A stretch of 64,000 bases of DNA from Sandaracinaceae bacterium (lineage in GTDB: Bacteria > Myxococcota_A > Polyangia > Polyangiales > Sandaracinaceae): assembly GCA_019637095.1 (NCBI GenBank), contig JAHBWG010000010.1, positions 1-64,000 of the forward strand. Direction: 5' to 3'. The position numbers and the translations under genes are program-made. Shown here piece by piece: positions 1 to 64,000 of this stretch; positions within the stretch are counted from its first letter, which is position 1, and each line of letters starts with the position of its first letter. The notes under the pieces were generated by a model. The model was not told the DNA's origin. It saw only the letters and a list, made by a program, of their open reading frames with translations, and ran no database searches.

Positions 1-1320
1 GGCCGGGTCGCGGCGGCGCCGGCCGCGCGCGGCGGGAGCGACCTCGGCCGGCGCGACGGATCCGGGCTCGTCGGGGACGACCTCGCCCGCCATCTCGCGC
101 TCGACCGGCACGGGGACGTCCGCGGGGACGACGACGCGATCCGGCCCCGGCGCCGGCGCGGGCGCGGACGGACGGGCTGCCACGCGAGGCGCGACGTCGT
201 CGTCGCTGCGCAGCAGGCTCCAGTAGAGGACGCCGCCGCCCGCGACGCCCAGGACGCCGGCGCCCAGGAGGCCCGCGAGCGCGACGAGGATCCACGGCGA
301 CGCGCCGCGTGCACGAGGAGCCTGCGGCGCGTGGGCGTATGGCGCACCGGCCGGCGCCGGGTAGGGCGGGACCCCGCGCGGCCAGGACGCCGCGGCGTTG
401 CCGACCGGTGTGCCGGGGGGCGGCGGCGCGGGCACGGCGACGGTGGGCGGCACGCTCGCGTGCTCCGCGCCCGCGAGCGCGTCGACGAACGCGGCGGCGC
501 TCGGGTAGCGCTCCGCCGGCGCCTTCGCGAGCCCGCGCGCGAGGACCGCCTCGACCGCCGCGGAGATCTCGGGGCAGAAGCGCCGGATCGGCGGGGGCGG
601 CTCGGTGGCGAGCTTGGCGAAGAGCGCGGGCACGGTGGGCGCCTCGAACGGCGTGCGGCCCGCGAGCAGCTCGTAGACGATGGTGGCGAAGGAGTAGAGG
701 TCCGCGCGCGCGTCGAGCGGCAGGCCCGAGGCCTGCTCGGGAGACATGTACGCCGGCGTGCCCATCACCACACCGCTGGCGGTCAGCAGCGTGCGCTCGG
801 CCTCGCCGGCGAGGCTCTTCGCGAGCCCGAAGTCGAGCAGCACCGCGCGCTCGGGGGCGCCGGGCTGGCGGGCGAGGAAGACGTTCGCGGGCTTGAGGTC
901 GCGGTGAATCAGCCCGCGCGCGTGGGCGGCGTCGAGCCCCTGCGCGATACCGCGCGCGATCGCGATCGTCTCCGGGAGCGAGAGCCGACCGATGCGATGC
1001 GTCCGCACCGCGAGGTCCTCTCCCTCGAGGAGGTCCATCACGAGGTAGGCCCAGCCGTCCGCGACGTCGAAGTCGTGCACGGCGACGACGTTCGCGTGCC
1101 CGAGCGCGCCGACCGCCTCTGCCTCGCGGCGGAAGCGCTTCATCGCGTCCTTGCGGACGGCGACCTCGGGCAAGAGCACCTTCACCGCGTAGGGGCGGCC
1201 GGTGCGCAGGTGCGTCGCGCGGTAGACGGCGCCCATGCCGCCGGATCCGAGGAGCGCCTCGACGCGGTAGGTGGCGCCGAGCACGCGCCCGAGAGGATCG
1301 TCGTCGAGGTCGCTCTGCAC
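1..1320 (-). CDS. Membrane-anchored Ser/Thr protein kinase (3' end beyond the window)
   Basis: Read from a GTG at 1320; 440 codons are visible and the C-terminus continues past base 1. A complete Hanks-type kinase domain covers roughly residues 15-285: Gly-rich loop GSGGMG (25-30), ATP-anchoring Lys47, Glu66, catalytic HRDLKPAN (Asp141, Asn146) and DFG (Asp163). All catalytic residues are present, so it should be active. A Pro/Ala-rich linker leads to one membrane helix at about residues 343-366, followed by an Ala/Pro-rich, probably extracytoplasmic stretch. This is the PknB-like layout common in Myxococcota: a cytoplasmic kinase with an external sensor part, here unseen. It is divergent from map, and the start is the only plausible one after an in-frame TGA just upstream. 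The substrate is unknown. Confidence 0.93.
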   Translation of the reverse strand, partial: MQSDLDDDPLGRVLGATYRVEALLGSGGMGAVYRATHLRTGRPYAVKVLLPEVAVRKDAMKRFRREAEAVGALGHANVVAVHDFDVADGWAYLVMDLLEGEDLAVRTHRIGRLSLPETIAIARGIAQGLDAAHARGLIHRDLKPANVFLARQPGAPERAVLLDFGLAKSLAGEAERTLLTASGVVMGTPAYMSPEQASGLPLDARADLYSFATIVYELLAGRTPFEAPTVPALFAKLATEPPPPIRRFCPEISAAVEAVLARGLAKAPAERYPSAAAFVDALAGAEHASVPPTVAVPAPPPPGTPVGNAAASWPRGVPPYPAPAGAPYAHAPQAPRARGASPWILVALAGLLGAGVLGVAGGGVLYWSLLRSDDDVAPRVAARPSAPAPAPGPDRVVVPADVPVPVEREMAGEVVPDEPGSVAPAEVAPAARGRRRRDPA

Positions 1321-1389
1321 CGCCGCGCCTAAGGTGACACGTCCGAGACGATTGCGGTCGCGAGGCCGAAGGGCTACGTAACGTCAGCG

Positions 1390-2259
1390 ATGGGCGTCGA
1401 GATCATGAACCCGAAGATGCTCGAGAAGATGCGCGAGTCGTGTCGGCTCGCGGCCGAGTGTCTCTGCATGGTCGGCGACGAGCTGCGGCCCGGGATGACG
1501 ACGGAGCGGATCAACACGCTCGTGCACGAGTGGATCGGAGACCACGGCGGCATCCCGTCGCCGCTGAACTACGGCAACCCGCCGTACCCGAAGAGCGTCT
1601 GCACGAGCGTCAACGAGTGCGTCTGCCACGGGATCCCGAGCGCGAAGCAGGTGCTGCGCGACGGCGACATCGTGAACGTCGACGTGACGATCTACTACCC
1701 GCGCGAGTACGGCTTCCACGGCGACACGAGCGCGACGTTCTACGTGGGCGAGCCGAGCGAGGACGCCAAGCGCGTCGTCGAGACGGCGCGCTGGGGGCTC
1801 GAGCTCGGGATCCAGGCCGTGCGCGACGGCGCGCGCGTGCGCGACATCGGCCGCGCGATCCAGGACTACGCCGAGGCGCAGGGCTGCTCGGTCGTGCGCG
1901 ACTTCGTCGGGCACGGGGTCGGGCGCGAGTTCCACATGCCGCCGCAGATCCCGCACTACTACGAGCCGCGCGCGGGCAAGCGGCTCAAGCGCGGGATGAC
2001 GTTCACGATCGAGCCGATGATCAACCTCGGCGACTACCGCACCGAGATCCAGAGCGATCACTGGACCGTGCTGACGAAGGACCGGAAGCTGAGCGCGCAG
2101 TTCGAGCACACGCTCTGCGTCACGCGAGACGGCGTCGAGGTGCTCACGGCGCGGCCGCGCCTGCTCGCGAACAGCGAAGACCGGCCGTGGGCCAAGCTCG
2201 GCGCGTTGAGCGTCCCGGCGAGCGCGCCGGCGACCGCGCTCGCCGCCGCCGAGGAGTAG
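1390..2259 (+). CDS. map: Type I methionine aminopeptidase
   Basis: Removes the initiator Met from nascent cytosolic proteins using a dinuclear metal site. 289 residues, slightly longer than the usual 250-265. The five metal ligands of the family are visible: Asp98 (in NVDVT), Asp112 (in HGDTS), His175 (in GHGVG), Glu208 (in TIEPM) and Glu239 (in FEHTL); the substrate-contacting His is His80. The last ~40 residues are an Ala-rich extension. The ATG at 1390 is taken; an in-frame ATG at 1405 (MNPKML) is an alternative. No Shine-Dalgarno is seen, but TACGTA lies 9 nt before the ATG. It is monocistronic between divergent and convergent neighbours. Confidence 0.95.
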   Translation: MGVEIMNPKMLEKMRESCRLAAECLCMVGDELRPGMTTERINTLVHEWIGDHGGIPSPLNYGNPPYPKSVCTSVNECVCHGIPSAKQVLRDGDIVNVDVTIYYPREYGFHGDTSATFYVGEPSEDAKRVVETARWGLELGIQAVRDGARVRDIGRAIQDYAEAQGCSVVRDFVGHGVGREFHMPPQIPHYYEPRAGKRLKRGMTFTIEPMINLGDYRTEIQSDHWTVLTKDRKLSAQFEHTLCVTRDGVEVLTARPRLLANSEDRPWAKLGALSVPASAPATALAAAEE

Positions 2260-2275
2260 GCGCCGCTCTCGGACG

Positions 2276-3280
2276 TCAGGCGTCGAGGACGACCCAGCCG
2301 TCCGCGTCGATGCGCAGCGGCAGGCGCTCGAGCGAGCCGCCCTCGCACGGCCCCTCCGTGCAGTAGCCGTCCTCGAGGCGGTAGAGCGCGCCGTGCGTGC
2401 CGCACATGAGGTGGGTCCCTGCGCGGTTCATGAACTCGCGCGAGCCTCCGTCGAGCGGCACGGGTAGGTGCTGGCACTCGTTGACGTACGCGCGCGGCTC
2501 GCCGTCGGGCGTCGCGAGGACCAGCACCTCGCGCGGCCGACCGTTCGCGAGGCGGCCCCAGATCACCGCGCGCGGCCGCGGGCGGAGGTCCTCGAGCCGG
2601 CAGACCCGCAGCGGCCCGCGCGCGGCCGCCGCGTGCGTCGCGTGCGCGCGTCGCTGCACGACGCGGTGCTCGGGTAGGACCAGCGCGCTGAGGTGGCCGC
2701 CGTAGCAGCAGCCCGTGTCGAGCCCGATCGCGTGGGGCCATCGCTGCAGGCCGGTGATCGCGTCGTGACCGAAGACGACGCGCTCCGGCCCCCGCCAGCG
2801 CGAGGCCCACGGCACTCCGTCCTCGAGCCGTGGGGACGCGGTCCCGTCGGCCCGCAGGGTGCGCATCGTCAAGACGTCTTTACGCCGTTGCGCGGCGAGC
2901 GGGACGCCGGGCACGAGGCCCGCGTGCACGACGACCACGCCGAGCTCGGGGAGCTCGAGGGAGAGCGGCAGCGCCGCGAGCCAGGCCCAGTCCGCCTCAC
3001 TCAGCGCAGCCGCGTGCGCGGCGTGGCGCTCGGCGAGCGGGCGCGGGTCGCGGCCGGTTCGCCACGCGAGGAGGCGGTCGTCGTGGTTGCCGAGCACCGC
3101 GAGGTGACCGCCTTCGCGGAAGAAGCGCACGACCCCCGCGCCGTCGGGCCCCTTGCCGACCAGGTCGCCGACCGACACGAGCCGATCGTGCCCGGGCTCG
3201 AAGCGCAGATCCCCGAGCAGCGCGCGGAGCTCGGCGAGGCAGCCGTGGATGTCGCCGACGATGACGGTGCGAGCGGTCAC
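2276..3280 (-). CDS. PPP-type metallophosphatase fused to a C-terminal Rieske [2Fe-2S] domain
   Basis: 334 residues from GTG 3280. The N-terminal half is a calcineurin-like/PPP phosphatase with ordered motifs GDIHG (9-13), GDLVGKGP (38-45), GNHD (64-67), a later VHAG and a VFGHD, which together make the two-metal site; ApaH-like Ap4A hydrolases and bacterial PPP phosphatases share these. After about residue 230 comes a Rieske-type domain: Cys269-x-His271, 21 residues, Cys293-x2-His296, then an EGPC...LP segment typical of Rieske ferredoxins. The two domains are in one uninterrupted frame and both look intact. Joining a phosphatase to an electron-transfer or redox-sensing cluster suggests redox control of dephosphorylation; that is inference. 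No signal peptide is seen, so it is probably cytosolic. Confidence 0.85.
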   Translation of the reverse strand: MTARTVIVGDIHGCLAELRALLGDLRFEPGHDRLVSVGDLVGKGPDGAGVVRFFREGGHLAVLGNHDDRLLAWRTGRDPRPLAERHAAHAAALSEADWAWLAALPLSLELPELGVVVVHAGLVPGVPLAAQRRKDVLTMRTLRADGTASPRLEDGVPWASRWRGPERVVFGHDAITGLQRWPHAIGLDTGCCYGGHLSALVLPEHRVVQRRAHATHAAAARGPLRVCRLEDLRPRPRAVIWGRLANGRPREVLVLATPDGEPRAYVNECQHLPVPLDGGSREFMNRAGTHLMCGTHGALYRLEDGYCTEGPCEGGSLERLPLRIDADGWVVLDA

Positions 3281-3328
3281 GCGCGCGGGTTAGCACGGCG
3301 CGCGCGCGCGGACGGCGCGCGCGCCGCG

Positions 3329-3363
3329 AAAAACGAAGGGCCCGCTGGCGAACCAGCGGGCCC
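3329..3363 (-). terminator. Rho-independent terminator of the Cys-rich lipoprotein gene
   Basis: A perfect 11-bp inverted repeat (3338-3348 with 3353-3363, arm GGGCCCGCTGG on either strand) encloses a TTCG tetraloop when read on the minus strand. It is followed on that strand by TTCGTTTTT. It lies 25 bases after the stop of the minus-strand gene at 3388-4077 and is the best terminator in the window. Confidence 0.85.
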
Positions 3364-3387
3364 TCGCGGACCTGAGGAGCGGGGCGC

Positions 3388-4077
3388 TCAGAGAGGCAGG
3401 GGCAGGTCCAGCTCGGCGATGACGCGGCGCAGCCGCTCGGGCGAGAGCTGGAAGTCGGGGCGGTTGAAGTCCGGCAGGAAGCCGCCGCCGGTGGCGAAGC
3501 ACATGCTCGCGCGCGAGTTCGCGCACGTCTGGAGCGCGGAGATGTTGGCGTCGATGCAGGTGTTGAGCGCGGTCTCCTCCGCCTCGCAGCCCGCCGTCGC
3601 GTCGTCGCAGAAGTCCGAGCACTCGATGCACGCGCCGAACTGGCTCGGGCAGCTGTCGAAGATGCAGGCGTTGATCATCCAGTTGAAGCAGCCGAAGCAG
3701 TTGATGCTCTCGGACATGCCGCCACCGAAGTCGACGTTGGTCGGCGCGGTGGTGTCGGCGCGCAGCGCGTTGGACTGGCAGGTCGCGTCCATCCCGCACG
3801 CCATCAGCGCGCTCGCGGTCGCCGAGGAGCAGCGCGGCAGGCACGCCGCGGGCAAGGGCGGGAAGCCCGTCGCGCCGGCCACGGAGCACCCGGTCGCGGG
3901 CGGACCCGAGTCGGTGCCCATCATCGAGCCCGCGTCCGTCCCGCCGCCGCCGCCGCTGTCCATGAGCACGATGCCGCCGGCGTCGCTGCCGCTGCCGCTG
4001 CGGCTGTCGCAGCCCGTCAGACCACCGAGCGCCAAGGTCGCGGCGCAGAGCGCCGCCGTCGTTCCGATCTTCTTCAT
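3388..4077 (-). CDS. Cysteine-rich lipoprotein, function unknown
   Basis: 229 residues with a clear lipoprotein signal: MKK, a hydrophobic core and a GLTGC lipobox near residue 23. A Ser/Gly/Asp-rich linker (about residues 24-60) precedes a folded region with roughly 18 Cys, probably disulfide-bonded in the periplasm or at the cell surface. Such linker-plus-Cys-rich lipoproteins are typical of myxobacterial proteomes. A good Shine-Dalgarno (GGTGGAGG) sits upstream of the ATG. I recognise no family. The divergent intergenic region to the peroxiredoxin gene is 256 bp, and a strong terminator follows. Confidence 0.85.
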   Translation of the reverse strand: MKKIGTTAALCAATLALGGLTGCDSRSGSGSDAGGIVLMDSGGGGGTDAGSMMGTDSGPPATGCSVAGATGFPPLPAACLPRCSSATASALMACGMDATCQSNALRADTTAPTNVDFGGGMSESINCFGCFNWMINACIFDSCPSQFGACIECSDFCDDATAGCEAEETALNTCIDANISALQTCANSRASMCFATGGGFLPDFNRPDFQLSPERLRRVIAELDLPLPL

Positions 4078-4333
4078 CGAGTCTCTACCTCCACCGAAGC
4101 CCGAGGGCTTTCCTCCACACAGAACCCCCCGCCGCTCTCAGCAGGCCCCGTTCCCTCACGAGAATCGGGGAAAGCCGCGTCTCTTCGGCCGCCCGCGACC
4201 GGCGCCCCCTGGCGGGGGCGCCCGCCGCGTGCGCGGGCTGACGCCTGGCCGACTACACCAGCGCCGGAGAAACGGCCGGCACGGTAGCGAGCCGGTGACG
4301 GCGGGTCAACGATGCGCGTAGGCTCCCGTCGCG
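4078..4333. other. 256-bp divergent intergenic region
   Basis: Holds the Shine-Dalgarno of the minus-strand lipoprotein at its left end and the bcp promoter at its right end. A GC hairpin (4201-4208 with 4215-4222, arm GGCGCCCC) lies between them. No open frame with coding character was found here. Confidence 0.6.
4295..4324 (+). promoter_or_regulatory. Sigma70-like promoter of bcp, probably near-leaderless
   Basis: GTGACG (4295-4300), 18 nt, TAGGCT (4319-4324), then only 9 nt to the ATG at 4334. No Shine-Dalgarno lies between the -10-like box and the start codon. Confidence 0.45.
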
Positions 4334-4804
4334 ATGCTCCAGAAAGGCAAGAAAGCCCCCGCGTTCCGCCTCCCTCGCTCGGGAGGCGGCGCGGTCGCGT
4401 CCAAGGACCTCCTCGGCAAGTGGGTGGTCCTCTACTTCTACCCGAGGGACATGACGCCCGGCTGCACGACCGAGGCGCGTGACTTCCGTGACGCCTCGGC
4501 GGCGTTCGCTGCGCGCGACGCGGTGGTGCTCGGCGTCAGCAAGGACTCGGTCGCGCGCCACGAGAAGTTCGTCGAGAAGGAGGCGCTGCCCTTCGACCTG
4601 CTCAGCGACGAGGACGGCGCGACGATCGAGGCGTTCGGCGCGTGGGGCGAGAAGAACATGTACGGCAAGAAGGCGATGGGGATCGTCCGCACCACGGTCC
4701 TCATCGACCCGGCCGGGAAGGTCGCCGAGGTGTTCGCGAACGTGCGGGTGAAGGGCCACGTCGAGCGGGTCCTGGCCGCGCTCGACGCCTTACAGCGCGC
4801 TTAG
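4334..4804 (+). CDS. bcp: BCP/PrxQ-type thioredoxin-dependent peroxiredoxin
   Basis: Reduces H2O2 and organic hydroperoxides in the cytosol. 156 residues, the normal BCP length. The peroxidatic Cys44 lies in the family motif PRDMTPGCT. The resolving Cys found five residues later in E. coli Bcp is Arg49 here, and no other Cys exists in the protein. It would therefore act as a 1-Cys enzyme or need an external thiol partner. The TAGGCT box 9 nt before the ATG and the lack of a Shine-Dalgarno suggest a near-leaderless transcript. Confidence 0.94.
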   Translation: MLQKGKKAPAFRLPRSGGGAVASKDLLGKWVVLYFYPRDMTPGCTTEARDFRDASAAFAARDAVVLGVSKDSVARHEKFVEKEALPFDLLSDEDGATIEAFGAWGEKNMYGKKAMGIVRTTVLIDPAGKVAEVFANVRVKGHVERVLAALDALQRA

Positions 4805-4866
4805 CGATCCGGGACGCCGCGACGCGATGCGGCTTCGGCACCGGCGGGAGCGGGCTCGGCGGCCTC

Positions 4867-4882
4867 GGTGAGCTTGCTCACC
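4867..4882 (+). terminator. Weak hairpin between bcp and the next lipoprotein gene
   Basis: GGTGAGC and GCTCACC face each other across two bases, about 65 bases after the bcp stop. There is no T-tract, so this may be only a pause site or chance. Confidence 0.25.
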
Positions 4883-4956
4883 CGGAGCCCCGCCGCCGTT
4901 TCTGCCTCGTCACGATCGAGACTACCCTGACGCGCGATTCAGCGAGGGAAGTGGTG

Positions 4957-5919
4957 ATGAGCGCGAAATCGATTGCGTTGTGGGTGCTCGGCCTGTCGTT
5001 CGGGCTCGTCGCGGGGTGCGCCGAAGGGCGGAACATGAACGCGTGCGATCCCGCGTGCGCGTCCACGCAGGAGTGCTGCATGGGCACCTGCGTCTTCCGC
5101 GGGCTCTGCGGCGCGACGCCGATGGACTCGGGGACGACCCCCGGGACCGATGGCGGCGGCCCGAGCGGGCGCTGTCCCGAGCACCAGCTCGAGTGCGGCG
5201 GGATCTGCGTGAACCGATCGGTGCCGCCCAACACGAACGGGACCAGCGATCCGTCGTTCTCCAACTGCAACGGCTGCGGCATCACGTGCGATCCGATGCG
5301 CGCGAACTCCTGCAGCGTGCCCGGCGGCGGCGCAGGCCTCACGCGCTGCATGTGCGGCGACTTCGATCAGTGCATCAGCGGCGAGGCCTGCGTGAACGAG
5401 GCCGGGTTCTACCGCTGCATCAGCATGTCGACCGACCCGAACAACTGCGGCGCGATCGGCAACCGCTGCGCGATGGGCGAGAGCTGCGTCGGCGGGATGT
5501 GCGTGTGCGGGGCGAGCGGCCGCGCGTGCGGGACCGGCCAGGCGTGCTGTTCGGGCTCGTGCATCGACACCCAGTCCGACCCGATGAACTGTGGCGCGTG
5601 CGGCAACGTGTGCAGCGCGCAGGGGCCGGAGTGCGTGACCGGGAGCTGCGCCTGCCCGTCCGCGGGGCGGCTCTGCGCGATGCCGATGGCGGGGGTCTTC
5701 GGCATGGGCGGATCGCCGGGCGAGAGCTGCTGCCCCGGGATGGGCTGCGTCGCGAACACCCGCGAGAGCTGCAACTGCATGCCGTGCGCCGAAGGCGACG
5801 AGTGCGCGGTCGGCAGCGATCTGTTGGGCATGACCGGGGCCGTCGAGGTGTGTTGTGGTGATCCTTTCATCATCGGGTTCATGGGGTGCGGCGGCGGCGG
5901 CTTCCCGACGTTCCCCTGA
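4957..5919 (+). CDS. Large cysteine-rich lipoprotein, function unknown
   Basis: 320 residues. The ATG at 4957 is chosen because GAGGGAAG sits just upstream and gives a clean lipoprotein signal ending in the LVAGC lipobox (Cys about 21). The mature part is dense in Cys, with repeated modules of the type GxxCxxxC...NCGxCGxxC and a short Gly/Thr/Asp linker near residues 50-72. The repeated NCG(A/T)CG units resemble Stig1-like or EGF-like disulfide repeats seen in myxobacterial surface proteins, but I cannot assign a family with certainty. It probably sits on the outer membrane or surface. The gene ends 9 bases from the stop of the convergent coiled-coil gene. Confidence 0.85.
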   Translation: MSAKSIALWVLGLSFGLVAGCAEGRNMNACDPACASTQECCMGTCVFRGLCGATPMDSGTTPGTDGGGPSGRCPEHQLECGGICVNRSVPPNTNGTSDPSFSNCNGCGITCDPMRANSCSVPGGGAGLTRCMCGDFDQCISGEACVNEAGFYRCISMSTDPNNCGAIGNRCAMGESCVGGMCVCGASGRACGTGQACCSGSCIDTQSDPMNCGACGNVCSAQGPECVTGSCACPSAGRLCAMPMAGVFGMGGSPGESCCPGMGCVANTRESCNCMPCAEGDECAVGSDLLGMTGAVEVCCGDPFIIGFMGCGGGGFPTFP

Positions 5920-5928
5920 GCCCCGCCG

Positions 5929-7212
5929 TCACCGGACGATCGCCGTCACGATCATCACGAGCACGATCAGCGCGGCGATGCCGATGACGGCGACGCCGCG
6001 CGGGTAGGCGCTGTGATCGTAGGCGCGGAGGGCGCGCTCGTGGAGCTCGATCTCGCGCTCGCGCGCGGCGAGCGCGCGCTCCATCGTGAGCGCGCCTCGC
6101 GCCTCCCGCGGTGCGACGGGCTCGGCGAGCGCGCGTGAGAGCGCGGCGTCCGCGAGCGCCTCGGCCGCCTCGTGGTAGCGGGTTTCGGCCTCGGTCGCGC
6201 TCGAGGAATGGGCCCGCTCCGTGCGGTCTTGCGCGCGATCGACCGCGCGGCGCTGCTCCTCGAGGTCGTTCTGCGCCGACAGGACGACGGCGAGCTCGCG
6301 CCGCGCCTGCGCGAGCTGGGGCTCGAGATCGTCGACGTGTCCCTGCGCCTTCTGGACGTCGGCGCGGCGCGCGACGAGCTCCGCCTCGAGCAGCTCGAGG
6401 CGCGGCGCGTCGAGCGCCCCCGCGGCCTCGCCGACGCTGCGCAGGTTGCGCAGCTCGATCTCGACGCGCGCGAGCTTCGCCTTCGCGCGGCGCAGCTCGG
6501 CCTCGCGGCTCGTCATCTGCGTGGCGAGCTTCGTCTCGCGATCGCGGTACGGCCCGCTCGCGCGCTCGGCCTCCTCGATCTTCGAGGCGAGCGAGGCGCG
6601 CTGCGCGTCGGCGGCCTCGCGCGCTTCCGTCCACGCCTCCGCGCGCCCCGAGACGGCGCGCCCGGTCTCGTCGCACACCGCGATCTGCGGCCCGAGGACG
6701 CGGAGCGCGTCCACGTCCCTCGAGCGGTGGAGCGCGCGGCCGAGCTCGACCCGCGCCTCGCGCGCGTCGCGCGCCGCCGTCTCGCGGAGGCGCCGCAGCT
6801 CGGCGAGCGCGCGCGAGAGCGCGCGGCGACGCTGCGTCACGAGGATCGCGTAGGGCACCCAGCCGACGAACGACGCCGGCGGGTCTCCGTAGTCGGCGAG
6901 CGCGGCGACCTCGACGTCGTCGATCGGCCGCGGCGCGGCCGGGCGCGCGCCGCTCGGGGCGGGGCCGGCTGGGAGGTCGGGCGCGGGCAGGGGCGGCGCG
7001 CCGAGATCGAGCTCGAGGTCGGGGATGGGCGCGTCGTCGAGACCGGCGAACGGGTCGCCGACGATGCGTCCGCCCGCGTCCGCCCCCGCGTCGTGTACCG
7101 GGCGCGGGTGCGTGCCCGAGCGGATCGCGGCGGTGTCGATCGCGAGCTCGGACCAACCGGCCGCCGGCCCGTTCGGCGCCAGCGGGTCGTCGGGCGACAC
7201 CTCCTTGCCCAT
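5929..7212 (-). CDS. Tail-anchored coiled-coil protein, function unknown
   Basis: 427 residues, no signal peptide. The N-terminal ~115 residues are Pro/Ala/Asp-rich and likely disordered. Residues about 125-395 are charged, Ala/Arg/Glu-rich heptad sequence predicted by eye to form long coiled coils. The last ~20 residues (VAVIGIAALIVLVMIVTAIV) form one hydrophobic helix ending in Arg, so the bulk should be cytoplasmic and C-terminally anchored. I do not recognise a family. A scaffold or membrane-tether role is possible but unproven. A TACACT box lies 7 nt before the ATG. Confidence 0.8.
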   Translation of the reverse strand: MGKEVSPDDPLAPNGPAAGWSELAIDTAAIRSGTHPRPVHDAGADAGGRIVGDPFAGLDDAPIPDLELDLGAPPLPAPDLPAGPAPSGARPAAPRPIDDVEVAALADYGDPPASFVGWVPYAILVTQRRRALSRALAELRRLRETAARDAREARVELGRALHRSRDVDALRVLGPQIAVCDETGRAVSGRAEAWTEAREAADAQRASLASKIEEAERASGPYRDRETKLATQMTSREAELRRAKAKLARVEIELRNLRSVGEAAGALDAPRLELLEAELVARRADVQKAQGHVDDLEPQLAQARRELAVVLSAQNDLEEQRRAVDRAQDRTERAHSSSATEAETRYHEAAEALADAALSRALAEPVAPREARGALTMERALAAREREIELHERALRAYDHSAYPRGVAVIGIAALIVLVMIVTAIVR

Positions 7213-7219
7213 CTCGCGG

Positions 7220-7225
7220 AGTGTA
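7220..7225 (-). promoter_or_regulatory. -10-like box of the coiled-coil gene
   Basis: TACACT on the minus strand, 7 nt before the ATG at 7212, with no Shine-Dalgarno between. No convincing -35 was seen. Confidence 0.35.
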
Positions 7226-7237
7226 TCGCAGCGCGCG

Positions 7238-7855
7238 TCAGCGACGGAGCAGCACGAAGCCGACGTCGTCCGCCGCGCCCCGCACGACCACGAGCGCGTG
7301 CTCGCGCCCCTCGAGGGCGATGGACGCGACGCCGGGGCAAGGGACCGCGACCGCGCCCGCGTCGGTCCGCACGGCGAGGCGCGTCGCGCCGCCCTCGAGC
7401 ATCGCGCGCAGCGAGAGCCCGTGCGCGTCGTCGGGGTGCCGGCCGTCGTGCGCCCAGAGGAAGGTGTGCCCCTCGTCGTCGGCGAGCACGGCGTCGATCG
7501 TGGCGCGCCCGCGGCCGCGGTAGGACTGCGTCAGCGTCAGCGCGACACGTCGCCCGGCGAGCGGCGCGAGCTCGACGCCGGGCGGGAGGTGATGGCGGAC
7601 GTGGACGCGGTGCCGGCCGGCGGCGAGGACGAGCAGGTCGGGCTCGACCGCGAGCACCCGACCACGCAGCGACGTGTGGAAGACCAGGACGCCGCCCGGG
7701 CCGGAGCGGGTCGCGCACGCCTCGGGCGGGGCGCCCTCGACGCAGAAGAACAGGATCCCCTCGGTCGCCGCGTCGCGGAAGAAGCGCGCCTCGTCCAGCG
7801 CCGCCCTCAGGGGAGGGCGGGCGTCCGCGACCGGCTTCGGCGGGGACGGGGGCAT
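7238..7855 (-). CDS. Hypothetical protein, 205 residues
   Basis: Read from ATG 7855 to a stop 25 bases before the start of the coiled-coil gene, so the two probably form an operon. No signal peptide or membrane helix. The sequence alternates short hydrophobic and charged stretches (VLVFHTSLRGRVLAVEP, TRLAVRTDAGAVAVP), which suggests a compact beta-rich fold of two similar halves, perhaps PilZ-like or SH3-like. I see no diagnostic motif. Codon usage (GC-rich third positions) supports a real gene. Confidence 0.7.
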   Translation of the reverse strand: MPPSPPKPVADARPPLRAALDEARFFRDAATEGILFFCVEGAPPEACATRSGPGGVLVFHTSLRGRVLAVEPDLLVLAAGRHRVHVRHHLPPGVELAPLAGRRVALTLTQSYRGRGRATIDAVLADDEGHTFLWAHDGRHPDDAHGLSLRAMLEGGATRLAVRTDAGAVAVPCPGVASIALEGREHALVVVRGAADDVGFVLLRR

Positions 7856-8184
7856 CGTCCGCGAAGAAAGCAGGATGCGTACCGCGCCGGTGAGAGAGGC
7901 CGCCGGTCGCGCGCTGTCCTCTCGTGCCGACAGGGGCCGTGGTCACGTCGGGGTGTGCCGACACCACCGATCGCGTCGAGTCGTCCACGCTCTCGGCCCC
8001 ATCGGGGCGCGGAGGGCGGCTCCCGCCGGCGGCCGAGCGTCGACCGACCGTCGCGGCCGGGGTCCGCCGCGCGCGGGGCCGGCCCCCTTGCCGGCGCACG
8101 TCGTGCTCCTCGCGCGGAACGATCTGCGCGGCCCTTAGGCTTTGACCGGCTCCGCGGGCGGGTGTACACGCTGGCCCCTCGCCC
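7856..8184. other. 329-bp divergent intergenic region
   Basis: Lies between the minus-strand hypothetical gene and scpA. The only structured elements seen are a hairpin (GCCGGC 8078-8083 with 8090-8095) and the scpA promoter at its right end. Short open frames here lack start context and family resemblance. Confidence 0.55.
8142..8170 (+). promoter_or_regulatory. Sigma70-like promoter of the scpA-scpB operon
   Basis: TTGACC (8142-8147), exactly 17 nt, TACACG (8165-8170), then 14 nt to the GTG at 8185. The -35 matches the consensus at five of six positions; the -10 is weak. Confidence 0.45.
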
Positions 8185-9138
8185 GTGGCCCAAGACCCCC
8201 CCGAGCCGCTGGATCCGCGTCTCCAGCTCGCGTTGCCCGCGTTCGAGGGGCCTCTCGACTTGTTGCTCCACCTCATCCGCAAGCACGAGCTGGACATCCT
8301 CGACCTCCCGATCGCGTTCGTGACCGAGCGCTACCTCGGGTACCTGTCGATGATGGAGCACCTCGACCTCGACGTCGCGAGCGAGTACCTCGTGATGGCG
8401 GCGACGCTCGCGCACATCAAGAGCAAGATGCTCCTGCCGCAGGAGCCGCGCGATCAGGAGGACGACGAGCCCGAGGACGAGGTCGACCCGCGCGCCGAGC
8501 TCATCCGGCGCCTGCTCGAGTACCAGAAGTACAAGGTCGCGGCGGAGGCGCTCGGGGCGCGACCGCTCGCGGGGCGCGACGTGTTCGGCCGCGGGTCCGA
8601 GGCGCCGGTCGCCGGGGGGCCGGCGCCGCTGGCGTCGATGGGGATCTTCTCGCTGCTCGACGCCTTCTCGCGCGTCCTCGAGCGCGCGAACGCGGAGCTC
8701 GCGTTCGAGGTCAGCACCGACGGAGTGAGCATCCAGGACCGGATGCGACAGCTCGTCGAGATCCTGCGCGAGCGCCGGCAGGTCGAGTTCGAGGCGCTCT
8801 TCGAGGGGCAAGCCCGCGTCTACGACCTGGTCGTCACGTTCATGGCGATCCTGGAGATGGCCAAGCGCCGCCTCGTCGCCGTCTACCAGGCGGATCCGTA
8901 CTCGCCGATCCACCTGCGCTCGACGGTGGTCTCCGACGACGGCGTGGGGTCGCTCGACGACGTCGGTGGCGACGCGCGCGAGGACGACGACGCGGGCGAA
9001 GACACGACCGAGGAAGCGGTAGCGCCCGAGGACGACGACGCTGGCGAAGGCGCGCCCGAGGATGAAGAAGACGCGCCGAACGAGGCCGCGGCGCCCGAGG
9101 ACGACGGCGCCGGCGAGGGAGCGCCCGAGGAAGAATGA
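8185..9138 (+). CDS. scpA: Segregation and condensation protein A (kleisin)
   Basis: Bridges the SMC heads and binds ScpB in the bacterial condensin. The N-terminal kleisin helix region begins FEGPLDLLLHLI (residues 20-31) and is followed by the typical EYLVMAATLAHIKSKMLLP. The winged-helix C-terminal part is near residues 180-245. Family members are usually 240-260 residues; this one is 317, because after about residue 250 it carries an acidic low-complexity tail of Glu/Asp/Ala/Gly. GTG start, no Shine-Dalgarno. Its TGA overlaps the scpB ATG (ATGA), so the two are translationally coupled. Confidence 0.95.
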   Translation: MAQDPPEPLDPRLQLALPAFEGPLDLLLHLIRKHELDILDLPIAFVTERYLGYLSMMEHLDLDVASEYLVMAATLAHIKSKMLLPQEPRDQEDDEPEDEVDPRAELIRRLLEYQKYKVAAEALGARPLAGRDVFGRGSEAPVAGGPAPLASMGIFSLLDAFSRVLERANAELAFEVSTDGVSIQDRMRQLVEILRERRQVEFEALFEGQARVYDLVVTFMAILEMAKRRLVAVYQADPYSPIHLRSTVVSDDGVGSLDDVGGDAREDDDAGEDTTEEAVAPEDDDAGEGAPEDEEDAPNEAAAPEDDGAGEGAPEEE

Positions 9139-10442
9139 TCAGCGAAGTCGACACCGAGGAAGAGCCGCAGGGCGGCTCCCAGGAGGATCCCTCCGAAGAC
9201 GTCTCCGCGGAGCCGCGAGAGGACGCCGCGCCCGCAGACGCCGCGCCCGCAGACGCCGCGCCCGCAGACGCCGCGCCCGCAGACGCCGCGCCCGCAGACG
9301 CCGCGCCCGAGGACGCCGCGCCCGAGGATGCAAGCCCACATGACGACGACCTCGGCGCGCCCGCGGAGCGACCGGGGCCCGCGAAGGTGCAGCCCGCGTC
9401 GGTCAGCGCGGAGCACCTCGAGAGCGTGGTCGAGAGCCTGATCTTCGTGTCGGACAAGCCGGTCACCGCGCGCCGCCTCGCAGGGATCGCCAAGGCGTCG
9501 ACGGCCGAGGTGCGCGACGCGGTCGCGCGCCTGATGGAGCACTACGCGCCGCGCGGCATCGAGCTCGTGGAGCTCTCCGACGGCTACCAGTTCCGCTCCG
9601 CCGCGAAGAACGCGCCGTTCGTGCGCGACATCGTCGCGAAGAAGCCGGTGCGGCTGAGCCGCGCGCAGCTCGAGACGCTCGCGATCGCGGCGTACCGTCA
9701 GCCGCTCACCAAGCCGGAGCTCGAAGAGATCCGCGGGGTGGACTGCTCGAGCGCCTTGAAGGTGTTGCTCGAGCGCGGGCTGCTGAAGATCCTCGGCCGC
9801 AAGGAGGAGGCGGGACGGCCGCTCCTCTACGGCACATCGCAGGCGTTCCTGGAGCTCTTCGGCCTGAAGTCGCTCGAGGAGCTGCCCACCCTGCGGGAGT
9901 TCTCGGAGCTCACCGACGAGAGCAAGGCGCTGTTCGCGCGGCGGACCGGCGAGGACATCGAGTCGATCGGCGACATCGCGCTGCCCGAGGGCGCCAGCGG
10001 CGCCGAAGAGGACGGCGGAGACGAGGGCGCCCTCGACGGCGACGCCGGCCTCGGCGGCTCGTTCCGTGACGCGGTCGACGACGCGGACGAAGACGACGCG
10101 GACGAAGACGACGCGGACGAAGACGACGCGGACGAAGACGACGCGGACGAAGACGACGCGGACGAAGACGACGCGGACGAAGACGACGCGGACGAAGACG
10201 ACGCGGACGAAGACGACGCGGACGAAGACGACGCGGACGAAGACGACGCGGACGAAGACGACGCGGACGAAGACGACGCGGACGAAGACGACGCGGACGA
10301 AGACGACGCGGACGAAGACGACGCGGACGAAGACGACGCGGACGAAGACGACGCGGACGAAGACGACGCGGACGAAGACGACGCGGACGAAGACGACGCG
10401 GACGAAGACGACGCGGACGAAGACGACGCGGACGAGGAGTGA
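9135..10442 (+). CDS. scpB: Segregation and condensation protein B with repetitive acidic tails
   Basis: Partner of ScpA in the SMC-ScpAB condensin. The conserved double winged-helix core is at about residues 88-283 (EHLESVVESLIFVSDKPV, then LSRAQLETLAIAAYRQP, KPELEEIRGVD). Typical ScpB is about 200 residues; this is 435. Residues ~30-64 are seven copies of DAAPA/DAAPE, and residues 315-434 are 24 copies of the pentapeptide DDADE encoded by a nearly perfect 15-bp tandem repeat. The acidic tail adds at least 96 negative charges (Asp and Glu) and is probably disordered. The core is complete, so condensin function should be retained. The gene overlaps scpA by four bases. Confidence 0.95.
   Translation: MISEVDTEEEPQGGSQEDPSEDVSAEPREDAAPADAAPADAAPADAAPADAAPADAAPEDAAPEDASPHDDDLGAPAERPGPAKVQPASVSAEHLESVVESLIFVSDKPVTARRLAGIAKASTAEVRDAVARLMEHYAPRGIELVELSDGYQFRSAAKNAPFVRDIVAKKPVRLSRAQLETLAIAAYRQPLTKPELEEIRGVDCSSALKVLLERGLLKILGRKEEAGRPLLYGTSQAFLELFGLKSLEELPTLREFSELTDESKALFARRTGEDIESIGDIALPEGASGAEEDGGDEGALDGDAGLGGSFRDAVDDADEDDADEDDADEDDADEDDADEDDADEDDADEDDADEDDADEDDADEDDADEDDADEDDADEDDADEDDADEDDADEDDADEDDADEDDADEDDADEDDADEDDADEDDADEDDADEE
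9222..9326 (+). repeat. Seven 15-bp tandem repeats inside scpB (N-terminal)
   Basis: Seven contiguous units of the type GACGCCGCGCCCGCA coding DAAPA; the last two end in GAG (DAAPE). The repeat length is a multiple of three, so copy changes keep the frame. Confidence 0.9.
10077..10436 (+). repeat. Perfect 24-copy 15-bp minisatellite inside scpB (C-terminal)
   Basis: 24 contiguous copies of GACGACGCGGACGAA coding DDADE. The only difference seen is the final codon of the last unit (GAG for GAA). Such identity over 360 bp implies recent expansion or homogenisation by slippage or recombination. Confidence 0.95.
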
Positions 10443-10513
10443 GCGGCGGCGCATCGGGGGCCGCCGTGGTGGTGGTAGCGCGCTCCCCGAGGCGGTGATA
10501 CGCACCGCGCACG

Positions 10514-11445
<932 letters not shown>

Positions 11446-11449
<4 letters not shown>

Positions 11450-13494
11450 GCGCACAGACCTTCTTGCTCGAGATCGGCGTCGAGGAGCTCCCGGCGTCGT
11501 TCGTGGCGAGCGCGCTCGGCGCGATGCCGGCGCTCTTCGAGACCGAGCTCGCCCACGCGCGCATCGCCCACGGCGCGATCCGCGCGCTCGGGACGCCGCG
11601 CCGCCTGGCGCTCGCGGTCGGTGAGCTCGCAGACCGCCAGGCCGACCTCGCCGAGACGGTGATCGGGCCACCGGCGGCCGCGGCCTTCGAGCCGGACGGG
11701 ACGCCGAAGAAGGCGGCCGTCGGGTTCGCGCAGAAGCTCGGGATCCCCGTCGAGGCGCTCGCGATCGAAGAGACCGACAAGGGCCCGTACGTGGTCGGTC
11801 GGCGCGAGGCGATCGGCGGGTCCGCCGCGGACGTCCTGCCGGGCGCGATCGAGCGCCTCTTCGGGAAGATCCCGTTCCCGAAGTCGATGCGCTGGGGCGA
11901 GGGGGAGATCGCGTTCGGACGGCCGGTGCACTGGGTGGTGTGCTTGCACGGCGCAACGGTCGTGGACGTGACGCTCGCCGGCGCGCGGGCCGACCGGCGC
12001 TCGCGGGGCCACCGCTTCCTCGCGCCCGCGGAGGTGTCGCTCGCGCACGCCGACGAGTACCTCGACCGGCTGCGCGAGGCGCGCGTCCTCGCGGACCCCG
12101 AGGCGCGCGAGCGCGCGATGCGCGAGGCGCTCGAGGCGGCGGCGAGGGACGCCGGGGGCGCGATCGTCGAGGACGCCTTCCTCGTCGGCGAGAACCTCTC
12201 GATGGTCGAGGAGCCGCACGTGATCTGCGGCCACTTCGATCCGGCCTTCCTGGACCTGCCGCCCGCGGTGACGATCGGCGTGATGCGCGGGCACCAGCGC
12301 TACTTCGCGCTCGAGGGGCCAGGTGGCGAGCTCCTGCCCCGCTACCTCGCGGTCGTGAACACCGACCGGGCGCCGGCGATCATCACGCGGGGCAACGACC
12401 GCGTGCTGCGCGCGCGGCTCGCGGACGCGCGCTTCTTCGTGGAAGAGGATCGTGCGCGGGGGCTCGACGCGATGGCCGCGCAGCTCGATCAGGTGGTCTT
12501 CCAGGCCACGCTCGGGAGCGTCGGAGATCGCGTGCGGCGGCTGGTCCGCGCCGTCGGCGACGACCCCGTCGCGGCGGCGGCGGCGCGCCTCTCGAAGGCG
12601 GACCTCGCGAGCCTCGTCGTCGGCGAGTTCCCCGAGCTCCAGGGCAAGATGGGGCGCTTCTACGCCGAGTGCGCGGGGGTGGATCCCGCGGTCGCCCTCG
12701 CCATAGAGGAGCACTACCTCCCGCGCGGCGCGAGCGACGCGGTCCCCACGAGCGAGGCGGGCGCGCGGCTCGCGGCCGCGGAGCGCGCGGACGCGCTCGT
12801 GGGCTGCTTCGGGATCGGCCTGGTGCCGAGCGGATCGGCGGATCCGTACGCGCTGCGCCGCGCGGCGCTCGGGCTCGTGCGCATCGCGCTCGAGGGGCCC
12901 ATCGACGTCGACGTGCGCGCCGCCCTCGGCGCGGCGCACGACGCCTACGTCGCGCAGGAGAAGCCCGTCGCGCCCCGGGCCACCGTGCTCGGCGCGCTCG
13001 ACGAGTTCGTCCGGGGCCGCCTGCGCGCGCACCTCGCGGCGGAGCGCCCGGCCGATCTGGTCGACGCGTGCCTCGGGGCCTGGTCGGGCGGTTCGCTCCA
13101 CGACCTGCGCGCGCGGCTCGACGCGCTCGACGCGTTCCGGCGGCTGCCCGCGTACGAGGCGCTCGCGGTCGCGTTCAAGCGCGCCTACAACATCGCGAAG
13201 GACGTCGAGCCCGCGCCGCTCGACGCGGCGCTCCTCACCGAGGACGCGGAGCGCGCGCTCGCCGAGCGCTGGCACGTCGTGCGCGCGGAGGTCGAGGCGC
13301 GCGCGCTCGAGGGGGACTACCGCGCCGCGCTCTCGCTCGTGGCCGAAGAGCTGCGGGCGCCGATCGACCGCTTCTTCGAAGAGGTCTTCGTGATGGTCGA
13401 GGACGCGGCGGTGCGCGACAACCGCCTGCGGTTGCTCGGCGCCATCGCGCGCTCGCTGAGCGCCATCGCGCACTTCCACCTCCTGGCCGCATGA
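11446..13494 (+). CDS. glyS: Glycine--tRNA ligase beta subunit
   Basis: The beta subunit binds tRNA-Gly and is essential for the alpha2beta2 enzyme. 682 residues against about 690 in E. coli. It starts [13 protein letters not shown], the family hallmark, and contains [20 protein letters not shown] and a [10 protein letters not shown] segment. The C-terminal ~100 residues are the DALR-type anticodon-binding region with the FNIAKD-like sequence (here YNIAKD). GTG start at 11446 overlaps the glyQ stop; its own TGA overlaps the ATG of the PPDK-like gene. Confidence 0.97.
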
Positions 13495-15593
13495 TCCACC
13501 GCTTCGACGACCCCGCGCCGCTCGATCCGGGCTCCGCTGCGCGGTGGCTCGGCGGCAAGGGCGCGTCGCTCGTCGAGATGCGCCGGCTCGGGCTGCCCGT
13601 GCCGCCCGGCTTCATCTACTCGGTCGAGCTCTTCCGGACCCACGCGGCGCTCGGCGCGCTGCCCGAGGGCTTCGCCGACGGGCTGCGCGACGCGCTCGCG
13701 GAGGTCGAGGCGGCGGTCGGCGCGCGTTTCGGCGCGACGGATCGGCCCCTGCTGCTCGCCGTCCGCTCGGGAGGCGCGTCGTCGCTCCCCGGGATGCTCG
13801 AGACGGTGCTCGACGTCGGGGTCACTTCGGCGACGTTCGACGCGCTCGCCGCGCGCGGCGGATCGCGCTTCGCGCTCGACGTGCGGCGCCGGCTCGTCGA
13901 GTCGTACGCCTCGGTCGTGCTCGGCGTCCCGCGGGCCGGCTTCGCGGCGCTCGTCGGGCCGCGGGAGGTGACCTCGCTCGACGAGGGCTCGCTGCGCGCG
14001 CTGCTCGCCGACATGGACGAGCTCGTCCTGCACGAGGCTGGGGAGGGCATCCCGGACGACCCGTGGGCGCAGCTGCTCGGCGCGATCGAGGGCGTGCTCG
14101 CCTCGTGGAGCGCGCCGCGCGCCCACAAGTACCGCGAGGCGCACGGCATCGCGCACGACGAGGGGACCGCGGTGATCGTGCAGGCGATGGTCTTCGGCAA
14201 CCTCGACGCGCGCTCCGGCGCGGGCGTGATGTTCAGCCGCAACCCGTCGACCGGCGAGCACGCGCTCTTCGGCGAGTGGATCCACCGCGGCCAGGGCGAG
14301 GACGTCGTCGGCGGCCGGCAGACGCCGGCGCCGCTGACGACGGCGCAGGTCCGTCGCGGGATGGAGGACCACTCGCTCGAGGCGACGATGCCGGACGTCC
14401 TCTCGACGCTCGAGCCGCTCGCGGCGCGGCTCGAGGCGCACTTCGGCGACGTGGTCGACGTGGAGTTCGCGATCGAGTCCGGGGCGCTGTGGCTCTTGCA
14501 GTGCCGGAGCGCGAAGCGGACCGCGCGCGCGGCGGCGAGGATCGCCGTCGACATGCACCGCGAGGGCGTCTCGACCCGGCGTCAGGCGCTGCGACAGGTG
14601 AACGCGGCGAGCCTGCGGCAGCTCCTCACGCCGCGGCTGCCCGATCCCGAGGCGCTGGCCGCGCGCGGGCTCGGGCCCATCGCGCGCGGGCTCGCGGCGA
14701 GCCCCGGCGCGGCGGCGGGGCGGATCGTGCTCGACGCGGCCCAGGCCCGGGCGCTCGGCGACGCCGAGGGGCTCGTGCTCGTGCGCGCGGACACGAGCGC
14801 GGAGGACGTCGAGACGATGCGGAACGTCGGCGGCGTCCTGACCTCCGCCGGCGGCCTCACCTCGCACGCGGCCGTCGTGGCGCGCGCGATCGGCAAGCCG
14901 TGCGTGACCGGCGCGACCGGCTTGCACGTCGACTACGCCGGCCGCCGCGTGGTCGTGAAGGTGGGCGGACAGGTCCTCGCGGAGGGGGACCTCGTGACGA
15001 TCGACGGCGCGCGCGGGCTCGTCTACGCGGGCGCGGTCGACGTCGAGCCGGCGCCGGCGTCCGAGCACGTCGAGACGCTGCTCGCGTGGGCGGACGAGGC
15101 GCGGGAGGCGACGGTCCTCGCGGAGGTCGCGTCGGCGCGGCTCGCCGCGATCGGGCGGCGGTTCGGCAGCGACGGGATCGCAGCGATCGGCGCGCCGCCC
15201 GAGGCCCTCGCGGCGATCGTGGAGGCGGCGGGCGACGCGCCCGTCCTCGCGTCCTCGGCGGACGACGCCGCGGCCGCCGGGGCCCTCGGGGTGCTGCGGC
15301 CCGAACGCGATCAGCTCCTGGTCCCGGCGGAGGCCGTCGGCCGCATGCGCGCGCTGGCCGGGCCGAGCGGGCCCGCGATCTGGTCGGACGGGCCATGCGA
15401 CGACGCGGCGGGCGCCCTCGTCGCCTCGCTCGAGGAGCTCGCGGCGGTGCCCGTCGGGCTCCCGGTGGCCCTGCGCGCGACCCCCGCGGCGCGCGGGCTC
15501 CTCGACGCCGCGCTCGCCGGCCGCCGGCCCGTCGTCCTGCTCGTCGCGCCGCTCGACGTCCCGGTCGGCCGCCTGCTCGCGGGGCAAGCGTGA
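13491..15593 (+). CDS. Pyruvate phosphate dikinase-like protein lacking the PEP/pyruvate-binding barrel
   Basis: 700 residues; normal PPDK is about 870-900. The ATP-grasp domain is well kept (GGKGASLVEM near residue 19, VRSGGASSLPGMLETVLDVG, and FSRNPSTGEHALFGEW...GQGEDVVGG). The phosphohistidine swivel domain is intact with the catalytic His459 in GGLTSHAAVVARAIGKPCV. After about residue 525 the usual ~360-residue TIM-barrel that binds PEP/pyruvate is absent. In its place are ~175 Ala-rich residues without the arginine, glutamate and C-terminal catalytic Cys motifs of that domain. It could still move phosphate from ATP to His459, but the acceptor must differ, or it has become regulatory. Overlap with glyS (ATGA) puts it in the glyQS operon. 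Confidence 0.88.
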   Translation: MIHRFDDPAPLDPGSAARWLGGKGASLVEMRRLGLPVPPGFIYSVELFRTHAALGALPEGFADGLRDALAEVEAAVGARFGATDRPLLLAVRSGGASSLPGMLETVLDVGVTSATFDALAARGGSRFALDVRRRLVESYASVVLGVPRAGFAALVGPREVTSLDEGSLRALLADMDELVLHEAGEGIPDDPWAQLLGAIEGVLASWSAPRAHKYREAHGIAHDEGTAVIVQAMVFGNLDARSGAGVMFSRNPSTGEHALFGEWIHRGQGEDVVGGRQTPAPLTTAQVRRGMEDHSLEATMPDVLSTLEPLAARLEAHFGDVVDVEFAIESGALWLLQCRSAKRTARAAARIAVDMHREGVSTRRQALRQVNAASLRQLLTPRLPDPEALAARGLGPIARGLAASPGAAAGRIVLDAAQARALGDAEGLVLVRADTSAEDVETMRNVGGVLTSAGGLTSHAAVVARAIGKPCVTGATGLHVDYAGRRVVVKVGGQVLAEGDLVTIDGARGLVYAGAVDVEPAPASEHVETLLAWADEAREATVLAEVASARLAAIGRRFGSDGIAAIGAPPEALAAIVEAAGDAPVLASSADDAAAAGALGVLRPERDQLLVPAEAVGRMRALAGPSGPAIWSDGPCDDAAGALVASLEELAAVPVGLPVALRATPAARGLLDAALAGRRPVVLLVAPLDVPVGRLLAGQA

Positions 15594-15727
15594 GCCAAGC
15601 CCGCGCGGGGCGACGGAGTCTCTGCCCCTGCGGCGCCGCTGAAGCCGCGGTGAATCCCCAGAATGCTTGCTTTTCGCGCCCAGCAGGCGAACCATGAGGG
15701 ACCCACCGCGCGGGGGATGATGTTCCG

Positions 15728-17374
<1,647 letters not shown>

Positions 17375-17405
17375 GGCGCTGGAGGGGGCCGGTTCTCGAT
17401 CGCGC

Positions 17406-17437
17406 GGTCGAGCGCGACGATCCTCGATCGCTCGACC
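17406..17437 (+). terminator. Possible hairpin terminator after the PEGA kinase
   Basis: A 9-bp perfect stem (GGTCGAGCG 17406-17414 with CGCTCGACC 17429-17437) and a 14-nt loop, 31 bases past the kinase stop. There is no T-tract, so confidence is low. Confidence 0.3.
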
Positions 17438-17458
17438 CCCTTCGAGGCGATCCGGGCG

Positions 17459-17487
17459 TTGCTCGCCTCGGATCGGCCGACTAGGCT
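17459..17487 (+). promoter_or_regulatory. Promoter-like pair before the propeller lipoprotein
   Basis: TTGCTC (17459-17464), 17 nt, TAGGCT (17482-17487), then 10 nt to the ATG at 17498. No Shine-Dalgarno follows the -10-like box. Confidence 0.4.
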
Positions 17488-17497
17488 CCGCGTGCCC

Positions 17498-18883
17498 ATG
17501 GCCGACCGCCTCACGCCGGCGCTCCTCGCGCTGAGCCTCTGCGCCGCCTGCAACCTCGATCAGGCGGGGATCGATCCGCGACCCGCGACGATGAACTTCC
17601 CGGTCGCGGTCCGGCTCTACCAGCCGGATCCGACGATCCCCGCGTCGCACCTCTTCGTGGTCAACAGCAACTTCGACCTCCGGTTCAACACGGGGACGCT
17701 GCACGCGATCGATCTGCAGCGCGTGCGCGATCTCGTCGCCGGCCAGTGCGGAGGCGGCGGGACCGACTGCATGCTCGATCGGCTCACGTACGTCGAGGAC
17801 CCGACGGAGGGGGCGCACCCCGTGCTCAGCGACGAGGTGGGGATCGGCTCGCACGCGAGCGGCCTCGAGCTGCGGCCCGGCGATCACGGGCGCCTCTACC
17901 TCCCTTCGCGCACCTCGCGCGATCTGACCACGATCGACTTCGCGCCGAACGTCGGCTTCACGTGCGAGCAGAGCTACCGCGCGGCGGTGGACGAAGGAAC
18001 GCCCCGCTGGGAGGCGGGCGACGTGCCGCGCTGCGCGCGCTCGCGTCGCGTCACCCGGCGCGAGGGCGTGGCGAACGAGCGCGGGCTCGAGCTCGTCGGC
18101 GATCCGGTCGCGGCCGCCGTCGTGCGCTCGCGCGACATCGGGCCGGTCGACGTCGGGGACTTCCTGCTCGTCGCGCTCCGCGAGGGTCGCGTGGCGCTCT
18201 TCCTCGACGACGGCTCGGCGGCGGTGCCCGAGCTGCTGCACGTCGCCGAGGGGTTCCCGCAGAGCCTCGTGTCGCTGACGATGGAGCCCGGCCGCGCGAT
18301 CGGCTGGCTCACCTCCTCGACGACGAACGAGCTCGCGCGCGTCGGGATCGTCGTCGACCCCGGCGCCCCGGCGCGCTCGTTCGTCTACGACGCCGGCCGC
18401 CTGCGGCTCGGCGGCGTCGACGACGGCCAGGACACGCGCGACATGGTGTTCCATCCGCGCCGCTCCGACGTCGCGTTCATCCTCTCGCGCCGGCCCGAGT
18501 CGGTCATCGAGGTCGACCTCGTCCGCCGAGGCCTCACCCCGAGCGACCTCGGCCTGCGAGGTCTCTACGAGGTGGGCCGCGGCCCCTCGCGCCTCGCGAC
18601 CGCGGTGCTCGGCGATCGCACGTACGTCCTCGCGAGCTGCTTCGACGCGCAGCGCCTGTTCGTGTTCGATGTCGAGGTCGGCGCGCTGGTGTCGGTCATC
18701 GGCGGCTTCTCCGGTCCGTTCGAGCTCGTGATCGATGCGGCGGAGGAGCGCGCCTACCTCGTCGACTTCAGCATCTCGGTCGTGCGCGTGCTGGATCTCT
18801 CGCCGCTCGCGACGGGCGGCGTGCCCACCCTGATCGCCACGCTCGGCGTGCCGACCCCCGTGGTCAGCCTGACCGGTACGTGA
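17498..18883 (+). CDS. Lipoprotein with likely beta-propeller fold
   Basis: 461 residues from the ATG at 17498, which gives a lipoprotein signal peptide with lipobox near LCAAC (Cys 18). The mature protein has repeated segments pairing a hydrophobic strand with phrases such as HLFVVNSNFDLRFNTG, GRLYLPSRTSRDLTTIDF, RTYVLASCFDAQRLFVFD and RAYLVDFSISVVRVLDL. These resemble YVTN/surface-layer beta-propeller blades that track value and location. It has no enzymatic motif that I can see. It is followed after 8 bases by a second lipoprotein with the same style, so they form an operon and may make a surface complex. Confidence 0.8.
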   Translation: MADRLTPALLALSLCAACNLDQAGIDPRPATMNFPVAVRLYQPDPTIPASHLFVVNSNFDLRFNTGTLHAIDLQRVRDLVAGQCGGGGTDCMLDRLTYVEDPTEGAHPVLSDEVGIGSHASGLELRPGDHGRLYLPSRTSRDLTTIDFAPNVGFTCEQSYRAAVDEGTPRWEAGDVPRCARSRRVTRREGVANERGLELVGDPVAAAVVRSRDIGPVDVGDFLLVALREGRVALFLDDGSAAVPELLHVAEGFPQSLVSLTMEPGRAIGWLTSSTTNELARVGIVVDPGAPARSFVYDAGRLRLGGVDDGQDTRDMVFHPRRSDVAFILSRRPESVIEVDLVRRGLTPSDLGLRGLYEVGRGPSRLATAVLGDRTYVLASCFDAQRLFVFDVEVGALVSVIGGFSGPFELVIDAAEERAYLVDFSISVVRVLDLSPLATGGVPTLIATLGVPTPVVSLTGT

Positions 18884-18891
18884 GGAGCTCG

Positions 18892-21312
18892 ATGAAGCGC
18901 CTTCTCCCCTTCGTCGCCTCGCTTTGTGCGACCGCGTGCACCAACACGCCGATCGCGCCGCAGACGTCGGCGTTCGATCGCCCCGAGGACGTGGCGTTCT
19001 TCTGCTGGAACCTGCGGACGAGCTCGCCGACCGCGCTCGCCGACTGCCGGCCGCGCACCCCCGAGTCGATCGACGACGACCGCGGCGAGCCGCCGGACGG
19101 CTACGCGCTCCACGCGCTCGTGACGCAGACGACCACGGGGGAGGTCGCGGCGGCGCGGCTGACGGGCGCCGAGGGCGAGCCCGGCATCATCGACACGGAC
19201 GTGCGCATCCCCGGCTTCACCTTCGCCGCCGTCGGCGAGGTGCCGTCCGCGCTCGCGGTGTCGCGCATCGATCCGCGGCACGTCTTCGTCCTCTCGCGCG
19301 GCAGCGCGGACGTCCACGTGATCGAGACCGCCCGCTTCCGAAGCGGCCTCGGCGCGGCGTCCACCGCGTTCCGGCTCCCCGGCGGGCGCTCGCTCCCGTC
19401 GGCGATGCGCCTCTCGCCGGACGAGCGCGCGCTGCTCGTCGCGATGTTCGAGACCGGGCAGGTGGCCCGGCTCCCCGTGGCGGCCGACGGGACGCTCGGC
19501 GAGGCCGATCTACTCGATCTCGATCCGGCGCTGCCGGACCCGGTGGATCGGCGCGGGCTGCCCGCCGTGGAGTCGTGGCGCTACACGTGCCAGGCGCCGC
19601 CGCTCTTCGAGCCCCCGACCATCGCGCCGCGCGAGCCGGTCGCCCTCGGGCTCGCGCCCGCGCCCTCCGCCATGGTCGACGACCCCGAGACGGGGCACGT
19701 CCTCGTCGCGGACGGCTCGCTGCCGCTCGTGCACGTGATCGATCCGGTCACGCTCACGACGGTGCGCACGATCAACGTCTCGGTCCCGCTCCAGGCGCTC
19801 GCCCTCACGCCGCGGGTGCCCGCGACGATCGGCGCGACCGAGCGGACCGAGCGCTACCTCTACGCGGTCGACGCGACGGACGGGTCCGTCCTCGCGATCG
19901 AGTGGTCCGACCCCGCGCGCCCGGACTTCGGCGCGGTGCTCTCGGTCGAGGCGCAGCCGCCTCACGATCGGCTCAACGTCCCGTTCCCGGCGCGCGCCCT
20001 CGCGATCGTGACGCCGGGTTACGACGAGGCGACGCCGACGGCGCCGTGCGCGGACGCGCAGAACGGCCTCGCCGCGTCGGGCGTGAACCTGCGCGGGGTG
20101 TTCCTCGCGGTCGGGACCGTCGATGGCCGCGTCCGCATGTTCGACGTGTTCGACGCCGACACCGCGTGCCGCGGCTTCGGCTGCGGTTCCGGCCGCGACC
20201 TCAACGTCGAAGACCAGCTCGTCGCGATCGGACGGCACCGAAACCGCATCGGCGCGTACGTCGCAGAGGGCGTCGTGCTCGAGCCCGACCCGAGCTGGGA
20301 GACGGACGGCGTCGGCGTCGAGGTGGTGGGCACGGGCGGCGGCACCAACGCGCCCGATCTCGTCCCCGCGCTCACGCCGGTGACCTGCCCCGCCTCGCTC
20401 TCGCCGATCTACCCGCTCGAGGGCGCGCCGCTGATCTGCGCCGTGCGCGACCCCTGGGCGGCCATCAGCCAGAGCTTCTCGGTGCGCTTCGAGGGCCCCA
20501 TCCCCTTCACGACGACGACCGGCGGCAACTTCGAGGACGGCGGCGGCGTCCTGCTCTCGGCGACCGACTACTGCGCGGTCGGGGTGATCGGCGGCGACGA
20601 CGTCCCCGACGAGGGCTACCTCGCGGGCTACGCGGGCGACGTCGTCGCGATCACCGGCGACCTGCCGCCCTCGGTGCTGCGCGGCGACGAGCGGCGCCTC
20701 GCGCGCTGCAACCAGCTCACCCAGCGCACGACCGCGGGCGAGGTCACGCCCGTGCTGATCGCGATCCGGAGCGCGCAGAGCCGCCCCGAGGACCTGCACG
20801 AGGCGTACGTCGGGCGGCTCCGGCTCGGCGCGGTCGTGCGGCCGGAGGGGGCGTCGCTCGCGGACGTGCTCGAGTGCTACCCGGAGCTGCTGCAGTTCGA
20901 GGTGCGCACGCGCGACGTGTTCACCGTCTCGGCGGGGCGGCGCGGGTTCCAGCACCCGATCGTCGAGGGCGCGGACCACCGGTGCGTGGTCGATCCCGAG
21001 CGCGCGGCCGCCGGGCGGCGCGGGCGCGCCTTCTTCGAGTCCGTGTTCGAGACGAGCGAGATCCGCTTCGCGCTCGGCCCGCGCCCCGCGGACATCTCCG
21101 GCCGCAACCCCGAGCTGCGCATGACGGTGGCGCGCGTCCCGGTCGGGCTGAGCATCGACATCTCCACGATCGGCGGCTCGGCCTCGCCGTCGCTGCTCAC
21201 GCGCATGGTGTACAACCCCGTCGACCAGCGGCTCTACGCGGTCGATCAGTCGGTGCAAGGTTTGTTGCGCATCAAGCTGTCGCGGCTCGGGATCCAGCAG
21301 ACGTTCCGCTGA
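18892..21312 (+). CDS. Large lipoprotein with likely beta-propeller repeats
   Basis: 806 residues. The signal peptide ends in a lipobox-like ATAC (Cys about 16). Repeated blade-like segments are visible (HVFVLSRGSADVHVIETARF, HVLVADGSLPLVHVIDPV, RYLYAVDATDGSVLAIEW, RLYAVDQSVQGLLRI). These alternate with Cys-containing insertions, so it looks like a long or double propeller. It has the same arrangement as the preceding gene and probably arose from the same family. The operon ends here, 21 bases from the convergent mutS stop. No function can be assigned; an extracytoplasmic binding role is likely. Confidence 0.78.
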   Translation: MKRLLPFVASLCATACTNTPIAPQTSAFDRPEDVAFFCWNLRTSSPTALADCRPRTPESIDDDRGEPPDGYALHALVTQTTTGEVAAARLTGAEGEPGIIDTDVRIPGFTFAAVGEVPSALAVSRIDPRHVFVLSRGSADVHVIETARFRSGLGAASTAFRLPGGRSLPSAMRLSPDERALLVAMFETGQVARLPVAADGTLGEADLLDLDPALPDPVDRRGLPAVESWRYTCQAPPLFEPPTIAPREPVALGLAPAPSAMVDDPETGHVLVADGSLPLVHVIDPVTLTTVRTINVSVPLQALALTPRVPATIGATERTERYLYAVDATDGSVLAIEWSDPARPDFGAVLSVEAQPPHDRLNVPFPARALAIVTPGYDEATPTAPCADAQNGLAASGVNLRGVFLAVGTVDGRVRMFDVFDADTACRGFGCGSGRDLNVEDQLVAIGRHRNRIGAYVAEGVVLEPDPSWETDGVGVEVVGTGGGTNAPDLVPALTPVTCPASLSPIYPLEGAPLICAVRDPWAAISQSFSVRFEGPIPFTTTTGGNFEDGGGVLLSATDYCAVGVIGGDDVPDEGYLAGYAGDVVAITGDLPPSVLRGDERRLARCNQLTQRTTAGEVTPVLIAIRSAQSRPEDLHEAYVGRLRLGAVVRPEGASLADVLECYPELLQFEVRTRDVFTVSAGRRGFQHPIVEGADHRCVVDPERAAAGRRGRAFFESVFETSEIRFALGPRPADISGRNPELRMTVARVPVGLSIDISTIGGSASPSLLTRMVYNPVDQRLYAVDQSVQGLLRIKLSRLGIQQTFR

Positions 21313-21333
21313 CGGCCGGTAGGCGCCCGGGCC

Positions 21334-23961
21334 CTACGGCTCGAGCATGTCCTTGAGCCGCGCGAGCGTCACCAGCGCGTCGAGGGGGCGGAGCCGGTCG
21401 ACGTCGAGCTCGCGGAGGGTTCGCTCGAGCGCGCTCGGCTCGCGCGCGGCGGCGGGCGGCGCGAACAGCTCGAGCTGCGCGCGCCCGCGCAGGCTCGCCG
21501 CGCGCCCGCCCGGGAGCGGCGCGCCGGCCTCGAGGTCGGCGAGGATCGCCCTGGCGCGCGCGAGCACGATCTCGGCGACCCCCGCGAGCCGCGCGACGGC
21601 GACGCCGTAGCTGCGGTTGGTCGCGCCCTCGACGAGCTTGTGCAGGAACACCACGTCGTCGCCGTACTCGCGCGCGGCGACGTTGTAGGCGACCACGCCG
21701 TCCTCGAGCTCCGCGAGCTCGCACAGCTCGTGGTAGTGCGTCGCGAACATCGCTCGGCAGCCGATCGCGCGGTGCAGGTGCTCGGCGACCGCCCACGCGA
21801 TCGCGAGCCCGTCGTACGTGCTCGTGCCGCGGCCGATCTCGTCGAGGATCACGAGCGAGCGCCGCGTCGCCTCGCGCAGGATCGTCGCCGTCTCGCGCAT
21901 CTCGACCATGAACGTGCTCTGCCCGCGCGCGAGGTCGTCGCTCGCGCCGACGCGCGTGAAGACCCGGTCGACGACGCCGATGCGCGCGCGCGCCGCCGGC
22001 ACGAACGCGCCCATCTGCGCGAGGATCACCGCGAGCGCGACCTGGCGCATCGTGGTCGACTTCCCCGCCATGTTCGGCCCGGTGATGATCATCAACCGCG
22101 CGCCGTCGGCGTCGAGCGCGACGTCGTTGGGCACGAACGAGCCCGCCTCCGCGATGCGCTCGACGACCGGGTGGCGCGCCTCCTCGAGCGCGAGCGCGAC
22201 TCCGTCGTCGAGGTCCGGTCGGACGTAGCCGAAGCGGTGGGCGACCTCGGCGAGCGCCGCGTGCACGTCGAGGTCGGCGAGCGCGCGCCCGAGCGCGCGC
22301 AGCGGGTCCGCCTCCGCGGCGACGCGCGCGCGCAGATCTTCGAAGAGCGAGAGCTCGAGCGCTCGCGCGCGCTCGTCCGCCTCGAGGATCTTCGACTCGA
22401 GCGCCTCGAGCTCCTCGATCACGTAGCGCTCACCGCCCGCGATCGTCTGCTTGCGGCGGTAGCCGTCGGGGACGAGGTGCAGGTTCGCGCGCGTGACCTC
22501 GATGTAGTAGCCGAAGACTTTGGTGTACTTGATCTTCAGCGAGCCGATGCCCGTGCGCTCGCGCTCGCGCTGCTCGAGCTGGAGCAAGACGTCTTTCTCC
22601 GAGCTCGAGAGGCTGCGCAGCTCGTCGAGGTCCGCGCTGACGCCGGCCGCGATCACCCCGCCCTGCGTCGCGACGAGCGGCGGCGTCTCGACCAGCGCCG
22701 TCTCGAGCAGGCCGATCAGCTCCTCGCAGCGTTCGACTGCCTCGAGGCGCCCGAGCGCGTCGTCGGTGCTCCGCTGCCCGTGCTCCGCCAGCGTCGACGC
22801 GATCTCGTGCGCGGCCACGAGCGAGCCGCGGATCGCGCCGAGCTCGTGCGGGCTCGCGAGGCCGAGCTCGGCGCGCGTCGCGAGCCGCTCGAGGTCCGCG
22901 ACCCTGTCGAGCGCGTCCCGGAGCGCGCGGCGCAACGCGGCGTCGAGGACGAGCGCTTCGACCGCGTCGTGTCGCCGCCGGATCGCCGCGAGCTCGCGCA
23001 GCGGCGCGAGCAGGCGCCGGCGCAGCGCCCGCGCGCCCATCGCGGTCCTCGCGTCGTCGAGCAGATGCAGGAGCGAGCCCGCGCGATCGCCGCGCAGCGT
23101 GCGCACGAGCTCGAGGTTGCGGACGGCGACGTCGTCGAGGATCAGCCGGTCGTGCGGGTCGTATCGATCGAGCCGCGCGACGCGCACCCGCGCGCCCGGC
23201 TGCGCCGCCTGCGCGTAGCGGAGCGCGGCGAGCGCGGCGGCGCGGCCGGCCGGCTCGACCTCGCGGAGCGCGCGCGGCGCCTCCTCCTCGGCGAGCAGCG
23301 CGCGCAGCGCCGCGTCCGGGTCCTCGTCGATCGGCGGGGGCGCAGCTCGCACCGCCGCCTTCGGCAGCAGCCGCGCGAGGGCGCCGCGCAGGGTCGCGAG
23401 CTCGGCCTCGAGCAGGAGCTCGCGCGGCTCGAGGCGCACGAGCTCCGCGAGCAGCGCGGCCTCGTCCCCGAGGACGCAGGCGCGCAGCTCCGAGCGGCTC
23501 AGCTCGAGCGCGGCGAGCCCGAACGGGCCCTCGCCGGTGACCGCGACGAGGAGGTTGTCGGCGCGCGCGTCGAGCGAGTCGGCCTCGAGCGTGAGGCCCG
23601 GCGTCACGACGCGCACGACGCCGCGCGGGACGATCCCCTTCACCGTGGACGGGTCCGCGAGCTGCTCGCAGATCGCCACCTTGAAGCCCTGCTCGAGCAG
23701 CCGCGCGAGGTAGCCCGCCGCGGCGTGGTGCGGGACCCCCGCCATCGGGATCTCCTCGCCGCGCTTGTCCTTGCCGCGCGAGGTCAGCGTGATCTCGAGC
23801 GCCTGCGCCGCGACGATCGCGTCGTCGTAGAAGAGCTCGTAGAAGTCGCCCATCCGGAAGAACAGGAGCGCGTCCGGGTAGTCGCCCTTCGCCGCGAAGA
23901 ACTGCTGCATCACCGGCGTGTGGCCGCTCGCGTCGTGCTTGCTCGATCGGGCCGGCGCCAT
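21334..23961 (-). CDS. mutS: DNA mismatch repair ATPase MutS
   Basis: Recognises base mismatches and small loops and starts MutL-dependent repair. 875 residues, similar to E. coli (853). The mismatch-reading Phe-x-Glu is Phe40/Glu42 in GDFYELF. The connector, lever and clamp regions follow, and the ABC-type ATPase lies in the last third: Walker [10 protein letters not shown] near residue 627, then GQSTFMVEM and the Walker B/D-loop [15 protein letters not shown]. The helix-turn-helix dimer tip is present ([19 protein letters not shown]). The family is intact, so repair of the scpB repeat slippage loops should be possible. Divergent from pheA; TAGGCT lies 9 nt before the ATG. Confidence 0.97.
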
Positions 23962-23970
23962 GGGGCAGCG

Positions 23971-23976
23971 AGCCTA
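23971..23976 (-). promoter_or_regulatory. -10-like box of mutS
   Basis: TAGGCT on the minus strand, 9 nt before the mutS ATG, with no Shine-Dalgarno between. A weak CTGGCG lies 17 nt upstream of it. Confidence 0.4.
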
Positions 23977-24033
23977 TCGAACATCGGCGCCCGCGCCAGT
24001 CGACGCCGCACGGCGAGGCGCGCGCCGACGCGC

Positions 24034-24039
24034 TATCAT
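24034..24039 (+). promoter_or_regulatory. -10-like box of the pheA-hisC-aroA-cmk operon
   Basis: TATCAT, 7 nt before the pheA ATG at 24047. The distance fits a transcript starting at or next to the start codon. No clear -35 was seen. Confidence 0.4.
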
Positions 24040-24046
24040 CGAGGCG

Positions 24047-25123
24047 ATGGCGGACGAGAGAGAGCTGGCGCGCATCCGCGAGGCGCTCGAGCGTGCGGAC
24101 GGCGCGCTCGTCGACGCGCTCGAGGCGCGGGCCCAGGCGGTCCAGGCGTTGGTGGCGCTGCGCGCGCGCGAGCCCGAGACCTACTTCGCGATGCCGTCGG
24201 CGGCGGAGGTCGTCGAGGCGGCGCTCGCCCGCGCGACGCACTTCCCCAAAGAGCCGCTCGAGCACGCGCTGCGCGAGATCCTCGGCGCGTGCGCCTCCAT
24301 GCTCGCGCCGACGCGCGTCGCGATCCCAGGGCCGCCGGGCGGGTTCGCCGAGGTCGCGGCGCGCCGGCACTTCGGCTCGAGCGCCGACATCGAGGTGCTC
24401 CCGAGCGTGGCGCGCGCGTTCGAGGAGGTCGAGCGGCGGCGCGTCTCCTTCGCGCTCGTCCCGTTCGAGACCTCCTCCGACGGCGCGCTCAGCGCGACGA
24501 TCGACGCGCTCTCGGACGGCGACGCGCGCATCAGCGCCGAGATCACCATCGCCTGCAGCTACGACCTCGTCTCGCGGACCGGCAACGCGGGCGACGTCGA
24601 GAACGTCTACGGGACGAGCGACGCGCTCGCCGCGTGCGCGGAGACGCTCGCGCGCGAGCTGCCCAAGGCCAAGATCCTCGACGTCAAGAGCGCGCGCGTC
24701 GCGCTCGAGCTCGCGGCGGAGGACCACGGCGCCGCCGCGGTCGTCGCCGGCTGGTCCGAGCACGCACCCGGCGGCCTGCGCCGGGTGCGCGCGCGCATCG
24801 AGGATCAGGACGGCATCGAGACGCGCTTCGTCGTCGTCGGGCACGAGCGGGCACGCCGCACCGGCAAGGACCGCACGATCCTCGGCCTCGCGGTGCGCGA
24901 CGAGCCGGGCTCGCTCCACCGCGCGCTCTCGCCCTTCGCCGATCGGGGGATCAACCTCACGCGCATCGAGTCGCGCCCCGTGCGCGGCCGGAGCTGGCGC
25001 TACCTCTTCATCGTCGAGCTCGACGGGCACGTCACGGATCGCGCGGTCCTCACCGCGGTGGAGGACGTCCGCGCCGCCTCGCGGCACGTCAAGGTCCTGG
25101 GGAGCTTTCCTCGGCCCGCGTGA
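24047..25123 (+). CDS. pheA: Prephenate dehydratase with degenerate chorismate mutase-like N-domain and ACT domain
   Basis: Converts prephenate to phenylpyruvate in phenylalanine synthesis. 358 residues from ATG 24047. The dehydratase domain runs from about residue 88 (IPGPPGGFAEVAAR) to 265 and holds the catalytic Thr259-Arg260-Phe261 (TRF motif). A C-terminal ACT domain (about 275-350: LGLAVRDEPGSLHRAL...INLTRIESRP) gives Phe feedback control; the ESRP motif is present. The N-terminal ~80 helical residues align with AroQ chorismate mutase, but the Lys and the Asp-Arg-Glu cluster needed for catalysis are not recognisable, so mutase activity is doubtful. The stop overlaps the next ATG by one base. 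Confidence 0.92.
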   Translation: MADERELARIREALERADGALVDALEARAQAVQALVALRAREPETYFAMPSAAEVVEAALARATHFPKEPLEHALREILGACASMLAPTRVAIPGPPGGFAEVAARRHFGSSADIEVLPSVARAFEEVERRRVSFALVPFETSSDGALSATIDALSDGDARISAEITIACSYDLVSRTGNAGDVENVYGTSDALAACAETLARELPKAKILDVKSARVALELAAEDHGAAAVVAGWSEHAPGGLRRVRARIEDQDGIETRFVVVGHERARRTGKDRTILGLAVRDEPGSLHRALSPFADRGINLTRIESRPVRGRSWRYLFIVELDGHVTDRAVLTAVEDVRAASRHVKVLGSFPRPA

Positions 25124-26235
25124 TGTGCCAAACCGCCGTCCTGATGCGCGGCCTGGTTCCCCCGAACGTCGAGCGGCTCGTCCCGTACAGCCCCGGCAAG
25201 CCCGTCGAGGAGCTGGAGCGCGAGCTCGGGATCACGGGCGCGGTCAAGCTCGCGTCGAACGAGAACCCATGGGGCCCGTCGCCCGCCGCCATCGAGGCGA
25301 TGCGCGCGGCCGCCGCTGGCGTGCACCGGTACCCCGACGCCGCGGCGTGGGAGCTGCGCCGCGCGCTCGCCGCGCACCACGGCGTCTCGATGGACGAGCT
25401 CGTCGTCGGCAACGGCTCGAACGAGCTCATCGATCTCGTGTGCCGCACGTACGCGGGACCCGGCGATCACGCGGTCATCGGGGCGCCGAGCTTCGTATGC
25501 TACGCGCTCGGCCTCACCGCCGCGGACGTGCCCTTCGACGAGGTGCCGCTCCGCGAGCACCTCGCGTGGGATCTCCCGGCGATGGCGGCGCGCGTGAACG
25601 CGGCGACGCGGATCGTGTTCGTCGCGAACCCGAACAACCCGACGGGCGCGCACGTCGGCGGCGCGGAGCTCGAGGCGTTCCTGCGCTCGGTGCCCGAGCA
25701 CGTGCTCGTCGTCCTCGACGAGGCGTACGTCGAGTTCGCCGACGCGGCCGACTACGTCTCGGCGCTCGCGCTGCGCGAGACGCGCGAGCGGCTGATCGTC
25801 CTGCGGACGTTCTCGAAGGCGTACGGCCTCGCGGCGTGCCGCGTCGGGTACGCGATCGGGCGCCCCGAGGTCGTGGAGTACCTCAACCGCACGCGCGCGC
25901 CGTTCAACGTCAGCGCCATCGCGCAGGCCGCCGCACGCGCGGCGCTCGCCGACCCCGCGCACGTCGCGGCCTACGTCGAGAAGAACCGCGCCGAGCGCGC
26001 CCGCGTCGTCGCTGCGCTCGGCGGGCTCGGCCTGCGGGTGGCGCCGAGCCAGGCGAACTTCGTCCTGGTCGACTACGCGCGCGACAACCGCGCCGTCTAC
26101 GACGCGCTCTTGCGCATGGGGGTGATCGTGCGACCGATGCCCGCGCCGATCGCGACCTGGCTTCGCGTGACGATCGGTCGTCCCGAAGAGAACGACCGGT
26201 TCCTCGCCGCCACCCGGGAGCTCGTGAGCCGATGA
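25123..26235 (+). CDS. hisC: HisC-type PLP aminotransferase (histidinol-phosphate or aromatic aminotransferase)
   Basis: 370 residues, fold-type I aminotransferase of the HisC family. Landmarks are LASNENPWGPSPAA (substrate/PLP loop), GNGSNELIDL, NPNNPTGAHV, DEAYVEF and the PLP lysine Lys232 in FSKAYGLAACRVGY. HisC makes histidinol phosphate, but members placed in aromatic operons, as in Bacillus, also transaminate phenylpyruvate and hydroxyphenylpyruvate. Here it sits directly between pheA and aroA with TGATG and ATGA overlaps, so a role in the last step of Phe/Tyr synthesis is likely. An in-frame ATG at 25144 is an alternative start. Confidence 0.9.
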   Translation: MCQTAVLMRGLVPPNVERLVPYSPGKPVEELERELGITGAVKLASNENPWGPSPAAIEAMRAAAAGVHRYPDAAAWELRRALAAHHGVSMDELVVGNGSNELIDLVCRTYAGPGDHAVIGAPSFVCYALGLTAADVPFDEVPLREHLAWDLPAMAARVNAATRIVFVANPNNPTGAHVGGAELEAFLRSVPEHVLVVLDEAYVEFADAADYVSALALRETRERLIVLRTFSKAYGLAACRVGYAIGRPEVVEYLNRTRAPFNVSAIAQAAARAALADPAHVAAYVEKNRAERARVVAALGGLGLRVAPSQANFVLVDYARDNRAVYDALLRMGVIVRPMPAPIATWLRVTIGRPEENDRFLAATRELVSR

Positions 26236-27581
26236 AGCGTCTTCGTGTCCGTGGCCCCGCCAAGGCCTTGCGCGGCGCCGTCCGCGTCCCCGGCGACAAG
26301 TCGATCGGGCACCGCGCCCTCATGTTCGCGTCGCTCGCGGAGGGGCGCTCGACGATCCACGGCCTCAGCGCCGGGCTCGACAACCGCTCGACGGCGGAGC
26401 TCTTCCGCGCGCTCGGCGTGACGATGGAGCTCGGCGACGACTACGCCATCGTGGACGGCGTGGGCCTCTTCGGGCTCTCCATGCCGCGGGGGGATCTCGA
26501 CTGCGGGAACAGCGGGACGACGATGCGCCTCTGCGCCGGGCTCCTCGCCGGGCAGCGCTTCGGCGTGCGGCTCGTCGGAGACGAGTCGCTGACGCGGCGC
26601 CCGATGCGGCGCGTCGTCGAGCCGCTGCGCGCCCGCGGCGCGCACATCGCCGGCCGCAGCGGCCCGAAGGAGGGCGAGGTGTACCCGCCGCTCGCGATCG
26701 CGCCGCTCGTCGAGGGCGAAGAGCTGGTGGCGCTCGAGTACCGCTCCCCCATCGCGAGCGCGCAGGTGAAGAGCTGCCTCCTGCTCAGCGGGCTCTACGC
26801 GCGCGGCGCCACGGCCATCGAGGAGCCCGTCGTCAGCCGCGATCACACCGAGCGCATGCTCGGCGCGCTCGGCGTGCCGATCCAGGCCGTCGGGCCGCTG
26901 GTGGTGCTCGACCCGACGGGCTGGGATCGGCGGTGGCCCGGGTTCGAATGGACCGTCCCCGGCGACATCTCGGGCGCGGCGTTCGTGTTCGCGGCGGCGG
27001 CCATGGTGCCCGGCTCGGACGTCACCGTGGAGGCGGTCGGGCTGAACCCGACCCGCACCGGGATCGTCGACGCGCTGCGCGCCATGCAGGCGGATCTGCG
27101 GTTCACGCCCAAGGGCGAGATGGCGGGCGGCGAGCCCGCGGGCGACGTGCGCGTGGTGCATCGCCCCCTCGCGGCGGCGATGACCGGAGGCGAGATGCTG
27201 ACCCGGATGATCGACGAGGTGCCCGCGTTCTCCGCCATCGCGGCGACCGCGCGCGGTCGCAGCGACGTGCGCGACGCCGAGGAGCTCCGCGTCAAGGAGA
27301 GCGACCGCGTCTCGACCACCGCGAAGGTCCTCGAGGCGTTCGGCGTCGACGTGACGGAGCTGCAAGACGGGTTGCACGTCCACGGCGGCGCGGCGCTCCA
27401 CGGCGCGCACGTCGACAGCCACGGCGACCACCGCATCGCGATGATGGCGGCCGTCCTCGGCCTCGTCGCCGAGGGCGAGACGATCGTGGACGACACCGAG
27501 TGCGTCGCGACGAGCTTCCCCGACTTCGCGGGCACGCTGGCCTCGCTCGGCGCCGACGTCGTCGAGGAGGGCGCCGGGTGA
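26232..27581 (+). CDS. aroA: 3-phosphoshikimate 1-carboxyvinyltransferase (EPSP synthase)
   Basis: Joins PEP and shikimate-3-phosphate in the shikimate pathway. 449 residues. Conserved blocks include VPGDKSIGHRALM near residue 17, GNSGTTMRL, RPMRR, SAQVKS and a late KESDR. GNSGTTxR together with the RPMxR and SAQxK signatures marks a class II enzyme rather than the E. coli-like class I (GNAGTAMR). The catalytic Asp-Glu pair is in DEVPAFS. It sits in one tight operon with pheA, hisC and cmk, overlapping both neighbours by four bases. Confidence 0.96.
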   Translation: MKRLRVRGPAKALRGAVRVPGDKSIGHRALMFASLAEGRSTIHGLSAGLDNRSTAELFRALGVTMELGDDYAIVDGVGLFGLSMPRGDLDCGNSGTTMRLCAGLLAGQRFGVRLVGDESLTRRPMRRVVEPLRARGAHIAGRSGPKEGEVYPPLAIAPLVEGEELVALEYRSPIASAQVKSCLLLSGLYARGATAIEEPVVSRDHTERMLGALGVPIQAVGPLVVLDPTGWDRRWPGFEWTVPGDISGAAFVFAAAAMVPGSDVTVEAVGLNPTRTGIVDALRAMQADLRFTPKGEMAGGEPAGDVRVVHRPLAAAMTGGEMLTRMIDEVPAFSAIAATARGRSDVRDAEELRVKESDRVSTTAKVLEAFGVDVTELQDGLHVHGGAALHGAHVDSHGDHRIAMMAAVLGLVAEGETIVDDTECVATSFPDFAGTLASLGADVVEEGAG

Positions 27582-28267
27582 GAGGCGCCGTCGTCGCCAT
27601 CGACGGGCCCGCGGGCGCGGGCAAGAGCACGGCGGCGCGGCGCCTGGCCCATCGGCTCGGCTACGTCCTCATCGACACCGGGGCGCTCTACCGCGCGGTC
27701 GCGCTCGTCGCGAAGGAGCGCGGGATCGACTGGGACGACGCCGAGGCCCTCGGGCAGCTCGCGCGGACGATCGAGCTCCGCTTCAGCCCGGCGCCGAGCG
27801 AGGGAGGCCGGCCGCCGCTCCTCGTCGACGGCGCCGACCGATCGGACGCGATCCGCGCCCCCGACATCTCGGAGGGCGCGAGCCGCGTCAGCGCGCACCC
27901 GCCGGTCCGCGCCGCGCTCCTCGGGGTCCAGCGGGCGATGGGCGCGCAGGGCGGGTGTGTCCTCGAGGGCCGCGACATCGGCACGGTGGTCTTCCCGGAC
28001 GCGGACGTGAAGGTCTTCCTGACCGCGAGCCTCGACGCCCGCGCCGACCGCCGCTTCGAGGAGCTCGTCGACGCCGGCGCCGAGGTGGACCGGGACTCGG
28101 TGATGGTGGAGATGGCCCGCCGCGACGCCCGCGACGCGGGGAGGGACACCGCGCCGCTGCGTCCGGCGGCCGACGCAGTGCCCCTCGACACCACCGCGCT
28201 CGACCTCGACGGCGTCGTCGAGCGGCTGGTCGAGATCGTGCGAGAGGCCGGTTTTTCCGCGCGTTGA
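27578..28267 (+). CDS. cmk: Cytidylate kinase
   Basis: Phosphorylates CMP/dCMP to the diphosphates. 229 residues. P-loop GPAGAGKST at residues 10-18, the conserved LIDTGALYRAVAL segment, VLEGRDIGTVVFPDA and the RRDARDAGR...PLRPAADA lid and substrate region are all present. GTG start overlaps the aroA stop (GTGA). The aroA-cmk-rpsA order is widespread in Proteobacteria and relatives and is kept here. Confidence 0.96.
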   Translation: MRGAVVAIDGPAGAGKSTAARRLAHRLGYVLIDTGALYRAVALVAKERGIDWDDAEALGQLARTIELRFSPAPSEGGRPPLLVDGADRSDAIRAPDISEGASRVSAHPPVRAALLGVQRAMGAQGGCVLEGRDIGTVVFPDADVKVFLTASLDARADRRFEELVDAGAEVDRDSVMVEMARRDARDAGRDTAPLRPAADAVPLDTTALDLDGVVERLVEIVREAGFSAR

Positions 28268-28343
28268 CAGCCTCGGAGGCCGCTGCTACCAATCCCGTCC
28301 CCGCGCCTCCGGGCGCGCATCCGCTTGGGCCCGCGTAGCGGCC

Positions 28344-28372
28344 ACGAGACCCGGTGATTCGGGCGGTCTCGT
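28344..28372 (+). promoter_or_regulatory. Hairpin in the rpsA leader
   Basis: A perfect 8-bp stem (ACGAGACC 28344-28351 with GGTCTCGT 28365-28372) and 13-nt loop between cmk and rpsA, about 70 bases before the rpsA ATG. No T-tract follows. It could limit read-through from cmk or serve S1 autoregulation; only the structure is seen. Confidence 0.4.
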
Positions 28373-28444
28373 GTCGCTCGCGATCGAAACGGTCAACCCG
28401 AGACACAACCCCCTACCTCGAATCAGAAAGCAACCGAACCCCAC

Positions 28445-30244
<1,800 letters not shown>

Positions 30245-30251
30245 GCCTCGC

Positions 30252-30277
30252 GGTGAGCCGCCCTCGGGCGGCTCACC
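30252..30277 (+). terminator. Hairpin terminator after rpsA
   Basis: A 12-bp near-perfect stem (GGTGAGCCGCCC with GGGCGGCTCACC) begins 8 bases after the rpsA stop. The loop is two bases and there is no T-tract. It lies between convergent genes and could work in both directions. Confidence 0.55.
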
Positions 30278-30404
30278 ATCGCGCCGGAGCGCCCGCCCGC
30301 CCGCTCGATGACTCGAGCGTACGCGGCGCGGGCGCTTCGCGTTTCCGAGCGCGCCGTCGATCGAACGAGCGGCGCTGCGAGGTGCGAAGCACCCCGGGGC
30401 GAGC

Positions 30405-32015
30405 TCACCCGCGCTTGCCCTCGAGGATGATCCGCTCGAAGGCCTCGCTCACCGCGCGCGCGAGCGTCTCGACGCGCTCGCGCCCGCTGTCCCCGAAGCG
30501 GACGTCGTCCGCCGCGAGGACCGCGACGAGCTTGCCGGCCACGACGACCGGGTGGAGCGACACCGGCCCGCCGCGGCTGCCGAGCGCGGCGCGGAAGAGG
30601 CCGTCGGCCGCTGCCGTCCCCGGAGGGCCGTGGTAAGGCTCCTTGCGCGCGACGACCTCGCGGAACATCGACGGGCTGCTCGTCGGGATCCACAGGTTGC
30701 GGACCGCGTCGCCGGAGAGCCCCGCGCCCGCGCCGCCCGACCCCTTGAGGACGCCCTTGCGGAGCGCGAGCAGGATCGCGGCGCGCGAGACGGAGAGGGC
30801 GCCCTCGCAGGCGAGCGTCACGACCTCGTCGCGGTCGCGGCACGCGCGGATGGCGGAGAGCGCGCCACCGACGTCGGGAGGCCGGACCGACTTCGGCGGT
30901 GGGCGCGAGTCGCGCGCCTCGCGCACCCGGCCCGGGTCCACCCGGTTCGGGCCTGCCGCCGGGGCGTCCACGTCCCAGCGCGCGTGCTCCTCCGGGATGA
31001 TCGAGCGCGGCGGCCGAGGCGGCGGCGCGGGTTGCGCTGGGGCGCGGGTGGGCGCCGGCTGCACCTCGGTATCGGCCGTATCGAGCCCGCGCGGGTGGGC
31101 GCGCGCGTCCTTCGCCGCGTGGGTGGGCGGGCGTAGCGCGCGCCCGCTCGACCACCCACCGCTCGCGCTCGCCGGCGCCGGCCCGCTCGCCTTGCCCACC
31201 GGCACCACGCGCGTGTCCTTGGGCAGCTTGACGAAGTCCGCGGTGATCAGGCGCCGGTCCTCGTCGAGGGCCGCGGGCTCGATCGCCGGCTCGGCCGCGG
31301 CGCGGCGCGGCGCCGGCGCGGGCGCCGCGGCCTCGGGCGGCGCGTCGACCGGGGCGCCGTACGCGGGGGTCTCGGTCGGCCGCACCGGCTTGGTGCGCAC
31401 GAGCGGGACGAACCCCTCCTCGTCGCTGACGAGGCGCGGACCGACCGTCACGCGCGCCTCGACGCGCTCCGCGCCGCGCGTGCTGCCGAAGTAGCCCTCG
31501 GGCGGCGGCGCGGGCTCGCGCCGGCGGACGTTCACGAGCTCGATGACCGGTGGCTCCGACTCGCGCGGGGTCATCGGCGGCAGGCTCGGCCGGTCCGGAT
31601 GCGCCCGCTCGAGCGCCTCGACGAGATCCTCGACCCGCGCGACGACGGGCAGGATCGCCTCGCTCGTAGCGCGCGCGAGCTCGCCGACCGCGTGCCCGTC
31701 CGTCGGCGCCGCCATCGCGACGACGAGCCCGGCCGGCGTCGTGCGGATGGGCAGGGCCAGCAGCTCGTGGGCCATCGCGCTCGAGATGCATCGCGCCGCC
31801 TCGACGTCGGCCGCGGCGAGATCCGCGGGCTCCATGAGCGGCCCGTAGCCGAGCGCGACGAAGTAACCGGCGAGCCCGTCCTCTGGCAGCCCGTGCTCGA
31901 CGAGCGCCCGCACCAGCGCGCCGTCGTGTGGCGGCGCCGCGCCCAACACCTCGGCGAGCTGGCGCTGGGTGACGAGCCCCGCCGAGACCAGTCGACCGCC
32001 GAGGTCATCCGCCAT
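30405..32015 (-). CDS. GspE-N/MshEN-like domain protein with C-terminal GAF-like domain
   Basis: 536 residues, no signal peptide or membrane helix. The N-terminal ~135 residues resemble the GspE/PilB N-terminal (MshEN) fold: GGRLVSAGLVTQRQLAEVL, then ALVEHGLPEDGLAGYFVALGYGPL. In other proteins this module binds c-di-GMP or docks ATPases; the exact ligand residues are not certain here. The middle (about 140-365) is Pro/Ala-rich and low complexity. The C-terminal ~165 residues look like a GAF-type sensory domain (VTLACEGALSVSRAAILLALRKGVL...LHPVVVAGKLVAVLAADD). No ATPase motor is present, so it is probably an adaptor or sensor. The divergent promoter shared with the histidine kinase is only 57 bp long. 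Confidence 0.75.
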   Translation of the reverse strand: MADDLGGRLVSAGLVTQRQLAEVLGAAPPHDGALVRALVEHGLPEDGLAGYFVALGYGPLMEPADLAAADVEAARCISSAMAHELLALPIRTTPAGLVVAMAAPTDGHAVGELARATSEAILPVVARVEDLVEALERAHPDRPSLPPMTPRESEPPVIELVNVRRREPAPPPEGYFGSTRGAERVEARVTVGPRLVSDEEGFVPLVRTKPVRPTETPAYGAPVDAPPEAAAPAPAPRRAAAEPAIEPAALDEDRRLITADFVKLPKDTRVVPVGKASGPAPASASGGWSSGRALRPPTHAAKDARAHPRGLDTADTEVQPAPTRAPAQPAPPPRPPRSIIPEEHARWDVDAPAAGPNRVDPGRVREARDSRPPPKSVRPPDVGGALSAIRACRDRDEVVTLACEGALSVSRAAILLALRKGVLKGSGGAGAGLSGDAVRNLWIPTSSPSMFREVVARKEPYHGPPGTAAADGLFRAALGSRGGPVSLHPVVVAGKLVAVLAADDVRFGDSGRERVETLARAVSEAFERIILEGKRG

Positions 32016-32021
32016 GGGGCC

Positions 32022-32050
32022 GGAGTATCGAGAGCCCCCATCGGCGTCAA
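32022..32050 (-). promoter_or_regulatory. Sigma70-like promoter of the GspE-N/GAF gene
   Basis: On the minus strand TTGACG (32050-32045), exactly 17 nt, TACTCC (32027-32022), then 6 nt to the ATG at 32015. The -35 is close to consensus and the spacing ideal, consistent with a leaderless transcript. Confidence 0.5.
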
Positions 32051-32058
32051 GCGCGCGC

Positions 32059-32064
32059 TACGCT
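32059..32064 (+). promoter_or_regulatory. -10-like box of the hybrid histidine kinase
   Basis: TACGCT, 8 nt before the GTG at 32073, no Shine-Dalgarno. No good -35 was seen. Confidence 0.35.
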
Positions 32065-32072
32065 TCGCCGCC

Positions 32073-33284
32073 GTGTCCCTCATCCTCCACATCGAGGACG
32101 AGCCGAAGAACCGCCTGCTCGTGCACAAGCTCCTGTCGGCCGCCGGCCACGAGGTCATCGAGGCCTCGGGCGGCGTCGAAGGGATCCGGCTCGCGCGCGA
32201 GCGCCGCCCGGACCTCGTCCTGGTGGACCTGCGCATGCCCGACCTCGACGGATACGAGGTGACGCTGCGCCTGCGCAGCATCGCGGGGCTGGAGAAGATC
32301 CCGATCGTCGCGATCACCGCCGAGGGCGACCGCGAGACGAGCCTGGCGGTCGGCGCCGACGGGTTCCTCGAGAAGCCGATCGACGCGCGCCGCTTCGCCC
32401 GACAGATCGAGCGCTTCCTCGGGGGACACCGCGAGCGGCGCGAGCGCCGCGAGTCGGCGCCGCTGCGCATCGCGTCGCAGCGCATCGTGGAGCGCCTCGA
32501 GCGCAAGGTCGTCGCGCTGAGCGACGCGAACGAGCAGCTCGAGGAGATGGCGCGCCTGCGCCGCGACTTCCTCCGCAACCTCAGCCACGAGCTCGCGACC
32601 CCGATGACGCCGATCGTCGGCTACCTCCGGCTCCTGCTCGACGAGGAGCTCGGTCCCCTCACCCCCGTCCAGAAGAAGAGCCTAGAGTCGGTGCGCACCT
32701 CGACCGAGCGGCTGCGCGCGTTGATCGAGACGCTGCTCGACGTCAGCAGCATCGAGACGGGGCGCATGCACGTCTTCTCGCGTCCCTACGACTTCGCCAC
32801 GGTGGCGGCCCGCGCGATCGAGCAGGCGCAGCCGCAGATGGACGCGCGCTCGATCCAGCTGTTCGTCGAGCCGACGCCCGCCAAGCTCGAGGCGCGCGGC
32901 GATCCGGACAAGCTCCGGCGGGCGATGGTCCACGTGCTCGACAACGCCGCGAAGTTCTCGCCGGAGGGCGGCTCGATCGCCGTCGCGATCGAGCGCGTCG
33001 GGGCCGGGCGCGACGCGGCGCTCGAGCTGCGCGTCGCCGACGACGGGCCCGGGATCCCCCAGGCGCTCGAGGCCAAGGTGTTCCAGGCGTTCTACCAGGT
33101 CGATGGCTCACCGCGGCGCGCGCACGGCGGGGTGGGGCTCGGCCTCGCCTTCGCGCGGCGCGTCGCGGAGGCGCTCGGCGGGGGCGTCGCGCTGCACAGT
33201 CCGCCCGTGCACGAGATCGCTGGCTGCCGGCTCCGCGGCACGGAGGTCGTGGTGCGGGTCTGCGTCGATCCGCCGAGCCCATGA
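32073..33284 (+). CDS. Soluble histidine kinase with N-terminal receiver domain
   Basis: 403 residues from GTG 32073. A response-regulator receiver domain (residues 1-120) carries the acidic pocket Glu8-Asp9, phospho-acceptor Asp52 in LVDLRMPD and a Lys in FLEKP. After a charged coiled linker comes the HisKA domain with His172 in NLSHELATP, then an HATPase domain with N (DNAAKFS), G1 (DDGPGIP) and G2 (GGVGLGLAF) boxes. No membrane segment, so it is a cytosolic kinase whose activity is probably set by phosphorylation of its own receiver. Its partner regulator is not next door. The stop overlaps the cysteine desulfurase start (ATGA), which links them in one transcript. Confidence 0.92.
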   Translation: MSLILHIEDEPKNRLLVHKLLSAAGHEVIEASGGVEGIRLARERRPDLVLVDLRMPDLDGYEVTLRLRSIAGLEKIPIVAITAEGDRETSLAVGADGFLEKPIDARRFARQIERFLGGHRERRERRESAPLRIASQRIVERLERKVVALSDANEQLEEMARLRRDFLRNLSHELATPMTPIVGYLRLLLDEELGPLTPVQKKSLESVRTSTERLRALIETLLDVSSIETGRMHVFSRPYDFATVAARAIEQAQPQMDARSIQLFVEPTPAKLEARGDPDKLRRAMVHVLDNAAKFSPEGGSIAVAIERVGAGRDAALELRVADDGPGIPQALEAKVFQAFYQVDGSPRRAHGGVGLGLAFARRVAEALGGGVALHSPPVHEIAGCRLRGTEVVVRVCVDPPSP

Positions 33285-34387
33285 GCGTCTACCTCGATCA
33301 CCACGCGGCCAGCCCGGTCGAGCCCGAGGTCCTGGCGGCGATGGACGCCGCGCGCCCGCGCGCGTGGGCCAATCCGTCGAGCGCGCACGCGGCCGGCCGC
33401 GCGGCGCGTCGCGTCGTCGAGGAGGCGCGCGAAGCGCTCGCGCGCGCGATCGGTGGGCTCCCCGCGGACGTGGTCTTCACGAGCGGCGGCACCGAGGCGT
33501 GCAACCTCGGCGTGCTCGGGCTCGCGCGCGGGGCGGGCGGGCGCGTCGTCACCACCGCGCTCGAGCACCCCGCGGTCGCCGAGGCGGTGCGGGCGCTCGG
33601 GCTCGAGGTGGTGCGCGTGGACGCGCCCGGCGGCGTCGCGCCGGCGGACCTCCCGCTCGAGGGGGCGGCGCTCGCGTGCGTGCAGTGGGTGAACCACGAG
33701 ACGGGGAGCGTCCTGCCGGTCGAGGCGTGGGCGCGCCGCTGCCGCGAGCTGGGGGTGCCGCTGTTCGTCGACGCCTGCCAGGCGCTCGGCAAGCTCCCCG
33801 TGGACGTCGGCGCGCTCGGCGCGAGCGTCGTCGCGCTCGCGTCCTCGAAGATCGGGGGGCCGCCCGGCGCGGGCGCGCTGTGGATCGCGCGCGGCACCGA
33901 GGTCACGCCGCGCGCGCTCGGCGGCGGCCAGGAGCGCGGCCGCCGCGCGGGGAGCCCGGACCCGGTGGCGCTCGCCGGCTTCGGCGCCGCCGCCGGGCGC
34001 GTCGAGGCGCGCCTCGCCGCGATGCCCGCGGTCGCGGTGCGCCGCGATCGGCTCGAGGCGGCGCTCGCCGAGCACGGGCCCGTCGCCGGAGCCGGAGGCC
34101 CGCGCGTCGCGACCGTCACCAACGTCGCCGTGCGCGGCTGGAGCGGGGCGCGCCTCGTCGCGGCGCTCGACGTCGAGGGCGTGATGACCTCGCACGGCGC
34201 GGCCTGCTCGAGCGGCGTCGACGCCCCCTCCGCCGTGCTCCGGGCGATGTACCCGGAGGAGCCCTGGCGCGCCGACTCCGCGGTCCGGCTCTCGCTCGGC
34301 CCCGCGACCACGGACGCCGACGTCGAGGTCGCGATCGCCGCGCTCGAGGCGGTCCTCGGGCGCCAGCGAACTTCGAGTGGATTCTAG
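33281..34387 (+). CDS. Cysteine desulfurase (NifS/IscS family)
   Basis: 368 residues, PLP enzyme that removes sulfur from cysteine as a persulfide. YLDHHAASPVEPEVLAAM at the start, TSGGTEACNLG, NHETGSVLPV and LFVDACQALGKL are family blocks. The PLP lysine is Lys190 in ASSKIGGPPGAG; the usual His just before the Lys is Ser here. The persulfide Cys309 is in GAACSSG. The next gene on the strand is the tRNA thiolase mnmA, so this is likely its dedicated sulfur donor, as YrvO is for MnmA in Bacillus. The last few codons run into a low-GC patch. Confidence 0.92.
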   Translation: MSVYLDHHAASPVEPEVLAAMDAARPRAWANPSSAHAAGRAARRVVEEAREALARAIGGLPADVVFTSGGTEACNLGVLGLARGAGGRVVTTALEHPAVAEAVRALGLEVVRVDAPGGVAPADLPLEGAALACVQWVNHETGSVLPVEAWARRCRELGVPLFVDACQALGKLPVDVGALGASVVALASSKIGGPPGAGALWIARGTEVTPRALGGGQERGRRAGSPDPVALAGFGAAAGRVEARLAAMPAVAVRRDRLEAALAEHGPVAGAGGPRVATVTNVAVRGWSGARLVAALDVEGVMTSHGAACSSGVDAPSAVLRAMYPEEPWRADSAVRLSLGPATTDADVEVAIAALEAVLGRQRTSSGF

Positions 34388-34573
34388 CTTTCGGGCGGAG
34401 ATGCGATCCGGTTTCTGGATTGACGATCCAACCCTTCGGAATTGGATCGCTTTCAGATCACGGATCATCGAACTTTGCTCGTTATTTTGAATGGATTCCA
34501 TTCGAGAGAAAGACTGCTTCCTTGTTCAGTCATTGATCGGGCGCGAGCTCCGGCGGGGCGCTACACCTCCGAC
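34388..34573. other. Low-GC intergenic patch with dyads and short repeats
   Basis: By hand count, 74 of the 160 bases at 34381-34540 are G or C (46%), unlike the very GC-rich surroundings. It contains an 8-bp inverted repeat (CGATCCAA 34424-34431 with TTGGATCG 34442-34449) and a perfect 15-base palindrome (34489-34503, arms GAATGGA/TCCATTC). A 10-base near-direct repeat GA(G/A)TGGATTC occurs at 34375-34384 and 34489-34498. No coding frame, tRNA or transposase remnant was recognised. Confidence 0.75.
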
Positions 34574-35641
34574 ATGACGCGGCGCGAGCGCGTGCTGGTG
34601 GCGATGAGCGGCGGCGTGGACTCGTCGGTGGCGGCGGCGCTGCTCGCCGAGCAGGGCTACGAGCTCGTCGGCGTCACGCTGCACCTGTGGGACGCGTCCG
34701 GGGGTCACTCGGTCGGTCGGTGCTGCGCCCCGGAGGACCGCGAGGACGCGCGGCGGACCTGTGATCACCTGGGGATCCCGCACTACGTGCTCGACGAGCG
34801 CGCGGCGTTCCGCGAGCGGGTGGTCACGCCGTTCGTCGAAGCGTACCGCGCGGGCACGACGCCGAGCCCCTGCGTCGCGTGCAACCAAGAGGTGAAGCTC
34901 GGCCGACTCCTCGACATCGCGCGGGACCTCGGCGCGACGCGGGTCGCCACGGGCCACTACGCGCGGATCGAGGTTGACGCATCAAACGAGATCCGGTTGC
35001 TCCGTGGCGTCGATTCCGAGAAGGATCAGAGCTACTTCCTCTACGGGGTTCCAACCGAGATCCTCGCGCGCTGTCTCTTCCCTCTCGGCGGGCTCGAGAA
35101 GCACGAGACGCGCGCACACGGGCGCCGCCTCGGCGTCCCGAACTGGGACAAGAAGGACTCGCAGGAGCTCTGCTTCGTGCCGGACGGAGACGTCGGCGGG
35201 TTCATCGAGCGGGAGACGGGGGTGCGGGCGTCGGGCGAGGTCGTCGACGAGCGCGGCGAGGTGCTCGCGACCCACGAGGGCGTCTACCGCTTCACCGTGG
35301 GCCAGCGGCGCGGCCTCGGGCTCGGCGGCGGCGCGCCGCCGCGCTTCGTGCTCCGCGTCCTGCCCGACGCGGGCCGCGTCGTCGTCGGCGGCCCGGACGC
35401 GCTCGCCCAGCGGCACGCGCGGGCGCACGCGGTCGTGTGGACCGGGCCGGCGCCCTCCGCGCCGTTCGACGCCGAGGTCCAGATCCGCTACCGCCACCGG
35501 GCGGCGCCGGCGCTCGTCACGCCGACGCCCGAGGGCTTCGCCGTCGCCTTTCACCAGGCGCAGCGCGCGATCGCCCCCGGACAAGCCGCCGTGGTGTACC
35601 GTGGAGATCGGGTGATCGGCGGTGGCGTCCTTTCGGCGTGA
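34574..35641 (+). CDS. mnmA: tRNA-specific 2-thiouridylase
   Basis: Thiolates U34 of tRNA-Lys, Glu and Gln using ATP and persulfide sulfur. 355 residues. PP-loop SGGVDSS at residues 12-18; the catalytic pair corresponds to Cys103 (in PSPCVACNQEVK) and Cys200 (in SQELCFVPDGD). GHYARI, KDQSYFL and TVGQRRGLG are further family blocks. No strong Shine-Dalgarno precedes the ATG; TACACC lies 6 nt upstream. Its 3' end overlaps the next gene by 20 bases. Confidence 0.97.
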   Translation: MTRRERVLVAMSGGVDSSVAAALLAEQGYELVGVTLHLWDASGGHSVGRCCAPEDREDARRTCDHLGIPHYVLDERAAFRERVVTPFVEAYRAGTTPSPCVACNQEVKLGRLLDIARDLGATRVATGHYARIEVDASNEIRLLRGVDSEKDQSYFLYGVPTEILARCLFPLGGLEKHETRAHGRRLGVPNWDKKDSQELCFVPDGDVGGFIERETGVRASGEVVDERGEVLATHEGVYRFTVGQRRGLGLGGGAPPRFVLRVLPDAGRVVVGGPDALAQRHARAHAVVWTGPAPSAPFDAEVQIRYRHRAAPALVTPTPEGFAVAFHQAQRAIAPGQAAVVYRGDRVIGGGVLSA

Positions 35642-36206
35642 GCACGTGATCGCGAGCGCGCTGGCCTTCGGGCTCGGCTGCTCGGTCGGCGGTGGAGAGG
35701 GAAGCCTCGGCGGCGCCGTGAGCGCGCCCGACTGCGACGTGGACGTGGCGGACTACCAGCTCACCCCGTCGTTCTTCTCCGGCGAGGTCACCGGCGCGCA
35801 GCTCGATCTCCGGATCCAGCGCGGCAGCGCGATCGAGAGCGACGCCGACGGGCTCATGGTGCAGATCCTCGACGTCAACGAGGTGTTCCAGAGCCGGATC
35901 GGGATCCCGATCCCGATCTCGCCGAGTGAGCGCGCGCTCTTGCGCGCGGTCCTCTACCTGAACGAGACCTGTAAGGCGGGGTTCCCCGACTTCTTCGACC
36001 AGCGGCCGCTGATCATGGAGGCGCAGTCCGGCGCCATCGTCTTCTCGGCCGTCTACGCGCCCGACCTCGACGCCGGCGCGACGCTCATCGCGGGCGAGCT
36101 CGTCGACGTGCGCTTCTCCGACCACGAGCAGCCCGACCGGAGCGCGGCGCTGAGCGGGACGTTCTCCTTCTTCTATCAGCGCGGCAGCCCCGCGCAGCGG
36201 TTCTGA
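35622..36206 (+). CDS. Small putative exported protein, function unknown
   Basis: 194 residues from GTG 35622; an in-frame GTG at 35646 is an alternative that would remove the overlap with mnmA. The N-terminus (RR, a short Ala/Leu core, then GLGC) looks like a weak lipoprotein signal, not a perfect lipobox. The mature part has two more Cys (near residues 38 and 112) and alternates beta-strand-like stretches. No family recognised. It is tightly packed after mnmA, but nothing suggests a tRNA role. Confidence 0.65.
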   Translation: MASFRREHVIASALAFGLGCSVGGGEGSLGGAVSAPDCDVDVADYQLTPSFFSGEVTGAQLDLRIQRGSAIESDADGLMVQILDVNEVFQSRIGIPIPISPSERALLRAVLYLNETCKAGFPDFFDQRPLIMEAQSGAIVFSAVYAPDLDAGATLIAGELVDVRFSDHEQPDRSAALSGTFSFFYQRGSPAQRF

Positions 36207-36228
36207 GGGGCGAGACGATGGAGGGCGT

Positions 36229-37491
36229 GTGAGCGATCGGGTCGAGGGCACCGTCCGGGACTTCTCGCGGTTCGGCGAGGGCGTGGTCGCGACGTCGATG
36301 GGCGTGGTGTTCGTCCCCGGCGTGCTGCCGGGCGAGCGCGTGGAGCTCACCGACGTGAGGCCGCGGGGCAAGGGCGTCCTCTACACCGACAAGTTCCGCC
36401 TCCTCGACCCGTCGACGCAGCGGCAGGAGGCGCCTTGCCCGGTGGTCGGGCGGTGCGGGGGCTGCCCGATGATGATCGCGTCGCCCAAGCTCGAGCTCCG
36501 CTTCAAGCGCGATCAGCTCGAGGGCGTGCTGCGCGGGCTTCCCAACGAGGCGGCGGTGCGGCGCGGCTGGGTCGCCCCGGTCAAGACGCTCGGCTACCGG
36601 CGGCGCGCTCGCCTGGCGTGGTCGGCGGGCAAAGGGAGGCCGCGCATCGGGTACCGCCGCCCTCGCTCGACCGAGATCACCGACGTGCGCGCGTGCCTCG
36701 TGCTCGAGGGGGAGCTCGATCGCGCGTTCGCGCGGAGCCGCGCCGCGCTCGGGCCGCACCTGGCCGGGGAGGGCGAGCTCCACCTCGCGATGGGCGCGAC
36801 CGGGCCCGTCCTCGTGCTCGCGAGCGACGACGCGCAGCCGCCCGCGCTCTACGGCGTGCTCGAGGGGCTCGTGGCCGACGGGGTCCTCTGCGGCGCCGCG
36901 CTCCGCGCCGGCGGGGCGAGCGTCGCCGCGACCTGGGGTGCGCCCCGAGAGGTCCGCGAGGGCGCGGACGGCGCGCCGCTCGTCGGGACCGTCGCCGGCT
37001 TCTCGCAGGCGCACGACGAGGTGAACCGCGCGCTCGTGGGCCGCGTCGTCGAGCTCGCCGCGCCGGCGGGGCGCGACGTCCTCGAGCTGTTCGCCGGCTC
37101 GGGGAACCTGACCATCGCGCTCGCGGCGGCGGCCAAGAGCCTCGTCGCGATCGAGGCGGACGAGGCGGCGGCCGACGCGTGCCGCGAGAACCTCCGCGCG
37201 CGCGGGCTCGCCGCGACCGTGCGCACCGCCGACGCGGAGACGTGGCGGTCTCCGTCGGTCCCGGACGTCGTCGTCCTCGATCCGCCGCGCACGGGCGCGC
37301 CGGGCGCGATCGGGCGCATCGTCAAGCTCGGTCCGCCGGAGGTCGTCTACGTCTCTTGCGATCCACCGACACTGCGCCGCGACCTCGAGCGGCTCTGCGC
37401 GGCGGGCTGGGCTCCGACCGACGCGGTCGCGCTCGACATGTTCCCGCAGACCGCGCACGTCGAGTGCGTGGTGCGCCTCGCCCGCACCTGA
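36229..37491 (+). CDS. RlmD/TrmA-family RNA (uracil-5-)-methyltransferase
   Basis: 420 residues from GTG 36229. An N-terminal TRAM-like domain (about 1-60) is followed by a [4Fe-4S] ligand set Cys70-x5-Cys76-x2-Cys79 and a fourth at Cys156. The Rossmann methyltransferase has the SAM loop [11 protein letters not shown], the DPPR segment, nucleophile Cys377 in [13 protein letters not shown] and general base Glu412 in [10 protein letters not shown]. This set defines SAM-dependent m5U enzymes acting on 23S rRNA (RlmC/RlmD) or tRNA (TrmA); the TRAM plus cluster favours an RlmD-like role at 23S rRNA. Confidence 0.93.
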
Positions 37492-37493
37492 GC

Positions 37494-37521
37494 TTGCCGG
37501 CGCGGGATTCGGCGGTAGTCT
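37494..37521 (+). promoter_or_regulatory. Promoter-like pair before the nrdR-rib-nusB operon
   Basis: TTGCCG (37494-37499), 16 nt, TAGTCT (37516-37521), then 7 nt to the GTG at 37529. No Shine-Dalgarno, so probably near-leaderless. Confidence 0.4.
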
Positions 37522-37528
37522 CGCGCGC

Positions 37529-37996
37529 GTGAAGTGCCCCTTCTGCGGCACCCTGGACAACCGGGTGATCGACTCTCGGCTCTCGCAGGCCGGCGAGGTC
37601 ACGCGCCGGCGGCGCGAGTGCGACGCCTGCGGCCGTCGCTACACGACCTACGAGCGCGTGGAGCAGGCGCTGCCGTACGTGATCAAGAAGGACGGGCGGC
37701 GCGAGCCCTTCGATCGCATGAAGATCCTCGGCGGGCTCAGGCGCGCGTGCGAGAAGCGCCCCGTCTCCTCGGAGACCCTCGAGCGCATCGTCGATCGAAT
37801 CGAGCGCGAGATGGTCGAGACCGCCGACAAGGAGGTCTCGAGCGCGGACATCGGCGAGAAGATCATGGAGGCGCTGCGCGGCGTCGATCCGGTCGCGTAC
37901 GTGCGCTTCGCGAGCGTGTACCGCTCGTTCAAGGACCTGCACGAGTTCATGGCGGAGCTCACGGATCTGATGGGCGAGCGGAGCCCACCCGCATGA
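37529..37996 (+). CDS. nrdR: Transcriptional repressor NrdR
   Basis: Represses ribonucleotide reductase genes by sensing ATP/dATP. 155 residues. N-terminal zinc ribbon Cys3-x2-Cys6...Cys31-x2-Cys34, then the ATP-cone ([32 protein letters not shown]). It opens the operon with the riboflavin genes, an order common in many bacteria. The TGA overlaps the ribD ATG. Confidence 0.97.
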
Positions 37997-39123
37997 GCGA
38001 GCGCGAGCGGGACGTCGCGCTGATGGGCCTCGCGCTCGAGGCCGGCAGGCGCGGCCGACCGAGCCCCAACCCGCACGTCGGCGCGGTGATCGCCCGCGGC
38101 GAGCGCGTGATCGCGGTCGGGCACCACGCGCGCGCGGGCGACGCGCACGCCGAGGTCGACGCGATCCGCAACGCCGCCGGCGACACCGAGGGCGCGACGC
38201 TCTACTGCACGCTCGAGCCCTGCAACCACTTCGGCCGCACGCCGCCCTGCACGGACGCGATCCTCTCGGCACGCCTCGGGCGCGTCGTGATCGGCTGCGC
38301 GGACCCGAAGCCGCCGAAGCCGGGCGCGATCGACAAGCTCCGCGCGGCGGGCGTCGAGGTGGAGGTCGGCGTGTGCGGCGACGAGGCGCAGGCGCTCATC
38401 CGAGACTGGGCGCGCTTCGTGACGGCGCGCCTGCCGTGGGTCGTGCTCAAGGCGGCGGTGACGCTCGACGGACGCATCGCGGCCCGCACGGGCGACAGCC
38501 GCTGGATCACCGGTGAGCACGCGCGCGCGCAGGCGCACGCCCTGCGCGACGCCGCCGACGCGGTGCTCGTCGGCGTCGGCACGGTGCGCGCCGACGATCC
38601 CTCGCTCGACGTGCGCCTCGTCGAGGGCCGCGATCCCGTCCGCGTCGTGCTCGACACGCACCTCGGCACCCCGGCGGACGCGAAGCTCGTCACGAGCACC
38701 GCGGCGCGATCGGGCGCGCCGACGTGGATCCTCCACGGCCCGTCCGCGCCCGCGGGGCGGCGCGCCGCGCTCGCGCGCGCGAACGTCGAGCTCGTCGAGG
38801 TCCCGGTGAGCGCCGAGGGGCGCCTCGAGCTGCGCGCGGCGCTCGCGACGCTCGCGGCCCGCGACGTGGTCCGCGTGCTCGCCGAGGGCGGCGCCAGCGT
38901 GCACGGCGCGCTGCTCCGCGAGGGGCTCGCGCAGGAGGCGGCGATCTTCGTCGCCCCGCGCATCCTCGGCGACGCAGACGCGATCCCGCTCGCGCGGGCC
39001 GGCGCGCTCGCGCGCATCGCCGACGGATGGCGCCTCTCGGATCCGACGGTGCAGCTGCTCGGCGGCGACGTCCTCTTCCGCGGCCTCCTCGCCGCTGGAC
39101 CGGATCCGAGCGCGGTACTATGA
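37993..39123 (+). CDS. ribD: Bifunctional riboflavin deaminase/reductase
   Basis: Deaminates and then reduces the ribosyl side chain of the early pyrimidine intermediate of riboflavin. 376 residues. Deaminase domain with zinc ligands His52 (HAE, Glu54 catalytic), Cys77 and Cys86 ([11 protein letters not shown]). The reductase domain begins near residue 150 ([16 protein letters not shown]) with the dihydrofolate-reductase-like [13 protein letters not shown] segment. Both parts look complete. Its stop overlaps the ribBX start. Confidence 0.96.
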
Positions 39124-40319
39124 ACTCCCCGATGGCGCACCCCCCGACACGGCTCGACGCGCTCGAGCGAGTGCACCGCGCGATCGAGGACGTGCGCGCG
39201 GGTCGCATCGTGATCCTCGTCGACGACGAGGATCGCGAGAACGAGGGGGACCTCGTGATGGCCGCGGAGAAGGTGACGCCCGAGGCGATCAACTTCATGG
39301 CGCGCTACGGCCGCGGTCTGATCTGTCTCGCCCTCACCGAGGCGCGCGTCGCGCGGCTCGAGCTGGCGATGATGGTGGACGAGAACAAGAGCTCGCGCTC
39401 GACGGCGTTCACCGTCTCGATCGAGGCGCGCCACGGCGTGACGACCGGGATCAGCGCGGCGGATCGCGCGCACACCATCGCGACGGCGGTCCACCCGGAC
39501 GCCAAGCCGGCGGACCTCGTGAGCCCCGGGCACGTCTTCCCGCTGCGCGCGCGCGACGGCGGCGTCCTGCGACGGACCGGGCACACCGAGGGCTCGGTCG
39601 ACCTCGCGCAGCTCGCCGGGCTCGAGCCGGCCGGCGTGATCTGCGAGATCATGAACGAGGACGGAACGATGGCGCGCATGCCCGACCTCGTGCGCTTCGC
39701 GGACGAGCACGGCCTGCGCGTGCTCTCGATCGCGGACCTCGTGCAGTTCCGCCTCCAGCACGAGCGCCTCGTCACGCGGCTCTCGAGCGCGCCCGTCGAG
39801 CTCTCGAGCGGCACGGTGTGGACCGCGCACGTCTACGACGCGGGGGATCGGCAGTTCCTCGCGCTCGCGCTCGGCGAGCTCGACGCGACGCCGACGGTGG
39901 TGCGCATGCACACGGGCAGCGTGCTCGGCGACGTGTTCGGCGTGCGGACGCGCGGCCGCACGGCGATGAGCGACGCGCTCACCCGCATCGAGGAGGAGGG
40001 GCGAGGGGTGATCGTGTTCATCCCGCCGGCCGCCATCGATCTCGACGCCGATCTCGCGACGCACTCGGGCGGCAAGGTGCGGCGCCGCCCGATGGAGCAG
40101 GGCGAGGTGCTGCGCGAGTACGGGCTCGGCGCGCAGGTCCTGCGCGACCTCGGCCTCGCGCGGATCCGGCTCCTGACGAACCGGCCGCGGCGGATCGCCG
40201 GCCTCGAGGGCTACGGGCTCGAGGTGGTCGAGCAGATCGTCGCGAGCGAGCGCGAGGGGATGAGCGTGCGCTCCGCCGAGATGGACGTGCTCGCGATCAC
40301 CAACGAGACGAAGCACTAG
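39120..40319 (+). CDS. ribB: DHBP synthase with degenerate GTP cyclohydrolase II-like domain (RibBX type)
   Basis: 399 residues. The N-terminal ~205 residues are a complete 3,4-dihydroxy-2-butanone-4-phosphate synthase: [16 protein letters not shown] (residues 34-49), [15 protein letters not shown], and [13 protein letters not shown]. The C-terminal half has the RibA fold ([31 protein letters not shown]...LLTNRPR) but has lost the three zinc cysteines of GTP cyclohydrolase II: the CxTGD and RCDCG sites read SVLGD and RTRGR. It should make only the four-carbon precursor, and a separate ribA is needed elsewhere. Such RibBX hybrids are known in Proteobacteria. Confidence 0.93.
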
Positions 40320-40344
40320 GCCCGCGCGGCCGGAGACGAGCGCC

Positions 40345-40833
40345 ATGGGTTCGGAACGACACCTCGAGGGGACCTACGAGACGCCGGCCGGCGCGCGCTT
40401 CGCGATCGTCGTCGGCCGCTTCAACCACTTCGTCACCGACCGCCTGCTCGAGGGCGCGATCGACGGGCTCGTCCGGCACGGTGTGCCGCGCGACGCGATC
40501 GTCGTGGCGCGCGCGCCGGGCAGCTTCGAGATCCCGCTCGTGGTGAAGCGCTTCGCGAGCTCGGGAAAGATCGACGCGGTGATCGCGCTCGGCGCCGTGA
40601 TCCGCGGCTCGACGCCTCACTTCGACTACGTCGCCGGCGAGGTCGCCAAGGGCTGCGGCGCCGCGATGTGGGACAGCGGGGTGCCGGTGATCTTCGGCGT
40701 GCTGACGACGGACACGATCGAACAGGCGGTCGAGCGCGCGGGCACCAAGGCCGGCAACAAGGGCTGGGAGGCCGCGCTCGGCGCCCTCGAGATGGTCAAC
40801 CTCCGGCGCGCCATGGAGGCGGCGGGCTACTGA
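40345..40833 (+). CDS. ribH: 6,7-dimethyl-8-ribityllumazine synthase
   Basis: Condenses the RibB product with the RibD product to form lumazine. 162 residues, normal length, assembling as an icosahedral or pentameric shell. [48 protein letters not shown] (GxTxHxxYV) and the GNKGWEAA C-terminus match the family. The active-site His of GSTPHFDY is present. It is followed by nusB 14 bases later. Riboflavin synthase (ribE) is not in this cluster. Confidence 0.97.
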
Positions 40834-40847
40834 GCCGCGGTCCGCGC

Positions 40848-41258
40848 ATGGGCAGTCGACGACGGGGGCGCGAGGCCGCGCTCCAGATGTTGTTCCAGAT
40901 CGACGTCTCGGGGGTCTCCCCCGAGCAGGCGATTCAGGCCTTCTGGTCGCACCTGGGCCCGAGCCGGGAGGGCGAGGCGTTCGCGAACGACCTGGTCCGC
41001 GGCTGGGCGGAGCGGCGCGAGGCGATCGACGGGATCATCCGCGACGTGAGCCAGCACTGGCGGATCGAGCGGATGGCGCGCGTGGACCGGAACATCCTGC
41101 GCCTCGCGACCTACGAGCTGATGGCGCTCGAGGACGTGCCGCGCCGGGTCACGCTCAACGAGGCGGTCGAGCTCGCGAAGCGGTTCGGCTCCGAGGGCAG
41201 CGCGGGCTTCGTCAACGGCGTGCTCGATCGCATCGCGTCGGACCTCGGGAAGGGCTGA
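40848..41258 (+). CDS. nusB: Transcription antitermination factor NusB
   Basis: 136 residues. The all-helical NusB fold starts RRRGREAALQMLFQID and ends with LNEAVELAKRFGSEGSAGFVNGVLDRIA, the strongest family signature. With NusE/S10 it binds boxA RNA and promotes antitermination of rRNA operons. It follows ribH closely, and the ribH-nusB order is very widely conserved. Confidence 0.96.
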   Translation: MGSRRRGREAALQMLFQIDVSGVSPEQAIQAFWSHLGPSREGEAFANDLVRGWAERREAIDGIIRDVSQHWRIERMARVDRNILRLATYELMALEDVPRRVTLNEAVELAKRFGSEGSAGFVNGVLDRIASDLGKG

Positions 41259-41261
41259 GGC

Positions 41262-41786
41262 GTGGAGGTGCGCTTCGTCGCGCCGGACCTGCGGCGCCTC
41301 GACGAGGTGGCGACCGAGGCGCTCGCCCTCGTCCTGTTCGAGGACGAGCGCCCGCTGCGCCGCGAGGCCGGCCTCGTCGACTGGCGGCTGTGCGGCGCGA
41401 TCTCGCGGCTCCTGCTGCGCGGCCGCGCGAGCGGGCGGCGCGGCGAGACGGTGCTGCTGCCGGGCTGGCCGCGCCTGCCGTTCGAGAAGGTCTTCCTGTT
41501 CGGCGCGGGGAGCTCGGCCGAGTTCGACGACGCGGTCGCCGACGGCGTCGTGGAGCGGATGCTCTCGACGCTCGACGCCGCGCTCGTGCGCGGCAGCACC
41601 GTGTCGCTGCCCGGGCGCGCCACCGGGCGCATCGAGCCAGATCACGCGATGAAGATCTTCCTCGGCCGCGCCGCGATGCACCCGGAGCAGGACCACGCCT
41701 ACGTGATCGAGCCGCCGGAGGCCGCGCGCGCGATGATGCCCGTCGTCGAGCGCGAGCGGCGTCGCGAGCACGCCGACGAGATCTAG
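41262..41786 (+). CDS. Stand-alone M17-peptidase N-terminal domain protein
   Basis: 174 residues from GTG 41262, 3 bases after nusB. The sequence resembles the N-terminal domain of M17 leucyl aminopeptidases (VLFEDERPLRREAGLVDWRLCGAISRLLL...GETVLLPG...KVFLFGAG). In PepA that domain binds DNA or carries allosteric contacts. The zinc catalytic C-domain is missing and no continuation lies downstream, so it is not a peptidase by itself. It keeps the GlySer-rich G-loop of the fold. It is probably in the nrdR-rib-nusB operon. It could regulate, or be a paralogue reduced to one domain. Confidence 0.7.
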   Translation: MEVRFVAPDLRRLDEVATEALALVLFEDERPLRREAGLVDWRLCGAISRLLLRGRASGRRGETVLLPGWPRLPFEKVFLFGAGSSAEFDDAVADGVVERMLSTLDAALVRGSTVSLPGRATGRIEPDHAMKIFLGRAAMHPEQDHAYVIEPPEAARAMMPVVERERRREHADEI

Positions 41787-41794
41787 ACTCGCAC

Positions 41795-41820
41795 TAGCGC
41801 TGCTGCCTCGCGAGGCGCTA
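41795..41820. terminator. Hairpin between convergent genes, possible bidirectional terminator
   Basis: TAGCGC (41795-41800) faces GCGCTA (41815-41820) across an inner 12-base palindrome (GCCTCGCGAGGC, 41805-41816). No T-tracts. It overlaps the stop of the minus-strand ATP-grasp gene. Confidence 0.35.
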
Positions 41821-42636
41821 CGCCCAGCCGCCCATCCCGACCGGCCAGCCCATCGAGTAGCGGGCGTTGATCTCGGAGAGCGGGTGGAAGCCCTCCGCGT
41901 GGCGGAACGCGTCGATGCCGAAGGGCCCGAAGTAGCCCGCGCCGTGGAGCGACTCGGCGACGCGCTCGAACGCGCGGCGCAAGGCGGCTTGCTCACTCTC
42001 GCCGAGGTCGTCGCCGGCGAGGCGGCTCCGCTGCCACTGGCCGGCCGCGTCCACCTCCGCGACCGTCGGCCGCCCGACCCGGAGCGAGCCGTCGGGCGCG
42101 AGCGCGCCGTGGAGCGCGCACTCGAGCTCGATCGCGACGCGCGGGAGCACGTAGACCGGGCCGGCCGCGAGCGCGCTCCGCGCCCACGCCTCGGCCCCCG
42201 CGTCCCACGCGCCGGCGTCGACGCGGCGCTGCCCGCGGCCCGCGAAGGTGAACGCGCGGAAGAGCAGCCAGCGGCCGGGCCGAGACGCCGCGGCGCGCAC
42301 GGCGTCGAGGTCGTCGCAGGCGACGGTGCCCGGTAGGGCGACGAGGTCGTGCGCGAAGCCGCGCGCGTTCACGCGGCGGACGACCTCGATGGGCGGCGCC
42401 TCCGGGACGAGCGCCCCGGCGCGCGCGAGCCGCGCGAGCGCGCTCGGCGTAGGGCACCACGCGCGCCCCGGGAGCCCGCGCGCGCCGGCGTCGGCGTCGA
42501 CGTCGAGCACGACGTGGCCGGCGGGCAGCGCGAGCGCGCGGCGCACCGCCTCCATCCGGCGCGCGGCGGCGGCGCCGAGCCGTCCGCCGCCGAGCTCCAC
42601 CTCCGCGTCGAGGTTCAGCACCCACGCGACGCTCAC
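41818..42636 (-). CDS. ATP-grasp domain protein
   Basis: 272 residues from GTG 42636. The C-terminal region has the ATP-grasp signature of metal-binding Asp/Glu/Asn residues (GPFGIDAFR...LSEINARYSMG) and an earlier glycine loop (FRAFTFAGRGQR). Members ligate a carboxylate to an amine, thiol or similar nucleophile through an acyl phosphate; the substrate is unknown. The usual ATP-binding Lys of the middle strand is Arg here. Its start overlaps the stop of the DUF455 gene (GTGA), so the two are one operon and probably act on the same substrate. Confidence 0.72.
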   Translation of the reverse strand: MSVAWVLNLDAEVELGGGRLGAAAARRMEAVRRALALPAGHVVLDVDADAGARGLPGRAWCPTPSALARLARAGALVPEAPPIEVVRRVNARGFAHDLVALPGTVACDDLDAVRAAASRPGRWLLFRAFTFAGRGQRRVDAGAWDAGAEAWARSALAAGPVYVLPRVAIELECALHGALAPDGSLRVGRPTVAEVDAAGQWQRSRLAGDDLGESEQAALRRAFERVAESLHGAGYFGPFGIDAFRHAEGFHPLSEINARYSMGWPVGMGGWA

Positions 42637-43412
42637 GGGACGTAGGCCTCCAGCGCGTCGACGAACGCAGGTGGCTGGCCCGCGCGCACGCGCGCCTCGC
42701 GCGCCAGGGGCCGCCCTCGCATCACGATCGGGCTGAGCGGCGGCGGCAGCGCCTCGCGCCAGCGATCGAGCGCGAGCGGGCTGGCCCAGCGCTCGAACCA
42801 GCGCACCGCGAAGCGCACGTGCGCCTCCTCCTCTCGGCCGACGAGGTCCTGCACCGCGGCGCTCTGCTCGTCGCCCGCCGCGCGCAGGGCCGCGCCGAAG
42901 CGCGCGGCGTGATCGAGGTTGGCACCCTCGAGCCCGATGCCGAAGAGCGCGACGAAGGCGAGGGGGCTCGACGCCGCGGGCACGCGCTCCCAGAACCAGT
43001 CGCGCACCGGGAACGCGCCGACGGCGAAGCCGAGCGCCTCGACGCGCTCGGCGTAGAGACGCGCGTGGCGGATCTCGTCGTCGCAGATCGACAAGAGCCC
43101 GCGCCGGAACGCGGCGGGAGCGTCGGGGAAGCGCAAGAGCGCCCAGCACATGAGCTCCGCGGCTTGGAGCTCGTGGTGCAAGAAGACGTGCAGGAGCTGC
43201 GCGCGCTTGCGCGGGTCGCCGAGCGCGCCGGGGCGCGGCGTCTTGGGCGGGCGCGCGGCCGGCGCCAGCTCCGGCGGTCGCCCCGGGCGCGCGATCGCCA
43301 CGCCCTCGCCGACGAGGACGCGCGGGCGCGGCGGTGGCGCGAGCTTGTGCTCGAGCCGCTCCGACAGGACGTAGTCCCGCGCCCAGGCCTCCGCCGTCCC
43401 TTCGCTCGGCAC
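42633..43412 (-). CDS. DUF455 family ferritin-like diiron protein
   Basis: 259 residues. The helical core carries an E...ExxH...E...ExxH set typical of ferritin-like diiron carboxylate proteins: Glu81 (HHELQAAE), Glu113-His116 (DDEIRHA), Glu162 (GLEGANLD), Glu195-His198 (EEEAHV). These are the conserved positions of the DUF455 family (Pfam PF04305), whose biochemical role is unsettled; related folds include oxygenases such as MiaE. The N-terminal ~65 residues are Pro/Arg-rich. All ligands are present, so a working diiron site is expected. Coupled to the ATP-grasp gene; divergent from the amidohydrolases. Confidence 0.85.
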   Translation of the reverse strand: MPSEGTAEAWARDYVLSERLEHKLAPPPRPRVLVGEGVAIARPGRPPELAPAARPPKTPRPGALGDPRKRAQLLHVFLHHELQAAELMCWALLRFPDAPAAFRRGLLSICDDEIRHARLYAERVEALGFAVGAFPVRDWFWERVPAASSPLAFVALFGIGLEGANLDHAARFGAALRAAGDEQSAAVQDLVGREEEAHVRFAVRWFERWASPLALDRWREALPPPLSPIVMRGRPLAREARVRAGQPPAFVDALEAYVP

Positions 43413-43423
43413 GCCCCGAGGTA

Positions 43424-43429
43424 TATCCT
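43424..43429 (+). promoter_or_regulatory. -10-like box of the amidohydrolase operon
   Basis: TATCCT (also readable as TATATC at 43422-43427), 9 nt before the ATG at 43439. No Shine-Dalgarno. Confidence 0.35.
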
Positions 43430-43438
43430 CGCGCGCCC

Positions 43439-44929
43439 ATGTCGCGAACGATCTCGCTCATCCTCATGGCCGGCGCCGCGCTCGGGTGCGGCGCCGCGCC
43501 GCCGCCCGTCCGCTCGCAGGTCGAGCTCGACCCTCCGCCCTTGCCGTGGGCACGCGAGCGCGTCGAGCGCGGCGAGATCGACTCGCCGCTCGTCGCGCTG
43601 GTCGGCGGCACCGTCATGACGGCGACGGGGCGGGTGATCGAGGACGGCGTCGTCGTGATGGAGCGAGGCCGGCTGCGCGCCGTCGGCGCGCGCGACGAGG
43701 TGGAGATCCCCGAGGGGGCCCGCGCGATCGACGTCACCGGCCGCTACGTCACGCCGGGCCTGATCGACACGCACTCGCACATGGGCGTCTACCCGAGCCC
43801 GAGCGTGCGCGCGACCTCGGACGGCAACGAGATGAGCAGCCCGACGACGCCCGAGGTCCGCGCGGCGGACGGCTTCTGGCCGCAGGATCCGCAGCTCCCG
43901 CGCGCCATCGCGGGCGGCGTCACCACGATCCAGGTGCTGCCCGGCAGCGGCAACCTGATCGGCGGCGCGGGCGCGATCCTCAAGCTGCACCTCGGCCGCA
44001 CCGTCGAGGAGATGGAGTTCCCCGGCGCGCCCGAGACCCTGAAGATGGCGTGCGGCGAGAACCCGAAGCGCGTCTACGGCGGCCGCCAGGCGTTCCCGAT
44101 GACGCGCATGGGCAACGTGTTCGGCTACCGCCGCGCGTTCCAGCAGGCCCTCGAGTACGGGCGCGGCTTCGAGGACTGGCAGGCGCAGCACGTCGGCTGG
44201 CAGCGCCGGCGGCGCGCCTACCTCGAGGCGCGCGAGCGCGGCGACGCGGACGCGGAGGATCCCGGCCCCGCGCCGTCCCCGCCCGCGCGCGACTTCGGGC
44301 TCGAGCGCCTCCTCGGCGCGCGCGAGGGGCGCGTGCTCGTGCAGATGCACTGCTACCGCGCCGAGGAGATGGCGCGGATCATCGAGGTCGGCGAGGAGCT
44401 CGGCTTCCGTGTGCGCTCGTTCCACCACGCGGTCGAGGCCTACAAGATCCGCGACCTGCTCGCCGCGCACGACATCTCCGTCTCGACGTGGGCGGACTGG
44501 TGGGGCTTCAAGCTGGAGGCGTACGACGCGATCGAGGAGAACCTCGCGCTGCTCACGCAGGCGGGCGTGCGCGGCGTCCTGCACTCCGACAGCGCGATGC
44601 TCGTGCAGCGGCTCAACCAGGAGGCGGCCAAGGCGATGGCCGCGGGCCGGCGCGCCGGGATCGAGATCACCGAGGACCAGGCGCTGCGGTGGATCACGAT
44701 CAACGCCGCGTGGACGCTCGGCGTCGACGAGCACACGGGCTCGCTCGAGGCCGGGAAGATGGCCGACGTCGTCGTCTGGTCGGGCAACCCGTTCAGCGTC
44801 TACACGCGCGCCGACGTCGTGTTCATCGACGGCCTGACCGTCTACGACCGGCACGCGGGGCCGGACGCGCTCCACCGGACCGACTTCGAGCTCGGCCAGG
44901 ACCTCGAGCTGACCACGGGGGGCGAGTGA
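43439..44929 (+). CDS. Exported lipoprotein amidohydrolase
   Basis: 496 residues from ATG 43439; lipobox ALGC near residue 17. Amidohydrolase superfamily TIM barrel with metal motif THSHMG (His112, His114), later His-containing segments (LVQMHCY and SFHHAVEAY) and a C-terminal VLHSDSAM aspartate. GKMADVVVWSGNPF is the composite beta-domain seen in imidazolonepropionase-like and dihydroorotase-like members. Because it is lipidated, it should act in the periplasm, perhaps on a peptide or cyclic amide; the substrate is unknown. The second amidohydrolase follows with TGATG overlap. Confidence 0.88.
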   Translation: MSRTISLILMAGAALGCGAAPPPVRSQVELDPPPLPWARERVERGEIDSPLVALVGGTVMTATGRVIEDGVVVMERGRLRAVGARDEVEIPEGARAIDVTGRYVTPGLIDTHSHMGVYPSPSVRATSDGNEMSSPTTPEVRAADGFWPQDPQLPRAIAGGVTTIQVLPGSGNLIGGAGAILKLHLGRTVEEMEFPGAPETLKMACGENPKRVYGGRQAFPMTRMGNVFGYRRAFQQALEYGRGFEDWQAQHVGWQRRRRAYLEARERGDADAEDPGPAPSPPARDFGLERLLGAREGRVLVQMHCYRAEEMARIIEVGEELGFRVRSFHHAVEAYKIRDLLAAHDISVSTWADWWGFKLEAYDAIEENLALLTQAGVRGVLHSDSAMLVQRLNQEAAKAMAAGRRAGIEITEDQALRWITINAAWTLGVDEHTGSLEAGKMADVVVWSGNPFSVYTRADVVFIDGLTVYDRHAGPDALHRTDFELGQDLELTTGGE

Positions 44930-46230
44930 TGCGCGCGCTGTGGCCGCTCGTCGCCGCGATGACGCTCGCCGTCCCCGCAGGCGCGCAGGAAGGTGCCGTC
45001 GCCCTCGTCGGCGGCACGGTGTGGCCGGGCGACGGAGCGCCCGTCGAGAACGCCACCGTCGTCGTGCGCGCAGGCCGCGTCGTGTCGGTGGGCCCCGGCG
45101 CGCCGCCGCCGGGGGCGCGGATCGTCGACTGCGCGGGCACGACCATCACGCCCGGCTTCGTCGCGACCCAGACCGAGCTCGGGCTCGTCGAGCTCTCGCT
45201 CGAGCCCTCGACCTCCGACGAGGCGCTCGAGGGCGACGCGGCCGATCCGGTGCGCGCCTCGTTCGCCGCGATCGACGGCTACAACCCCCTGTCGACGGCG
45301 ATCCCGGTCGCGCGCCGCTGGGGTGTCACGAGCGTCGTGGTCACCCCGAACGGCGGGCTCATCGCCGGCACGAGCGCGTGGATGGACCTCGCGGGGACCA
45401 CGCTCGACGACGTGCTCGTGCGCGAGAGGACGGCCCTCCACGCCAGCCTCTCGGACAACGCGGTCACCGCGGCGGGCGGCGCGCGCTCGAGCGCGCTGAA
45501 CCTCGTGCGCCAGGTCTTCGACGACGCGCGCCTCTACCGCGGCCGTGGGCCCGCCTACGATCGCCGCGGCCTCCGCGAGCTGCGCGTCTCGCGCCTCGAT
45601 CTCGAGCGGCTCGCGGGCGCGCTCGCCGGCGACTACCCGCTCGTCGTGAAGGCCTCGCGGCAGAGCGACATCCTGCGGGTGCTCGCGCTCGGCCGAGAGT
45701 ACGGGCTGCGCCTCGTGATCGCGGACGCGGAGGAGGCGTGGATGGTGGCGCGGCAGCTCGCCGCCGCCGACGTGCCGGTGATCCTGACGCCGATGACGAA
45801 CCTCCCGTCGAGCTTCTCGCACCTCCACGCGCGCTACGACAACGCCGCGATCCTGCACCGGGCGGGCGTGCGCGTGATCCTCTCGACCGAGGGCGCCCAT
45901 GCGCAACGCAACCTGCGACAGGAGGCCGGCAACGCGATCGCCGCGGGGCTCCCGCGGGAGGCCGCGTTGCGGGCGTTGACGCTCGAGCCGGCGCGCGTGT
46001 TCGGCGTCGAGCGCGACTACGGGACGCTCGCGCCCGGCCGGGTCGCCAACCTCGTCGTGTGGACGGGCGATCCCTTCGAGCTGACGACCTGGGCGCGTCA
46101 CGTCTTCGTGCGGGGTCGAGAGGTGCCGACGACGAGCCGGCAGACCCTCCTCTTCGAGCGCTACCGGCGCCTCGAGGGGACCGCGCGCGGGCAACGGGGC
46201 TTGCCGCGCGCCGCGCCGGCCCGTCGCTGA
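44929..46230 (+). CDS. Exported amidohydrolase-like protein lacking the HxH metal motif
   Basis: 433 residues; signal peptide ending near PAGAQ. Same fold and order as the previous gene (VALVGGTVWPGDG...ITPGFVATQTELG, LAPGRVANLVVWTGDPFE). Where catalytic members have HxH after the first strand this has GFVATQTE, and the later His and Asp ligands are also weak, though VILSTEGAH is kept. It may be a non-catalytic partner of the first gene, giving a heteromeric enzyme, or use a different metal site. The two genes overlap by one base, so balanced expression is likely. Confidence 0.82.
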   Translation: MRALWPLVAAMTLAVPAGAQEGAVALVGGTVWPGDGAPVENATVVVRAGRVVSVGPGAPPPGARIVDCAGTTITPGFVATQTELGLVELSLEPSTSDEALEGDAADPVRASFAAIDGYNPLSTAIPVARRWGVTSVVVTPNGGLIAGTSAWMDLAGTTLDDVLVRERTALHASLSDNAVTAAGGARSSALNLVRQVFDDARLYRGRGPAYDRRGLRELRVSRLDLERLAGALAGDYPLVVKASRQSDILRVLALGREYGLRLVIADAEEAWMVARQLAAADVPVILTPMTNLPSSFSHLHARYDNAAILHRAGVRVILSTEGAHAQRNLRQEAGNAIAAGLPREAALRALTLEPARVFGVERDYGTLAPGRVANLVVWTGDPFELTTWARHVFVRGREVPTTSRQTLLFERYRRLEGTARGQRGLPRAAPARR

Positions 46231-46256
46231 CGCCGCGCCGCGAGCGCGTGTAAGCT
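46227..46256 (+). promoter_or_regulatory. Promoter-like pair before the soluble Ser/Thr kinase
   Basis: CTGACG (46227-46232), 18 nt, TAAGCT (46251-46256), then 12 nt to the GTG at 46269. The layout matches the bcp promoter (GTGACG, N18, TAGGCT). Confidence 0.45.
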
Positions 46257-46268
46257 CCGTCGCGAGAC

Positions 46269-47321
46269 GTGTCGCAACGCTTCGTCACGTGCGCGCACTG
46301 CCGCCTCCCGCACGAGGAGGGGAGCGCGCGCTGCCCCTTCACGGGCCCGCCGCTCGATCCGGGCGCCCCCTTCGTCGCGCCTCCCGAGGGCGAGCACGCG
46401 GGACGCACGCTCGGCGGGAGGTACGCGCTGCGCGAGCGCATCGGCGAGGGCGGCATGGGCGCCGTGTACGTGGCGCTCGACACGGCGCTCGGGCGCGAGG
46501 TGGCGGTGAAGCTCCTGCTCGGGCGCGAGGCGTTGAGCGCGAGCCGGTTCGCGCGCGAGGCGCGCGCGGCCGCGGCGGTCCGGCACGAGCACGTGATCAC
46601 GCTCCACGACGCGGGCGCCCTCGACGACGGCACGCCGTTCCTCGTGATGGAGCGGCTCGAGGGCGAGTCGCTCGACCGGCGCATCGCGGCGGGCCCGGTC
46701 GAGCTCGCGGACGCGCTCGCGATCGCCTCGCAGTTGCTCGCCGGCCTCGAGGCGGTGCACCGCGCCGGCATCGTCCACCGCGACGTGAAGCCCGCGAACG
46801 TGTTCCTCGTCCGCGGCGAGGGCCTCCACGTCAAGCTCCTCGACTTCAGCGTCGCGAAGATCGCGGACGCGAGCCGCCTCACGCGGTCGGGCGAGGTCGT
46901 CGGGACGCCGCGTTACCTGTCGCCGGAGCAGGCGCGCGGCGCGCCGTTCGGCCCCCAGGCCGACGTCTGGTCGGTCGGCGTGGTGCTCTACGAGCTGCTC
47001 ACGGGGAGGCGCCCGTTCGAGGCCGACACGCTCGCCGCGCTGGTCACGAGCATCCTGCTCGACGAGCCGGCTCCGCCGAGCACCCACCGCCCGGAGCTCC
47101 CGCCCGCGGTCGATCGCGTGCTCGCGCTCGCGCTCGCGAAGGACCCGCGGGATCGGTACGAGTCGGCGGCCGCGATGCGGATCGCGCTCGCGAAGATCGC
47201 GCGGTACGCCGGCGCGGACACCGTGACGGACGCCGTCTCGAGCGGCGCCGCGACCCTCCCGCGGTGGATCGAGCCGACGACCCTCGTCGACGACGCGCCC
47301 CCCGACCCCGGCGACGCCTGA
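46269..47321 (+). CDS. Soluble Ser/Thr protein kinase with N-terminal zinc ribbon and DFS motif
   Basis: 350 residues from GTG 46269. A CxxC...C cluster at residues 8-22 (CAHC...RC) looks like a small zinc ribbon. Kinase domain about 51-310: GEGGMG, VAVKLL lysine, HRDVKPAN, activation segment GTPRYLSPEQ. The DFG motif reads DFS (LLDFSVAK), unusual since the Gly is normally invariant; the Asp is kept. No membrane helix. The PP2C phosphatase gene lies 27 bases beyond, convergent on the other strand; a functional pair is plausible. Confidence 0.92.
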   Translation: MSQRFVTCAHCRLPHEEGSARCPFTGPPLDPGAPFVAPPEGEHAGRTLGGRYALRERIGEGGMGAVYVALDTALGREVAVKLLLGREALSASRFAREARAAAAVRHEHVITLHDAGALDDGTPFLVMERLEGESLDRRIAAGPVELADALAIASQLLAGLEAVHRAGIVHRDVKPANVFLVRGEGLHVKLLDFSVAKIADASRLTRSGEVVGTPRYLSPEQARGAPFGPQADVWSVGVVLYELLTGRRPFEADTLAALVTSILLDEPAPPSTHRPELPPAVDRVLALALAKDPRDRYESAAAMRIALAKIARYAGADTVTDAVSSGAATLPRWIEPTTLVDDAPPDPGDA

Positions 47322-47348
47322 CGGGAGACGGAGCCGCGAGAGCGTCGC

Positions 47349-48104
47349 TCAGCTCAGCTCGACGACGACCGCGGTGATGTTGTCGCGACCGCCGCGCTGG
47401 TTCGCGATGTCGATGAGCTTGCTCGTCGCGACGTCGGGCCCGAGCGTGAGGAGGGGGACGATCTCGTCCTCTTGGAGGTAGCCGTGGAGCCCGTCCGAGC
47501 AGACGAGGAAGCGATCGCCCGGCCCGACCTCGACCGTCTGCGTGTCGACCTGGACGTAGTCGCGGCTCCCGACCGCGCGCGTGATCACGTTCTTGTGCGG
47601 CGAGAGCTCGGCCTCCGCCTCGGAGATGATCCCCTGCTTGACCTGCCACGCGACGAGCGTGTGGTCCTCGGTGAGCTGGTACACGGCGCCCTCGCGCACG
47701 AGGTAGACGCGGCTGTCGCCGACCTGCGCGACGACCGCGTGGGTCCGCATGACGAGCAGCGCGCTGACCGTCGTCCCCATGCCCTTCTGGTCCGGATCGT
47801 TCTCCGCGATCGCGAAGACCATGTACGTCGCGGCCTGCACCGCGCTCTCGAGCAGGCGCTGGACGGCGCGCACCGTCTCCGGCGTCGGGCCCTCGGCCTC
47901 GAAGCGCTCCACCGCCGCGTAGCCCCGGCGCACCATGCCGAGCACCGTCTCGACGGCCTCGCGGCTCGCCACCTCGCCGGCGGCGTGTCCGCCCATCCCG
48001 TCCGCGACGACGTACAGGCCGAGGTCGTTGTCGAGGACGAACGCGTCCTCGTTCGACATGCGCCGACGCCCGATGTCGGTCAGACCTACGCCGTACCTAC
48101 CCAC
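47349..48104 (-). CDS. PP2C-type Ser/Thr protein phosphatase
   Basis: 251 residues. Metal-binding motifs of the PPM/PP2C family are present in order: RRMSNEDAF (Asp20), VADGMGGHAAGE (Asp), LLVCSDGLHG-like (here FLVCSDGLHGY) and the late GGRDNITAVVV. These bind two Mn/Mg ions. It is cytosolic and would reverse phosphorylation by the local kinases. GTG start; a Shine-Dalgarno-like AGGTG lies upstream, and a good promoter is 19 nt away. Confidence 0.95.
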   Translation of the reverse strand: MGRYGVGLTDIGRRRMSNEDAFVLDNDLGLYVVADGMGGHAAGEVASREAVETVLGMVRRGYAAVERFEAEGPTPETVRAVQRLLESAVQAATYMVFAIAENDPDQKGMGTTVSALLVMRTHAVVAQVGDSRVYLVREGAVYQLTEDHTLVAWQVKQGIISEAEAELSPHKNVITRAVGSRDYVQVDTQTVEVGPGDRFLVCSDGLHGYLQEDEIVPLLTLGPDVATSKLIDIANQRGGRDNITAVVVELS

Positions 48105-48123
48105 GGAGCGTCACCTGGCGGGA

Positions 48124-48153
48124 AGGCTATCGCGAAGGCGCGCGCGCTTTCAA
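48124..48153 (-). promoter_or_regulatory. Sigma70-like promoter of the PP2C gene
   Basis: On the minus strand TTGAAA (48153-48148), 18 nt, TAGCCT (48129-48124), then 19 nt to the GTG at 48104. Confidence 0.45.
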
Positions 48154-48229
48154 CAAGTCGGCGGCGAAATAACGGACCGGACCGGCGGTTGAATCGTCCG
48201 ACTGCGAGCCCCATCTGAAGGGCAGTCCC

Positions 48230-49369
48230 ATGCGCGCGAAAGCCACCCTCGCCACTCTCCTCCCGGTCCTCTTGGCCGCGTCCGCCTTCGGCCCGACGGC
48301 CAGCGCTCAGGATCTGACCGAGGCGCGCCGCGTCGAGATCGCGCGGCGCCTCGCCGAGTCCACCGTCTCGATCGCCGCCGGGCCGTCGAGCGGCAGCGGC
48401 TTCGTCGTCGGCGACGAGCGCTGGATCGTCACCAACTCTCACGTGATCGCGCCTGGCCGACGCAGCGCGGTCCGGGTCCACTTCTCCTCGGGCACGACGC
48501 AGCCCGCGGTGGTCCTGTTGGACGCGCCGTCGCAGGACCTCGCGATCCTGCGCGTCGAGGGGAGCGTTCCCGCGCGGCCGCTCCCGCTCGCCGCGGTCGA
48601 CCGCGTCGCGGTCGGGCAGACCGTGCTCGCGTTCGGGAGCCCGTTCGGGCTCGAGGGCACGCTCACGCAGGGGATCGTCAGCGCGCTGCGCGACGTGCCG
48701 CCGGGCTCGCGCCTCGGCGGCGGCGACGTGCGCCGGCTGATCCAGACCGACGCGCCCATCAACCCCGGGAACTCGGGCGGCCCGCTCGTCAACTCGTCGG
48801 GGGAGGTCATCGGGGTCAACACCGCGATCCTCTCGCGCACCGGCGGGAGCCATGGGATCGGGTTCGCGATTCCGTCGAGCCACGTCACGGCGCTGCTCGC
48901 CGAGGTGCGCGACCGCGAGCGCCAGGCTCGGGCCGCGCCGCCGCCGGCCGAGGCCGCGCCTCCGGTGCCGCCCCCTGCGGCGTCGCCCCCCGCGGCCGAG
49001 CCGGAGCCCGCCCCCGCGTCGAGCGCGTTCCTCGGCATCCTCGGGGACGACTTCCGCGGCGCCGGGCTCGCCGGGGTGCGCATCCGCCAGGTCGTGCCCG
49101 GGAGCCCTGCCGCGACCGCCGGGCTCGCCGGCGCGTCGGACCCGGCGCCCGCCGCGATCCAGCGCATGCGCATCCCGTGGACGGGGCACATCATCCTCGC
49201 GGTCGACGGGCGGCCCACGCGCAGCATGCAGGAGCTCCAGTCGCTGCTCGCGCGCAGGCGCCCGGGCGACCGGACGATCCTCACCGTGACGGTCGGGCCG
49301 GGAGTGCTGAGCGGACAGGCCGTCGTCACGCTGGGCCCGCGCCCCGACCTGCCCGACGAAGAGGAGTAG
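48230..49369 (+). CDS. Periplasmic trypsin-like serine protease (DegP/HtrA-like)
   Basis: 379 residues; signal peptide ending near TASAQ. Catalytic triad His71 (TNSHV), Asp103 (SQDLAIL) and Ser182 (PGNSGGP). A Pro/Ala/Glu-rich linker (about 230-265) leads to one PDZ-like domain (GAGLAGVRIRQVVPGSPAATAGL...HIILAVDGRPTRSMQELQSLL). It is a one-PDZ HtrA-type quality-control protease of the periplasm. It stands divergently from the PP2C gene. RBS AAGGG-like is present. Confidence 0.93.
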   Translation: MRAKATLATLLPVLLAASAFGPTASAQDLTEARRVEIARRLAESTVSIAAGPSSGSGFVVGDERWIVTNSHVIAPGRRSAVRVHFSSGTTQPAVVLLDAPSQDLAILRVEGSVPARPLPLAAVDRVAVGQTVLAFGSPFGLEGTLTQGIVSALRDVPPGSRLGGGDVRRLIQTDAPINPGNSGGPLVNSSGEVIGVNTAILSRTGGSHGIGFAIPSSHVTALLAEVRDRERQARAAPPPAEAAPPVPPPAASPPAAEPEPAPASSAFLGILGDDFRGAGLAGVRIRQVVPGSPAATAGLAGASDPAPAAIQRMRIPWTGHIILAVDGRPTRSMQELQSLLARRRPGDRTILTVTVGPGVLSGQAVVTLGPRPDLPDEEE

Positions 49370-49397
49370 CGGCGCGAGACAGGCCGGGCGCGTGCGC

Positions 49398-49403
49398 TAT
49401 GGT
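49398..49403 (+). promoter_or_regulatory. -10-like box of the TPR-like gene
   Basis: TATGGT, 8 nt before the ATG at 49412, no Shine-Dalgarno. Confidence 0.35.
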
Positions 49404-49411
49404 GCCGCGCG

Positions 49412-50761
49412 ATGGACGTCGAGGCGCGCTTGCGGGCGGCCATGGAGGCCGACGATCGCGACGCGGTCTGGGGCGCGCTCGAGCCGCTCGCCGAGCTGAC
49501 CCGGACAGACGCGCGCGTCGCCCGGCTCTGGGCCGAGGCGCTGCGCACCAGCCCCGATCGGCCGGCGCTCGTCGACGAGGCGGCGGCGATCCTGGAGGCG
49601 TGGCCGGCGGACGTGGGGATCGTCGGCGCCGCGTGCGACGCGCTGGTGCGGCGGGAGGCGCGCCGCCCCGTCGACGAGCCGCCGCTGGATCCGCGCGCCG
49701 GCGCGCTCGCCGCCGAGGCGGCGGGGCGCTGTCTCGCGAGGCAGCCGCAGGCATCGCGCCTCGACCCGGACGTCGGCGGGGCGCTGCTCGCCCTGAAGGG
49801 CAACGCGCTCGCGACGCTCGGCCCGGGCCGGCTCGCGGACGCCGCGGCGGCGCTCGACGCCGCGCTCGCGCTGGCCCCGCGCGCGAGCTGGCTCTTCGAT
49901 CTCGGCCTCGTGCACAAGCGGGCGCGCGACTGGCCGGCCGCGCTCGACGCGAACCGGCGCGCGCGCGCGCTCGCGGGGGACGCGCACCGCGGCGTGCTCT
50001 TCAACCTCGCGCTCGCGGCGACCGCGGTGGGAGAGGGCGCGCTCGCGCGCGACGCGTGGCGCGCGGTCGGCATCGACGCCGACGCGCGCGAGGGCGCGCT
50101 GCCGTTCGTCGAGGGCCTGCCGCCCGCCGAGGTGCGCCTGCCCACGCGCGGTGACGACGCCGCCGTCGAGGCCACGCTGCCCGCGGAGAGCGCGGGCTTC
50201 GAGATCGTCTGGGTGCAACCGCTCAGCCCTTGCCACGGCGTCGTGCGCTCGCCGACGCACCGCGAGGCGGTCGCGGACTTCGGCGACGTGATCCTCTTCG
50301 ATCCAGCGCCCGTCGCGGTCGTCGCACGGGACGGCGAGCCGACGCCGCGCTTCGCCTTCCTCGGCCGGCTGCGCGCCGGGGACGAGCGGCGCTTCCGCTT
50401 CCTCGCGCTCGAGCAGGAGGCCGGGCAGGTCCGCCGGCTCGCGGACGCGCTCCCGGACGGCGTGATCCTCTACCCGCACGCAGAGCGCGTCGAGATGGTC
50501 TGCCCGCGTTGCGCGGCGGGCGACCGCTATACCAAGCACGATCACTTGCCCCCCGAGGCGCACCGGGTCGTGTTCGGGAAGCTCCTCGCGCCCGGGGCGC
50601 AAGACCTCGCCGCCCTGCGCGACGCGATCGAGCGCGCGGCCAAGGCACAGCCCGGCGTCCTCCTCGCGATCCCCAGCCTCTACGAGGCGCTCGGGGACAC
50701 GCCGAGCGCGGGTAAGCACCACAAGCGGTGGGGGGCGATCGCGCGGGCGGCCGCCGCGTGA
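49412..50761 (+). CDS. TPR-like repeat protein, function unknown
   Basis: 449 residues, no signal peptide. The N-terminal ~230 residues are alpha-helical with Ala/Leu/Asp-rich pairs of the TPR type (GNALATLGPGRLADAAAALDAALALAPRASWLFDLGLVHKRA). The middle (about 260-370) is beta-rich and contains VCPRC after the LILYPH-like stretch; two Cys suggest a metal or disulfide. It ends in another helical pair. No catalytic motif. GTGA overlap with the transporter gene suggests co-expression, but the functions look unrelated. Confidence 0.75.
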   Translation: MDVEARLRAAMEADDRDAVWGALEPLAELTRTDARVARLWAEALRTSPDRPALVDEAAAILEAWPADVGIVGAACDALVRREARRPVDEPPLDPRAGALAAEAAGRCLARQPQASRLDPDVGGALLALKGNALATLGPGRLADAAAALDAALALAPRASWLFDLGLVHKRARDWPAALDANRRARALAGDAHRGVLFNLALAATAVGEGALARDAWRAVGIDADAREGALPFVEGLPPAEVRLPTRGDDAAVEATLPAESAGFEIVWVQPLSPCHGVVRSPTHREAVADFGDVILFDPAPVAVVARDGEPTPRFAFLGRLRAGDERRFRFLALEQEAGQVRRLADALPDGVILYPHAERVEMVCPRCAAGDRYTKHDHLPPEAHRVVFGKLLAPGAQDLAALRDAIERAAKAQPGVLLAIPSLYEALGDTPSAGKHHKRWGAIARAAAA

Positions 50762-51549
50762 CCGAGGAGCGCTACGACTTCCCGCTGCCCGACGAGCAGG
50801 ACGAGCTCGCGGGGCTGCCGCGCCTCGGGCCGCACGAGCTGCACCTGCGCCGCGAGCGCGTCTTCATCGCGCTCGCGGGCTTCTTCCTCGGCACGCTCGC
50901 GATGCTCAACATCCTCGGCATCTCGCGCTTCCTCGATCTGTCGTTCCGGATCGGGAGCCTCGAGATCCCGATGCCGCTCGCGGTCGGGGTCCTGCCGTAC
51001 CCGGTGACGTTCCTCTGCACCGATCTGCTGAGCGAGTTCTACGGGCGGCGGCGCACGAGCTTCGTCGTCACCGTCGGCCTCGCGCTCAACGTGTGGGTCG
51101 TCTTCATCCTCTGGCTCGGCGGGGCGCTCCCCGGCTTCGCAGACGAAGCGCGCGACGGCGTCTTCTTCCAGGTGCGGGCCCTCGCGTTCGGTGCGGTGAC
51201 GGCCTCGATGGTCGCGTACCTCGCGGCGCAATACGTCGACGTCCAGCTCTACCACTACTGGATGCGCCTCACGCGGGGCAAGCACCTCTGGCTCCGCAAC
51301 AACGGCTCCACCCTGGTCTCGCAGCTCGTCGACGCGATCGCCGTCACGCTCGTCACCCACTTCTTGAGCCACGCGCTGCCCATCGACGCCGAGCGCGCGC
51401 TCTGGCCGCAGCTCCTCACGTTCATCGCCGCGAGCTACACGTTCAAGCTCGTCGCCGCGCTCCTCGACACGGGGCCGTTCTACGTCGCGGTGCACTTCCT
51501 CCGCCGGTATCTGCGGCTCGACACGGGCCGCTCGATTCGTGCGCAATGA
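50758..51549 (+). CDS. Queuosine-precursor transporter (YhhQ/VUT family)
   Basis: 263 residues with about six hydrophobic helices. The motif PYPVTFLCTDLLSEFYGRRR and the later LRNNGSTLVSQLVDA and FKLVAALLDTGPFY match the COG1738/YhhQ family that imports queuine precursors (preQ0/preQ1) for tRNA modification. The ~45-residue charged N-terminus is cytoplasmic. GTG start overlaps the stop of the TPR gene. Confidence 0.9.
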   Translation: MTEERYDFPLPDEQDELAGLPRLGPHELHLRRERVFIALAGFFLGTLAMLNILGISRFLDLSFRIGSLEIPMPLAVGVLPYPVTFLCTDLLSEFYGRRRTSFVVTVGLALNVWVVFILWLGGALPGFADEARDGVFFQVRALAFGAVTASMVAYLAAQYVDVQLYHYWMRLTRGKHLWLRNNGSTLVSQLVDAIAVTLVTHFLSHALPIDAERALWPQLLTFIAASYTFKLVAALLDTGPFYVAVHFLRRYLRLDTGRSIRAQ

Positions 51550-51575
51550 GGGGGGGATCCCGACCCGGGCCGTGC

Positions 51576-51581
51576 TAGGGT
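51576..51581 (+). promoter_or_regulatory. -10-like box upstream of the exported-protein/protease operon
   Basis: TAGGGT, about 70 nt before the ATG at 51650. Unlike several neighbours, this transcript would have a leader and a Shine-Dalgarno (GGAGAGAG). Confidence 0.3.
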
Positions 51582-51649
51582 CCGCGCGTCATTGGTGTGT
51601 GAGGCGGGCGCAGCTCTTGGCGGAGGGGCGCTCCTCGAGTCGGAGAGAG

Positions 51650-52270
51650 ATGATGAAACGAACCCTTGAGCTCGGGCTCGCGGGGGCCGCGTTGGTGACG
51701 CTCGTCACCGCCAGCGCCTCGGCGACGGTCATGATCGAGTACGCGCTCGAAGAGCTGGTCGGCGGCGCGGACGCGGTCGTCCACGCGACGGTGGTCCAGA
51801 GCCGCGTGCGGATGGTGCTGGACGGGGAGGGCGGCATGGCGCCCGAGACCCTGACCACGCTGCGCGTCCACGAGTGGATCGCGGGGCCCGGCGGCGCGAC
51901 CGTCGAGCTGCGCGAGCTCGGCGGCGTGTATCCGGGCGGCGGCCTGCGCTACGACGGCACGCCCGAGTACGCGGTCGGCGAAGAGGTCGTCGTCTTCCTC
52001 GAGCGCCGCCACGAGGCGCCGCACGACCTGCGCACGCTCGGGATGGCGCAGGGCAAGTTCATCGTGCGCCAGGGCCTCGGCGGCGTGCCGAGCACCGTGC
52101 GCCGAGACCTCACCGGCATCGCGTTCGCGCGCTGGCGTGACGGCGTCCAGACCGTGGTCCATCCCTGCGACGGCGCGACCAGCGCGCGCTGCGAGCAGCC
52201 CGGCATGGATCTGCACGGATTCCTCGACTACGTGCGTCGCGTCCGCCGCGACCTGCGGGGGGCCCAGTGA
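51650..52270 (+). CDS. Exported protein of unknown function
   Basis: 206 residues from ATG 51650 (GGAGAGAG just before; a second ATG follows at once). Sec signal peptide ending near SASA. The mature part has beta-rich segments (VIEYALEELVGGADAVVHATVVQSRV, then EEVVVFLERRH) and one Cys pair near HPCDGATSARC. Small exported proteins of this type often sit next to matrixin-like proteases in myxobacteria; I cannot name the family. The GTGA overlap with the following protease gene shows co-translation, and a prodomain, inhibitor or chaperone role is possible but unproven. Confidence 0.75.
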   Translation: MMKRTLELGLAGAALVTLVTASASATVMIEYALEELVGGADAVVHATVVQSRVRMVLDGEGGMAPETLTTLRVHEWIAGPGGATVELRELGGVYPGGGLRYDGTPEYAVGEEVVVFLERRHEAPHDLRTLGMAQGKFIVRQGLGGVPSTVRRDLTGIAFARWRDGVQTVVHPCDGATSARCEQPGMDLHGFLDYVRRVRRDLRGAQ

Positions 52271-54045
52271 ACGCCCGCGCCGCGAAGCGGCTCCTCGTGG
52301 CGGCCTCGCTCGCCGCCGCCCTCTCCGCGCCCGCGCCGTCGCTCGGCTGGTCACCGATCACGAGCACCTCTCCGGTCTGGAGCGGCGCCGTGCCGTACTA
52401 CCTCAACAACGACGGCTCGCCGGATCTCGGCGGCTTCTCGGGCACCGAGCCCCACGTCCGCCAAGGGATGGACGACTGGACGCGCGTGTCGTGCACCAGC
52501 CTCACGACGAGCTACCGGGGCGGCACCTCGCGCCGCCCCGGCAGCTACGAGGGGACCTCCACCATCGGCTGGACCGAGTCGGGCTGGCGCCACGGCTCGG
52601 GCGCGATCGGCGTGACCGGCCCGAGCTGGCGCGGCCGGACGATCGTCGAGGCCGACATGGACATGAACGGCGTCAACTACACCTGGATCACCGGCTCCGG
52701 GCGCGGCGGCAACGTCAACGCGTATTCCATCATCCTGCACGAGGGAGGCCACTACTACGGCCTCGGTCACTCCGAGGACCGCACCGCCGCGATGTACTAC
52801 GCGTACCAGGGCGGCATCTCGCGCCTCGGGACCGACGACCAGAACGGGATCTGCGCGCTCTATCCCGGCGGCGGCACCGACTGCACGACCACCGGCTGCC
52901 CGTCGGGGCAGGAGTGCGTCTCGGGGCGCTGCCAGGCGATGATGGGCGACGGGACGATCTGCTCGCCGTGCACCGCGGACTCGGACTGCGGTGGCTCCGC
53001 GGACCTCTGCCTCGGCTACCCGGACGGGCGGCAGTACTGCGGGCGCGCGTGCTCGAGCGACGCGGACTGCAGCGGCGACCGCTGCCTCTCGACGAGCGGC
53101 GGGATCCGGCAGTGCGGACGCGTCTCGGGGACGCAGGTCTCGTGCACCGCGGCGGCGCCGGGCTGCACACGCGACACCGACTGCCCGAGCGGGCAGATCT
53201 GCAGCAGCGGGCGCTGCGCTCCGGGGATGGGCGCTGCCCTCGGCGCGCCCTGCGCCGAAAGCAACGAATGCGCGAGCGGGATCTGCCGCGGCGGCAGCTG
53301 CTCGGCGACCTGCAACTGGGCGGACCCGACGGGCTCCTGTCCCGGCGGGTTCTACTGCCAGAGCGATCCCTCGAGCTGTGACACCGGCTACTGCGTGGGC
53401 GGCAGCCCGGGATCGGGCGCGCTCGGCGCGAGCTGTGGAGCCGACACCGACTGCGCGAGCGCGCTCTGCGCGAACGGGCGGTGCTCGTCGCCGTGCATCC
53501 CCGGCGGCACGCTCGGCTGCCCGTCCGGCTTCGCGTGTCAGGTCGGCACGCTGCCCTGCCGTGGGTCCTGTCAGCGCTCGGGTGCGCTGGGCGATCCTTG
53601 CGCGAGCAACGACGATTGCACGAGCCGGATCTGCGCGGTGACGGCCGACCGGAACTTCTGCACGGACTACTGCGACGCGGCGAACGCGTGTCCGACCGGC
53701 TTCACCTGCACGCCGGCGGGTGACCAGAGCGTCTGCGTGCCGGACTCGGGCGGCCTCGGCCAGCCGTGCGGCGAGAACGGCGAGTGCGTGTCGGGCCTCT
53801 GCGCGAGCTACGGCGACGAGTCGTTCTGCACGCGGCTCTGCAACGACGGGGAGCCGTGCCCGGGCGGCTACGACTGCCTGCCGACCGGCACGCCGGGCGT
53901 GGGCGCGTGCTCGCCGACCGACCCGCCGACGCCGATGGACGGAGGCTGCGGCTGCCGCGCCGCGGGCGCGAGCGCGCCGGCGCTCGGCGCGCCGCTGCTG
54001 CTCGTCGCGCTCGCCCTCTTCGGGGGCTGGCGCCGCCGTCGCTAG
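52267..54045 (+). CDS. Secreted matrixin-like metalloprotease with Cys-rich modules and MYXO-CTERM-like tail
   Basis: 592 residues from GTG 52267; signal peptide ends near PSLG. The zinc motif HEGGHYYGLGHS fits the metzincin HExxHxxGxxH pattern (Glu catalytic, three His ligands), and a downstream AAMYY can serve as the Met-turn. The catalytic part ends near residue 200; the next ~350 residues are repeated Cys-rich modules (CxSGxC, CxxDxDC) like those of surface adhesins. The C-terminus is a Gly-Cys-Gly-Cys box, a hydrophobic helix and RRRR: the MYXO-CTERM sorting signal that is trimmed and leads to surface display or release. Confidence 0.92.
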   Translation: MNARAAKRLLVAASLAAALSAPAPSLGWSPITSTSPVWSGAVPYYLNNDGSPDLGGFSGTEPHVRQGMDDWTRVSCTSLTTSYRGGTSRRPGSYEGTSTIGWTESGWRHGSGAIGVTGPSWRGRTIVEADMDMNGVNYTWITGSGRGGNVNAYSIILHEGGHYYGLGHSEDRTAAMYYAYQGGISRLGTDDQNGICALYPGGGTDCTTTGCPSGQECVSGRCQAMMGDGTICSPCTADSDCGGSADLCLGYPDGRQYCGRACSSDADCSGDRCLSTSGGIRQCGRVSGTQVSCTAAAPGCTRDTDCPSGQICSSGRCAPGMGAALGAPCAESNECASGICRGGSCSATCNWADPTGSCPGGFYCQSDPSSCDTGYCVGGSPGSGALGASCGADTDCASALCANGRCSSPCIPGGTLGCPSGFACQVGTLPCRGSCQRSGALGDPCASNDDCTSRICAVTADRNFCTDYCDAANACPTGFTCTPAGDQSVCVPDSGGLGQPCGENGECVSGLCASYGDESFCTRLCNDGEPCPGGYDCLPTGTPGVGACSPTDPPTPMDGGCGCRAAGASAPALGAPLLLVALALFGGWRRRR

Positions 54046-54064
54046 CGCCCCAGACTCGCGCCAC

Positions 54065-55801
54065 GTGCGCGCCTCTCTCGCTCGCTACGTCCGGCCCTAC
54101 TGGCGCAGCATGGCCCTCGGGGTCGCCTTCCTCTTGCTCACCAACGCAGCGGAGAAGGCGATCCCGTGGCTGCTCGCGCTGGCCCTCGACGCGCTGCGCG
54201 ACGCGGACGTCGACGCCACGCGCGACTACGCGCTCGTCGTGCTCGGCCTCGCCGCCGTGATGTGGGGGGTTCGCACGCTCTCGCGCGTGTGGCTCTTCAA
54301 CGTCGGGCGCGACGTCGAGTTCGACGTGCGCAACGATCTGCTCCGGCGCCTCCACGTGCTGGGCCCGTCGTTCTTCCGGCGCATGCCGACCGGCGAGATC
54401 ATGAGCCGCTCGACCAACGACGTCGCACAGATCCGCGTGCTCGTCGGCTTCGCGGGCCTCAACGTCGTCAACTCGATCATCGCGTTCGTGAGCGCGATCG
54501 CGCTCATGCTCGCGCTCAGCCCGACGCTCACGTTCTGGGCGCTGCTCCCGTTCCCGCTGCTCGTGCTCGTCACGCGCGCGTTCAGCCGCGCGATGTACGT
54601 GCGCAGCCGCGACTCGCAGGAGGCGCTCGCGAAGCTCGCGGACCGCGCGACCGAGAACGTGGCGGGCGTCCGGCTCGTCCGCGCGATGGCGCTCGAGGCC
54701 CGCGAGTACGCGCGCTTCGAGGAAGCGAACGAGGGCGCCGTGCGCACCACGATGTCGCTCGTCACCCTGCGCGGCCTCATGTGGCCGGTGCTCATGGGGG
54801 TGGGCTCCATCGGGACGCTCCTCGTCGTGTGGATCGGCGGCCGCATGGTCCTCGAGGGCACGTTGAGCGCGGGCGAGTTCGCGGCGTTCCACGCGTACCT
54901 CGCGCTCCTGATCTGGCCGACGCTCGCCCTTGGCTACATCCTCGCCGTCGTGCAGCGCGGCCGCGCCGCGTTCGAGCGCGTCGCCGAGATCCTCGACGCG
55001 GAGCCGGACGTGCGCGAGGCCCTGGCGCCGCGCGCCCCCGACGGGCCCGGCGCGCTCGAGGTCGATGGACTCTCGTTCGCCCACGGCGACACGCGGGTGC
55101 TCGACGGCGTCTCGCTGCGCGTCCCGGCGGGCGGCTCGCTCGCCGTGCTCGGGCCGACCGGCTCCGGCAAGTCCACGCTCGCCGCGCTCCTGCCGCGCCT
55201 GTCGCCGACGCCGCCCGGCGCGGTGCGCCTCGATGGCGTCGACGTGACCGAGCTCGATCTGCGCGGCCTGCGCGCTGCGGTCGGGTACGCGCAGCAAGAG
55301 CCCTTCCTCTTCTCCACCACGATCGAGCGCAACCTCAAGCTCGCCCTCGACGATCCGAGCGCGCCGGACGCGGACGCGCGCGTCCGGCACGCGGCATCCG
55401 AAGCGTGCGTGCTCGCCGAGATCGAGGCGATGACCGCGGGGATGGCGACGGTGGTCGGCGAGCGCGGCGTGCAGCTCTCGGGTGGGCAGAAGCAGCGCCT
55501 CGCCCTCGCGCGCGCGCTCTTGCGTCGGCCGAAGGTCCTCGTCCTCGACGATCCGCTGAGCGCCGTGGACGCGGCGACGGAGGCGGAGATCCTCGCCGCG
55601 CTCGATCGCGCCAAGACCGACCGCACCTTCGTCCTCATCACGAACCGCGTCGCCGCCGCCGCGCGCGCGGACCGCGTGGTCGTGCTCGACCGCGGCGCGA
55701 TCGTCGAGGAGGGCACCCACGAGGAGCTGCTGCGCGAGGGCGGGCTCTACGCCCGCATCGCCGAGCGGCAGCAGCTCGAGCGGGAGCTGGCGACGCTGTG
55801 A
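54065..55801 (+). CDS. ABC exporter subunit with degenerate nucleotide site (heterodimer partner 1)
   Basis: 578 residues from GTG 54065, 19 bases after the protease. Six-helix ABC membrane domain (about 10-300) then NBD with Walker A GPTGSGKST (363-371) and canonical signature LSGGQKQ. The catalytic Glu after Walker B is Asp496 (LVLDDPLS) and the H-loop His is Asn527 (ITNRVAAA), so its own ATP site is non-catalytic. This is the pattern of heterodimeric type IV ABC exporters (TM287/288, BmrCD and MdlAB type). The stop overlaps the start of the partner gene. Confidence 0.95.
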   Translation: MRASLARYVRPYWRSMALGVAFLLLTNAAEKAIPWLLALALDALRDADVDATRDYALVVLGLAAVMWGVRTLSRVWLFNVGRDVEFDVRNDLLRRLHVLGPSFFRRMPTGEIMSRSTNDVAQIRVLVGFAGLNVVNSIIAFVSAIALMLALSPTLTFWALLPFPLLVLVTRAFSRAMYVRSRDSQEALAKLADRATENVAGVRLVRAMALEAREYARFEEANEGAVRTTMSLVTLRGLMWPVLMGVGSIGTLLVVWIGGRMVLEGTLSAGEFAAFHAYLALLIWPTLALGYILAVVQRGRAAFERVAEILDAEPDVREALAPRAPDGPGALEVDGLSFAHGDTRVLDGVSLRVPAGGSLAVLGPTGSGKSTLAALLPRLSPTPPGAVRLDGVDVTELDLRGLRAAVGYAQQEPFLFSTTIERNLKLALDDPSAPDADARVRHAASEACVLAEIEAMTAGMATVVGERGVQLSGGQKQRLALARALLRRPKVLVLDDPLSAVDAATEAEILAALDRAKTDRTFVLITNRVAAAARADRVVVLDRGAIVEEGTHEELLREGGLYARIAERQQLERELATL

Positions 55802-57654
55802 GCGCGCCCCCGCGCCCGGCGCTGCTCGCGCCGCCCGAGGAGGTCTCGGAGCCGCCCCCGACCGACCTCGGGATGCTGCGGCGCCTCGTGCCCTACGCGC
55901 GGCCCCACGTCTTGCTGTTCGGGCTCGCCCTCGGGATGATGCCGCTCGCGATGGCGGCCTCGCTGGTGCAGCCGCTGCTCATCAAGGACGCGATCGACTC
56001 CGCGCTGGTCACCCGCAGCGCCGACGCGCTGACGAGCACGGTGTGGTGGTTCCTCGCCGCGATCACGGTCGAGTTCCTCGCGCGCTTCGGGCAGGTGTAC
56101 TGGATGCAGCTCGCGGGGCAGCGCGCCCTCGCGAAGCTGCGCATGGATACGTTCGCGAAGATCCAGCGCCTGCACATCCGCTACTTCGATCGCACGCCCG
56201 TCGGCCGCGTGGTCACCCGCGTGACCAACGACGTCGACTCGCTCGGCGAGATCTTCGCGTCCGGCGCCGTCATGGCGGTCGCGGACCTGCTCATGCTCGG
56301 CGGGATCGTCGCCTTCATGCTCTACCTCGACTGGCGCCTCTCGCTCGTCGCCTTCGCCGCGCTGCCGCCGCTGGCGCTCGTGGTCGACGTGTTCCGCCGC
56401 TTCGCGCGCGAGGCGTTCCGGGCGATCCGCGCGAAGGTCGCGCTCTTGAACGCGTACCTCGCGGAGCAGGTCCAGGGCATCGCCGTCGTGCAGGCGTTCG
56501 GGCGCGAACAGGAGTGCGCGCTCGAGTACGAGGGCATCAACGCGGACCACCGCGACGCGAACTACCGCGCGATCCTCTACGACGCGCTCCTCTACTCGGT
56601 GGTCGAGTCGGTCGCGGCGGTCACCGTCGCGCTCGTCCTCTACTACGCGGCGATCCGCTTCGCCGGGCTCCCCGCGGGCGAGACCGCCGTGTGGGTCGGG
56701 ACCGTCGTGGCCTTCTACGAGTACATCCGGCGCTTCTTCGTGCCGATCCGGGACCTCAGCCAGAAGTACACGATCGTGCAGTCCTCGCTCGCCGCCGCCG
56801 AGCGGATCTTCGGGCTGCTCGACCGCGACGAGCTCGACGCGCCGCAGGTCGAGGCGCCCGCGCCGCCCGCGGACCTCGACGAGGACGAGGTGATCGCGTT
56901 CCGCGGGGTGAGCTTCGGCTACCGCGAGGGCACGCGCGTCCTCGACGACGTGTCGTTCAGCGCGCGCCGCGGCGAGAAGATCGCCGTCGTCGGGGCGACG
57001 GGCGCCGGCAAGACGACGGTGACCGCGCTGCTGCTCCGCTTGCACGAGGTGTGGGACGGTCAGGTGCTCGTCGAGGGCCACGACGTCCGCGCGCTCCCGC
57101 CCGCCGCGCTCCGGCGACGCTTCGGCGTCGTGTCGCAAGACGTCTTCCTGTTCGCGGGGACCGTGCTCGACAACGTCGCGATCGGCGACGCCGACCCGGA
57201 TCGCGCGCGGGCCTCGGAGTGCCTCGCGCAGGTCGGCGCGCTCGACCTCGTCGAGCGCCGCGAGGGCGGCCTCGACGCGCGGGTCGACGAGCGCGGCGCC
57301 AACTGGAGCGCGGGCGAGCGACAGCTCCTCGCGTTCGCCCGCGCGCTCTACGCCGACCGCCCCATCCTCATCCTCGACGAGGCGACCGCGAGCATCGACT
57401 CGGACACGGAGGCGCGCCTCCAGCGGGCGATCGAGCGCGTCCTCTCGGACCGGACCGCGATCATCATCGCGCACCGGCTCTCGACGATCCGCGAGGCCGA
57501 CCGGATCCTGGTGTTCCACCGGGGCCGGATCGTCGAGCAGGGGACCCACGACGAGCTCATCGGGGAGGACGGCGTCTACGCGCGCCTGCACCGGCTGCAG
57601 TTCGAGGCCCCCGCGCGCGAGCCCGCGCCCCTCGCCGCGGCCGGCGTGGGCTGA
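55798..57654 (+). CDS. ABC exporter subunit with canonical ATP site (heterodimer partner 2)
   Basis: 618 residues from GTG 55798. Six-helix membrane domain (about 35-345), then NBD with Walker A GATGAGKTT, catalytic Glu528 (ILILDEATAS), H-loop His559 (IIAHRLST), all canonical. Its signature reads WSAGERQ instead of LSGGQ. Pairing this Walker/H set with the LSGGQ of partner 1 gives one working site, and the reverse pair gives the degenerate site. Substrates of this family are lipids, drugs or peptides; none can be named here. The operon ends at this gene. Confidence 0.95.
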   Translation: MSAPPRPALLAPPEEVSEPPPTDLGMLRRLVPYARPHVLLFGLALGMMPLAMAASLVQPLLIKDAIDSALVTRSADALTSTVWWFLAAITVEFLARFGQVYWMQLAGQRALAKLRMDTFAKIQRLHIRYFDRTPVGRVVTRVTNDVDSLGEIFASGAVMAVADLLMLGGIVAFMLYLDWRLSLVAFAALPPLALVVDVFRRFAREAFRAIRAKVALLNAYLAEQVQGIAVVQAFGREQECALEYEGINADHRDANYRAILYDALLYSVVESVAAVTVALVLYYAAIRFAGLPAGETAVWVGTVVAFYEYIRRFFVPIRDLSQKYTIVQSSLAAAERIFGLLDRDELDAPQVEAPAPPADLDEDEVIAFRGVSFGYREGTRVLDDVSFSARRGEKIAVVGATGAGKTTVTALLLRLHEVWDGQVLVEGHDVRALPPAALRRRFGVVSQDVFLFAGTVLDNVAIGDADPDRARASECLAQVGALDLVERREGGLDARVDERGANWSAGERQLLAFARALYADRPILILDEATASIDSDTEARLQRAIERVLSDRTAIIIAHRLSTIREADRILVFHRGRIVEQGTHDELIGEDGVYARLHRLQFEAPAREPAPLAAAGVG

Positions 57655-57692
57655 AGAGGCCACGGCGCTCGCCGAACCCGGCGCCGATCCCT

Positions 57693-57698
57693 TATACT
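57693..57698 (+). promoter_or_regulatory. -10-like box before the large kinase gene
   Basis: TATACT matches TATAAT at five of six positions, 36 nt before the ATG, leaving a short leader with an AGAGGG Shine-Dalgarno. No clear -35. Confidence 0.45.
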
Positions 57699-57734
57699 GA
57701 CCGCGATGTGCGGGGGGATCGCCCAGAGGGTTCG

Positions 57735-61727
<3,993 letters not shown>

Positions 61728-61789
61728 GTGGCTCACGTCGTCGGCGTCACGCCGGTCGACGACGTGATGCCTCCGACGCTGAACGTGGC

Positions 61790-61811
61790 TCCGCCGCGAT
61801 CGCGCGGCGGA
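61790..61811. terminator. Hairpin between convergent genes, likely bidirectional terminator
   Basis: A perfect 9-bp stem (TCCGCCGCG 61790-61798 with CGCGGCGGA 61803-61811) and 4-base loop between the end of the large kinase gene and the end of secG. No T-tract. Confidence 0.45.
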
Positions 61812-61815
61812 ACGC

Positions 61816-62475
61816 TCACTCCTCGTCGGGCGCGGGCGCGGGCGCGGGCGCCGCCGGCGCGTCACCGTCCCCCGCGGGCGCGACGGCGCGGCGCGGGCGA
61901 GGCGCGCGCGGCGCGGGCGCAGGGGCCTCGGCCGCCGGCGCTTCGACTTCGACCGGCGGCTCGACCTCGATGGCCGGCGCCGGCTCTTCGGCGGGCGCCG
62001 GCTCCACCCCGAGGGCGTCCTCGAGCGCGTCGAGGGCCTCGTCGGCCTCGCGATCGATGACGTCCTCGGTCGTCTCGACCGGCGCCGACACGCCCTCTTC
62101 CTCTTCCTCTTCTTCGTCCGCGCCCGCCGGCGTCGCGCTCCCCGGGTCACCGCCGGCCGCGCCGGCGCCGCCGGCCGCCTCGATGGAGTCGGCGCTCTGC
62201 TCCGCCGCGACATCCTCGAGCGCGCGCAGGGCGCGGCGGCTGCTCGTCGACATGTACGCGAGCACGGCGGAGAGCACCATGAAGAGCGTCGCCGCGATGG
62301 CGGTCAGGCGGGTCAGGAAGTTCCCGGCGCCCGCGCCGCCGAACACCGTGTTGCTCCCGCCCCCGCCGCCGAGGGCGGAGCCCATGCCGCCTCCCTTGCC
62401 CTGCTGGAGCAGGACCACCCCGATCAGGAACGCGCAGACGATCACGTACAGGATGGAGACGAGCGTGAACCACAT
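61816..62475 (-). CDS. secG: Preprotein translocase subunit SecG with long acidic tail
   Basis: 219 residues; typical SecG is 75-130. The N-terminal ~75 residues are the conserved part: helix 1 (LVSILYVIVCAFLIGVVLLQQGKGGGMGSALGGG) with the QQGKGGG loop, then helix 2 (LTRLTAIAATLFMVLSAVLAY). The rest is a Glu/Pro/Ala-rich cytoplasmic tail. It supports SecYEG by topology inversion and is placed after tpiA, a standard position. TAGGGT lies 13 nt before the ATG. Confidence 0.92.
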   Translation of the reverse strand: MWFTLVSILYVIVCAFLIGVVLLQQGKGGGMGSALGGGGGSNTVFGGAGAGNFLTRLTAIAATLFMVLSAVLAYMSTSSRRALRALEDVAAEQSADSIEAAGGAGAAGGDPGSATPAGADEEEEEEEGVSAPVETTEDVIDREADEALDALEDALGVEPAPAEEPAPAIEVEPPVEVEAPAAEAPAPAPRAPRPRRAVAPAGDGDAPAAPAPAPAPDEE

Positions 62476-62488
62476 GGCGAGGCCCGGG

Positions 62489-62516
62489 ACCCTAGCCCAA
62501 CCCGAATCCCGTGCAA
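62489..62516 (-). promoter_or_regulatory. Promoter-like pair before secG
   Basis: On the minus strand TTGCAC (62516-62511), 16 nt, TAGGGT (62494-62489), then 13 nt to the ATG at 62475. It would let secG be transcribed apart from pgk-tpiA. Confidence 0.35.
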
Positions 62517-62532
62517 CCGATTCCGGCGAGGG

Positions 62533-63291
62533 TCATCCGGCGGCCTCCACGATGGCGACGAACGAGGCCGCGTCGAGCGACGCCCCCCCGACGAGCGCGC
62601 CGTCGACGTCGGCGCACGCCATGAGCGCCGCCGCGTTGTCCGCCTTCACGCTGCCCCCGTAGAGGACGCGCAGCCCGGCGGCGACGTCCGGCGAGACCCG
62701 CGCGCTCACGCGCGCCCGGATCGCGGCGTGCACCGCCTGGGCGTCCGCGGGCTGCGCGGTGCGTCCGGTGCCGATCGCCCACACGGGCTCGTACGCGATG
62801 ACGAGCCGCCGCACGCTGCTCGCGTCGAGGCCTTCGAGCGCTGCGTCGAGCTGACCGAGGACCACCGCCTCGGTCGTGCCCGCCTCGCGCTGCTCGAGCG
62901 TCTCGCCGACGCAGACGATCGGCGTGAGCCCGTGCGAGAGGCACGCGCCGGCCTTGCGGCGGACCGTCTCGTCCGTCTCGCCGAAGAGCTGGCGCCGCTC
63001 GGAGTGGCCCACGATCACCGCCTCGCAGCCCGCGTCCTTCAGCAGCGCCGGGCTCACCTCGCCCGTGTAGGCGCCCTCGTCGTGGAAGTAGCAGCTCTGG
63101 CCCGCGAGGCCGACGCGCGTGCTCTCGCCGAGCGCGCCGTGCACCGCGTGGATCGCGGTGAAGACCGGCGCGACGAGCACGTCGGCGCGCGTCTCCCGCG
63201 GCAGCCGATGGAGGATCGCCCGCGCGAGCGCGACGGACTCGCCGATCGTCTTGTGGAGCTTCCAGTTGCCGGCGACGAGGGGGCGCCTCAT
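62533..63291 (-). CDS. tpiA: Triosephosphate isomerase
   Basis: Interconverts dihydroxyacetone phosphate and glyceraldehyde-3-phosphate. 252 residues. Catalytic set: Lys11 (NWKLHK), His in VGHSERRQ, Glu in [11 protein letters not shown], and the GGSVKADN phosphate loop. The ATG overlaps the pgk stop (ATGA), so the two are coupled. Confidence 0.97.
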
Positions 63292-64000
63292 GTGCGCAGC
63301 GCCTCGACGCCGGGCAGCTTGCGCCCCTCGAGCAGCTCGAGGGAGGCGCCGCCGCCGGTGGACACGTGGCTGAAGCGATCGGCCATGCCCGCCTGCTGCA
63401 CGGCGGCCACGCTGTCGCCGCCGCCGACCACGGTGAACCCGGAGCTCGCCGCGATCGCCTCGGCGACGCCGAGGGTGCCCGCCGCGAACGCGGGGTTCTC
63501 GAACAGGCCCATGGGCCCGTTCCAGAGGACGGAGCGCGCCTCGCGCAGGACGTCGGCGTAGCGCGCGACGCTCGCCGGGCCGATGTCGAGCGCCACGTCG
63601 TCCGGGCCGACCTCGGTGACCGGGACGGCGCGCCCCGCGGTGGCGCGGAGGGACTCCGCGACGACGAGGTCGACGGGGAGCACCAGCGCCATCCCGCGCT
63701 CTTCCGCGCGCGCGAGGAGGCTCCGCGCGAGGGGGAGCTTGTCGTCTTCGACGAGGCTCTTGCCCATCGCGCGGCCCTGCGCGGCGAGGAACGTGTTGGC
63801 CATCGCGCCGCCGATCACCAGCGCGTCCACCCGCGCCATGAGCGCCTCGATCACGCCGATCTTGTCGGAGACCTTGGCGCCGCCGAGGACGGCGACGTAC
63901 GGCCGCTTGGGGTTGCCGGACGCGAGCTCGCCGAGCGCGGCGAGCTCCGCCTCCATCAAGAGGCCGGCGCCGCGTACGCGCATCAGCCGCGGCAGCGCCT
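63288..64000 (-). CDS. pgk: Phosphoglycerate kinase (N-terminus beyond the window)
   Basis: The last ~237 residues of PGK are visible; the gene starts past base 64000. Visible blocks are RPYVAVLGGAKVSDKIGVI, ALVIGGAMANTFL, VLWNGPMGLFE, and TVVGGGDSVAAV followed by FSHVSTGGGASLELLEG, which make the nucleotide-binding C-domain. The order pgk-tpiA-secG is common in bacteria; gap is probably upstream, outside the window. Confidence 0.96.
   Translation of the reverse strand, partial: ALPRLMRVRGAGLLMEAELAALGELASGNPKRPYVAVLGGAKVSDKIGVIEALMARVDALVIGGAMANTFLAAQGRAMGKSLVEDDKLPLARSLLARAEERGMALVLPVDLVVAESLRATAGRAVPVTEVGPDDVALDIGPASVARYADVLREARSVLWNGPMGLFENPAFAAGTLGVAEAIAASSGFTVVGGGDSVAAVQQAGMADRFSHVSTGGGASLELLEGRKLPGVEALRT

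Follow-up and report, generated by a model that had tools for sequence, protein, structure and literature searches.

Here we describe a conserved pairing of an ApaH-like phosphatase (ALPH) with a Rieske ferredoxin—comparison of genomes shows the two to be normally encoded by overlapping genes in the order Polyangiales, and to be a single protein in the stretch of DNA analysed here (64,000 nucleotides, hereafter the window). Both domains are of known kinds; their conserved and repeatedly fused partnership appears to be undescribed, and our searches of open-licence PubMed Central papers for literature linking ApaH-type enzymes, metallophosphoesterases or phosphatases with Rieske proteins returned nothing relevant. 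The repeated pairing and fusion suggest an undescribed redox control of the ALPH/ApaH family. A lineage with a one-electron carrier encoded beside an ALPH, or repeatedly fused to it, makes the link of Ap4A and Np4-capped RNA levels to oxidative stress directly testable in a single protein.

The Fused Gene

The first-pass annotation had described one uninterrupted frame carrying a PPP phosphatase and a Rieske domain; its coordinates, PPP motifs and Rieske ligand residues are all correct, and we add the strand (Table 1). The single frame is confirmed by Pfam matches above cut-off, by the cluster ligands, and by third-position GC, which stays at 0.92-1.00 across the phosphatase, linker and Rieske parts, consistent with one coding frame throughout. 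Pfam places Metallophos (calcineurin-like phosphoesterase) at residues 4-176 (E 4e-14, above the curated cut-off) and Rieske (PF00355) at residues 250-314 (E 3e-8; 33.8 bits against a cut-off of 20.3); these E-values, together with the invariance of the ligands, rule out chance domain matches. The GTG start is fixed by an in-frame TAA four codons upstream. In a model of the full-length protein, pLDDT is mostly 90-98 in the ALPH domain, and the Rieske part is of low confidence.

Table 1. Positions in the window of the fused gene, its domains and motifs, and neighbouring features.
Feature	Position	Strand	Basis or remark
Fused ALPH phosphatase-Rieske gene	2276..3280	minus (3280→2276)	334 aa, GTG start
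ALPH (ApaH-like PPP) catalytic domain, residues 1-215	2636..3280	minus	Pfam Metallophos, 2QJC match, pLDDT
Junction/linker, residues 216-223	2612..2635	minus	no alternate-frame stop where expected
Rieske [2Fe-2S] domain with N-terminal strand, residues 224-334	2279..2611	minus	Pfam Rieske, fold match
Six ALPH motifs	2711..3256	minus	published motif definition (PMC8220851)
GDIHG, residue 9	3242-3256	minus	ALPH motif 1
GDLVGKG, residue 38	3149-3169	minus	ALPH motif 2
GNHD, residue 64	3080-3091	minus	ALPH motif 3
HAG, residue 119	2918-2926	minus	ALPH motif 4
VVFGH, residue 168	2765-2779	minus	ALPH motif 5
LDTG, residue 187	2711-2722	minus	ALPH motif 6
Cluster ligands Cys269-x-His271	2468..2476	minus	invariant in 46/46 pairs
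Cluster ligands Cys293-x2-His296	2393..2404	minus	invariant in 46/46 pairs
Cys307-x4-Cys312	2345..2362	minus	invariant in pairs, common in wider Rieske subfamily too
Type I methionyl aminopeptidase (M24), neighbour	1390..2259	plus, convergent	NCBIfam TIGR00500 above cut-off
Bcp/PrxQ thiol peroxidase, neighbour	4334..4804	plus, divergent, ~1 kb upstream	PRK09437 above cut-off
Terminator-like hairpin, 13 pairs, T-rich tail	3336..3365	minus, before fused gene	consensus match only

The Phosphatase Part

ALPHs are defined by six motifs—GDxHG, GDxxxKG, GNHD/E, HAG/HGG, xxFGH, and LD[ST]G—with lysine at position 6 of motif 2, and their commonest spacings are 29 between motifs 1 and 2, 26 between 2 and 3, and 19 between 5 and 6 (PMC8220851). 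The window phosphatase has all six motifs, lysine rather than arginine at that position, and the modal spacings (29, 26 and 19, with 55 between motifs 3 and 4); judged by its sequence, it is specifically an ALPH. Its closest solved relative is T. brucei 2QJC (E 9e-46, Z 32.3, 47% identity over 208 residues), canonical ApaH is the second-best structural match (Z 26.9), and the NCBIfam apaH model (TIGR00668) scores the fused protein at 75.8 bits, below the cut-off of 222.85.

From this family assignment, we infer dinucleoside tetraphosphates and/or Np4-type RNA caps as the substrates of the ALPH part. A survey of the source genome for ApaH and YqeK detected neither YqeK nor a canonical ApaH that passes the cut-off, which leaves the window protein as the strongest candidate there, on this survey, for symmetrical Np4N hydrolysis. 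Ap4A hydrolase activity, as raised in the first-pass annotation, would fit the enzyme family, which is ALPH/ApaH-type by sequence.

Alternatively, the ALPH part may mainly dephosphorylate phosphotyrosine or Ser/Thr proteins, with the Rieske part gating signalling. Myxococcus xanthus PrpA reportedly has such activity, the PPP fold matches protein phosphatases too, at lower Z, and protein-kinase-like ORFs recur at some pair loci; however, the best matches in both sequence and structure are ALPH and ApaH. Action on protein phosphorylation is possible but not favoured, and we regard it as very improbable that this is the main role.

Separately, the phosphatase domain on a short contig binned as Verrucomicrobiaceae (L015) shares 49% identity with that of the window, possibly through misbinning or transfer.

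The Rieske Part

Rieske ferredoxins of aromatic dioxygenases are one-electron carriers, and they are the best matches to the Rieske domain modelled alone (Z 12.4-12.5, rmsd 1.7-2.0 over 95-98 residues; Z 12.5 for 3DQY). The window Rieske part therefore models as an electron-transfer ferredoxin of the dioxygenase type. Six residues (C269, H271, C293, H296, C307, and C312, numbered as alignment position plus 223) are invariant in all 46 paired sequences examined. We considered CxxxxC as a thiol switch specific to the pair; this is unsupported, as the motif occurs in 27/32 Rieske-type frames from the same genome and from non-paired loci.

The cluster could also act as a sensor rather than an electron donor—its oxidation state or integrity would alter ALPH conformation or access, giving an allosteric redox or iron switch. 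The invariant ligands agree with this, as do the Rieske N-terminal extension kept across pairs and the linker region of similar length kept in the fusion; however, the nearest folds are electron-transfer ferredoxins, not sensors, and split pairs would require a stable complex. We consider such a switch rather unlikely.

Conservation of the Pair Across the Order

We searched 184 genomes of the order with the whole protein, then with the Rieske part alone, and compared the positions of the hits. Among named relatives, Sandaracinus and other Myxococcales MAGs stand nearest to the window genome, and Sandaracinaceae is a family of the Polyangiales (Myxococcota). Working codes of this analysis are used below for genomes (G numbers), loci (L numbers), and families (f1-f12), and tallies per family are hand counts from the search results. 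Sixty-one of the 82 Rieske matches adjoin a phosphatase gene or are fused with it: 52 are codirectional with the phosphatase first, four are convergent (G001, G002, G182, G183), and five are fused (G000, G029, G030, G069, G072). G035 has one more pair, truncated where its contig stops.

In ten families (f1, f2, f4-f10, f12), the Rieske gene is adjacent to or fused with the phosphatase in 54/55 Rieske-bearing genomes, counting the pair cut by the contig end; f5 contributes 5/5, and the other nine 49/50. The sole exception is G003 (L238, G003:C329), where the Rieske gene lies beside M24 and the phosphatase is on another contig. Pairing is found for 8/23 Rieske matches in f11, and in f3 the phosphatase is kept and the Rieske gene absent in 12/13 genomes, and the single weak match was not found next to any listed phosphatase.

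Of 54 codirectional pairs (a few genomes are counted here by two loci), 40 have a potential start codon for the Rieske gene that overlaps the stop of the phosphatase gene, mostly as xTGA—the arrangement expected of translational coupling. The first-pass annotation had presented the fused protein as a one-off oddity joining unrelated systems; the fusion is real, but it is not isolated, given a gene pair conserved across the order. The distances of the two partners correlate with r 0.64, a value that shared ancestry alone would give and that carries no weight as evidence.

Elsewhere in the phylum, 20 loci of Rieske homologues showed no pairing with a phosphatase. Some homologues outside the order sit by acyl-CoA dehydrogenase, SDR or P450-like genes (names read from sequence), and a gammaproteobacterial one adjoins a ChrA-like transporter gene.

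As an aside on the phosphatases, those paired with Rieske genes in f5 and most of f11 (L153, L154, L164, L166-L171, L175-L177) have arginine for lysine in motif 2; by the published rule they would not be classed as ALPHs, despite the same pairing.

Independent Fusions

The first-pass annotation had proposed looking for both domains in one protein across genomes: four other genomes, two of one genus, carry the fusion, and Pfam finds both domains in each. A maximum-likelihood tree built from the phosphatase domains puts the fused sequences on four branches and requires four state changes—the window groups with other f1 sequences, G069 with f7, G072 with f10, and G029 and G030 together within an f4 group. 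A constraint placing all fused phosphatases in one clade was rejected (AU p=0.008); the tree and this test rule out a single inherited fusion and place the origin of the fusion on at least four separate branches, one of them G072 alone.

Sequence error was considered for each of these branches. In the window linker, both alternate frames lack a stop at the position at which relatives terminate the phosphatase; in G069, neither alternate frame has a stop anywhere in the stretch examined; a one-base error therefore cannot account for either fusion. For the window, an assembly error or frameshift is ruled out by these frames together with the fusions in other genomes. G029 and G030 are separate genomes with a shared fusion; for G072, a single genome, sequence error is possible.

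Gene Surroundings

The hairpin that precedes the fused gene suggests that the gene may form its own transcription unit. In many families the pair is flanked by the M24 gene on one side and a Bcp/PrxQ gene on the other. Among 47 pair loci, the M24 gene is immediately convergent in 23; a Bcp/PrxQ gene is present in 19 and immediately divergent in nine, and is thus a frequent but not universal neighbour. At f5 and f11 pair loci we found neither M24 nor Bcp/PrxQ as a neighbour, and a glgC-like gene (name read from sequence) recurs beside the f11 pairs. The pair is kept in two different surroundings, which speaks against plain synteny.

This bears on the reading that the fusion is a neutral by-product, in which a small frameshift easily joins genes with a four-base overlap and adjacency is inherited synteny without function. 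Most codirectional pairs do overlap or almost touch, and the M24 neighbour is often conserved too; however, at f5, f11 and some other loci the pair is kept without M24 and adjoins different genes, the glgC-like one for example, an operon cannot account for the convergent pairs, and the Rieske ligands are still invariant after fusion. We judge a neutral origin to be highly unlikely.

The two proteins might instead be uncoupled partners, co-expressed because both are needed in the same condition (oxidative stress), with the ferredoxin serving another enzyme. Overlapping genes, a peroxidase nearby, and related Rieske proteins in unrelated contexts outside the order would all suit this; against it, a direct relation is indicated by the four separate fusions, by the continued adjacency of convergent pairs, and by the retention of the pair in two surroundings. 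We think this arrangement unlikely.

Other genes in the region are recorded here as observations. Just before the fused gene, an ORF on the minus strand (3388-4077) contains cysteines, is probably lipoprotein-like, and has no Pfam or NCBIfam match; several relatives have comparable sequences close to the pair (L111, L143, L172). By the peroxiredoxin, a cysteine-rich ORF on the plus strand (4642-5919) has repeated cysteine-containing segments and is kept near the pair in L109, L110, L112, and L143. ParA-, ParB-, and ScpA-like genes occur in the pair region of many relatives (L109-L113, L144-L146, L152, L156-L158, L162, L173), which puts this region near a chromosome-partitioning cluster.

A Proposed Redox Partnership

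We infer a redox link between the Rieske and ALPH parts, in which all metal-ligand residues are retained. As a tentative reading, the one we favour and think has a real chance of being correct without being probable, the ALPH is redox-partnered: a dedicated Rieske one-electron partner would set the oxidation state of its dinuclear metal centre. It draws on the conserved pairing with its overlapping genes, the four fusion branches, the identity of the phosphatase as an ALPH, the electron-transfer fold, the nearby Bcp/PrxQ gene, the literature on PP1 and ApaH, and the lack of ApaH and YqeK in the survey of the genome. The many ALPHs that do without a Rieske partner, as in f3, count against it, as does the absence of Bcp/PrxQ from part of the pair loci. 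Of the ideas in the first-pass annotation, a redox-gated phosphatase stays plausible, and a Rieske partner that passes electrons to a hydrolase-like enzyme comes close to this reading, in which the electrons would go to the metal centre and not to hydrolysis itself.

The literature concerns both the metal centre and the alarmone. PP1 loses activity when its dinuclear centre is oxidised, and ascorbate, a one-electron reductant, restores the enzyme where thiols do not (PMC4741303); disulfide stress inhibits ApaH, and cells under oxidative stress show increased Ap4A (PMC10148737).

In the proposed mechanism, oxidation would cost the ALPH its dinuclear Fe/Mn centre, and the Rieske part would re-reduce this centre or report its state, a task that suits a one-electron carrier well; a further protein, a ferredoxin reductase, would recharge the Rieske cluster. 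Hydrolysis of Np4N and caps would run as long as the cell has reducing power and stop in oxidative stress, when Np4N and capped RNA would accumulate. Fusion would fix a Rieske partner at 1:1 beside the ALPH active site. The full proposal—an Np4N/RNA-cap hydrolase with its own Rieske ferredoxin, which re-reduces or gates the dinuclear centre and so ties alarmone and cap turnover to electron supply—is a more doubtful claim, which we offer as a speculative possibility.

The redox-partner, sensor, uncoupled-partner, neutral and protein-phosphatase readings overlap in part. If the redox partnership is true, PPP phosphatases, which are known to undergo oxidation at their metal centres, would gain a dedicated iron-sulfur partner, and alarmone and cap turnover would be wired directly to the electron supply of the cell.

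Comparison with Known Systems

Among ALPHs, the window phosphatase shares with T. brucei 2QJC/TbALPH1 the six motifs, the motif 2 lysine, and the spacings of 29/26/19, along with the 47% identity to 2QJC. A 2021 survey found ALPH in 11/25 Myxococcales and almost no N- or C-terminal extensions in prokaryotic ALPHs (PMC8220851); the window protein, in contrast, has a C-terminal Rieske domain. Canonical ApaH, the symmetrical Ap4A hydrolase, has the same PPP fold, and GDxHGC and DTGC align with Shigella ApaH; however, the window protein differs from it in having lysine for arginine in motif 2, as well as in its Rieske domain.

The Rieske ferredoxins of dioxygenases (biphenyl, toluene, carbazole) have the CxH...CxxH ligands and the fold in common with the window Rieske part, which differs in its low identity to them (~20-28%), a longer gap between the ligand pairs, and the extra CxxxxC. 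Their partner is an oxygenase, whereas that of the window Rieske part is a phosphatase. For redox control, the nearest parallel is PP1/calcineurin, with the shared PPP dinuclear centre and possible one-electron control (PMC4741303)—by analogy only; there a diffusible oxidant controls the enzyme, whereas the module in the window encodes a dedicated iron-sulfur partner.
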